This document shows, in pieces, positions 1 to 35,147 of a stretch of 35,147 nt of DNA (its first letter is position 1; each line of letters starts with the position of its first letter). The notes beneath the pieces were generated by a model. It worked only from the letters and a program-made list of their open reading frames with translations, was not told the DNA's origin and ran no database searches. A program made the translations under genes and the position numbers. This DNA comes from a virus. The stretch spans positions 1-35,147 of IMG/VR virus record IMGVR_UViG_3300023174_004510; one strand, given 5' to 3'.

Positions 1-40
1 CTTCTAACCGGCAAATTACGTTCGTATACTTATGTTTCAT
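1..40 (-). CDS. Possible partial ORF running off the left edge
   Basis: An ATG at 40 opens a reading frame (starting MKHKYTNVIC) that stays open to base 1. It lies just downstream of the ClpS-like gene, whose stop is at 60-62. An ATG overlapping that stop (ATGA at 63-60) gives only a five-codon frame, so 40 is the more likely start of the next gene. Only 13 codons are visible and no family can be assigned. The call rests on the strict head-to-tail gene packing of the region. Confidence 0.3.
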   Translation of the reverse strand, partial: MKHKYTNVICRLE

Positions 41-59
41 AACACTTAATATAAGATAT

Positions 60-329
60 TCATTTGGAATTAACAACCTTTATTTCAACGTTTAAGCCTT
101 GTTCTTTGAAATAAATAGCCATTTCATGTAAACGAGACTCTGTACCGGAAAGTATTTTGCAATGACCTCGTTCATGAGCTAGATTTGCAACTTGACCGGC
201 CTGCATTGACGGTATCATTAAAACGCTTTCCAATACATGACACACGAATTCATATGTGTTGTAGTCATCATTGATAAGGTGTAATTCGTATTTAGCTTTT
301 TTTGGCATCTCGACGCGTTTTAACTGCAT
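60..329 (-). CDS. clpS: ClpS-like adaptor for the ClpAP/ClpCP protease
   Basis: 89 aa covering nearly the whole ClpS core. ClpS family proteins bind N-terminal destabilising residues (N-degrons) and deliver those substrates to the ClpA or ClpC unfoldase. The signature NDDYNTYEFV is at residues 20-29; N20, D21 and D22 match the N-degron pocket residues of bacterial ClpS. H52 in LAHERGH matches the conserved pocket histidine. The N-terminal extension that engages ClpA is short. M1 overlaps the upstream gene by 38 nt; M8 (base 308) would overlap by 17 nt and is also plausible. No Shine-Dalgarno decides between them. Its location in phage DNA suggests that it redirects host proteolysis, which is inference. 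Confidence 0.85.
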   Translation of the reverse strand: MQLKRVEMPKKAKYELHLINDDYNTYEFVCHVLESVLMIPSMQAGQVANLAHERGHCKILSGTESRLHEMAIYFKEQGLNVEIKVVNSK

Positions 330-528
330 GTGCCTTGTTGATTCGCTCTCGTAGTTTCATTAACTCAGCGCATCGTTCATATTCTTCAGATGTCTGATAA
401 TATTCCACGAACTTGTCAATTAATTGCAATTTCTTTGAAGTGGTGAAGCCTTTAGGCCAAGGACTACGATGGGTCGTTAGCAGATAATAGGCTTCATCCA
501 TTGTTACTCCGAGATACTCGTTCATCAC
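292..528 (-). CDS. Small phage protein of unknown function
   Basis: 78 aa, not recognised. The sequence is mostly helix-compatible, with a central stretch (residues 32-65) rich in aromatic and charged residues and a strongly basic C-terminus (KTRRDAKKS). No membrane segment or cysteine motif is visible. Its start overlaps the stop of the upstream 80-aa gene by 4 nt (ATGA) and its 3' end overlaps the ClpS-like gene. Translational coupling in a three-gene unit (80 aa, 78 aa, ClpS) is therefore likely. Whether it works with ClpS is unknown. Confidence 0.7.
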   Translation of the reverse strand: MMNEYLGVTMDEAYYLLTTHRSPWPKGFTTSKKLQLIDKFVEYYQTSEEYERCAELMKLRERINKAHAVKTRRDAKKS

Positions 529-767
529 TTGTATTTCATGGCAATTAAATCAGACTCGGTGGTGGTGAGAATTGGATCGGTTAAGTTCATACGAGACACA
601 ACCTCTTGCGCTTTCTTACGAAGATCTTCCACTCCATAGTTGTTAGATACGTCAACCACTTTCACCAATTCTCCTTTAATGAAGTAAAGAAGTTGATTAC
701 CGCTACGGGTACCTTTAACGGCTAAACCAAATTCACCAAATTTTACGGCATGACTAATACGACTCAT
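525..767 (-). CDS. Small phage protein of unknown function
   Basis: 80 aa, family not recognised. The N-terminal half looks beta-rich (alternating hydrophobics around GLAVKGTRSGNQLLYFIKGE), then a short helix-like segment (VEDLRKKAQEVVSRM). No catalytic motif, cysteine pair or membrane segment is seen. The start at 767 follows a 70-base gap that may hold a promoter and has an A-rich leader (AAATTAAAAAGTT then ATG) without Shine-Dalgarno. It is probably the first gene of the unit ending in the ClpS-like gene. Confidence 0.7.
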   Translation of the reverse strand: MSRISHAVKFGEFGLAVKGTRSGNQLLYFIKGELVKVVDVSNNYGVEDLRKKAQEVVSRMNLTDPILTTTESDLIAMKYK

Positions 768-837
768 AACTTTTTAATTTTTATTTCTTCTTAATACTTA
801 AAGATAAGACCTTTTTCTCAAAGCACCAAGACTTTTT
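768..837 (-). promoter_or_regulatory. Candidate promoter in the largest intergenic gap of the left end
   Basis: The gap between the membrane coiled-coil gene and the 80-aa gene. On the minus strand TATCTTTA (806-799) differs by one base from the Bacteroidota -7 consensus TAnnTTTG. A TTG at 829-827 lies 20 bases further upstream, in the range known for the -33 element of that group. The position ahead of a three-gene unit fits a promoter. The gap is A/T-rich, so chance occurrence is a real possibility. No hairpin terminator is seen. Confidence 0.25.
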
Positions 838-1365
838 TTACTTTTTTTGTAAATCTTTTTCAAGTTTTTTTCGTAACTGCTGAATCCTGGAAAGTACTAG
901 GCTATTGTCTATTTGAGTCGTGGTGGTATGTACTCGATCGCGGGATGGCAACACCATCGCAGATACTTGAGGACCGGTATCATTGTCCATTACATAGGAT
1001 GGGGTGCGTCTTGATTCCACTTGAGATGTGGTGCGAATCGTTTTTGTATGAAGACTAGCAGCATCTCTTTCAATTTGTGTTAGGATATCTAACACTTCTC
1101 GCTCTTTGGCAAGTAAATTATTTGTGCATTCGCTCTGATTGTCTAGAACCATTTTGTTGAGTTCATTGACTCTAACTGATAGATCCTGTATCTCTGTTTT
1201 TTGGCGTTTCACTTTGGCTGTTAACTCGTCAGTGTCGTGAGTCAATGAAGAAACAATATTCGGGCCAACGGATATCAAAGTTATCGTGAATAAAAGCAAT
1301 AACAAAGCCAATATTCGTTGACCCGGAGTGAATTTACCTAGTATATCAGATATGTATTTAAACAT
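838..1365 (-). CDS. Single-pass membrane protein with coiled-coil domain
   Basis: 175 aa. A hydrophobic segment at about residues 17-35 (QRILALLLLLFTITLISVG) follows a short amphipathic N-terminus, so the protein is probably a signal-anchored inner-membrane protein. Residues 46-102 have heptad-like spacing of hydrophobics among charged residues, suggesting a coiled coil. A Ser/Thr-rich linker follows, then a second charged helix at the C-terminus (LRKKLEKDLQKK). The topology resembles an i-spanin or another membrane-tethered phage factor, but no o-spanin or holin neighbours it, so lysis function is not claimed. It lies 2 nt from the upstream Dps-like gene. Confidence 0.75.
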   Translation of the reverse strand: MFKYISDILGKFTPGQRILALLLLLFTITLISVGPNIVSSLTHDTDELTAKVKRQKTEIQDLSVRVNELNKMVLDNQSECTNNLLAKEREVLDILTQIERDAASLHTKTIRTTSQVESRRTPSYVMDNDTGPQVSAMVLPSRDRVHTTTTQIDNSLVLSRIQQLRKKLEKDLQKK

Positions 1366-1367
1366 TG

Positions 1368-1739
1368 TTAATCCAATGTTAAAAGATATTTCAATTTATT
1401 GAACTCTGCTAACACTTCGTCTCTAATATTAAGTAGATCCGTATCCATACTAGCATCGAATTGTTCTGTCAATCCAACTAACCAATTAATTGAAGATGAA
1501 ATGAATTGATTAAGATCCAATGCACTTGAATTCTTAAGCTCAATTGCTCCGCTATCACCAGAGAAGCCAACGCGACCATACTTTCCCATGTACACTTCTA
1601 CCATACGATCGATTAAATCATCTAAAGCATCATAAATACCACCGTAGGCTTGGTGACGTGAATACTTCTTTGTTTGCCAATGTAAAACGCGGAATTGGTT
1701 TTGCATTTGCATAAGAGCTACCATTAATTGTTCTTTCAT
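1368..1739 (-). CDS. Dps/ferritin-like phage protein
   Basis: 123 aa, shorter than Dps (about 160 aa). The first half reproduces the Dps ferroxidase spacing: H20-W21, H29, D44 and E48. Known Dps proteins have H, then H 12 later, D 15 after that and E 4 after that; here the spacing is 9, 15 and 4, so only the first loop is shorter. Residues 1-55 and 70-123 read as amphipathic helices. It may bind iron or protect DNA against peroxide. It could instead be a four-helix phage protein without ferroxidase activity. Its ATG overlaps the TGA of a 49-codon ORF (ATGA), and a GATATTTATTA motif lies 17 nt upstream. Confidence 0.65.
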   Translation of the reverse strand: MKEQLMVALMQMQNQFRVLHWQTKKYSRHQAYGGIYDALDDLIDRMVEVYMGKYGRVGFSGDSGAIELKNSSALDLNQFISSSINWLVGLTEQFDASMDTDLLNIRDEVLAEFNKLKYLLTLD

Positions 1740-1885
1740 CTTGTTGTTTTCTTTACTAATAAATATCCTTGTCCTTCTAACACCTGGCGTAATACCTCTT
1801 CGGGTATCTGAGGTTCTGCAGGTATAGCAATCATTTTATTTGGCTTTGGATCCTGTGGTTGTACTAAAGGCATTAATTTTATCAT
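1736..1885 (-). CDS. Small ORF (49 aa) with ATGA overlaps on both sides
   Basis: A 49-codon frame starting MIKLMPLVQP and ending LLVKKTTR. Its ATG (1885-1883) overlaps the TGA of the upstream 221-aa gene, and its TGA (1738-1736) overlaps the ATG of the Dps-like gene. Both are the ATGA arrangement used by genuine neighbours throughout this window, which strongly supports coding. The N-terminal half is proline-rich (PLVQPQDPKPNK, PAEPQIPEE), followed by a helix-like segment (VLRQVLEGQGYLLVKK). No family is recognised. It fills a gap that would otherwise be 142 bases without a gene. Confidence 0.75.
   Translation of the reverse strand: MIKLMPLVQPQDPKPNKMIAIPAEPQIPEEVLRQVLEGQGYLLVKKTTR
1757..1767 (-). 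promoter_or_regulatory. GATATTTATTA motif, copy 1
   Basis: Minus-strand GATATTTATTA ends 17 nt upstream of the Dps-like start codon and is followed by an A-rich leader. Near-identical motifs lie upstream of the starts at 4942 and 28518. It falls inside the last codons of the 49-aa ORF. It could be a -10-type promoter element or a translation or processing signal. Confidence 0.35.
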
Positions 1886-2547
1886 AGTATAATACGTTTT
1901 TCTAATCGGAAAGCTTGAGTCAATCCTAGATACTTGGCTTTGAAGTCCCCTTGGGCATCAGAATCTAGTTGCTCCCATTTTGCTCGCTGGTCCATTATGT
2001 GTTTAGCTAAATGTGGCCAATCAATAGTTAAAATTTTTCGCTCAACTAATTCATAGTGCTCGATCAATTGTGCATAGTCTCGAGCTAAAAAGTCCCATTC
2101 AAAATGCACTATCTCAGTTACACCGAATTCGTCGATCCAGTCAATGCAAAAGTCCGTTCCATATTTACGTCTTGTGTATAGAAACTTATTGAGTTCAGGT
2201 CGTTGTTTAGCTATTCGGGCTACTTGATCACGAGCAGCTCCAGCCAATTCATATCCAACACAAACATAGCTGTGATCAATGTATATGTTTGGATGTGCCA
2301 CTTCTTGCACAAACCATTTTTGAATACTAGCCTTCCAATGATCTCCGGCACCCGATTCTTTGGCTATCACATCTTTCTGTGTAAGTGCAATGCCATTAGC
2401 TCGATAATACTCTTGTTCGATAGGTAACAGTTCAAAGCCTTCCCTATCCCAGTTATCCAATGCACATTCAAATAACAATTCTTCATGTTCAATAGGAACG
2501 GTTAAGAATGCTTCTTTAGGTAATGAAATAGGCAATGCCTTCAACAT
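1882..2547 (-). CDS. Phage protein of unknown function (221 aa)
   Basis: 221 aa, not recognised. No membrane segment, nucleotide-binding loop or cysteine motif is seen. The sequence is rich in acidic and aromatic residues (for example EIVHFEWDFLARDY and IDWIDEFG), typical of a soluble globular protein. Cys and His residues are scattered rather than paired. The start at 2547 leaves a 3-nt gap from the upstream 130-aa gene, and the stop overlaps the 49-aa ORF by ATGA. It probably belongs to the same transcript as its neighbours. Confidence 0.75.
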   Translation of the reverse strand: MLKALPISLPKEAFLTVPIEHEELLFECALDNWDREGFELLPIEQEYYRANGIALTQKDVIAKESGAGDHWKASIQKWFVQEVAHPNIYIDHSYVCVGYELAGAARDQVARIAKQRPELNKFLYTRRKYGTDFCIDWIDEFGVTEIVHFEWDFLARDYAQLIEHYELVERKILTIDWPHLAKHIMDQRAKWEQLDSDAQGDFKAKYLGLTQAFRLEKRIIL

Positions 2548-2550
2548 GAT

Positions 2551-2943
2551 TTAGCTTCCTTTGTATGCTGAATCTTTTTCAGTGAATTTTCCTTCTGGAA
2601 AGCTTTCAAATGAATATCCGTCTTCGTCTTTAGTAACACGGCCGATGATAGCAGATGCGGTATCGCCTCCATCAAATGTATATACTATTTCAAAGATGGC
2701 TTGGCCTTTCTTTTCATTGACACGGCATTCAACAATAGCTTCTGTTACTACTATTGCAAATTCACCTAGGTCATGTACAGGAGCTTCAAATACATATTCT
2801 CCTTTACGTTCTTCAATATACTCAAATGAATAACGCACTCCTTTGCCAATGTTCATGGCAACGATATAAGCAGCGATGTCCTCAATTGGATGAATGTAAG
2901 TATTCTGCTCTTGTTCTACTAGATATTGGTATGGTGATATCAT
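2551..2943 (-). CDS. Phage protein of unknown function (130 aa)
   Basis: 130 aa, not recognised. After a short N-terminal helix (ISPYQYLVEQ) the sequence alternates hydrophobic and charged residues through residues 38-120, suggesting an all-beta domain. No signal peptide, membrane segment or metal motif is visible. It sits 1 nt downstream of the ParB/sulfiredoxin-like gene and 3 nt upstream of the 221-aa gene. Confidence 0.7.
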   Translation of the reverse strand: MISPYQYLVEQEQNTYIHPIEDIAAYIVAMNIGKGVRYSFEYIEERKGEYVFEAPVHDLGEFAIVVTEAIVECRVNEKKGQAIFEIVYTFDGGDTASAIIGRVTKDEDGYSFESFPEGKFTEKDSAYKGS

Positions 2944-2944
2944 A

Positions 2945-3835
2945 TTATTTCCGTGTGTTTATATTTGCAATTCGTTTCCAACGATTTAAATCAATTGATT
3001 CGCCTAATTTAAACGGTGATTTGTAATTTAAAGCTCCCGCTGCGGCCATTTGTTGCCAATTAGTTGCATCGTCGGTTTGTGGCATGAAATCTCGTTTAGG
3101 AGCTCCTGGTACTGGTACGGACGTTGATTGCATCGATTTAACATTGTCCCAGATATAATCTGCTATAGATTCTTTAGTATCAATGTTTTTATATTTTTTA
3201 AATTGTTCTATCACAGGATCGGTTATAGTTTCAATGACATACGATTTAAGTTCTTTCTCAGAAATAGTGATTAAATTTATCGATCCTTTAGCAGTCTGAG
3301 TAGGAACTTTACCTAAATCCGCTGCAATTGCAATTTGCGTTAGCTTCAAAAAGTCTATTGGATTTTTTATGTCCTTAGCTGTCATATCCGTTGAAGCTAT
3401 TTTAGCATCTTTATTCATGGCATATAATTGCGACCAACGATGATGCCCATCAATGATATATTTCTGTTCAGCCGTAACAATTCGTTTACCAGCAATTGCA
3501 ACTGTACCGCCCTTGAGACATGCAGCTGCTGATGCCGGATCTGTTAATGGAAATTTCAATGATTTGTCCAATGCAATCTCGTTCTGAGTTGGCTTTAGAT
3601 CTGTAACGGCAACCGCTGCATCATTCAACGCGATTTTTTCATCGGCCGAATTGCCATCATCTGTCCCAGCGGCTAACACTGCTTGTACTTTTGAATCTTC
3701 CGCAGCATCACCTAATTTTGCTACAAACTGTTCATATCCGGATGTTTTAAGAACTGATGAAAGCTTATCAGTTGTTTCATCTTCATTTAAACGTTGGCGA
3801 AATTCTTTTAGTAATTTATATGTAGTATACGACAT
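2945..3835 (-). CDS. ParB/sulfiredoxin-fold domain phage protein
   Basis: 296 aa. Residues 80-140 match the ParB/Srx fold: a leading strand (LKPTQNEIALDKSL), then the core KYIIDGHHRWSQLYAMN with DGHHR at 129-133, the position where family members carry the phosphate/nucleotide-contacting G-x-x-R loop. The family includes ParB NTPases, sulfiredoxin and phage DNA-modification proteins, so the reaction cannot be named from the fold. Residues 1-75 are helical and acidic; the C-terminal 100 residues look like a helical accessory domain. The start at 3835 has an A-rich leader without Shine-Dalgarno, after an 18-nt gap. Confidence 0.65.
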   Translation of the reverse strand: MSYTTYKLLKEFRQRLNEDETTDKLSSVLKTSGYEQFVAKLGDAAEDSKVQAVLAAGTDDGNSADEKIALNDAAVAVTDLKPTQNEIALDKSLKFPLTDPASAAACLKGGTVAIAGKRIVTAEQKYIIDGHHRWSQLYAMNKDAKIASTDMTAKDIKNPIDFLKLTQIAIAADLGKVPTQTAKGSINLITISEKELKSYVIETITDPVIEQFKKYKNIDTKESIADYIWDNVKSMQSTSVPVPGAPKRDFMPQTDDATNWQQMAAAGALNYKSPFKLGESIDLNRWKRIANINTRK

Positions 3836-3853
3836 AGATTTCTTTCTATCAAA

Positions 3854-4207
3854 TTACTTTGTCATGTTTTTAATTGCATCTGGACCGGACCACATTCGGC
3901 AACTCCAATAACGAGCTTTGGTACGAGGTCCTGGATTGTCACAATTGTGTCTTGCACGGAAACTTCTTCTACGAGCTGGATCTTTGGTTTTGATACTAAG
4001 GCCGGTGGTGTCACCAAAGGACACTTTTTTCACGTTCTTAGTTTTTGGATCCATTACATAGACATAGAACTTTTTGGATCCACCTCGATGCACTTTACCA
4101 ATTTGCACTTTCTTGCCTTGGTATTCTGCTTCTTGCACCAAAGGAGGAGTAGTGGATTCCACAATTTCAATTTGAAGTCGCTCGTTACGGTAAATTACCC
4201 GGCCCAT
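3854..4207 (-). CDS. Conserved basic phage protein (SFRARHNCD...ARYWSC motif)
   Basis: 117 aa, strongly basic. The C-terminal half has the block RRRSFRARHNCDNPGPRTK (residues 78-96) followed by ARYWSCRMW. I recognise this arrangement as a small domain recurrent in phage and giant-virus proteins of unknown function. The two cysteines and a histidine in this block could bind a metal, but spacing alone does not prove it. The N-terminal half is beta-like with a KKFYVYVMDP strand. It overlaps the upstream acidic-tail gene by 13 nt. A virion or DNA-associated role is possible given its basic charge, but unproven. Confidence 0.65.
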   Translation of the reverse strand: MGRVIYRNERLQIEIVESTTPPLVQEAEYQGKKVQIGKVHRGGSKKFYVYVMDPKTKNVKKVSFGDTTGLSIKTKDPARRRSFRARHNCDNPGPRTKARYWSCRMWSGPDAIKNMTK

Positions 4208-4551
4208 TCTTGATCCTCATCGTCATTGTCCCATTCTGGCCATTCGGCTTCCTCATCATCCCAATCATTGTCTTCATATTCGTAATGATCGTCATCATCT
4301 TCCATTTCCATATCAAAATCTTCATCTGGAATAAGAGCTAATTGATCAATTGTTTTATCTAAAGACATGCCAGGCTTAAATGTATCACCGGTATTAGTTA
4401 CTCGGTAACGCACAATAGGTCCTACAAATTCATCGTCATCTACAGATGTAACAATTCCTTTAGATCCAAAATGTTGACACTCTGGATTGATGTTATGAAT
4501 CATGTCTCCTACTTGAAACATGTATGGTTCTGAAATGTGATCGTTATGCAT
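4195..4551 (-). CDS. SH3/KOW-like phage protein with acidic tail
   Basis: 118 aa. Residues 11-72 read as a small beta-barrel: FQVGDMIHNINPECQHFGSKG, then IVTSVDDDEFVGPIVRYRVTNTG and a TIDQLALIP strand, a layout recurrent in small proteins of T4-like phages. From residue 75 to the end the protein is extremely acidic with interspersed Trp and Tyr (runs such as MEDDDDHYEYEDNDWDDEE). Such tails often mimic nucleic acid or bind basic partners; the next gene encodes a strongly basic protein, so a charge-paired complex is conceivable. No catalytic residues are evident. Confidence 0.7.
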   Translation of the reverse strand: MHNDHISEPYMFQVGDMIHNINPECQHFGSKGIVTSVDDDEFVGPIVRYRVTNTGDTFKPGMSLDKTIDQLALIPDEDFDMEMEDDDDHYEYEDNDWDDEEAEWPEWDNDDEDQEWAG

Positions 4552-4561
4552 ATTTTATCCT

Positions 4562-4942
4562 TTACGCGAATGGGTTACTGGCTTCTTCGCCTTCTTTACC
4601 TTCTTCGCCTTTTTCTTTGTCAGCTTCCTTTTCTGGTTCTTCGTCTTTCTCTTTAGCATCTTTTCCAGATCCTCCGGACTTACTATCCCCATCAGCCGAC
4701 TTGTCCATTGCTTTATTAACTTGATCAAGCGTGAATACATTCTTTCCTATCATTATTTGAGTGATTTCACGATAATCAAATGGTTCTGTTTCTCCGGTCA
4801 TTTGCATGCCGTAACCATACATATCATCATCTAAATCATCAACATCTACAATCTTAAGATATTCTCCATTAACAAATACCTTTAAAGGCATTTTGGTAAC
4901 AAAATACTGTTGCAGAAGTACATTTGTGAAATATTTGAACAT
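4562..4942 (-). CDS. Phage protein with E/K-rich disordered tail
   Basis: 126 aa. Residues 17-78 form a small folded region (MPLKVFVNGEYLKIVDVDDL, later QIMIGKNVFTLDQVNKAMD). From about residue 80 the sequence is low-complexity (Asp, Lys, Glu, Gly, Ser) and presumably disordered, ending SNPFA. It is the second of two adjacent genes with charged tails. The start at 4942 is preferred because it sits 13 nt after a GATATTTATTA motif with an A-rich leader; M17 (base 4894) is an alternative. Function unknown. Confidence 0.7.
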   Translation of the reverse strand: MFKYFTNVLLQQYFVTKMPLKVFVNGEYLKIVDVDDLDDDMYGYGMQMTGETEPFDYREITQIMIGKNVFTLDQVNKAMDKSADGDSKSGGSGKDAKEKDEEPEKEADKEKGEEGKEGEEASNPFA

Positions 4943-4955
4943 TTTGTTATCTTTT

Positions 4956-4966
4956 TAATAAATATC
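4956..4966 (-). promoter_or_regulatory. GATATTTATTA motif, copy 2
   Basis: Minus-strand GATATTTATTA ends 13 nt upstream of the start codon at 4942. Its first two bases are part of the TGA stop of the 48-aa ORF. It shares the 11-base motif and the following A-rich run with copy 1 near 1757. Confidence 0.35.
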
Positions 4967-5111
4967 AACTACGGCGATTCTTGGATTTTGTACGATGGGT
5001 CCTGTCACGTTTGGAATCAGGTTTAGGTTCTCGCACAACGGTTCGTTCGATTTTCACTTTGTTCGGTTGCCATTCGTCTTCATCGTACTGAAGATAATTG
5101 ATCTTAGCCAT
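4965..5111 (-). CDS. Small basic ORF (48 aa)
   Basis: A 48-codon frame from ATG at 5111 to TGA at 4967-4965, starting MAKINYLQYD and ending SKNRRS. The C-terminal half is very basic (RDRTHRTKSKNRRS), preceded by a short acidic stretch (YDEDEW). It fills nearly all of the 173-base interval between two larger genes, begins 4 nt after the upstream stop and ends directly at the motif preceding the next gene. Those placements support a real gene. The composition suggests a nucleic-acid-binding or RNA-polymerase-binding peptide, which is inference. Confidence 0.6.
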   Translation of the reverse strand: MAKINYLQYDEDEWQPNKVKIERTVVREPKPDSKRDRTHRTKSKNRRS

Positions 5112-5115
5112 ATTG

Positions 5116-5361
5116 TTAAAAGTTGCGTCTGATTTGTAATTTATCGATTCGATCTAGAAACTGCTCAATGGTAAGTGTTTCATTGCGATCTGTTTTAATT
5201 CGTACATCATTGATAACATGATTATCATGTTCCACTATATGCATCAATGCCTTAAGACCGGATCCGGCCCAAAACACTTTGAAAGACTGTTCACCTAATA
5301 GATTAGTTTCTTTGTAACAATCCTTTTCAGTGTCTCCAGGTAACATTATATAATATGTCAT
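5116..5361 (-). CDS. Small phage protein of unknown function (81 aa)
   Basis: 81 aa, starting MTYYIMLPGD. Mixed alpha/beta character: an N-terminal strand, a central helix (SGLKALMHIVEHDN), a strand (INDVRIKTD) and a C-terminal helix (TIEQFLDRIDKLQ). No catalytic motif. It overlaps the GT2 gene upstream by ATGA, so it is probably translationally coupled to it. It looks like the small conserved proteins of T4-like phages, but I cannot assign a function. Confidence 0.65.
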   Translation of the reverse strand: MTYYIMLPGDTEKDCYKETNLLGEQSFKVFWAGSGLKALMHIVEHDNHVINDVRIKTDRNETLTIEQFLDRIDKLQIRRNF

Positions 5362-6551
5362 AGTTTAATCAATTCGTGTTCATATGTTTTCAACGCACGA
5401 ATTTCAATATTAAATATGTCCAATTGGAACTCGCCAACCTCTCCGGAATCAGAGATGATATCGGATAGACTAGTTAGATATGTCATATTATCATATGTCC
5501 TGTTCAATTGCTCGGCATTCATGGTCACTATAATATCGTTTTGAGATAATTCGTTTAATGAACGGATTCGCCCCTGTAGATCGAACATAGTGTTCGGTTG
5601 TTCTTGCCGTATGTACTCTTCGACCATGCTATTCAATCCATCGGCTACATAAATATTATCACACCATGGTTCCAATGCTCGAAGCACTTGAGATGTACAA
5701 TTGATAACTCGAAATCCAATATTGTATTTATGAGGAATGATTGGTTTCATCATGTCATCATGTCGTACAAAGTGTCCCCATTTACGAATAAAGTTTCTAG
5801 ACGACCTGATGTTCTGAGCTTCCCATTCCGGGCTATTCTTTCCTGGTGTAGTCAATTCCGGATTGAATCTACTACCACGGCATGTCATATGATAAACACA
5901 TCCTTTCCATGTTTGAATGAACTCAACTCCGTTTAATTGAAATCGATTAAAGATATCAGAATCTTCTTTACTCTGAGGAGCATATAATGGATCATGCCCA
6001 CCAATCTCTTGAAAATCTGATTTCATGAATGCCCATGGCGCGAAGATCCCTTCTGTGATATCATTACCTTTTAACTTACCAGATGCATTGAACCATTTTA
6101 AAAATTCAACCTCATTGAATTGTTCAGGCTCGGTTCCCCAATCAGCTAATACCTTTTCGGGTCCATCAGGATGTAAAGGTGGCTCAATTCTAGTCAATGA
6201 TACTATCTTTTTAGGAGCAATATGTTTTTCAATTTCATCTAACGCGCCCGGACATAAATACATATCAGCATGATAAATCATACAAATGTCATGAGAGGCC
6301 ACTTCATTGACTAGCCGGTCATACAATATAGTATGGCCTAATCGAGTCGGTCCTTCATTGCGAATAGCTTTGAAGTTAGGGTCGGTTTGCATTGTTTCCT
6401 GGCACCATTCCCATGTACCATCTTTATCACTGAAATCATCTGCTACACAGATTTCTACAATATGATCTCCTTGATTACAACGAATCGAATCATAGGACCA
6501 TTTAAGATATTTTAAATTGTTACGACTTGGTTGGATTAAACTTATTTTCAT
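5358..6551 (-). CDS. GT2-type (GT-A fold) glycosyltransferase with C-terminal extension
   Basis: 397 aa. The N-terminal 240 residues are a GT-A fold: opening strand ISLIQPSRNNLKYLKWSYDS (3-22), nucleotide-binding acidic pair in CVADDFSD (35-42), and a DxD-equivalent YHADMYL at 93-99 in which the first Asp is His. GGHDPLYAPQSKEDSDIFNR follows as the typical acceptor-side ED motif. Residues 270-397 form a separate alpha/beta region of unknown role. It is the last transcribed gene of the sugar set, with an A-rich leader (TTTTAAAAAACA) after a 6-nt gap. The sugar donor cannot be predicted. Confidence 0.8.
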   Translation of the reverse strand: MKISLIQPSRNNLKYLKWSYDSIRCNQGDHIVEICVADDFSDKDGTWEWCQETMQTDPNFKAIRNEGPTRLGHTILYDRLVNEVASHDICMIYHADMYLCPGALDEIEKHIAPKKIVSLTRIEPPLHPDGPEKVLADWGTEPEQFNEVEFLKWFNASGKLKGNDITEGIFAPWAFMKSDFQEIGGHDPLYAPQSKEDSDIFNRFQLNGVEFIQTWKGCVYHMTCRGSRFNPELTTPGKNSPEWEAQNIRSSRNFIRKWGHFVRHDDMMKPIIPHKYNIGFRVINCTSQVLRALEPWCDNIYVADGLNSMVEEYIRQEQPNTMFDLQGRIRSLNELSQNDIIVTMNAEQLNRTYDNMTYLTSLSDIISDSGEVGEFQLDIFNIEIRALKTYEHELIKL

Positions 6552-6557
6552 TGTTTT

Positions 6558-7487
6558 TTAAAATTGTTCGTTAATGACTTTAATAATTTTACTAATATCA
6601 TGTTCTCTACGTTGTTTAATTTCTTCAACGGGATCGATTACCGGAATTATTTTTGCTTTTGATAATTGATGGAAGTATGAATCGTTACTGAAATAGTTTG
6701 GTCTTAATTCTCGTCCTTGTGTAACATAGATTACAGTTGTGCCAGCAAAACAACTCGATAAAATAGCGCTACCACCGCAAACAGAAATGTATTTATCGCA
6801 ATTAGCTAATAATTTAAGTTGAACTTCATTGAATGTCATATCACTATGAGCATTGACTATATCAGTAAGTAACTGTACATTATCAAAATATGAAACTAGT
6901 TCATAGTCTGTCATCAAACCAAAACCTTCTACATTTGCTATAATATCTGTATTGGCATATTGAGCAGAATTATGCTCATTTTGATCATATGTAATAGAGC
7001 TATTTTTATTGTTCTCTCGTTTATAGATTACGTTATATCCTTTCTCCTGCAATGTACTAAAAATCATATACAATCCGGCTAGCGGTATATGATGATAGTG
7101 TCGTATATCTGAATCATCCGGATGATTGAATATATTTGTTATAAATACTGTTGGTTTATCAAATTTAAACGTATCGTTTTTATAATACTCTTTGTAAGGA
7201 GGAAGCTTCCATTGTTTATAATCTAAAACACCCGGCCGGGTCATTACTGTACCTGCCTTTGTGTCTCCATGTATCCAATTATTGGGCAAATCATTTAACC
7301 CAGCCGCTTCATTATCTATTGTTCTAAATGTAAATTCTTCACGTACATCGTTACAAAAATAATAAAATGGTTTCATGCCTTTACTAGTTATAACAGTATC
7401 TAACTGCCCTTGTTCATGAAGCCAATATGCATAAGGCACAGCTAACGCTAACTCTACACCAAATTCTGCATTGTTCTTTATTACCAT
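6558..7487 (-). CDS. Probable glycosyltransferase (GT-B-like), uncertain family
   Basis: 309 aa. The C-terminal part has a GT-B-like nucleotide-sugar region: LLANCDKYISVCGGSAILSS (residues about 230-249), then FAGTTVIYVTQG, resembling the glycine-rich donor site of GT-B enzymes where a stalled 'invisible' sugar chain enzyme checks its donor. The N-terminal half starts close to a Rossmann-like segment (ELALAVPYAYWLHEQGQLDTVI). No DxD motif. It overlaps the PIG-L gene by 7 nt. The amino-sugar enzymes just upstream make an amino-sugar transferase plausible, but that is inference from neighbours. Confidence 0.5.
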   Translation of the reverse strand: MVIKNNAEFGVELALAVPYAYWLHEQGQLDTVITSKGMKPFYYFCNDVREEFTFRTIDNEAAGLNDLPNNWIHGDTKAGTVMTRPGVLDYKQWKLPPYKEYYKNDTFKFDKPTVFITNIFNHPDDSDIRHYHHIPLAGLYMIFSTLQEKGYNVIYKRENNKNSSITYDQNEHNSAQYANTDIIANVEGFGLMTDYELVSYFDNVQLLTDIVNAHSDMTFNEVQLKLLANCDKYISVCGGSAILSSCFAGTTVIYVTQGRELRPNYFSNDSYFHQLSKAKIIPVIDPVEEIKQRREHDISKIIKVINEQF

Positions 7488-8137
7488 ACCTGTTTTATAA
7501 TTTTAAATGCCTCTGCATATTTACATTTAGCCTGAATACCCCTAAATTTTGCAAGTAACTCTAAATTATCCGGTACATTGAATCCATGTTGGATATACTT
7601 ACGAATTTGACTATCATGGCATAAACTAGCTTTTACTTTTTGATCAAACGTATCTGTTATATCTACATAGTAGTTAATATCCATTTGATTTTCGCTCATT
7701 CTAGGGACTGGTATTTGTTCATAACAAAATACATTTGGTACATATCGAGCAGCTGCCATCGTCGTTTTAAACGTGGCTATATGATCTTGATTTGCATCGC
7801 CAGCCCAATGTGTATATATAGTATCAATATCATACTGTTTAATGATCTTTTCGAGTTCCGATACAGATTCAAATGAAAACGGTACATGTAAATCATTAAA
7901 CGGTAAAAAATGTACCATATCACATTTTAATACTACAGCCGCATTTTTAGTTTCCTCTTTATTTTGATCTGCCGTACGTAACACCGCGCCATTAACTCCG
8001 TTGTACGACACTGAATTTGTCATGCATACATATACTACAAAGTCTCCGTTATTTTTATGTTTTAAGATAGTGCCGCCGCATCCAAATTCTACATCGTCTG
8101 GATGTGCACCTATGACCATAACATTACTCTTTTTCAT
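7481..8137 (-). CDS. PIG-L/LmbE-family N-deacetylase
   Basis: 218 aa, a usual length for the family. The zinc-binding signature AHPDDVEFGCGG is at residues 11-22 (H12, D14, D15), and the second metal/catalytic histidine region is HWAGDANQDHIATF. Family members remove N-acetyl groups from GlcNAc-type sugars (PIG-L, MshB, BshB). Here the neighbours (WbqC-like, aminotransferase, two sugar SDRs) suggest deacetylation of an amino sugar so that a different acyl group can be added. It overlaps the WbqC-like gene by 14 nt and the following GT by 7 nt. No signal peptide, so it is cytoplasmic. Confidence 0.9.
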   Translation of the reverse strand: MKKSNVMVIGAHPDDVEFGCGGTILKHKNNGDFVVYVCMTNSVSYNGVNGAVLRTADQNKEETKNAAVVLKCDMVHFLPFNDLHVPFSFESVSELEKIIKQYDIDTIYTHWAGDANQDHIATFKTTMAAARYVPNVFCYEQIPVPRMSENQMDINYYVDITDTFDQKVKASLCHDSQIRKYIQHGFNVPDNLELLAKFRGIQAKCKYAEAFKIIKQVW

Positions 8138-8897
8138 ATTCTGATTTATTTAAAATACTAACCGCATCCTTTCCATGATTAAACAATATATCTAAAAATG
8201 ACATATGCGATATAAACTCTCCATGTAGTTGTTTATATACTGGATGAGTGAATTTTTGAAACGCATATTCAACAGCAGAAAATTTGTCTTTCTCAATATA
8301 ATTTCTGCCTAATTGACCAAATACAAATGATTTAGCATCTATTACCTTGCACATGTTTAAAATTAAATCTGACTTTTGTCCTGAAATATCATACCCGATC
8401 GACATTAATTCCGATGTACGATATATCGGTACATGTATATCAAATTTTTTATGAGCATATTTTATAAATTCTACTAAAAAGTCTATCAATTTTTCACTAT
8501 TAAAACTAGTATATAGAGATTCGATTTCTGGATATATGTCATTAAAGTAGTTACATTTACCATATGATAATTGAATGGCATTAAGATGTTTGCGTTTCCA
8601 ATGTTGTTTAGAATCAATATATACTTCGTTCCAATCAAGTAATTTATTATTCGGATTACATACTGGTATAGTTAGCCATTGCCACCCTTTACCATCACGT
8701 ATTCTAATTTTATTCCTGTTTTGAAATAATTCTTTACCATACTGTACAGTATCTAAAATAAAATATGCATCTCCCATACATGCTTTAGAAATATTTCCTA
8801 ACCATGGTAAAAATTCGGGTTGATGTGCTACTAATATCGGATAAGGTAGATCTGCTCTACGTATATCAAGACTTTTATCTACTTTTATTAACTGCAT
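8124..8897 (-). CDS. WbqC-like protein
   Basis: 257 aa from the chosen start M12. The WbqC family hallmark VAHQPEFLPWLGNISK lies near the N-terminus, followed by the DTVQYGKELFQNRNKIR block and a C-terminal SFVFGQLGRNYIEKD region. WbqC-like proteins occur in O-antigen and flagellin-glycan clusters, probably in amino-sugar acylation or amidation, but their reaction is not settled. An earlier ATG at 8930 is in frame but would overlap the aminotransferase gene by 56 nt; 8897 gives a 23-nt overlap, nearer to the rest of this cluster. The stop overlaps the PIG-L gene. Confidence 0.85.
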   Translation of the reverse strand: MQLIKVDKSLDIRRADLPYPILVAHQPEFLPWLGNISKACMGDAYFILDTVQYGKELFQNRNKIRIRDGKGWQWLTIPVCNPNNKLLDWNEVYIDSKQHWKRKHLNAIQLSYGKCNYFNDIYPEIESLYTSFNSEKLIDFLVEFIKYAHKKFDIHVPIYRTSELMSIGYDISGQKSDLILNMCKVIDAKSFVFGQLGRNYIEKDKFSAVEYAFQKFTHPVYKQLHGEFISHMSFLDILFNHGKDAVSILNKSEYEKE

Positions 8898-10023
8898 CTT
8901 TAATACATTTTGATATATGTTCGATATCATTTGCCGTTAACGTTACGTACATGGGCAATGATATATGCCGGGACAATATATTATCGGCTATCGGAAATTT
9001 CTCGTTAAGTATAAACTCTGCATACATTTCTTGTTTATGACAAGGAGGATCATATGCATTAGCCGTTTGTATACCATATTCATATAATAATATTTTAGCA
9101 AATGATTCCCGGGCGATATCATGATCTAGTAAAATATAAAAATTCCAATATGAATGCCCGGCATAGGTCGGTAATAGTTGTATACCTGATGCATCTTTAA
9201 GATATTGCCGATATAAATCTGCTACGCGATTTCTATGTTTAACAAACTCATCTAAATGTTCAAGTTGATATAATCCTAGTATACCAGCTATTTCGGTCAT
9301 TCTAAAATTTTGCGACGGATAATGACATGTAACACCGTAATCCAATCCTTTCACATGTTCCAAGTTTCTCGATGTGCCATGGTTACGAAATATATTAGCT
9401 TTTGAAGCAATTTCTTTGTTATTAGTAGTAATCATTCCGCCTTCACCTGTAGCCATTATTTTTGTAGGATAAAAAGAAAAACATCCAACATCTCCTATAC
9501 TACCGGCAATCTTTTTATCGATCATAGCTCCATGGGCATGAGCACAATCTTCGATAACAAATATACCACGGTCTTTACATATACGTGCAATATTAATAAA
9601 TTCTGGACTAATCAATCCGGCCATATGTACCCACAATACAGCTGATACAGAATCTAATTTTTCTAGTACTTGATCAGCTGACATACATAATGTATTCGGA
9701 TCAATATCAACAAATACCGGAGTATTCCCTGTCAGAAGTATTACATTTGCACATGACATCCATGTATTAGTAGTAACTAATATCTTTTTATTAAAAATAC
9801 CCAACGATCGTATAGCTATTTCTAATGCAGATGTACATGAACTAGTAGCGACTGCATACTCGGTACCAATGTATTGTTTAAATTTATTTTCAAACTCTGC
9901 TACATATGGTCCTTGTGTTAACATGCCCGAATCTAATATATTAGAAATATCAGCTAATATACCTTCCTTATCTTTATCTGAAAAATAAGGTTTAGCTCTA
10001 GGATATTTAATATGTATATTCAT
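8875..10023 (-). CDS. DegT/DnrJ/EryC1 PLP-dependent sugar aminotransferase
   Basis: 382 aa, a normal family length. IEDCAHAHG places the PLP-pyridine Asp at D159, and CFSFYPTKIMATGEGGMI carries the Schiff-base lysine K188. Other hallmarks: ATSSCTSALEIA at 59-70 for phosphate binding and FRMTEIAGILGL for the dimer interface. The enzyme should transfer an amino group to a 4-keto (or 3-keto) deoxyhexose nucleotide. The FlaA1/PseB-like dehydratase two genes upstream can supply a UDP-4-keto-6-deoxyhexose. It contrasts with the paralogue at 19327-20496, which has lost the lysine. It overlaps the SDR gene by 17 nt. Confidence 0.9.
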   Translation of the reverse strand: MNIHIKYPRAKPYFSDKDKEGILADISNILDSGMLTQGPYVAEFENKFKQYIGTEYAVATSSCTSALEIAIRSLGIFNKKILVTTNTWMSCANVILLTGNTPVFVDIDPNTLCMSADQVLEKLDSVSAVLWVHMAGLISPEFINIARICKDRGIFVIEDCAHAHGAMIDKKIAGSIGDVGCFSFYPTKIMATGEGGMITTNNKEIASKANIFRNHGTSRNLEHVKGLDYGVTCHYPSQNFRMTEIAGILGLYQLEHLDEFVKHRNRVADLYRQYLKDASGIQLLPTYAGHSYWNFYILLDHDIARESFAKILLYEYGIQTANAYDPPCHKQEMYAEFILNEKFPIADNILSRHISLPMYVTLTANDIEHISKCIKDAVNKSR

Positions 10024-10849
10024 AAAATTCTGTTAAGCCCTGTTTTAACGTTTTAAATTTATATTGACTAAATACTTGCTTAATTTTCTGATTCGAGATT
10101 AAACAATGTACATTTCTAAAGTATATAGAATTTGATACATGCTCTATCTGTAATGACTTATTAAGAATAGAAGCTATCATTCTAGCAAACCCGTGTATTG
10201 AAATATACTCGTCATTGCAAATATTATAAGATGTACGTAATTCCGATGTCATCGTTATCAGATTACAAATAATATTTGCAACGTCTTCGGCAAATACAAA
10301 TGATAATAATGCATTACCATCTGATTCTATTTCAACTGTTTGATTAGTCATGATCTGGTCGAAAAAATACTTTTCCCTGTAAATATGATTCTCTTTTCCT
10401 AATATATACGATGGGCGAACATTAATATAAGGAAAATTCTTGACACTACAAAAATATTTTTCAATATTTGATTTATCGATGCCATATTGGCCAAATGCTG
10501 ACCCTCCATCTATATCATGCGTTTCCATTAATGGATACATATCAGTATCACTGTATACAGCTGCGCTACTTACGAAAATATATTTAGAACAATTGTTCTT
10601 GAGAATTTCCGTTGTTATTACAGCTTGGTCGTAATTATATAAGCATAAATCGATAACACAGTCATAAAAAGTATCTACGATAACATTTTTTAATTCACTA
10701 GCGTTATTTCTATCGCATTTTATAATATTACAATTGACAGGAGATGTACCGCTTCTATTTACGACAGTGACATCATATCCATTATAAAATAATTGAGTTG
10801 TAATTAATTTGCCGACAAATCGATTGCCGCCAAAAATTAAAATCTTCAT
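10007..10849 (-). CDS. Extended SDR, NAD-dependent sugar epimerase/reductase
   Basis: 280 aa. The Rossmann dinucleotide loop FGGNRFVGKL is at 6-15, the SDR serine in KYIFVSSAAVYSD, and the YxxxK pair in GQYGIDKSN. PYINVRPSYILG is the usual substrate-side proline segment. The exact reaction (4-epimerisation, 4-reduction or dehydration) cannot be told. It is shorter than most extended SDRs (310-340 aa), mainly in the C-terminal substrate domain. It overlaps the upstream FlaA1-like gene by ATGA, and probably modifies the same nucleotide sugar. Confidence 0.8.
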   Translation of the reverse strand: MKILIFGGNRFVGKLITTQLFYNGYDVTVVNRSGTSPVNCNIIKCDRNNASELKNVIVDTFYDCVIDLCLYNYDQAVITTEILKNNCSKYIFVSSAAVYSDTDMYPLMETHDIDGGSAFGQYGIDKSNIEKYFCSVKNFPYINVRPSYILGKENHIYREKYFFDQIMTNQTVEIESDGNALLSFVFAEDVANIICNLITMTSELRTSYNICNDEYISIHGFARMIASILNKSLQIEHVSNSIYFRNVHCLISNQKIKQVFSQYKFKTLKQGLTEFYEYTY

Positions 10850-11709
10850 ATCAATTTTTTAATTTCCTCAATGGTATATTGTTCACATTCATTTGAATAT
10901 GGACCTTCTTCTAATACCTTTTCGTGTAAATTTTCGCCGGGCTGAATTCCGATTGTTTTAATTTTCAATGTACCATTTTCTGGTAAATACTTTTGAGCCA
11001 TGGCCTGTAATAAATCATTGATCTTAATTGACTTCATTTCAGGTACATATGCTTTACTATTTGTAGCATTTTCTAAACAATTAAATATCAAGTCCAATGC
11101 TTGGTCTACGGACCAAAAGAATCTAGTAGCTTCTCCATCTGTTATGATAACTTCTTTATCTTCCTGTAAAAGTTGTTTCCATTTACATAACACGGACCCT
11201 GTAGAATATAATACATTACCATACCGTACGATTCGATATAAAGTATCTGGATTAAGTATTTCAAATTGAGAAAACAATCTTTCCATTAACAATTTAGAAG
11301 CTCCATATACTCCGGCCACTTGAGCAGCTTTATCTGTTGATATTCCTATAATAAAATCGATAGGCTGCTCTAAAGATTGCTCGAGAATATACAAACTTCC
11401 TAAAGTATTTGTTTTAATACATTCACGAACTTGGTTTTCTGCGATGCCTACGTGTTTTGAAGCAGCTAAATGAAATACAGCGTTTACATCTTTCATAGCT
11501 TGACGTACTTCAAATTTATCCGCAATATCACCAGTTAAAATTTCGACACTAGGAAACTGAGATTTTACTTCAATCAACTTTCCTTCGTCACGAGCTAATA
11601 TTCTAACTCTAGCTCCTTTTGACAAAAGATTTTCCACTAACGGTACACCTAAAAATCCTGATCCACCGGTCACCAAGATTAATTTGTTTTTGTAATTATA
11701 ATTTTTCAT
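10846..11709 (-). CDS. FlaA1/PseB/CapD-like nucleotide-sugar 4,6-dehydratase
   Basis: 287 aa, the size of short soluble FlaA1/PseB enzymes. The NAD(P) loop GGSGFLG is at 15-21. GISTDKAAQVAGVYGASKLL contains the family catalytic set D126, K127 and Y135 with K139, in the same spacing as FlaA1. RYGNVLYSTGSV and EATRFFWS are family signatures. These enzymes convert UDP-GlcNAc to a 4-keto-6-deoxy sugar, some inverting C5. It is probably the first committed step of an amino-deoxy-sugar branch with the next genes. It overlaps the glycosyltransferase gene upstream by 14 nt. Confidence 0.88.
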   Translation of the reverse strand: MKNYNYKNKLILVTGGSGFLGVPLVENLLSKGARVRILARDEGKLIEVKSQFPSVEILTGDIADKFEVRQAMKDVNAVFHLAASKHVGIAENQVRECIKTNTLGSLYILEQSLEQPIDFIIGISTDKAAQVAGVYGASKLLMERLFSQFEILNPDTLYRIVRYGNVLYSTGSVLCKWKQLLQEDKEVIITDGEATRFFWSVDQALDLIFNCLENATNSKAYVPEMKSIKINDLLQAMAQKYLPENGTLKIKTIGIQPGENLHEKVLEEGPYSNECEQYTIEEIKKLI

Positions 11710-12622
11710 GCTTTATTTTTTTTAGAAATTGAAGTTCTGAATAATAGTTCGTATAGTTATATCTACATTTATCTACACAATATAAGTAAAATTCTTCGTC
11801 GTTCCTAAGCTTTTTTGCTAATTGTCTAGCAGTTGTTAAATCACCTACTTCAACCGTTAAATCTGGATGGCATATCATTTGAGTATCCAATCCTTTGTAT
11901 CCGATACATGGAATACCTAAATAAGCACAATTCAATGCAAATGTACCAGCGGCGTGAGTTCTCATTAGATGTACTCCATACTTGAATTTATTAAGAGCAT
12001 GTATCCATTCTGTCCAACTCATATACGGAAGATGTGTAATAAGATGCTCTTCTAATGGTTGCTTACGACCCATTGATGGTGCATATACTACTTGATCATC
12101 AGAAAGTTCTTGGGCAATTGAATATGAATCAAACCCTCCATACCATGACGTAAAGTTTCCTCCTATGATTACACCTTCTCGTTGAACTTCTGGTAATGAT
12201 CCTATCGCAGTTACGGCGTCATCAATCATTAATGATGGCATGACTCTTACATCTGGATGCGTTGTCAGCCCTTGATAATATTTACGATCTGATTCGTTAT
12301 GAGCATAAATTATATCTGCAGATGTTAAAGTATTAAAGTACCATACTTGTTTCTCAACATCATAGTCTTGCCAAAACCAATTCGGACCTTCTTGCATTAC
12401 TGCTAACTTATCACAACTCTGTCTTAAGATATTAATATCAATACCAGGCAATTTCTTTGGTATGATTACAATACCTAACTCGTATTTCTCTGTAGGAATT
12501 TGTTGAATAGGATAATGATCTGCATTCAATGCACACATCCAAGCAAATTCAACTCTCATATTCTTATGATCACGAGGAATTTTACCTACGAACCCCATTT
12601 CGGTAAAAAATGCTATTTTCAT
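11696..12622 (-). CDS. GT-B-type glycosyltransferase-like protein
   Basis: 308 aa. Short for GT4 but with the same layout: N-terminal strand-loop MKIAFFTEMGFVGKI, a middle linker, and a C-terminal donor half containing VIIGGNFTSWYGGFD, KYGVHLMRTHAAGTFALNCAYLGIPCIGYKG (read in overlapping pieces) and an end-helix region. The His-Met-Arg and Ala-Gly-Thr-Phe-Ala-Leu segment takes the place of the usual E-x7-E motif, so the donor chemistry is uncertain. It overlaps the methyltransferase gene by ATGA. Confidence 0.6.
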   Translation of the reverse strand: MKIAFFTEMGFVGKIPRDHKNMRVEFAWMCALNADHYPIQQIPTEKYELGIVIIPKKLPGIDINILRQSCDKLAVMQEGPNWFWQDYDVEKQVWYFNTLTSADIIYAHNESDRKYYQGLTTHPDVRVMPSLMIDDAVTAIGSLPEVQREGVIIGGNFTSWYGGFDSYSIAQELSDDQVVYAPSMGRKQPLEEHLITHLPYMSWTEWIHALNKFKYGVHLMRTHAAGTFALNCAYLGIPCIGYKGLDTQMICHPDLTVEVGDLTTARQLAKKLRNDEEFYLYCVDKCRYNYTNYYSELQFLKKIKHEKL

Positions 12623-13209
12623 ACAAAGTTAACTTTTGTAATTACACCTTCAGATGTTTTAAGAATACGAGGTGGATTACCTCCGAAATTATATCCAGCT
12701 TCATGCCCAATGCCAGTTACGATTGTCAATACATTTATATCAATAGCATGATTAACTGCTTTATGTACATGATCTGCATATTGTTCTAATCCGTAATCGT
12801 CAAATACAATATAACAATCATCATCGCAATTGAAGGAAAACGCTGTATTAATATCTGATATCACCTGTGCATATTCGTGTCCAGCATCAATTAAACACAT
12901 TGCAATTTTATCTGCGATAGGCAAACTATTACCAGCATATAAATCAAAGTTATCGATATACTCGATATTATCTCGATCGCTATTTAATTCTTTCGATGCT
13001 AAATTATCGTTTATGTTTATCGTATATACTTTCTTAAATAAAAACGATAAAATCCTGGTAGTCTGGCCTTTATGCGTCCCGAATTCGACTGCTACCTTAT
13101 CCTGATATCCTTGAAAGAAATTCCATACATCAGTTTTAAATTTGAAAGAGGTTGTACATAAATTATCAACCTTATCTTCTTTTATGTCCTTTAATAATTG
13201 TTCAATCAT
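12619..13209 (-). CDS. SAM-dependent methyltransferase, class I
   Basis: 196 aa. SAM-binding motif I is VEFGTHKGQTTRILS at 41-55. Motif II/III region: KIAMCLIDAGHEYAQVISDINTAF, followed by CYIVFDDYG, the pattern of the Methyltransf_24-type sugar methyltransferases and cephalosporin-hydroxylase-like families. O-methylation of a glycan residue is the probable role given the island. It overlaps the NodB-type deacetylase upstream by ATGA and the glycosyltransferase downstream by ATGA, so it is coupled to both. No membrane segment. Confidence 0.75.
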   Translation of the reverse strand: MIEQLLKDIKEDKVDNLCTTSFKFKTDVWNFFQGYQDKVAVEFGTHKGQTTRILSFLFKKVYTININDNLASKELNSDRDNIEYIDNFDLYAGNSLPIADKIAMCLIDAGHEYAQVISDINTAFSFNCDDDCYIVFDDYGLEQYADHVHKAVNHAIDINVLTIVTGIGHEAGYNFGGNPPRILKTSEGVITKVNFV

Positions 13210-13898
13210 AATTCACTTATAAATTTATTTACAATATTATCATATTGGGTGTATAAAAACTTTAACGATGTACTAAATTGTTCGTAATTTTCTATAGTCC
13301 AAGAATTTTTATTCCAATCACCAGCGATATGACTTTGGAACATTAGACAGTTACCGTTATGTAATCCGATATTAGTTTCATGAATACCATCATGTCCTAA
13401 AATAGTTTTACAGTTTCCCCATGATAATCCATGGTTATGTTCATAATGTATAGCAGCATATGAAAATACTTGTCGCAGTTGTTCATTGGATTGTGGTGAG
13501 CAAATCCAACCTGGATTTCTCCATACTATCGGATTGACCCCAACAGCGTTCCATTCATTCTGCATTAATAAAATTCGATCAGATATTTCTTTTGGATTCT
13601 GTAATTCAGCGAATTCCATTTCACCCCAGATACTTTTATTTGATGTTTCATGATAATGGCCATGTGCTGCTAATTCAAAATAACCTAATGATTGTAACCA
13701 ATCAATCCAATCTTTATGTTTACTAATTGGATATTGTCTATGATAGTTACTAGGAATAAACAATGTAAATTTAGTACCAAATTCTTTATGTAACATATCT
13801 AGATACTGCATACATTCGTCTCCAGGCAATCCCCATCCGTTTTCTGGATGGATGTCATCAATAGCAACTGTTAAATTGAGTTCCATACGTCCTCCCAT
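13206..13898 (-). CDS. NodB-fold polysaccharide deacetylase-like protein
   Basis: 230 aa. The NodB (CE4) metal site is recognisable: AIDDIHPENG (D14, D15) and HGHYHE with the H79-x3-H83 pair, followed by RNPGW, the arginine-proline segment near the active site. CE4 enzymes remove N- or O-acetyl groups from polysaccharides; some relatives in this fold act on small molecules. No signal peptide, so it acts in the cytoplasm, on a precursor rather than on exported polymer. M5 (base 13886) is an alternative start that shortens the overlap with the upstream gene from 28 to 16 nt. Confidence 0.75.
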   Translation of the reverse strand: MGGRMELNLTVAIDDIHPENGWGLPGDECMQYLDMLHKEFGTKFTLFIPSNYHRQYPISKHKDWIDWLQSLGYFELAAHGHYHETSNKSIWGEMEFAELQNPKEISDRILLMQNEWNAVGVNPIVWRNPGWICSPQSNEQLRQVFSYAAIHYEHNHGLSWGNCKTILGHDGIHETNIGLHNGNCLMFQSHIAGDWNKNSWTIENYEQFSTSLKFLYTQYDNIVNKFISEL

Positions 13899-14809
13899 GT
13901 ATACGATTTATAATTCGCATTAAACATATTATACACATTAAGTTCACACATTTTATTTGCAGTAGTATACCACTTGTTACTAGCTCGCAATTGCCCTACA
14001 GTATTACCCGTCTCACCTACAATATATTTACGTTTATGTGTATGTTTACGGTTATGTACCATTAAAATATTTCGGAAATGATATTGTGGTATATTACCTA
14101 ATACTTTTTGTATCATTAACATGAAGGCGGTATCTTCATGAACAAAAAATGCTGAATGAGGAATATTTACTCCGGACTTTACTACTTCAGATGATATAAC
14201 TAATCCACAACCATTAAATTTATGTTCCGGTAGAATTACTACTTCGGGAAATTCTACTTCATTATTAATGTCATTCATTTCATATTCGGTCATGTCATAA
14301 TTAACACTCCACCAATCTGACTTTGAATCTGAATGAGCATGTACCGTAAATTTTGGATGCTCTAATAACTTCCAAGACGAATCCCACATTTTGCAAATTG
14401 CAAACGTTGCGATATATTTTGTTGCTTCTGATTGTCGATGTAATGCATCTAATATTTGAAACATCTCTTTCGGGACAAGCATATCAGATTCACCCCAAAC
14501 CAATACATCAGCTTTCTCACAATACTCTTGATTAAATTCTCGACGATAGTCTGCAATAGTAACAAGATCTTGAGTTTCATAAATTGTAAATTCATATTTC
14601 TCTCCGGCTTCCCGAATAGTACGTTTACAATAATTCATAGCCTCATCGGATTCACATTGTTCCAATTGTTGATTAGTAGTTAACAATATATCAACGGCTA
14701 TCTCACCATCATATGCCATTACAGCTGCATGCAACGATTTTAAATATCCTTCAATAATATCTGCCTCATACCATTGTACAAGACATCCAATTGCGAATTT
14801 AGTTTTCAT
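13871..14809 (-). CDS. GT-A-type glycosyltransferase-like protein
   Basis: 312 aa. N-terminal strand FAIGCLVQWYEADIIEGYLKSL and the acidic motif DVLVWGESDMLVPKEMF in place of a DxD support a GT-A nucleotide-diphospho-sugar transferase fold. PHSAFFVHEDTAFM could be the catalytic-base region. The C-terminus (YKSYTWEDVWNSI) is short. The sugar is unknown. It overlaps the upstream GT by 11 nt and the downstream deacetylase by 28 nt, within the uninterrupted island. Confidence 0.6.
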   Translation of the reverse strand: MKTKFAIGCLVQWYEADIIEGYLKSLHAAVMAYDGEIAVDILLTTNQQLEQCESDEAMNYCKRTIREAGEKYEFTIYETQDLVTIADYRREFNQEYCEKADVLVWGESDMLVPKEMFQILDALHRQSEATKYIATFAICKMWDSSWKLLEHPKFTVHAHSDSKSDWWSVNYDMTEYEMNDINNEVEFPEVVILPEHKFNGCGLVISSEVVKSGVNIPHSAFFVHEDTAFMLMIQKVLGNIPQYHFRNILMVHNRKHTHKRKYIVGETGNTVGQLRASNKWYTTANKMCELNVYNMFNANYKSYTWEDVWNSI

Positions 14810-15548
14810 ATAAATGCTTATAAGTTTTCTCCATCCATTGATTTACGGCTATAGGTCCGCCATTAACTGCGCAAAAATGATATAACCAACCTATCTTTGT
14901 AAATGTAAAATTGTCATCTAATATTTCAAAACGTTGCATATCTTGCATGTTCCATTCATATGGCAAAAATTCTAATTTAATATCTTCGTTGCGGGTCATA
15001 AAATTCAATACGGGCTGGTCTGTACCTACTCCATATGTTTTTTGTAATGATAGTAAAGTATCGACATTATCAAAATAAAACTGCTGTAATTTTTTATAAA
15101 ATTCTCGATGAGACTTATTGATAATAATCATACCAGCGTTAAAGTAATCAAATGGCGAAAATGTTACGTCTGGAAACATATGATGTTTATAATTTTCATA
15201 GCTCCTGCATACCCAATCCATACTACCGTAATTCCTAACAACTGATATGTTATCATTCAATGTTTCAAAAATATTCGGGGCATCCGGATGAATAATAGTA
15301 TCCGCATCAACTATCATGATCTTGTTATAGTCTATACCTTCATTTTCTAATAAATCAAATACGAATATCTTATGCCAAATTATATTCATATACTCCTTAG
15401 GATAAATTCTATCCTCTAGTACAAATAGCCTACAGTTATTCTTCTGGCACCACTTCTCCCAACTATTAATAGAATAATGATATGATTCTGATCTCGTTAT
15501 ACGATCAGCCTCTTTGATGTTTATAATAAAAACTATATTCTTACTCAT
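14799..15548 (-). CDS. GT-A (GT8-like) glycosyltransferase with intact DxD
   Basis: 249 aa. IMIVDADTIIHPDAPN carries the metal-binding DxD at D81-A82-D83, a GT8-like arrangement followed by a PDAPN loop. FNAGMIIINKSHREFYKK and GTDQPVLNFM are the further GT8-type blocks (NxGxxxxN and DQxxLN). It is a clear paralogue of the gene immediately upstream (15541-16332), with which it shares motif order, length and the DAPN-F-E segment. It overlaps that gene by 8 nt. Probably a recent tandem duplication that diverged; the donor is unknown. Confidence 0.75.
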   Translation of the reverse strand: MSKNIVFIINIKEADRITRSESYHYSINSWEKWCQKNNCRLFVLEDRIYPKEYMNIIWHKIFVFDLLENEGIDYNKIMIVDADTIIHPDAPNIFETLNDNISVVRNYGSMDWVCRSYENYKHHMFPDVTFSPFDYFNAGMIIINKSHREFYKKLQQFYFDNVDTLLSLQKTYGVGTDQPVLNFMTRNEDIKLEFLPYEWNMQDMQRFEILDDNFTFTKIGWLYHFCAVNGGPIAVNQWMEKTYKHLYEN

Positions 15549-16332
15549 AATTATGTCCTATAAAATTCCATAGTTGTTCGATTACATGTGATCGATCATG
15601 TTTTGGTATGCCATTAAAAATCCAATTGTATCCGTACTTAATAAAATACGGTGTTTGATCAACATTTAATTGCCAGTTATAAGCAAATAAATCTCGGCGA
15701 TGCATATGCGTTAATTTGTATGCCATGGGTAAATCGGTTTTAATCTCTACATTGTTAAGCTGTAACCAATAATTTAACGGGGTCTGTTCATTACCTTTTT
15801 TTACTAGTACATCTTGTAGTTGAATAAAAGATTCTTTATTAGCTTCGTACAATTCTTTAAAAGATTGTATTACATCGCGATGAGCTTTGTTAAAGATAAT
15901 GAATCCTGAATTAATATAGTTAGTCATATTCAATTCAAAATCGTTAAAGAAAGATTTATATCCTTGAATGCTTTGATATATCCAATTCATATTATCAAAA
16001 TCACGCCAGCCGACAAACTTACGGTCTGTTAATTCAAAGAAATTTGGAGCATCCCATTTATACATACATGTACTATCTACTAACGCAATTTGATCATAGT
16101 CTATACCTAAACTCTCTACTATATCAAACACGTATATAGCTTTTTGCCAATTTATCCGATACTTAATTAAATCTGGTTGGATAGGTGCATTAAACTCTAC
16201 GAACTCACAGTCAAATCGTTTACAGAAATGTTTCCACGTGGCTTTTGTATAGTCAAAGTATTTAAAGTCCCCATACTTATCGTTATGAGTTTCGTTTTTA
16301 ATACCTACCCAAAATATTACATTTTTTTTCAT
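15541..16332 (-). CDS. GT8-like paralogue with degenerate DxD
   Basis: 263 aa. Same block order as its downstream neighbour: KAIYVFDIVESLGIDYDQIALVD (as overlapping pieces), then VDSTCMYKWDAPNFFEL, INSGFIIFNKAHRDV and EQTPLNYWLQLN. The DxD is D86-S87-T88, so the second Asp is lost. It may use a different metal arrangement, act without metal, or be a non-catalytic partner of the 14799-15548 protein. The start at 16332 follows a 40-base non-coding gap, the largest within the island, with an AGATAAAAG leader. A local promoter there is possible but not identified. Confidence 0.65.
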   Translation of the reverse strand: MKKNVIFWVGIKNETHNDKYGDFKYFDYTKATWKHFCKRFDCEFVEFNAPIQPDLIKYRINWQKAIYVFDIVESLGIDYDQIALVDSTCMYKWDAPNFFELTDRKFVGWRDFDNMNWIYQSIQGYKSFFNDFELNMTNYINSGFIIFNKAHRDVIQSFKELYEANKESFIQLQDVLVKKGNEQTPLNYWLQLNNVEIKTDLPMAYKLTHMHRRDLFAYNWQLNVDQTPYFIKYGYNWIFNGIPKHDRSHVIEQLWNFIGHNYE

Positions 16333-16372
16333 CTTTTATCTATATAGTCGTAATATAACAACTTTTTTACAA

Positions 16373-17467
16373 TTAACCTAATTTTTCTATACTTTTACAG
16401 AACGTTAATGCCGATTCAACTACCTGATGCATATCATAATACTTATACTCTGCTAATCGACCTCCAAATACTACATTACTTTCATTATCGGCTAACGTTT
16501 TATACTTAAGATACATCTCTTGATTATTAATATCGTTTATAGGATAATACGGTTCTTCGTTTTTACTCCATTCGATTGGATACTCTTTAGTGATAACAGT
16601 TTTATTTGATATGTCGTTATTAAAATGTTTATGTTCAATTATTCTAGTATACGGTACATCGATATCAGTATAATTAACAACTGAATGTCCTTGATGATTA
16701 TCATAATCTAATACTTGATGTTCAAACTTTAATGGCCGATATTCTAATTCACCGAACTGATAATCGTAAAATTTATCGATAGGGCCTGTGTATATTATTT
16801 TTTTAGCTAACGTATTATATGTTTCTTTATCTTTAAAATAGTCAGTATTTAATTTAATATCAATACCATGTAATAACTTTTCAAACAACTCAGTGTAACC
16901 GTTTTTCGGTATGCCTTGATAAGTATCAAAAAAGTAATTATTATCATATGTATATCGTACTGGTAGTCGTTTTATAATAAAGGCGGGTAATTCTTTAGAT
17001 GACTTCATCCATTGCTTTTCCGTGTATCCTTTAATTAACTTTTCATATACATCAGTTCCTACCAATGACAAAGCTTGTTCTTCCAGATTCGTAGGAGTAT
17101 CTTTATATCGTTGTGATTCAATAATTTGTTTAGCTTCATTCGGAGTATTAATATTCCATAACTTATTGAAAGTCCACATATTGAAAGGCAATGAATATAT
17201 TTCATCTTTATAATTGGCTACTACATGATGACGATATGTATTAAATTCTACAAATCGATTAACATAGTCCCATACCTCTTTATTAGATGTATGAAAAATA
17301 TGTGCTCCATATACATGTATGTTAATATCATGTAATTTAGTAGTATAACAATTACCACCTATATGTGATCGTTTTTCAATTACTAAACACTTATATCCTT
17401 TATCAGTAAGTTCACGTGCAGTTACCGCGCCATATATACCTGAACCTATAATTAAATAATCGTACAT
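16373..17467 (-). CDS. glf: UDP-galactopyranose mutase
   Basis: 364 aa, the normal length. FAD-binding loop IIGSGIYGAVTARELTDKG at 6-24, IEKRSHIGGNCYT, GAHIFHTSN (the HxxH segment near the flavin), IKGYTEKQW, RLPVRYTYDNNYF, and the C-terminal VVFGGRLAEYKYYDMHQV with the conserved FAD-pyrophosphate arginine. The enzyme interconverts UDP-galactopyranose and UDP-galactofuranose. It needs reduced flavin, so depends on host reductants. It sits 1 nt past the GT-like gene 17467-18348 (stop/start overlap), implying a galactofuranose in the phage-directed glycan. Confidence 0.96.
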   Translation of the reverse strand: MYDYLIIGSGIYGAVTARELTDKGYKCLVIEKRSHIGGNCYTTKLHDINIHVYGAHIFHTSNKEVWDYVNRFVEFNTYRHHVVANYKDEIYSLPFNMWTFNKLWNINTPNEAKQIIESQRYKDTPTNLEEQALSLVGTDVYEKLIKGYTEKQWMKSSKELPAFIIKRLPVRYTYDNNYFFDTYQGIPKNGYTELFEKLLHGIDIKLNTDYFKDKETYNTLAKKIIYTGPIDKFYDYQFGELEYRPLKFEHQVLDYDNHQGHSVVNYTDIDVPYTRIIEHKHFNNDISNKTVITKEYPIEWSKNEEPYYPINDINNQEMYLKYKTLADNESNVVFGGRLAEYKYYDMHQVVESALTFCKSIEKLG

Positions 17468-18348
17468 TAGTTGAAGGTCTTTAAATAATTAACATAATCA
17501 ATATTCACAACTACTTCTAAAGAAGTTCTATGTTTTAAGTCAGCCATTATATTTAATCCATATTGCCAAACCGCTCCTCCATATGTTTCTTTAGCATATT
17601 CAATAGTATCACGTATAGATGTACTATCAGACTTTGTGAAATATGGGTAATCAGGCGGTACTAAATTCATCGCTGCTACATCATATGAATGTACAATATT
17701 TGACCCTACGGCAGCTGCTGTTGATATTTTAGTATTTGGTTTGAAAAGAAATTGTGCAGTATCAGATGGTCTCACAGAGTAATGACATGTATACATTGGA
17801 GAAGTGCTAGTCTGTGCTCCCCATTCATTAACTATAGTTAGTTCTGGTATTTGTTCTTCGTAAAATAATCCGCCATCATGTCCTAAAGATCCTATATAAG
17901 CTAAACTAAAAGAATCTTTGTTAAACTTATCAATATTAGCAAGATGACGTTTATCCCAGTGATGAGGAATAAATACTGCATTAATATTTTTGTTAATATG
18001 ATTGATTGCAATTGTCATCTCAATCGTCGGCGTAATTATACCGGTCCATGGTAACGCACATACATCATGAATAGAATAATCGCCGTTAGCTACCGCATCT
18101 ACTATATCGAGTATTAATATATTATTGTTACGTTTTAATATTTCAAATTCGCGTGATGTACACGATTTAATAAATACTACAATTGAGTCGTGTAATGTAT
18201 TCCATACATTCGTAATATCAGTATCATCGGACTTACCAATAAGAAACTCACTATCATATCCAAGTACTTTTAATTGTTCGGATATATCTTGGCCGCGATT
18301 GACAGCCGAACCACGTCTATTATAAGAACGAAATATTATTTTTTTCAT
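17467..18348 (-). CDS. Glycosyltransferase-like protein, family uncertain
   Basis: 293 aa. The first strand-loop (KKIIFRSYNRRGSAVNRGQD) and WTGIITPTIEMTIAINH then VFIPHHWDK resemble the acceptor side and inter-domain boundary of GT-B enzymes. AYIGSLGHDGG and KPNTKISTAAAVGSNIVHSY (a K-x-N-x-K segment before Gly) resemble the donor side. A clear E-x7-E motif is absent. It overlaps gmd upstream by ATGA and glf downstream. Function inferred from this partial resemblance and the cluster. Confidence 0.5.
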   Translation of the reverse strand: MKKIIFRSYNRRGSAVNRGQDISEQLKVLGYDSEFLIGKSDDTDITNVWNTLHDSIVVFIKSCTSREFEILKRNNNILILDIVDAVANGDYSIHDVCALPWTGIITPTIEMTIAINHINKNINAVFIPHHWDKRHLANIDKFNKDSFSLAYIGSLGHDGGLFYEEQIPELTIVNEWGAQTSTSPMYTCHYSVRPSDTAQFLFKPNTKISTAAAVGSNIVHSYDVAAMNLVPPDYPYFTKSDSTSIRDTIEYAKETYGGAVWQYGLNIMADLKHRTSLEVVVNIDYVNYLKTFN

Positions 18349-19334
18349 ATGTTAGCTTTATGTTTTAATTCATTTAACCAATAATCGATCATTTCATCTA
18401 ACATACTTTCAAAATTATATTCATGAGACCATCCTGTAGCTTGAACCAGCTTCGATGAATCACCTTTTAAGTTATGTAACTCCTCTGGTCTTAAAAACTT
18501 TTCATCTTGTTTTACATACTCGGACCAATGTAATCCTAATCTAGTAAAGACGTAGTTAACAAGTTCTCTCACAGAATGAGATACGCCAGTAGCACATACG
18601 TAATCATCTGGGCTATCTAATTGTAATATCTCCCACATCGCCTTTACATAGTCTTTAGCATGTCCCCAGTCACGAGTCGCCTCGAGATTACCTAATTTCA
18701 ATTCGTTAGAAAGTCCTAATTTAATCTTAACTGCTTCTTTACATACTTTATTTGTCACAAAGTTCGTACCTCGTCTCGGTGATTCATGATTAAATAAAAT
18801 ACCATTTGAGATAAACATACCGTAAGAATGCCTATAGTTTCGACTTATATTATAAGCAAATACTTTAGCACAACCATATGGTGATACTGGATTCATTGCT
18901 GTTGTTTCTCGTTGGAATCCATCGGCATCAATAGAATTACCAAACATCTCAGATGAGGACGCTTGATATATCTTTGTATGGGGAGACACCATTCTAACTG
19001 CCTCTAATACATTTAAAGCTCCTATAGCAGTTGCATTGATCGTATATACTGGTTGATCGAAGCTAATTCTAACATGAGATTGAGCAGCTAAATTGTATAA
19101 CTCATCTGGCTGAATATTACTAATAACTCTTATTAACGATGCTAAATCAGTTAAATCTGCATATTCTAATTTAAGCTTTGTATATATATCATCTGTAATA
19201 CGAGCCGTTTGATTTTCTGCTACAGAATTACGTTTCAATATTCCCCATACCTCATATCCTTTTTCTAGCAAAAATTCTGCTAAGTACGACCCATCCTGGC
19301 CATTGATTCCTGTTATTAACGCTTTCTTAACCAT
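18345..19334 (-). CDS. gmd: GDP-mannose 4,6-dehydratase
   Basis: 329 aa, typical of the family. NADP loop GINGQDGSYL (G9, G12, G15), ADLTD at 59-63, QASSSEMFG (S127/S128 and E129) and Y153-x3-K157 in SPYGCAKVFA, plus RNYRHSYGMFISNGILFNHE (read in parts), SPRRGTNFVT and the LGNLEATRDWGHAKDYV signature. It converts GDP-D-mannose to GDP-4-keto-6-deoxy-D-mannose. It is the first step to both GDP-L-fucose and GDP-colitose. GDP-mannose synthesis genes (manA, manB, manC) are not in the window, so the substrate is presumably from the host. It overlaps the ColD-like gene by 8 nt. Confidence 0.96.
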   Translation of the reverse strand: MVKKALITGINGQDGSYLAEFLLEKGYEVWGILKRNSVAENQTARITDDIYTKLKLEYADLTDLASLIRVISNIQPDELYNLAAQSHVRISFDQPVYTINATAIGALNVLEAVRMVSPHTKIYQASSSEMFGNSIDADGFQRETTAMNPVSPYGCAKVFAYNISRNYRHSYGMFISNGILFNHESPRRGTNFVTNKVCKEAVKIKLGLSNELKLGNLEATRDWGHAKDYVKAMWEILQLDSPDDYVCATGVSHSVRELVNYVFTRLGLHWSEYVKQDEKFLRPEELHNLKGDSSKLVQATGWSHEYNFESMLDEMIDYWLNELKHKANI

Positions 19335-20496
19335 TGTTTACTATTTTTATTATCATATCAAGTTCTTCTTTTGTTAAATCCTGATGGTTAGGAATATAAA
19401 ATCCATGCTCATCTATTAACTCACAATTTTTTAGTACCGGTGTAACAAAATTTTCATACCAAAATGGTTTACTAGCTAAATTTCCAGCAATTAACGGTCT
19501 ACATTCAATGTTATTAGCAATTAAGTTAGCTATAATATTTTTCTTGTTTTTAGATACAATTGGCATAGCAAAGTTTGAAACAAATGTATTCGTATTTATC
19601 TGAATATTCAACATGTTATGGTCTATTCCATCAAGATAATATTTAAAGTTAGAATTTCTAATTTTGCTAAAATTATCTAACTTATCTATAGCACGTAAAC
19701 CGATATACGCTTGTAAATCAGTTGATCTTAGATTCATACCAGGAAGATAAAAGTTATATAAATTATCAAATGTATTCACATCATACTTCAATTGAAATTC
19801 ATTTTGTTTATGCCATGGCAGGTCACGTACCCATCCATGACTTCTCATCATCAGTAAAGTATAATAAAATTCTTCGTCATCTGTATTAATAAATCCTCCT
19901 TCGATAGTACTTAAATGATGACCAAAATACATTGAAAAAAATGATGCTAGACCAAACGTACCTAGGTACTTATCCTGATATTTTGATCCCATACTTTCAC
20001 AAACATCTTCTAATAATAAAACATCGTACTTGTTACATAACTCAACTACTCGATTCATGTCAGGTACTAGTCCTAATACAGATACTAGTATAAGAACGCT
20101 AGGTGATTCTGTTTTAAATATTTCTTCTAACGAATCTAAATCACAAGACAAATCAGTTAAATTACAATCACATAGTATTGGCTCTAGACCTAAAATAATA
20201 GGAGATGATAAATCAGTGGCCCAGCTTAATGACGGTACCACTATTTTATTATTTTTTAATTTATGTGTAAATTTTAACGCTGCCAATGTTAAAAATATTG
20301 ATGAGGAGCCTGAGTTAACAAATACAGAATATTTAGTACCTAATTTGTTAGCCCATTTTTCTTCTAACTGTACAGTTAAATTACCTTTTGTTAGTTTAGG
20401 AATTTCATCTTGAGATAGCCAATTTATCAAAGATTTGATATCATGATTATCGATAGTATCGCTTACTAACTTAATTGTTTTCGAAAACTGCTTCAT
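19327..20496 (-). CDS. colD: ColD-type PLP-dependent 3-dehydratase (Lys replaced by His)
   Basis: 389 aa, about the length of E. coli ColD. DegT fold with NSGSSSIFLT (61-70) and LLEDVCESMG (D164 for the PLP pyridine). At the Schiff-base position the sequence reads MYFGHHLSTIEGG: H193 replaces the usual lysine. In this superfamily a His here marks sugar 3-dehydratases (ColD, and the E1/RfbH type), which use PLP or PMP to remove the C3 hydroxyl. With Gmd and an Fcl/ColC-like enzyme next to it, the predicted substrate is GDP-4-keto-6-deoxymannose. It overlaps gmd and the ColC-like gene. The change is coherent, so it is not decay. Confidence 0.85.
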   Translation of the reverse strand: MKQFSKTIKLVSDTIDNHDIKSLINWLSQDEIPKLTKGNLTVQLEEKWANKLGTKYSVFVNSGSSSIFLTLAALKFTHKLKNNKIVVPSLSWATDLSSPIILGLEPILCDCNLTDLSCDLDSLEEIFKTESPSVLILVSVLGLVPDMNRVVELCNKYDVLLLEDVCESMGSKYQDKYLGTFGLASFFSMYFGHHLSTIEGGFINTDDEEFYYTLLMMRSHGWVRDLPWHKQNEFQLKYDVNTFDNLYNFYLPGMNLRSTDLQAYIGLRAIDKLDNFSKIRNSNFKYYLDGIDHNMLNIQINTNTFVSNFAMPIVSKNKKNIIANLIANNIECRPLIAGNLASKPFWYENFVTPVLKNCELIDEHGFYIPNHQDLTKEELDMIIKIVNNG

Positions 20497-21376
20497 ATAC
20501 TTCTTTTATACCTTGCGTTAATGATGTGAATTGAAAATCTGGAAAATATGTTTTAAATTTATCTATAGATACATCTTTCCTATATTGCCCATCAGGCATT
20601 GTATTATCATACTCTATTTCAAAATGATCTAAATTTAATGCGTTCAATGTGATACGTGCTATATTGTCAATTGTCAAATTATCCGGAAATGCTATGTTAA
20701 AACATTCGTATAGATTATTTTCTATCATGTCCACTATTACTCTGGCCAAATCTTTAGCATATAACACTTGTCTATATACTTTCCCTGTACCATATAACGT
20801 AATTTTAGATTTACCAGCAATTCTAGCTTCATGAATTTTTTTAAGTAACGCAGCTATAAAATGACTTCTATCATTAAACTTATCATGTATACCGTATAAA
20901 TTACATGGTATTACATAACAATAATTTTTATTGTATTGACTCCGAATCGAATCAATATGAGCTGCCATACCGCGTTTAGCAATTCCATAAGTAAAGTTAG
21001 TCTTTGTAGGTTTACCGTCATGGATTGATTCTTCTAACATTGGATATGAATCAGCGATATCTGGGTATATGCATGTACTCAATAATCCTATAAACTTATC
21101 GACGTTATACTTTAAACAGCTGTTAATTAAATTTGTATTTATAAGCACGTTATCCGAATAATACTCTGTTTGATGTTTAATGTTATCAAAAATACCTCCT
21201 ACCCGCGCGGCGGTATGAATTACAATATCAGGTCTAATTGTTTCGACCATGGTATCGGTAGAGACGCTATTTGTTAAATCATAGTCCATTGAGGTCATGA
21301 ATATAGCATCTGGCATCAATTTTCTTAATTCCTTACCAACTTGACCCGATCCACCCGTTACTAATATTTTTTGCAT
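20471..21376 (-). CDS. fcl: GDP-L-fucose synthase / GDP-colitose synthase-like epimerase-reductase
   Basis: 301 aa. NADP loop GGSGQVG at 8-14, LLSTCIYPD with S100 and C102, Y130-x3-K134 in TYGIAKRG, CNLYGIHDKF, and SHFIAALLKKIHEAR with H172. These match the Ser, Cys, Tyr, Lys and His catalytic set of Fcl/WcaG, which epimerises C3/C5 and reduces C4. ColC, which acts on the 3-deoxy product of ColD, is a homologue with the same residues, so the two cannot be separated by eye. The gene overlaps the ColD-like gene by 26 nt and the GT10 gene by 16 nt. Confidence 0.9.
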   Translation of the reverse strand: MQKILVTGGSGQVGKELRKLMPDAIFMTSMDYDLTNSVSTDTMVETIRPDIVIHTAARVGGIFDNIKHQTEYYSDNVLINTNLINSCLKYNVDKFIGLLSTCIYPDIADSYPMLEESIHDGKPTKTNFTYGIAKRGMAAHIDSIRSQYNKNYCYVIPCNLYGIHDKFNDRSHFIAALLKKIHEARIAGKSKITLYGTGKVYRQVLYAKDLARVIVDMIENNLYECFNIAFPDNLTIDNIARITLNALNLDHFEIEYDNTMPDGQYRKDVSIDKFKTYFPDFQFTSLTQGIKEVYEAVFENN

Positions 21377-22209
21377 ATTATATTTAATTTTTTAAAGATG
21401 TTTTCATACATCCAATCTTCTGATAAAATGTATTGCTGTGCTAGTTTAAAATTTTCTTTAACATATGGTAACATGTCCATATATAAGTTTTTATCAAGTG
21501 TTTTTAGTATATCATCTATTTCGGTTACATCATTAAATAGAATCATGCCACGCGTATCAAAATAATCACCAATCGAAGGCATACCATAGTATATCGGAAT
21601 CGTGCCAACCATTAATGGATTAATAATTTTTTCTGAAAAGTGATAGTCACGTGTTTGATTTTCCATTGCAATATGAAACATGTAATCAATCAATCCTTTA
21701 CTAATAGGATCGACTGGATTATATCCACGGCCCATTACATCAATAACATTGCTATGTTTTTGTATAATTTCATGTCGTTTATAATGGTCTGGTACATTAC
21801 GTTTACCAGATGTTATAATCGAAACCAATTTAGTTTTTTGATGATCGACTTTTCTATTTTCTAATTCAATCCAACAACCTCCGAACGGATAGTATATAAA
21901 ATTTTCTCCTTTATCTAAAAGTTGTTTATCATTAATTAATACGTAATCGAATAAATGATTGTTCTCCATTAACCATTGATACCGAGCTGGTTGTTTAATA
22001 TATGGTTCAATCATCCATGCGATACGACGCTTATGTCCCCGACTGGGATGCATGACATGGCTATCAGTATAAAATACTAAATCTTCTATATCCGATACAT
22101 TGCGATCCCACTCAATATATTTTGAAAATGAAGTAGGCGGCATCGGATTATTACTATACATGCAATGTGCAAACGAAGTATCGATTATTTTTAATTTTAA
22201 TTTACTCAT
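21361..22209 (-). CDS. GT10-family fucosyltransferase-like
   Basis: 282 aa. The GT10 C-terminal signature is present: FHIAMENQTRDYHFSEKI (178-195) then PLMVGTIPIYYGMPSIGDYF; E183-N184, E193-K194 and P205-x-Y-Y-G match the alpha-1,3/4-fucosyltransferase nucleotide-binding block, with YHFSEK where family members have Y-x-TEK. It uses GDP-fucose in known members. GDP-colitose is an alternative donor here because of the adjacent ColD-like gene. No membrane anchor. It overlaps the GT11 gene by ATGA. Confidence 0.85.
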   Translation of the reverse strand: MSKLKLKIIDTSFAHCMYSNNPMPPTSFSKYIEWDRNVSDIEDLVFYTDSHVMHPSRGHKRRIAWMIEPYIKQPARYQWLMENNHLFDYVLINDKQLLDKGENFIYYPFGGCWIELENRKVDHQKTKLVSIITSGKRNVPDHYKRHEIIQKHSNVIDVMGRGYNPVDPISKGLIDYMFHIAMENQTRDYHFSEKIINPLMVGTIPIYYGMPSIGDYFDTRGMILFNDVTEIDDILKTLDKNLYMDMLPYVKENFKLAQQYILSEDWMYENIFKKLNIICKKY

Positions 22210-22967
22210 ATTACAGTCCAGTTATCACAGTATATATTTTCTGTTTTTAATTTTTTATCATACCCGAACCATTTTTTAGGGGCAATAACTTTTTTATTAG
22301 AATTCGTGTTTAAATATGCTGCCCACCATGAAAACGATGAATTAGCAATAATATTATGCTTGCATAGTGACATTAAATATAGGTCAACGTAATCATATTC
22401 ATTTTCGATAAAAATAAGCTTATCATGTTTGAAATTTTCTTTACACCATTTAATGTCATCGCTAAATACTACAAATGTAGCATCTGGAAAATATGAAAAT
22501 GCTGTATCGTAATACTCTATATCTTGTATCGGAAATTTATTTAACTTTTGTAGATAGTCTCCATGCCGAACATGTACTGCAACTGTATTATCATTTTCTA
22601 AAATATCTCTATACTTTAACTTAATGTAGTCATATGTGCTAGGGTCTATTGAAAATAGATCTAACATATATGCCCGATGAAGATATTTTGATGATTGGAA
22701 ATATCCGTCTAATAGTACATTCTTAGAATATATAAGTTCCCTATACGAAAAGTCTCTAGGTTCTATAAGTATAGAATCGACGATTGGCTTACCAATTTTA
22801 ACATTGCGTAGAATATTGTTTTTATATGTATGTATACCTTGATGTACCTTAACGCTAGACTCGAAATCAAATATAGCTATATCATCATGAAATAATGCTA
22901 ATGTAGAAGCTGCTCCGATCTGAAATAAATAATTTCCTAAACCGCCTTGTAAAATAGTAGTTACCAT
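22206..22967 (-). CDS. GT11-family (alpha-1,2-fucosyltransferase-like) enzyme
   Basis: 253 aa, a little shorter than bacterial GT11 (about 280-300). Motifs in order: QGGLGNYLFQ (7-16), VHVRHGDY (H132, R134, D137; the family HxRRxD has His in place of one Arg), NSSFSWWAAYLN and KKWFG. The fold is GT-B, using GDP-fucose, and some bacterial GT11 members transfer colitose. It sits in the same overlapping string as the GDP-sugar synthesis genes, which suggests a shared donor. It ends 1 nt before the GT25 gene begins its reverse order, with the start at 22967. Confidence 0.9.
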   Translation of the reverse strand: MVTTILQGGLGNYLFQIGAASTLALFHDDIAIFDFESSVKVHQGIHTYKNNILRNVKIGKPIVDSILIEPRDFSYRELIYSKNVLLDGYFQSSKYLHRAYMLDLFSIDPSTYDYIKLKYRDILENDNTVAVHVRHGDYLQKLNKFPIQDIEYYDTAFSYFPDATFVVFSDDIKWCKENFKHDKLIFIENEYDYVDLYLMSLCKHNIIANSSFSWWAAYLNTNSNKKVIAPKKWFGYDKKLKTENIYCDNWTVI

Positions 22968-22968
22968 A

Positions 22969-23634
22969 TTAAATACTAGTATCGTTTAAAATTTTATCAT
23001 ATGCAGCTGCTAATCCATAGTAACAGTCAGAATGAATTAAATCACTATAACCCGATCTTTGATCTGCTATACATGGATACACCCCATACGTATTACCCCG
23101 GGGCTGTATCGTATGCATATAGAATACGTCTATATTTAATCGATTAGGATTCGAATAACGCCAATTTGGTCCATCTATCCATTGGCAATTTTCATATGTG
23201 TTAAGTATAATATCATATACAGCTGAATTGATAATATATGCATGAGTGGCTTTAGCAGATGTTATCGATGCTAAATTTGTATCAATTAATCGATTATCGG
23301 TACCGCGTAAGTTAGCCCCTAGATATAGTATATCAAATTTGATATCTCGGTTTGATATTTGAGTAAGTGATGCATTTAAAATGTCCATTGTATCCGAAAC
23401 AAACCTAACATCGTCCTCGAGAATCAATACATTGTTATAATTTCTATTTTTAGCTAATTTAATACACTCGTAATGCGATTTAGTACACCCGATTATACCT
23501 GGTTGAATGTTAGCAGCTGATATACGTTCGACATCGTTGTCAATGCCTAACTTTTTAAATTCCTGTTTAGATTCTTCCCATCGGTCTGGTCTCGAATCTA
23601 AATTTATACAAAATATTTTATCTACATGTTTCAA
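22969..23634 (-). CDS. GT25-family glycosyltransferase
   Basis: 221 aa. INLDSRPDRW at 10-19 is the classic GT25 opening and LILEDDVRF at 71-79 the metal-binding EDD motif. IIGCTKSHYECIKLAKN is the family block preceding it. Known GT25 members transfer galactose and related sugars in LOS/LPS. GVYPCIADQRSGYSDL near the C-terminus also matches the family. The gene overlaps the GT-B-like gene upstream by ATGA and precedes GT11 after a 1-nt gap. Cytoplasmic, no signal. Confidence 0.88.
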   Translation of the reverse strand: MKHVDKIFCINLDSRPDRWEESKQEFKKLGIDNDVERISAANIQPGIIGCTKSHYECIKLAKNRNYNNVLILEDDVRFVSDTMDILNASLTQISNRDIKFDILYLGANLRGTDNRLIDTNLASITSAKATHAYIINSAVYDIILNTYENCQWIDGPNWRYSNPNRLNIDVFYMHTIQPRGNTYGVYPCIADQRSGYSDLIHSDCYYGLAAAYDKILNDTSI

Positions 23635-24650
23635 ACAGTGACTCCTTTTAATTTTTTAAACACTTCATATATATGAATCGCTACAGTATTTGGATGCATA
23701 ACATCCTCGATCCTTTTTCTAGCATTTGATATAATATAAGAAAGTTTATCGTAATTTCCTAGTACCAATTCAATTTTTTCTTGTAAATTGCTAAAATCGT
23801 GATTACATGCTATATACGTTTCGCCATCGACAAATATATTTGGAACCGTATCAATATAACTCATATCAGGTTTAATCAAAATAGAACCAAACATCGCGGC
23901 TTCGATATCACGCGGCGCCATTTCACCATAACCATATGGAGCTATCATAACTTTTGATGCCATGATACGATTATAATATTCATCGATAGATACACGTTCG
24001 CCGTTTCGAAGTTTAGTAATATTAAATGGCAACCGATTTATAACATCAATAGCATTTTTACGATTACGATCGTAATGAACACTTTGAGGATATCCATGTT
24101 CATATACTGTATCTTTTGTAGGATATTGAAACATTGCGGATACATCATATTGTTTTTCGATATGATACCATTGCGGTTGTATACCTGCCCAATGAGTCAT
24201 TAACCAATTAGTACCTGATAATACTATACGATCTGAATATAGATCAAAGTCATTTAATGAATAATCACCTTCGCCCCAGTAATATCGTCCCAATTGCCAT
24301 CCTTGTTTATATAAACTACGATCCTTTAAAAGACTATTTTTTAATAGTAACAAGGCATTTGACTGTTTAAATACTTCGTATGAGCCGATCAATGAAGTAG
24401 AATCTTGGCCATCAATTAACATATAATCACCAGTAATCGATGATAAAAATTCTAATCCGTCGTTAACAGACTGCTCTAACGAAACCTTTTTATTAAGAAA
24501 ACTAGCTTGAGCTACCCAAGCATAGTCATATGAATCCCCAATCGTAAATTCAATTCCTATATCACGTAAACTATGTTGTGCATATAAAAATGGACGAAAT
24601 GTACATTCGTTACGATGTTTCTCCGATTCATACAATTTTATTTTTATCAT
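23631..24650 (-). CDS. GT-B-type glycosyltransferase
   Basis: 339 aa. The C-terminal half has the GT-B donor region: MASKVMIAPYGYGEMAPRDI followed by EAAMFGSILIKPD, a rearranged E-x-E type motif, and NIFVDGETYIACNHDFSNLQ. Residues 1-150 form the acceptor half; a TGDYMLIDGQDST segment is typical of some phage and capsule glycosyltransferases. The sugar cannot be predicted. It overlaps GT2 (24647-25276) and GT25 by ATGA each, so the three are probably co-translated. Confidence 0.75.
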   Translation of the reverse strand: MIKIKLYESEKHRNECTFRPFLYAQHSLRDIGIEFTIGDSYDYAWVAQASFLNKKVSLEQSVNDGLEFLSSITGDYMLIDGQDSTSLIGSYEVFKQSNALLLLKNSLLKDRSLYKQGWQLGRYYWGEGDYSLNDFDLYSDRIVLSGTNWLMTHWAGIQPQWYHIEKQYDVSAMFQYPTKDTVYEHGYPQSVHYDRNRKNAIDVINRLPFNITKLRNGERVSIDEYYNRIMASKVMIAPYGYGEMAPRDIEAAMFGSILIKPDMSYIDTVPNIFVDGETYIACNHDFSNLQEKIELVLGNYDKLSYIISNARKRIEDVMHPNTVAIHIYEVFKKLKGVTV

Positions 24651-25276
24651 ATCGTTTCGTAATAACTATTTTGTCGTATTTGTCTGCTAATTGTTTTATC
24701 GTGATACAAACTCCATTCTTCTTCAGCTGGTAGTTGTGCAAAGTTTGCATGTCCTATAATCCGTTCATGAACTTTGTTTTCCCAATTAATTGTATCCGTA
24801 TTTCGATATACTCGGCTTTGATAGTCCGGATAATTTATCCATCCTAACTTATTTTGCGCCCATCTCCAACGAGATATATGTTCTGATGTAATACCTTCTA
24901 CGGTATTGATACGAGGTACCCATAGTAGATCTACTGGGTTATGTTCTAAGATTAATGCCAAGTTCTCTATAAGATATTCATTTGGTATTTCATCTGCATC
25001 AAGTTGAAATATATAATCGCCTTTACAATATTGACGTAGGTTATTTTTAAATGCGGCAAAGTCTTTATTCAATGAATACCCAATTGGGAACGCATATCCT
25101 AACGCATTGATAGTATCTAACACTTCTATAGTAACAGCATCTTCATCGTATTGAATGACAATTTCATCGCTAGGTCTAATTCTGTCTTGCAAGAACGAAA
25201 GGAGCCTTGCGAGCTCCTCATGTTCGTTACATACGGTTATTGCATAACTAATATTAGGCATTGCCATGTCTTTCAA
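24647..25276 (-). CDS. GT2-family (GT-A) glycosyltransferase
   Basis: 209 aa, short GT-A enzyme. YAITVCNEHEELARLLSFL opens the fold, EIVIQYDEDA gives the first acidic residues, and IFQLDADEIPNEYL holds the DxD (D93-A94-D95). RVYRNTDTINWENKVHERI near the C-terminus matches the WaaE/KdtX-type GT2 core-LPS transferases, which add a glucose in some bacteria. M1 (25276) overlaps the upstream gene by 23 nt; M6 (25261) gives an 8-nt overlap and is equally plausible. It marks the high-coordinate end of the AT-rich island. Confidence 0.85.
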   Translation of the reverse strand: MKDMAMPNISYAITVCNEHEELARLLSFLQDRIRPSDEIVIQYDEDAVTIEVLDTINALGYAFPIGYSLNKDFAAFKNNLRQYCKGDYIFQLDADEIPNEYLIENLALILEHNPVDLLWVPRINTVEGITSEHISRWRWAQNKLGWINYPDYQSRVYRNTDTINWENKVHERIIGHANFAQLPAEEEWSLYHDKTISRQIRQNSYYETI

Positions 25277-25730
25277 AGATTAAAGCATAGAAATGGTCCA
25301 AAGCTTCTTCAAATGATTCTTTCATGAAATATGAAATGTTTTCATCTAGAATTCCTTGAGTATAATATTGATCCGGACTACCGGGAATTGGAAAATCTTT
25401 TTGACGCTCCTCCGGAATATCTGAGATAAATGATACTGCCCAATTCCATGACTTATCTGTTCCATCTGGATATAACATAACTCCCATGGCCATGGCTGTC
25501 ATTGGATACCAACGATGTTCATCATGTACAACACTTAAACTGCGTACTAACATTGGTACTTTATCATGAAACTCTTGTTGAGTCTCACTACCTTCTTTAA
25601 GACGATCGCTAGTCTGAAATCCCGTATCGAAACATACTCGACTTTCGCCTTGCATATCATCATGTTCTACTATTACACGTTTATTTCCGGTAAATGGAGA
25701 AATGGCATCAAAATCTACTTCGTAACTCAT
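25254..25730 (-). CDS. Phage protein of unknown function between glycosyltransferases
   Basis: 158 aa, not recognised. Soluble, acidic, rich in aromatic residues and Met (AMAMGVMLYPDG). The central SWNWAVSFISDIPEERQKDF and the C-terminal helix FEEALDHFYALIFERHG look like a compact alpha/beta domain. No catalytic motif or cysteine pair. It overlaps the GT-B gene upstream by ATGA and the GT2 gene downstream. Codon and base composition resemble the replication block rather than the AT-rich island, so it belongs with the two large GT-B genes. Confidence 0.7.
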   Translation of the reverse strand: MSYEVDFDAISPFTGNKRVIVEHDDMQGESRVCFDTGFQTSDRLKEGSETQQEFHDKVPMLVRSLSVVHDEHRWYPMTAMAMGVMLYPDGTDKSWNWAVSFISDIPEERQKDFPIPGSPDQYYTQGILDENISYFMKESFEEALDHFYALIFERHGNA

Positions 25731-27067
25731 TCTGTAACTTTCTTTAATTTTGGCAATTGAATTTTTGGAAGTTCGGTAGTCTCACCAACTTTCTTTAGTT
25801 TTGGTAACTGTAACTGAATAGGTTGGGCACCATACTTAGTTTTAACTTCTTTTAATATATTCACAATCTTATCGCGTAACACTTCATACGAAAAATTGGT
25901 ACGGATTCGTTGACTTTGTTTAACACTTTTGGCAATACAATCTTTATAATTTTCCATGACATGTTTCATCATCTTACCTGCGAATTGATAATTGACAACA
26001 AACCATTGAGATTGATCAATAATCCATTGATTACGGGCATCCTTAGGAACTTCCTTTAGCTCTCCAGGTAACATGAAACATGTTTCATCATCGCAAAAAT
26101 CGGTATGACCTGACCAATTGGAAACGATAATTGGCTTACCGGACATTCCAAATTCTGCTAACGGTCTACCAAATCCTTCTCCATGGGTCAGACTAATCAT
26201 GGCTTTGATCTTGGAATGGTTATACAAAGTATTCATTTCTTCATTACTTAGATCCCCATGAATCAAATATATTGATGGAGCTTTCTTACCATATGGTTCT
26301 GTTAGCTTACGAATCTTAGTAAGGCATTCTTCGCGATCCATGATACTAAATGTAGCACCACTGGTTTTCAAAATCAATGCTGGCTTGTTCTGGGGTGCCT
26401 TATCTTTAAAGGTTTCACAAAATACTTGAATAGTTCTGCCAATATCTTTGCGATCTGACCCAATATCTCCTTGAAGCCAATGTCCTACAAATAAAAATGC
26501 GAATTGCTCTTTTACTTCATCTAGAATTTCTTTTACAGAAGATTCAGTTACAACTTTGCGAAATACTTCGGTATCAACAGATTCTGAAAGAACATGTACC
26601 GGCTTTTCCAACTTAAGAACTCCTTCTGCTTGGTTGGTTTGTTGATTGCGTTTTTCATATTGGCATGCTTCAAATACTTGTTTTGAGTGGTTGCTTGATA
26701 CATACGTGACATCCATTCGGTTCAATCCTTCAATCCATTCCGGAGCACATAATGTCGTTTCGATTCCAGCAGTCATGCCGATGTTGTATTTAGTACCGGC
26801 TCTCATGAATTCGTTTGGAATAGATAATTGAATAAAGATATCTGGACTAGGTAGTTGTGGTTCATGAGTAATATGATTCTTGATATCAGTATACAATGGA
26901 TCATCATATTCCAATGCATCTACCGGACATTGACCCCATGGCATTGAAATAAATTTGATATCAAACTCATCTCGTAGCTCTAACAATGCTCGAGCAATTT
27001 CTCTTGCTCTATCACCATATCCTGACCTAGTAGCGACTGGTGATTGAAAATATAACTTTGGTTTCAT
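25727..27067 (-). CDS. GT-B (GT4-like) glycosyltransferase with two C-terminal IQLPKLKKV-type repeats
   Basis: 446 aa. TRSGYGDRAREIARAL (13-28) is the glycine-rich acceptor loop; LFVGHWLQGDIGSDRKDI leads the donor half; and HGEGFGRPLAEFGMSGKPII carries the E297-x7-E305 motif of retaining GT4 enzymes. After the catalytic domain a linker leads to LQLPKLKKV (419-427) and IQLPKLKKV (436-444), just before the stop. The same nonapeptide opens the protein encoded upstream. It looks like a docking peptide shared by the pair. ATGA overlaps on both sides. Confidence 0.85.
   Translation of the reverse strand: MKPKLYFQSPVATRSGYGDRAREIARALLELRDEFDIKFISMPWGQCPVDALEYDDPLYTDIKNHITHEPQLPSPDIFIQLSIPNEFMRAGTKYNIGMTAGIETTLCAPEWIEGLNRMDVTYVSSNHSKQVFEACQYEKRNQQTNQAEGVLKLEKPVHVLSESVDTEVFRKVVTESSVKEILDEVKEQFAFLFVGHWLQGDIGSDRKDIGRTIQVFCETFKDKAPQNKPALILKTSGATFSIMDREECLTKIRKLTEPYGKKAPSIYLIHGDLSNEEMNTLYNHSKIKAMISLTHGEGFGRPLAEFGMSGKPIIVSNWSGHTDFCDDETCFMLPGELKEVPKDARNQWIIDQSQWFVVNYQFAGKMMKHVMENYKDCIAKSVKQSQRIRTNFSYEVLRDKIVNILKEVKTKYGAQPIQLQLPKLKKVGETTELPKIQLPKLKKVTE
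25736..25762 (-). repeat. IQLPKLKKV coding repeat, copy C
   Basis: Encodes IQLPKLKKV at residues 436-444 of the 446-aa glycosyltransferase. It uses ATT CAA TTG CCA for the first four codons, differing from the other copies at synonymous positions while the peptide is kept. Confidence 0.8.
25787..25813 (-). repeat. LQLPKLKKV coding repeat, copy B
   Basis: Encodes LQLPKLKKV at residues 419-427 of the same glycosyltransferase, preceded by PIQ. It uses CTA for the second Leu of the core where the other copies use TTA. A short TTELPK segment separates it from copy C. Confidence 0.8.
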
Positions 27068-28518
27068 AACACTATTCCGTTCTTTGTAATTTTTTCTGCT
27101 GGGGTATTCTTAAAGATATCAAATTGTTTTCTAGGCGTCCAATTATCAAAACATGTGTCAATGCATTCGACCATCCGTTCACACATTACTCGGGCCGACA
27201 TCATTGATTCATCAGACTTCATCCATTCATGTCCTTTGAGTCCATATGCCTTACGTTCTTCTCGAGACATATTGTACCAATACATGATAGCATCTGCCAC
27301 ATCTTCGAAACGTACTCGGTCATCAAAGATATATGGAGTAGGAATTGAGCCTTGAAGCGATCTGTTACTTGGAAATACTGGCTTTACCCATTCTCCATGT
27401 TTCTGATATCTACCGGTATGGTTACTAGCAAACTCTGTATTGAAATTGATCCAGTTACCATTCTCATCTTCAAATCTACAATGATCCTGAAGACCTCCTG
27501 TAACATTGACGATACTAGGAGTGCCGGCCATCAAAGCTTCTGCACCCGATAATCCGAATCCTTCATTACTTGCAATGTTGACAACTACATCTGCTAGATT
27601 ATAATACATGTTCATTGTACGAGCATCTACTGGCTGTTCACTAAACACTACTTTGTAATCCGGGCAAATTGCTTCTTTCACTGCAAATAGATCTGTTCCG
27701 TTCTCATCTCTAGGTTGAGTATGCATGAACAATGCACATTTCTCTGCCTTTTCTTTTGGTAACTGATCACAGAAATGTTTATAGGCTAGAATCAAATCTC
27801 CTGGCTGCTTACGACGAATATTTCGATTGTTCCAGAATACCAAAAACTCGATGCCCATATCAGAGAATCGTTGACGCATTTGTTGATATTCATTCCAATC
27901 CGGATCGGTATCTGTTAATGGCCTAACTGCTTTCTCATTGATACCATGCGGTACATATTGCACTGCCCAATCTGGTTTTGGATTACGACGTAACACATTT
28001 TTCACAATGTTCTGAGTTTGTTTTGAAATGTTCATTAACAAATCACATGACTCATAGTAATCTTCATTCCAAAAAGGATAGGGCAAATCGTCCCAAATGT
28101 TGTAATAGATTAATGGACATTGCTGACGAATCTCATGTTCCATTTGATACAACCAGATCCAATATCGTGGATCGGTGAAATGCATGATGGCATCAGGCTT
28201 ATGTTCACGAATTAGTTGTCGTAGAATAACCGGATCACCGTAACCATCCCATGGAATAAGTTTCACATCAGCATGATCAATTCCAGCATGTTTATTTACA
28301 TCTCCAGATAAATCTAAAATCTTACCGCGTTCAGGATGTTTAATAGTTGCTGCTAACTGAACCCAATCATATTTATGGGCAGTTCCAATTACAAATTCTC
28401 GGGACATTGTGGCAATGCCGGAATGTGCTCGAAGATCATCTGATAGCAATAAGATCTTCTTTTTCTTTGGCCGATTGGGATCGACTTTCTTTAATTTAGG
28501 TAACTGTATTTGTTGCAT
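27064..28518 (-). CDS. GT-B (GT4-like) glycosyltransferase with N-terminal IQLPKLKKV peptide
   Basis: 484 aa. It opens MQQIQLPKLKKV followed by a basic linker (DPNRPKKKK), then the catalytic core: ILLLSDDLRAHSGIATMSR with the glycine loop at 32-40, donor half from about residue 225 (FLVFWNNRNIRRKQP), and ASNEGFGLSGAEALMAGTPS with E319-x7-E327. The length exceeds a minimal GT4 (about 380 aa) because of the tag and C-terminal extension. It overlaps the 446-aa GT by ATGA. The leader contains a GATATTTATAA motif 19 nt before the start. Donor and acceptor unknown. Confidence 0.85.
   Translation of the reverse strand: MQQIQLPKLKKVDPNRPKKKKILLLSDDLRAHSGIATMSREFVIGTAHKYDWVQLAATIKHPERGKILDLSGDVNKHAGIDHADVKLIPWDGYGDPVILRQLIREHKPDAIMHFTDPRYWIWLYQMEHEIRQQCPLIYYNIWDDLPYPFWNEDYYESCDLLMNISKQTQNIVKNVLRRNPKPDWAVQYVPHGINEKAVRPLTDTDPDWNEYQQMRQRFSDMGIEFLVFWNNRNIRRKQPGDLILAYKHFCDQLPKEKAEKCALFMHTQPRDENGTDLFAVKEAICPDYKVVFSEQPVDARTMNMYYNLADVVVNIASNEGFGLSGAEALMAGTPSIVNVTGGLQDHCRFEDENGNWINFNTEFASNHTGRYQKHGEWVKPVFPSNRSLQGSIPTPYIFDDRVRFEDVADAIMYWYNMSREERKAYGLKGHEWMKSDESMMSARVMCERMVECIDTCFDNWTPRKQFDIFKNTPAEKITKNGIVL
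28483..28509 (-). repeat. IQLPKLKKV coding repeat, copy A
   Basis: Encodes IQLPKLKKV at residues 4-12 of the 484-aa glycosyltransferase. Codons ATA CAG TTA CCT and final GTC differ silently from copies B and C, 2.7 kb away. Position is N-terminal here and C-terminal in the partner gene. Confidence 0.8.
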
Positions 28519-28537
28519 TTAATAACCGCTTTATTAC

Positions 28538-28548
28538 TTATAAATATC
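28538..28548 (-). promoter_or_regulatory. GATATTTATAA motif, copy 3
   Basis: Minus-strand GATATTTATAA within the 33-base gap before the glycosyltransferase start at 28518, ending 19 nt upstream of it. It differs by one base from copies at 1757 and 4956 and is again followed by an A-rich stretch (GTAATAAAG). The sense orientation is the same relative to the gene in all three places. Confidence 0.35.
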
Positions 28549-28551
28549 GAC

Positions 28552-28767
28552 TTACTGGGACTCACCTTTATTTTTTCGGCGGAAAATCCAATTATCTACT
28601 GGCCAAAATATACAGGCACCGATCAATTGAAATGCAATTACAGTTGCCCAATGAGGCCAATGTAACACATCCGAAAATAAATACATACAAGGTGTTGTAA
28701 TAAAAAAACCTATCTGCCACTTTGCATGATAGGTTAGAAACTTTTTATTGATTGGATACCATTTCAT
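28552..28767 (-). CDS. Small two-segment membrane protein
   Basis: 71 aa. Two hydrophobic segments, about residues 18-32 (WQIGFFITTPCMYLF) and 40-58 (WATVIAFQLIGACIFWPVD), separated by a short His/Trp loop, with basic ends (N-terminal lysines, C-terminal RRKNKG). A hairpin inner-membrane protein is likely. Family not recognised; a holin-like role cannot be excluded, but the length and location among replication genes do not favour it. Its start overlaps the SLOG gene by ATGA. Confidence 0.65.
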   Translation of the reverse strand: MKWYPINKKFLTYHAKWQIGFFITTPCMYLFSDVLHWPHWATVIAFQLIGACIFWPVDNWIFRRKNKGESQ

Positions 28768-29165
28768 AACATTACTACTGCTTTCTTTCCACGTTTTTGC
28801 ATGGCATCTACTGCTGTTTTATAAAAAGATGCCTCCGATTGTTTTTCTAATAGCACGATAAGTCTATCACATGTACGGCCTAATAAAAGGTATCTATGAA
28901 AATATTGACTTCCATGATACACTTTACCGTAATAATCTTCTGACATTGCTGAATATAAGTTATACACTGTATGGGCCGGATTGAATTCCATATAATCTAA
29001 TCCAAACTCGAGAGCATACTTACGGGCATATTTCTCTGCTCCTATAGCAGTTCCGCCAGATACTATGGTTACCTCGTTACCAAATTGCTGTTTAAGTTTA
29101 GTAAGTATTTCCTTAATTCGTCTAGCATTCTGATAATTCTTTGAACCTATAATACCTACCTTCAT
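28764..29165 (-). CDS. SLOG-fold (YspA/DUF2493-like) protein
   Basis: 133 aa. MKVGIIGSKNYQNARRI and VTIVSGGTAIGAEKYARKYA carry the Rossmann-like SLOG loops (G6-S8 and S36-G38) followed by the family GAE-x-x-A helix. YMEFNPAH matches the position where these proteins bind a nucleotide-like ligand. SLOG proteins sense or process nucleotide derivatives, and the YspA clade is found near phage and stress genes. No effector domain is fused. It overlaps the nuclease gene upstream by ATGA. Confidence 0.8.
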   Translation of the reverse strand: MKVGIIGSKNYQNARRIKEILTKLKQQFGNEVTIVSGGTAIGAEKYARKYALEFGLDYMEFNPAHTVYNLYSAMSEDYYGKVYHGSQYFHRYLLLGRTCDRLIVLLEKQSEASFYKTAVDAMQKRGKKAVVML

Positions 29166-30106
29166 TCTTTAATTCGTTTGGCTAATGGACATAGATCATC
29201 ATCTTCAGCGAATACACAGAACTTGCAATTTTTACTCTTAGGTCCAGCAATTGCTAAATATTCTCGGTCCATCCGATAAGATCCATCTTCATTGAAACTT
29301 GATTCGATAAATGCCTCAATCTCTTTGCGTACTTTGTTACGAGTAGGCTTACCAGATGCAGGAATAAATTCTTGAATACGTTTTTGAGGAAATGCAGCTT
29401 CTTCATAAAGCTTGCGTTTCACAATGAAATACTTGATATGGATCTTATCGGGATCAACATTGAATTGCTGAGCAAAATACTCTTTGTACAATATTAGCTG
29501 AGAAATTTTTACTTTATCTGCTTTAGCCAATGCATTCCATCCTCTAGTAGACGTTTTAATGTCAATGATATGATATTCATCTTTGTTCTCATCATATAAC
29601 ACCACATCGATATATCCTAGAAACCTTACAACAGACTTTTCACTGATAGGATGATACAATGGAATCTCTACGCCTACTAATTGCCAACCTTTGCTAGAAA
29701 AATATGCCGTACGCTTTTTTGTCAAATATTGCAATATTGCAATACCATCTTCGTAAAACTCTGCTAATTCTTTAGGCGTAGAGAAATGTCTACCTTCCAT
29801 CTTTTCACGAGCATCTTTGTACACTGTCATTAATCGCTCTTTGAAGAATCCAGGAAGGTCCATTGCATTGGCAGCCTTAACGGACTGCGTATAAAGCACA
29901 CCAAGCCATTCTTGAATAGTTTCATGTAATGCCGTACCAAAGGTTGTATGAATACTAGCATCGTAAATACGATTGCCTCTAGCATACGTTAGTTCCCATT
30001 GCTTTGGACATGTAGCAAAACTACTGTATTGAGAAAAGGAAATCTTAGGCTTACCCGATTCGGGTTCCACTACATTGAACTTAAGAAACTTGGAGATCTT
30101 GCTCAT
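29162..30106 (-). CDS. Cas4/AddB-like PD-(D/E)XK nuclease with Fe-S cysteines
   Basis: 314 aa. The RecB-type nuclease core has FGTALHETIQEWL (H61), GYIDVVLYDE (D167), IIDIKTSTRGW (D182-x-K184) and SQLILYKEYF (Q203). Four cysteines, C33 near the N-terminus and C294, C297 and C306 at the C-terminus, have the bracketing spacing of the 4Fe-4S cluster in Cas4 and AddB nucleases. Family members are 5'-3' exonucleases or end-processing nucleases. In this replication block it may act in recombination or host DNA breakdown. No CRISPR or cas genes are nearby. It starts 1 nt after the MazG-like stop. Confidence 0.88.
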   Translation of the reverse strand: MSKISKFLKFNVVEPESGKPKISFSQYSSFATCPKQWELTYARGNRIYDASIHTTFGTALHETIQEWLGVLYTQSVKAANAMDLPGFFKERLMTVYKDAREKMEGRHFSTPKELAEFYEDGIAILQYLTKKRTAYFSSKGWQLVGVEIPLYHPISEKSVVRFLGYIDVVLYDENKDEYHIIDIKTSTRGWNALAKADKVKISQLILYKEYFAQQFNVDPDKIHIKYFIVKRKLYEEAAFPQKRIQEFIPASGKPTRNKVRKEIEAFIESSFNEDGSYRMDREYLAIAGPKSKNCKFCVFAEDDDLCPLAKRIKE

Positions 30107-30107
30107 T

Positions 30108-30362
30108 TTATTTGGAATAACGTTGACGGATCATTTTACCTAATTCGGCATCATTTGGATAGTCGGCTATCATTTGCTGAATATCAGGAATGATTGACAT
30201 TTCTTTCTTTAGATACTGAGCCAGATCCAATACCTCTTCATATGCATGCTGCATATAGTTGTCTTTGTTATTTTGATCTAAGGTGGTATTATACTTCTTA
30301 ATACCTCTTTCGCTACGAGACTTTAGGTCTTCAATAACGGCCTGCGTAATTAAATCTTTCAT
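30108..30362 (-). CDS. MazG-like small protein
   Basis: 84 aa. The block RSERGIKKYNTTLDQNN then YMQHAYEEVLDLAQYLKKEM resembles the first helices of MazG-superfamily nucleotide pyrophosphohydrolases, with E-E-x-x-D in YEEVLD providing metal-binding residues. At 84 aa it is shorter than a full all-alpha MazG domain (about 100 aa), so it could act as an oligomer or as a non-catalytic relative. Proposed role: hydrolysis of a nucleotide, in support of replication. The A/T-rich 36-base gap upstream may hold a weak promoter. Confidence 0.6.
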   Translation of the reverse strand: MKDLITQAVIEDLKSRSERGIKKYNTTLDQNNKDNYMQHAYEEVLDLAQYLKKEMSIIPDIQQMIADYPNDAELGKMIRQRYSK

Positions 30363-30398
30363 ACTATAAATTTAAGAACTAATTTGCAAAGTACCAAA

Positions 30399-30647
30399 TC
30401 ATTTGTAAATTAAATTTACGAAAAATAATCCGGCTATTGTACCGATACCGGCACCGAATGCAAAAAGTATACGATCTTTCATGTCACCGAACACTACGCT
30501 ACGTACATTGAATGTCCATACAAAACTAATCAACGTACCTACTATAAACGCATCTACATAATGTTCATGTGCAATTTCATATACATTGATAGCCACTAGG
30601 CATGGTTGCAACATGGCTCGTAGAAATGTAATTAACCGCTGATTCAT
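30399..30647 (-). CDS. Small membrane protein with 2-3 hydrophobic segments
   Basis: 82 aa. Hydrophobic stretches at about residues 8-22, 32-48 (FIVGTLISFVWTFNVRS region) and 60-80 (ILFAFGAGIGTIAGLFFVNLI). GxG-type small residues in the last segment suggest helix packing. Family unknown. It overlaps the gp62-like gene by ATGA, so it is produced with the clamp loader; that does not show that it acts with it. Confidence 0.65.
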   Translation of the reverse strand: MNQRLITFLRAMLQPCLVAINVYEIAHEHYVDAFIVGTLISFVWTFNVRSVVFGDMKDRILFAFGAGIGTIAGLFFVNLIYK

Positions 30648-31129
30648 GAAAACAATTTTTTAATTTCTGATTCGTTTAGCGCATACATCTTTGCCAATGA
30701 TTCCACTATATCTTTGAAATCGTCTCGTTTACTTAGAATATCTAAATAATCTTCACATTCACGTTCGGAACATTGTAAATGGTTCGTAATAAGCTCAATG
30801 AGCCGATCGTTGTATTTGGGCGCTTTTGACCCTTTAACATACTTTAAATACAACTTCTGCTTAGGCAATAGTTCCCGATATAGTTCATATACGTGGCCAG
30901 GTTGCATTCCGCCAATAGTATATTGCTGGCATTCATTGATCAATTCAATAAGACCAGAATTCATACTGAGCCATCGGTTCACAATATACGGAGAAAAGCT
31001 TTTTCTATCAGCTTCTGATAGGGCACTCCATGGAACCTTTGACTCAGTAATGTTCTTGATATGATCGAATATACTAGCCGCAGTCTTTGGCTTTGGTTCA
31101 GCCTTTGGCTTAGTTACCTTTTTCGACAT
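30644..31129 (-). CDS. Clamp-loader small subunit, gp62-like
   Basis: 161 aa. The sequence FSPYIVNRWLSMNSGLIELI with EYLPKQKLYLKYVKG-type continuation (LLPKQKLYLKYVKGS), then ERECEDYLDIL, matches the helical gp62 family in T4-like and marine phages. gp62 joins the gp44 ATPase to form the complex that opens the sliding clamp; it has no ATPase itself. The N-terminal 25 residues are basic and Pro/Ala-rich. It overlaps the zinc-ribbon gene by 20 nt and follows the expected gene order clamp, gp44, ribbon, gp62. Confidence 0.8.
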   Translation of the reverse strand: MSKKVTKPKAEPKPKTAASIFDHIKNITESKVPWSALSEADRKSFSPYIVNRWLSMNSGLIELINECQQYTIGGMQPGHVYELYRELLPKQKLYLKYVKGSKAPKYNDRLIELITNHLQCSERECEDYLDILSKRDDFKDIVESLAKMYALNESEIKKLFS

Positions 31130-31355
31130 GAACCTGGCCTCCTGTTGCTGTCATCTCTTCAATAATAGCTCCGCAATCATCGCATCGGAATGCTGGCATC
31201 GGAACTACTACATCTTTCTGAGCTCCTACTACTAGTTTAGGAATAACTTTCAACATCATCACTTGACGGAAGAATTGGCCGGAGCATTCTTTACATTCGA
31301 TTGGATCAATGTCATTGATATCGAATCCTGATGATAACAGATCTTGTTTTTTCAT
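31110..31355 (-). CDS. Small zinc-ribbon protein
   Basis: 81 aa. Two CxxC pairs, C21-x2-C24 (CKEC) and C58-x2-C61 (CDDC), form a zinc-ribbon. Between them a basic-hydrophobic beta region (FFRQVMMLKVIPKLVVG). Proteins of this kind occur between clamp-loader genes in many T4-like phages; the partner is not established, but a replication or transcription accessory role is reasonable. Its stop/start overlaps the gp44-like gene by one base (TAATG). Confidence 0.75.
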   Translation of the reverse strand: MKKQDLLSSGFDINDIDPIECKECSGQFFRQVMMLKVIPKLVVGAQKDVVVPMPAFRCDDCGAIIEEMTATGGQVHVEKGN

Positions 31356-32281
31356 TATGCAATGTTATTTAAAATTTTAATGATAGTTGCCATGGCATGA
31401 ATCTCTTTGTCTACTACAAATGAATCTTGATATTGAGCTTCTGCCAATACTAAAATAACCATGGCTTTGTTTGTCGATGCATATTCATCTAGATGATCGA
31501 AAAGAAATCTATACATGGATGTGTAATCCTTAACCTTACTATCTGCTAGAATCTGTCTACAATTAACAAATGCTGATTTGGCATTCTTAGTTTGAAGTTC
31601 CTTAAGAATCTCAGTCATGTAATTGCTCTGCATTAAACTATGCTGATCTAACTTAAGTTTACCATCTACAACTTGCCCTTGGCATGTATTAAGGATCCTA
31701 CGAATATCTGGATAGTTATTGTTTACAATGGCAACCAAATCTGCTTTATCAAATGCAATGTCTTCATCGGATAGCACTTTGGCTACTCGTTTCGCTACTT
31801 CAGATTTACTGGGCGGAATGATTGCAAACGTTTGACAACGACTTTGAATAGGTTCAATAATCTTTTCGACATAGTTACATGTTAAAATGAATCGAGTAGT
31901 CTTGCTAAAGGTTTCCATTAGATTACGTAATGCTGCTTGAGCATTCGGAGTTAAATAATCTGCCTCATCAAGAATACAAATCTTCCAACGACGAAATCCA
32001 ATAGTACTTGCAAAGCTTTTAATCTTCTCACGTACAGTATCAACATTGTTTTCATCGGATGCATTGATATACATCACATCTGCATCTACACCATTTGCAA
32101 TAATTTTTGCCAATGTAGTTTTACCTGTACCAGCTGTACCATAAAACAATAGATGAGGCACATCACCGTTCTGTAAATAGATCTTTACTTTATCAACGAT
32201 ATGTTCATTGCCAACGTATCCATCCAATGTATCCGGACGATATGCCTCTACCCAAAGTGAATTTTCAATGTTTCCAAACAT
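31355..32281 (-). CDS. Clamp-loader ATPase, gp44-like
   Basis: 308 aa, similar to T4 gp44 (319 aa). Opening LWVEAYRPDTLDGYVGNEHI, Walker A GTAGTGKT at 48-55, Walker B ILDEAD at 103-108, sensor-1 ILTCNY at 132-137 and the SRC arginine-finger motif at 147-149. C-terminal helical domain as in clamp loaders. Four copies with one gp62 would load the sliding clamp at primer termini. It lies 1 nt after the clamp gene in the replication block. Confidence 0.95.
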   Translation of the reverse strand: MFGNIENSLWVEAYRPDTLDGYVGNEHIVDKVKIYLQNGDVPHLLFYGTAGTGKTTLAKIIANGVDADVMYINASDENNVDTVREKIKSFASTIGFRRWKICILDEADYLTPNAQAALRNLMETFSKTTRFILTCNYVEKIIEPIQSRCQTFAIIPPSKSEVAKRVAKVLSDEDIAFDKADLVAIVNNNYPDIRRILNTCQGQVVDGKLKLDQHSLMQSNYMTEILKELQTKNAKSAFVNCRQILADSKVKDYTSMYRFLFDHLDEYASTNKAMVILVLAEAQYQDSFVVDKEIHAMATIIKILNNIA

Positions 32282-32282
32282 G

Positions 32283-33002
32283 TTATGCAGATTGCAATTG
32301 TACTAGATAATACATTGTTTCGAATTCGCCATCCTTGCTAAATGATACTCGAGCTAGTCCAGCATTACTTACTTCAAGACATCCTTTATCTGCCGACTTA
32401 TTGGCTACTAGAATCTCTTTCATTAGACTGCTACTAAAACAAATTGCAGACACATTGTTCTTAACAGCTGCTTTAGTTTTAAATGTAACTCGGTTAGTAT
32501 TCAATGATGAATGGTTGATAATAATATCAGCTTCACCATTCTCAGCTTTAACTGCAAAGTTTTCTGACTCTGGCAATGCATTCTTACTCTTAATGAACTT
32601 CTCAAAGAATTCACTATCGATAGTAATGTTAACATCAAAGTCTGGCATATTCTTCATTGTAGGTGCCTGACGAATAACGGCTAGGTCAGCTAACATATAT
32701 GTAATACGAGTATCAGAATCTTTAATGGACAATGAAAATGCTTTATCACCAGCACTATTAACTGAGATGTCAATTGTTTCATCCAATGCAGATAACAACT
32801 TAAGCAATTGTCCGGTTGTATAAACTCCTAACTCAGACTCTGCCAACTTCACATCTTTCATTGTTACCGTACCAACTACGTTCTGGTCATCGGATAGAAA
32901 GTTACTAACTAGATCAGTACCATCAGATACCACCTTTACCGAACTAGTATTTCCTGCTAGATAATACTTTTCGATGAATGAAATTAATTTTTTCTTATTC
33001 AT
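32283..33002 (-). CDS. Sliding clamp, gp45-like
   Basis: 239 aa from the chosen start, close to T4 gp45 (228 aa). MNKKKLISFIEKYYLAGNTS leads; two clamp repeats with alternating strands follow, and the end FETMYYLVQLQSA is the typical last strand of a phage clamp. The clamp tethers the DNA polymerase and, in T4, transcription factors and the alpha-glucosyltransferase. A longer frame from 33095 exists but would overlap the TGT-like gene by 92 nt; the start at 33002 leaves a 1-nt gap and matches family length. Confidence 0.92.
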   Translation of the reverse strand: MNKKKLISFIEKYYLAGNTSSVKVVSDGTDLVSNFLSDDQNVVGTVTMKDVKLAESELGVYTTGQLLKLLSALDETIDISVNSAGDKAFSLSIKDSDTRITYMLADLAVIRQAPTMKNMPDFDVNITIDSEFFEKFIKSKNALPESENFAVKAENGEADIIINHSSLNTNRVTFKTKAAVKNNVSAICFSSSLMKEILVANKSADKGCLEVSNAGLARVSFSKDGEFETMYYLVQLQSA

Positions 33003-33003
33003 A

Positions 33004-34188
33004 TTACATTTCAAAAAATTGATTAAACACGTTATTGTTCGGCAAGCTACGAGTATCGCCTCCAAACTTATTATACATTTGACGATACTTCTCAAATACT
33101 AGTACCGGGTCATCAGAAGTAAACATTTCTTCAATACTACGAAGAACATTGTACATATCAGATGGCACAACTGTTTCTAGCAATTCGGTATGACATTTCA
33201 TCATTTCATTGATTTGCTCACAGGTCTTCTGATATACAATTAAGTTGTTCAACGTCATACGAGTTGTTACATCACCTTTATATGAAGATACATCACCAAA
33301 AGTAAATCCTTCTGATACTGGATGCCCATATGGATTAGGTACTGGATCTGATGCGTTATATGGAAGATTCTCTCCTTTAGGAAAATACAGATCCACAAAT
33401 GTCATGTTACGGAATTGCGGAGTATGTAGGTATGTTCCGTATACCGGATACAATCCTGGAGATGAACTATCTGTTGATACTTGAATTCTACCGCCATGAT
33501 ACTTGTTAAACATCTTTTGGATAAATGCCAAGATAAAGAAATCGGAAATCTTTGAAATACCTAGTACGTGTACATATTCATTTCTTGTCTTATCAAATTC
33601 TTTATGCTTAAGCATTGGAGCCAACGCAGACATTAACATGGTCAATCTCTTTTGAGCTCCCCCTAAACACCATCCAGAGAAATCGAAATCTTTAACTTTC
33701 AAATACCAATGCTCATATTCTTCAAGATTGTTACCTTGAATCACATTGAGGAACTTGGTCTTACCAGATTGGTTCTCGGCAAAGTATTTGAAGTTATCAT
33801 AGCTAATATCTAAACACTCATAGAACTTGCCATCATACTTTGCTCGAGGCGGAATATCCAAGTTAACTGCCAGGTCGGTATTGTTTTCTAACCAATTGAA
33901 AATAGTTTCTTTGAATTTTGGATCCCATTTAATAGCACCCGTTGCCAATTGGAAACCTCCGGAGTCACCTAACACTGTCACTGATTTTTCTAGTCCATAC
34001 ATTGTACGGGTATCTGGCCATTTATAATGGTGACCAGCTGTTACTAGAAAATACGGATGTCGCCACTCCGCAGGAAATTCTTCCGAATAAAAGCGAGATG
34101 TAAGTCCTGGCTTCACTTCTTTATTCTTTTTGAAGTAATCAGAACAACCACCTGCTGATAGGGAAGGATAATAAATTAAATCTTTCAT
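33004..34188 (-). CDS. TGT/DpdA-superfamily base-exchange enzyme
   Basis: 394 aa. The TIM-barrel motifs of tRNA-guanine transglycosylase occur in order: VLGDSGGFQ (D75), VIQGN (Q151), CLGG (G176-G177), HVLGIS (207-212), and D240 in VSTDSSS as the candidate nucleophile. The zinc site CxCxxC of bacterial TGT is absent. Phage members with this layout include DpdA, which inserts 7-deazaguanines in DNA; a TGT-like tRNA role is the alternative. No preQ0 or other 7-deazaguanine synthesis gene is in the window. It overlaps the upstream GT by ATGA and borders the sliding clamp. Confidence 0.8.
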   Translation of the reverse strand: MKDLIYYPSLSAGGCSDYFKKNKEVKPGLTSRFYSEEFPAEWRHPYFLVTAGHHYKWPDTRTMYGLEKSVTVLGDSGGFQLATGAIKWDPKFKETIFNWLENNTDLAVNLDIPPRAKYDGKFYECLDISYDNFKYFAENQSGKTKFLNVIQGNNLEEYEHWYLKVKDFDFSGWCLGGAQKRLTMLMSALAPMLKHKEFDKTRNEYVHVLGISKISDFFILAFIQKMFNKYHGGRIQVSTDSSSPGLYPVYGTYLHTPQFRNMTFVDLYFPKGENLPYNASDPVPNPYGHPVSEGFTFGDVSSYKGDVTTRMTLNNLIVYQKTCEQINEMMKCHTELLETVVPSDMYNVLRSIEEMFTSDDPVLVFEKYRQMYNKFGGDTRSLPNNNVFNQFFEM

Positions 34189-35147
34189 TGGTTATCTTGT
34201 TTTAATAAATGCTCACATAATGCACGTTCATGCCATACATTGATTTCGAATTTTGGTTCATTGGCTACGATCCATCCTTCCATTCTACGTCCTAGATCTG
34301 CTACCTGAGCGAAATCATAGTGACATCCAAAATGATCTTGTTTCGTAACTTCAAGCAATCCTGTCAATGCACTTGCAAGATCAAAGGCATGATACATTCG
34401 ATCTGCCGGAACAAATTCTGGGAAGCTTCGGAAGTTAGGGAACATCACATCAATGCCAAATGTAGTTCCTTCCAATACTGTCCATGATACATAGTCCTGC
34501 AGCGAAGTATTGAATAGAACCATACCAGTTGCTAATTCCGTATAGTATTCTTCTTTGCTAAGGCCGGTAAGAATTTTAAACCTAGGTTCTTCAATTGAAT
34601 AATTGATCAATGCCTCAACTGCACCAGGCATCATGCTACGTAAATGTTTACCACTTGTAGTGATATGCCATTCATAGTCTTCACGGCATTTAAGAAATTG
34701 CTTGGCAACCTCTAACATGAAGAATGGATTCTTTTCTTTGTCAAATCTAGATGTATATACAATTACTTTCTTACGAGGTTCTTTTCGTAGTTCATCATAG
34801 TTAGGAAGAACCTTAAGGGTCAATTCTTTATGCAATGGTAACGATACCACATGGATAGGAGCATTGAAGCCGGCTGCTCGTAATTGCTCTTTATGAATGG
34901 TGCTACCTACAAAGATACCTGCCATTCGCTTATCAATACCTAATTCAATAGGACGCATCCAATCTCTCATTGCCCAAGTGAAGTCATATTCATCAACTGA
35001 TTGAGCATGTAACATGGAATAGAACTTCACATTGATATTGTATAGATCCAATGCATAGAAGATACTTTCAATTCCAGGATGCCAAAAGTCTTGCAAGAAT
35101 ACCACATCACCATCGGATACCATTTCTTGATTAAGCATATCTAGAAA
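34185..35147 (-). CDS. GT-B-like glycosyltransferase, 5' end cut by the window
   Basis: 317 aa from an internal ATG at 35138, but the frame stays open to 35147 and the visible N-terminus (MLNQEMVSDG) lacks the first GT-B Rossmann strand, so the true start is probably outside. IVYTSRFDKEKNPFFMLEVAK begins the donor half and SWTVLEGTTFGIDVMFPNFR carries a rearranged E-containing donor motif. A DNA or glycan acceptor cannot be told. Its stop overlaps the TGT-like gene by ATGA, a coupling that suggests a shared function. Confidence 0.75.
   Translation of the reverse strand, partial: FLDMLNQEMVSDGDVVFLQDFWHPGIESIFYALDLYNINVKFYSMLHAQSVDEYDFTWAMRDWMRPIELGIDKRMAGIFVGSTIHKEQLRAAGFNAPIHVVSLPLHKELTLKVLPNYDELRKEPRKKVIVYTSRFDKEKNPFFMLEVAKQFLKCREDYEWHITTSGKHLRSMMPGAVEALINYSIEEPRFKILTGLSKEEYYTELATGMVLFNTSLQDYVSWTVLEGTTFGIDVMFPNFRSFPEFVPADRMYHAFDLASALTGLLEVTKQDHFGCHYDFAQVADLGRRMEGWIVANEPKFEINVWHERALCEHLLKQDNQ

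Follow-up and report, generated by a model that had tools for sequence, protein, structure and literature searches.

A peptide shared by two adjacent glycosyltransferases

In an aquatic phage, two adjacent GT-B enzymes share a short peptide, placed near the start of one and at the end of the other. The stretch of DNA analysed here, called the window below, is a 35,147-base virus record and is therefore possibly a fragment. GT1 (27064..28518, minus strand; 484 aa) was recognized from its reading frame, Pfam matches and AF2 model, and GT2 (25727..27067, minus strand; 446 aa) from its reading frame, PF00534 and PHROG 2170; the two frames overlap by 4 bases. The tag occurs once in GT1, as IQLPKLKKV at residues 4–12 (28483..28509, minus strand), and twice in GT2: as LQLPKLKKV at residues 419–427 (25787..25813, minus strand), the constant unit, which nearly all relatives retain, and as IQLPKLKKV at residues 436–444 (25736..25762, minus strand), an optional further unit. 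The coordinates and residue numbers of all three copies in the initial annotation are correct, and six-frame translation of the window contains no further LPKLKKV.

The observed sharing of this peptide is not due to chance. A 9-mer common to GT1 and GT2 was found in none of 20,000 composition-preserving shuffles; the longest common peptide had eight residues and was reached once. Of the nine codons of the GT1 copy, five differ from those of the second GT2 copy, each of them synonymously, as the initial annotation had noted in describing a peptide kept through codon change.

Features of GT1 and GT2

Both proteins are predicted GT4-like GT-B glycosyltransferases, on the basis of profile matches and structure models. 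GT1 matches PF20706 and PF00534 above the cut-off. The Pfam Glycos_transf_1 scores, 26.9 bits for GT1 and 26.4 bits for GT2, are borderline against a gathering score of 26.4. The AF2 models (monomers only, built with 72–75 related sequences; the GT2 input alignment left out the row of Microcystis phage Mel-JY01, L107) have mean pLDDT values of 93.4 for GT1 and 93.1 for GT2, with confident GT-B cores. Two Rossmann-like domains are found in the models, and the best Foldseek matches (E ~1e-18) are to GT4-type structures, with 3oy2 as the top PDB match and MshA and sucrose-phosphate synthase (SPS) also among the matches. The Glu-x7-Glu motif is kept: E319 and E327 of GT1 and E297 of GT2 are invariant, and E305 of GT2 is nearly so.

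The tags lie in unstructured segments outside the folded domains. They have no secondary structure in the models, where pLDDT falls to about 63 for GT1 residues 1–10 and to about 58–71 for GT2 residues 411–446, and the Pfam matches of both proteins stop short of them. This agrees with the earlier placing of the peptide outside both catalytic cores. The low pLDDT of the tags could reflect an interface that is absent from a monomer model. The start of GT1 is credible because its Met stays among relatives while the residues upstream of it diverge.

Relatives of the gene pair

A search with GT1 gave 127 IMG/VR relatives, of which 80 were kept; further GT1 relatives occur in Flavobacterium phage immuto, Mel-JY01, Rhodothermus phage RM378 and others. 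GT2 relatives were gathered by walking from GT1 loci. Wherever the contig of a fetched close relative leaves room to judge, GT1 lies immediately before GT2; the three listed exceptions are overlapping frames with GT1 present. The GT2 relatives are otherwise 39–53% identical to the window GT2. A 484 kb uncultured phage (LR756508) has a GT1 relative with no adjacent GT2 (L237:3950-5266).

There are four relatives of genome scale: G001 (157 kb; the L006 contig), G004 (174 kb), immuto (160 kb) and Mel-JY01 (190 kb). Phage immuto, with a tagged GT2, also carries a set of genes annotated for 7-deazaguanine DNA modification (L103:18607-37015; QueC, QueD, QueE, FolE, QueF and DpdA). In Mel-JY01, GT1 is split into two ORFs (L107:13417-14932; Mel-JY01 83441-84932) and the GT2 tail of the same genome is degenerate. 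RM378 has an overlapping GT1–GT2 pair without any tag (L236:3899-6627); its p014, annotated as hypothetical, matches the GT2 profile (E 2.6e-9).

Conservation of the motif in GT2 tails

The C-terminal tag of GT2 is nearly universal among relatives and constant in position, so the peptide is conserved in homologues, the lack of which had been named as a possible refutation. Its consensus is [LI]-[KQE]-L-P-x-L-[KR]-K-[IV]. Unique tails contain one to four LPxL units, most often two, and the usual form is an octapeptide tandem, xLKLPxLKK-IELPKLKK; in the clade of the window a linker separates the units. Phage immuto retains the tail as ...VQLKLPTLKKIELPQTKKVEIPRLKKL.

Among 145 distinct first units, picked with a pattern already requiring P, the flanking hydrophobic residues and the basic pair, P and the second K are present in 145/145, while the L that precedes P, like the first K, is present in 144/145. 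Each of these four residues is written with more than one codon. Because the pattern presupposes residues of these kinds, an alignment of 73 representatives serves as the independent measure of conservation; in it, L reaches 97 per cent, P 100 per cent, the next L 90 per cent, and the two K 83 and 92 per cent. Between the units, Glu is common (64% at the IELP position); Q is found in 63/145 first units, often as QLKLPQL, and the tails are Lys-rich and hydrophobic, with a mean net charge of about +4 among unique tails.

The tag thus combines a few strictly conserved residues with mixed codons, a pattern of selection at the peptide level. Frequent disruption of the tail, by frameshift or by broken codons, in GT2 genes that are otherwise intact was not seen among the relatives, and there is no obvious sign of homogenization between copies within a genome. 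The initial proposal of selection on the peptide rather than DNA copying is strongly supported by the invariant residues, the varied codons, the many relatives and the restriction to one gene pair. A signal at the DNA or RNA level was rejected because the codons vary. A functionless low-complexity repeat or recent DNA copying, with which a unit number of one to four, open to gains and losses, would be compatible, has a practically negligible probability given the near-invariant residues, diverse codons and constant position in GT2s of such divergence and the lack of obvious homogenization.

Distribution of the tag in GT1 and other proteins

Among the 138 distinct GT1s, 16 have the N-terminal tag, in two cases only as a loose match (MKLPELES, MNIPKLQS). 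Most other GT1s begin in a MKEGYIPKEQRKKI-like manner. In the tree of GT1 cores, a single 25-leaf clade (support 0.918) holds all the tagged GT1s; its untagged members are very short at the N-terminus (MAKKKI, MNKKKI and the like). Since some internal supports of this tree are low, the tag may have arisen once, with later losses, or twice.

A tandem scan of IMG/VR gave at least 120 stretches. BLAST assigned the listed stretches to GT2 with three exceptions, each a short frame at the edge of a contig with the same tail at its end. The same scan of 84,980 bacterial and archaeal genomes gave four matches: one is a GT2 (L232), and the other three are repetitive or short frames with no relation to it. 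Two bacterial MAG contigs, L234 and L235, have LKK-type tandem repeats (HFPRLKK; LPKVKLPKVKLPKLKK); the short frames that contain these are not related to GT2. Among 12,107 distinct ORFs, GT2s account for 292 occurrences of the pattern LPx[LIMV][KR]K, GT1s for 14 and other ORFs for 10, almost all of the last being internal; these counts show the position of the motif within loci and are not an unbiased census, because GT1 or the tandem was the query with which the loci were retrieved.

No other protein with the tag near an end was found in G001, G004, immuto or Mel-JY01. The search for the peptide that had been suggested therefore returns only GT1 and GT2 in the window, a widespread GT2 tag, and no other tagged protein in the four genome-scale relatives. 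Limited literature searches found no description of the tag, and no paper with the string LPKLKK was among the best 15 of 35 matches of one of them.

Gene neighbourhood and candidate partners

GT1 and GT2 belong to a conserved cassette. Directly after GT2 lies the gene of a small protein, p158 (25254..25730, minus strand), and then that of a GT-A enzyme of glycosyltransferase family 2 (24647..25276, minus strand; PF00535), the fourth member of the cassette, relatives of which were found in 145 loci. Downstream of the pair, a glycan-synthesis island of about 20 kb (window 5116-25276) encodes glycosyltransferases of families 25, 11, 10 and 8, a GDP-mannose dehydratase-like enzyme, two DegT-type aminotransferases, UDP-galactopyranose mutase, a WbqC-like protein, a PIG-L-like deacetylase and a methyltransferase. 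For many genes of the island, the matching loci contain few relatives. Among the window proteins scanned, none was recognized as a flippase or polymerase. The cassette looks like one for glycan synthesis on a cytoplasmic acceptor, which is probably a phage structure.

Upstream of GT1 there are two clamp-loader subunits, a PD-(D/E)XK nuclease and a sliding clamp (32283..33095, minus strand; PHROG 223 'DNA polymerase processivity factor', E 5e-12). A third, weakly recognizable GT-B lies upstream of the clamp (34185-35138).

None of p158, the GT-A enzyme and the clamp behaves as an obligatory partner of the tag. The p158 family follows GT2 in most loci and is a zinc-ribbon protein in many relatives. 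As an obligatory partner it is not supported: tails are intact where an unrelated small protein replaces it (14 hits), and it is absent from the slot beside intact tails in L202, L127, L168 and L122, these p158-less contigs being partial, so that a copy elsewhere is possible. In the clade of the window, the zinc ligands of p158 are lost (SPITGN...CMESG); elsewhere in the tagged-GT1 clade this slot is empty or is taken by a small protein of another kind. The slot was compared in the window and in L136, L173, L184, L227, L119 and L197, and tagging of GT1 partly coincides with its change. The GT-A enzyme was likewise rejected, as it was not found within 4 kb downstream in the intact-tail loci L119 and L179. 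Only GT1 always adjoins a tagged GT2. A likeness to the targeting peptide of the T4 prohead core was considered but not adopted, since the main tag lies at the C-terminus.

Possible roles of the tag

The terminal motif is real, selected as a peptide and specific to this gene pair. We consider that the nonapeptide is probably a short linear docking motif, present, often as a tandem, in the disordered tail of GT2 and, in one clade, also at the N-terminus of GT1. This is the best reading because the peptide is disordered, repeated in tandem, proline-containing and terminal. Each LPxLKK unit would bind a groove on one partner protein, several units giving avidity; GT2, together with GT1 in the tagged clade, would be held on one assembly, and both GT4-type transfers of the phage glycan cassette might thereby take place at the same site. 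The initial annotation had proposed a docking tag that recruits both enzymes. Docking is likely, but recruitment of both cannot be general because GT1 is untagged in most relatives, and for the same reason a partner shared by the two enzymes is only inferred. The distant, untailed pair of RM378 indicates that the tag is not needed for GT1–GT2 chemistry as such, and that it is probably an added recruitment module.

More tentatively, the LPxLKK peptides might form a private, modular address system, movable between cassette enzymes and tethering them to one phage receptor protein. This extended reading is possible although we favour it less than its negation; were it true, glycosylation would run as an assembly line on one dedicated phage protein.

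The main rival to docking on another protein is a GT1–GT2 tether, because GT1 is the only constant neighbour. The tail would then be a quaternary element that packs on a partner enzyme, either GT2 on GT1 or in a GT–GT dimer, and completes the GT1–GT2 complex. Beyond this constant adjacency, the combination of a degenerate GT2 tail with a split GT1 in Mel-JY01 is consistent with such a tether. The overlapping pair of RM378, however, has no tail, GT1's own tag in one clade would be redundant, and the AF2 model of the tagged GT1 shows no docking of the tag on the enzyme's own surface. The variable copy number and the linkers also suit avidity better than a fixed interface, and we regard the tether as rather unlikely.

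Anchoring of the enzymes to membrane or DNA by an electrostatic tail is quite improbable. In bacteria, several GT-B enzymes are attached peripherally to the membrane, and the Lys-rich, hydrophobic, positively charged composition of the tails would suit such a role. What is kept, however, is a strict sequence with an invariant P and fixed L and K positions, not a composition; Glu is frequent between the units, one proline per unit and an eight-residue spacing make no amphipathic helix, and the window has no recognized flippase or polymerase gene.

The sliding clamp had been suggested as the partner, both enzymes riding it as T4 alpha-glucosyltransferase does with gp45. The clamp is present, about 3.8 kb from GT1, and the clamp and loaders lie just upstream of the pair in the window and in several relatives; T4 alpha-glucosyltransferase pulls down gp45 (PMC13216743), and the frequent QLKLPQL form of the first unit loosely resembles bacterial clamp motifs. 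As the partner of the tag, however, the clamp is very unlikely. It is disfavoured because immuto has an intact tag with no clamp or loader found, Mel-JY01 presents the converse, no other protein is tagged and the motifs do not match. With an HMM of the window clamp family, the clamp was found in G001, G004 and Mel-JY01; in immuto no homologue was found at E 10 with filters off, nor were clamp loaders at E 1e-5, although use of a host clamp by immuto is possible. Mel-JY01 has the clamp and loaders and a degenerate tag. The tag is absent from all other proteins of the genome-scale relatives, clamp-binding proteins included. The described clamp-binding motifs are QL(S/D)LF in bacteria and LDFL in T4 (PMC9690074); the Q of the tag is not conserved, and the tag has no aromatic residue of the kind in QL(S/D)LF, Qxx[IL]xxFF or LDFL. 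In T4 itself, the contact with gp45 is not the main determinant of alpha-glucosylation (PMC13216743).

The tag offers a concrete handle on how large aquatic phages organize their glycosylation cassettes. It is carried by a widespread gene pair, and a single synthetic peptide could serve to capture the partner or the acceptor, which is usually unknown for phage glycosyltransferases.

Comparison with known systems

GT1 and GT2 share the GT-B fold, the Glu-x7-Glu motif and Pfam matches with GT4 / GT-B enzymes such as the chlorella virus protein B736L (3oy2), MshA and sucrose-phosphate synthase. They differ from them by the tag, which is particular to this phage pair and lies beyond the Pfam stretches.

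GtfA and GtfB, which O-glycosylate serine-rich repeat adhesins, are GT-B enzymes of adjacent genes and work together on a cytoplasmic protein acceptor. They resemble GT1 and GT2 as a neighbouring GT-B pair; they are not known to have a comparable tag.

T4 alpha-glucosyltransferase with gp45 resembles the proposed arrangement in that a phage glycosyltransferase binds a second protein of the phage (PMC13216743). It acts on hydroxymethylcytosine DNA and is not among the best 50 fold matches of GT1 and GT2, which resemble GT4 enzymes, and the tag of the present pair, as immuto indicates, does not require a phage clamp. The QL(S/D)LF and T4 LDFL motifs (PMC9690074) are, like the tag, short hydrophobic peptides near a protein end, and a loose QLxL is found in under half of the GT2 tails. 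The tag differs from them in having no conserved Q or aromatic residue, and in its invariant P and K and its tandem units.
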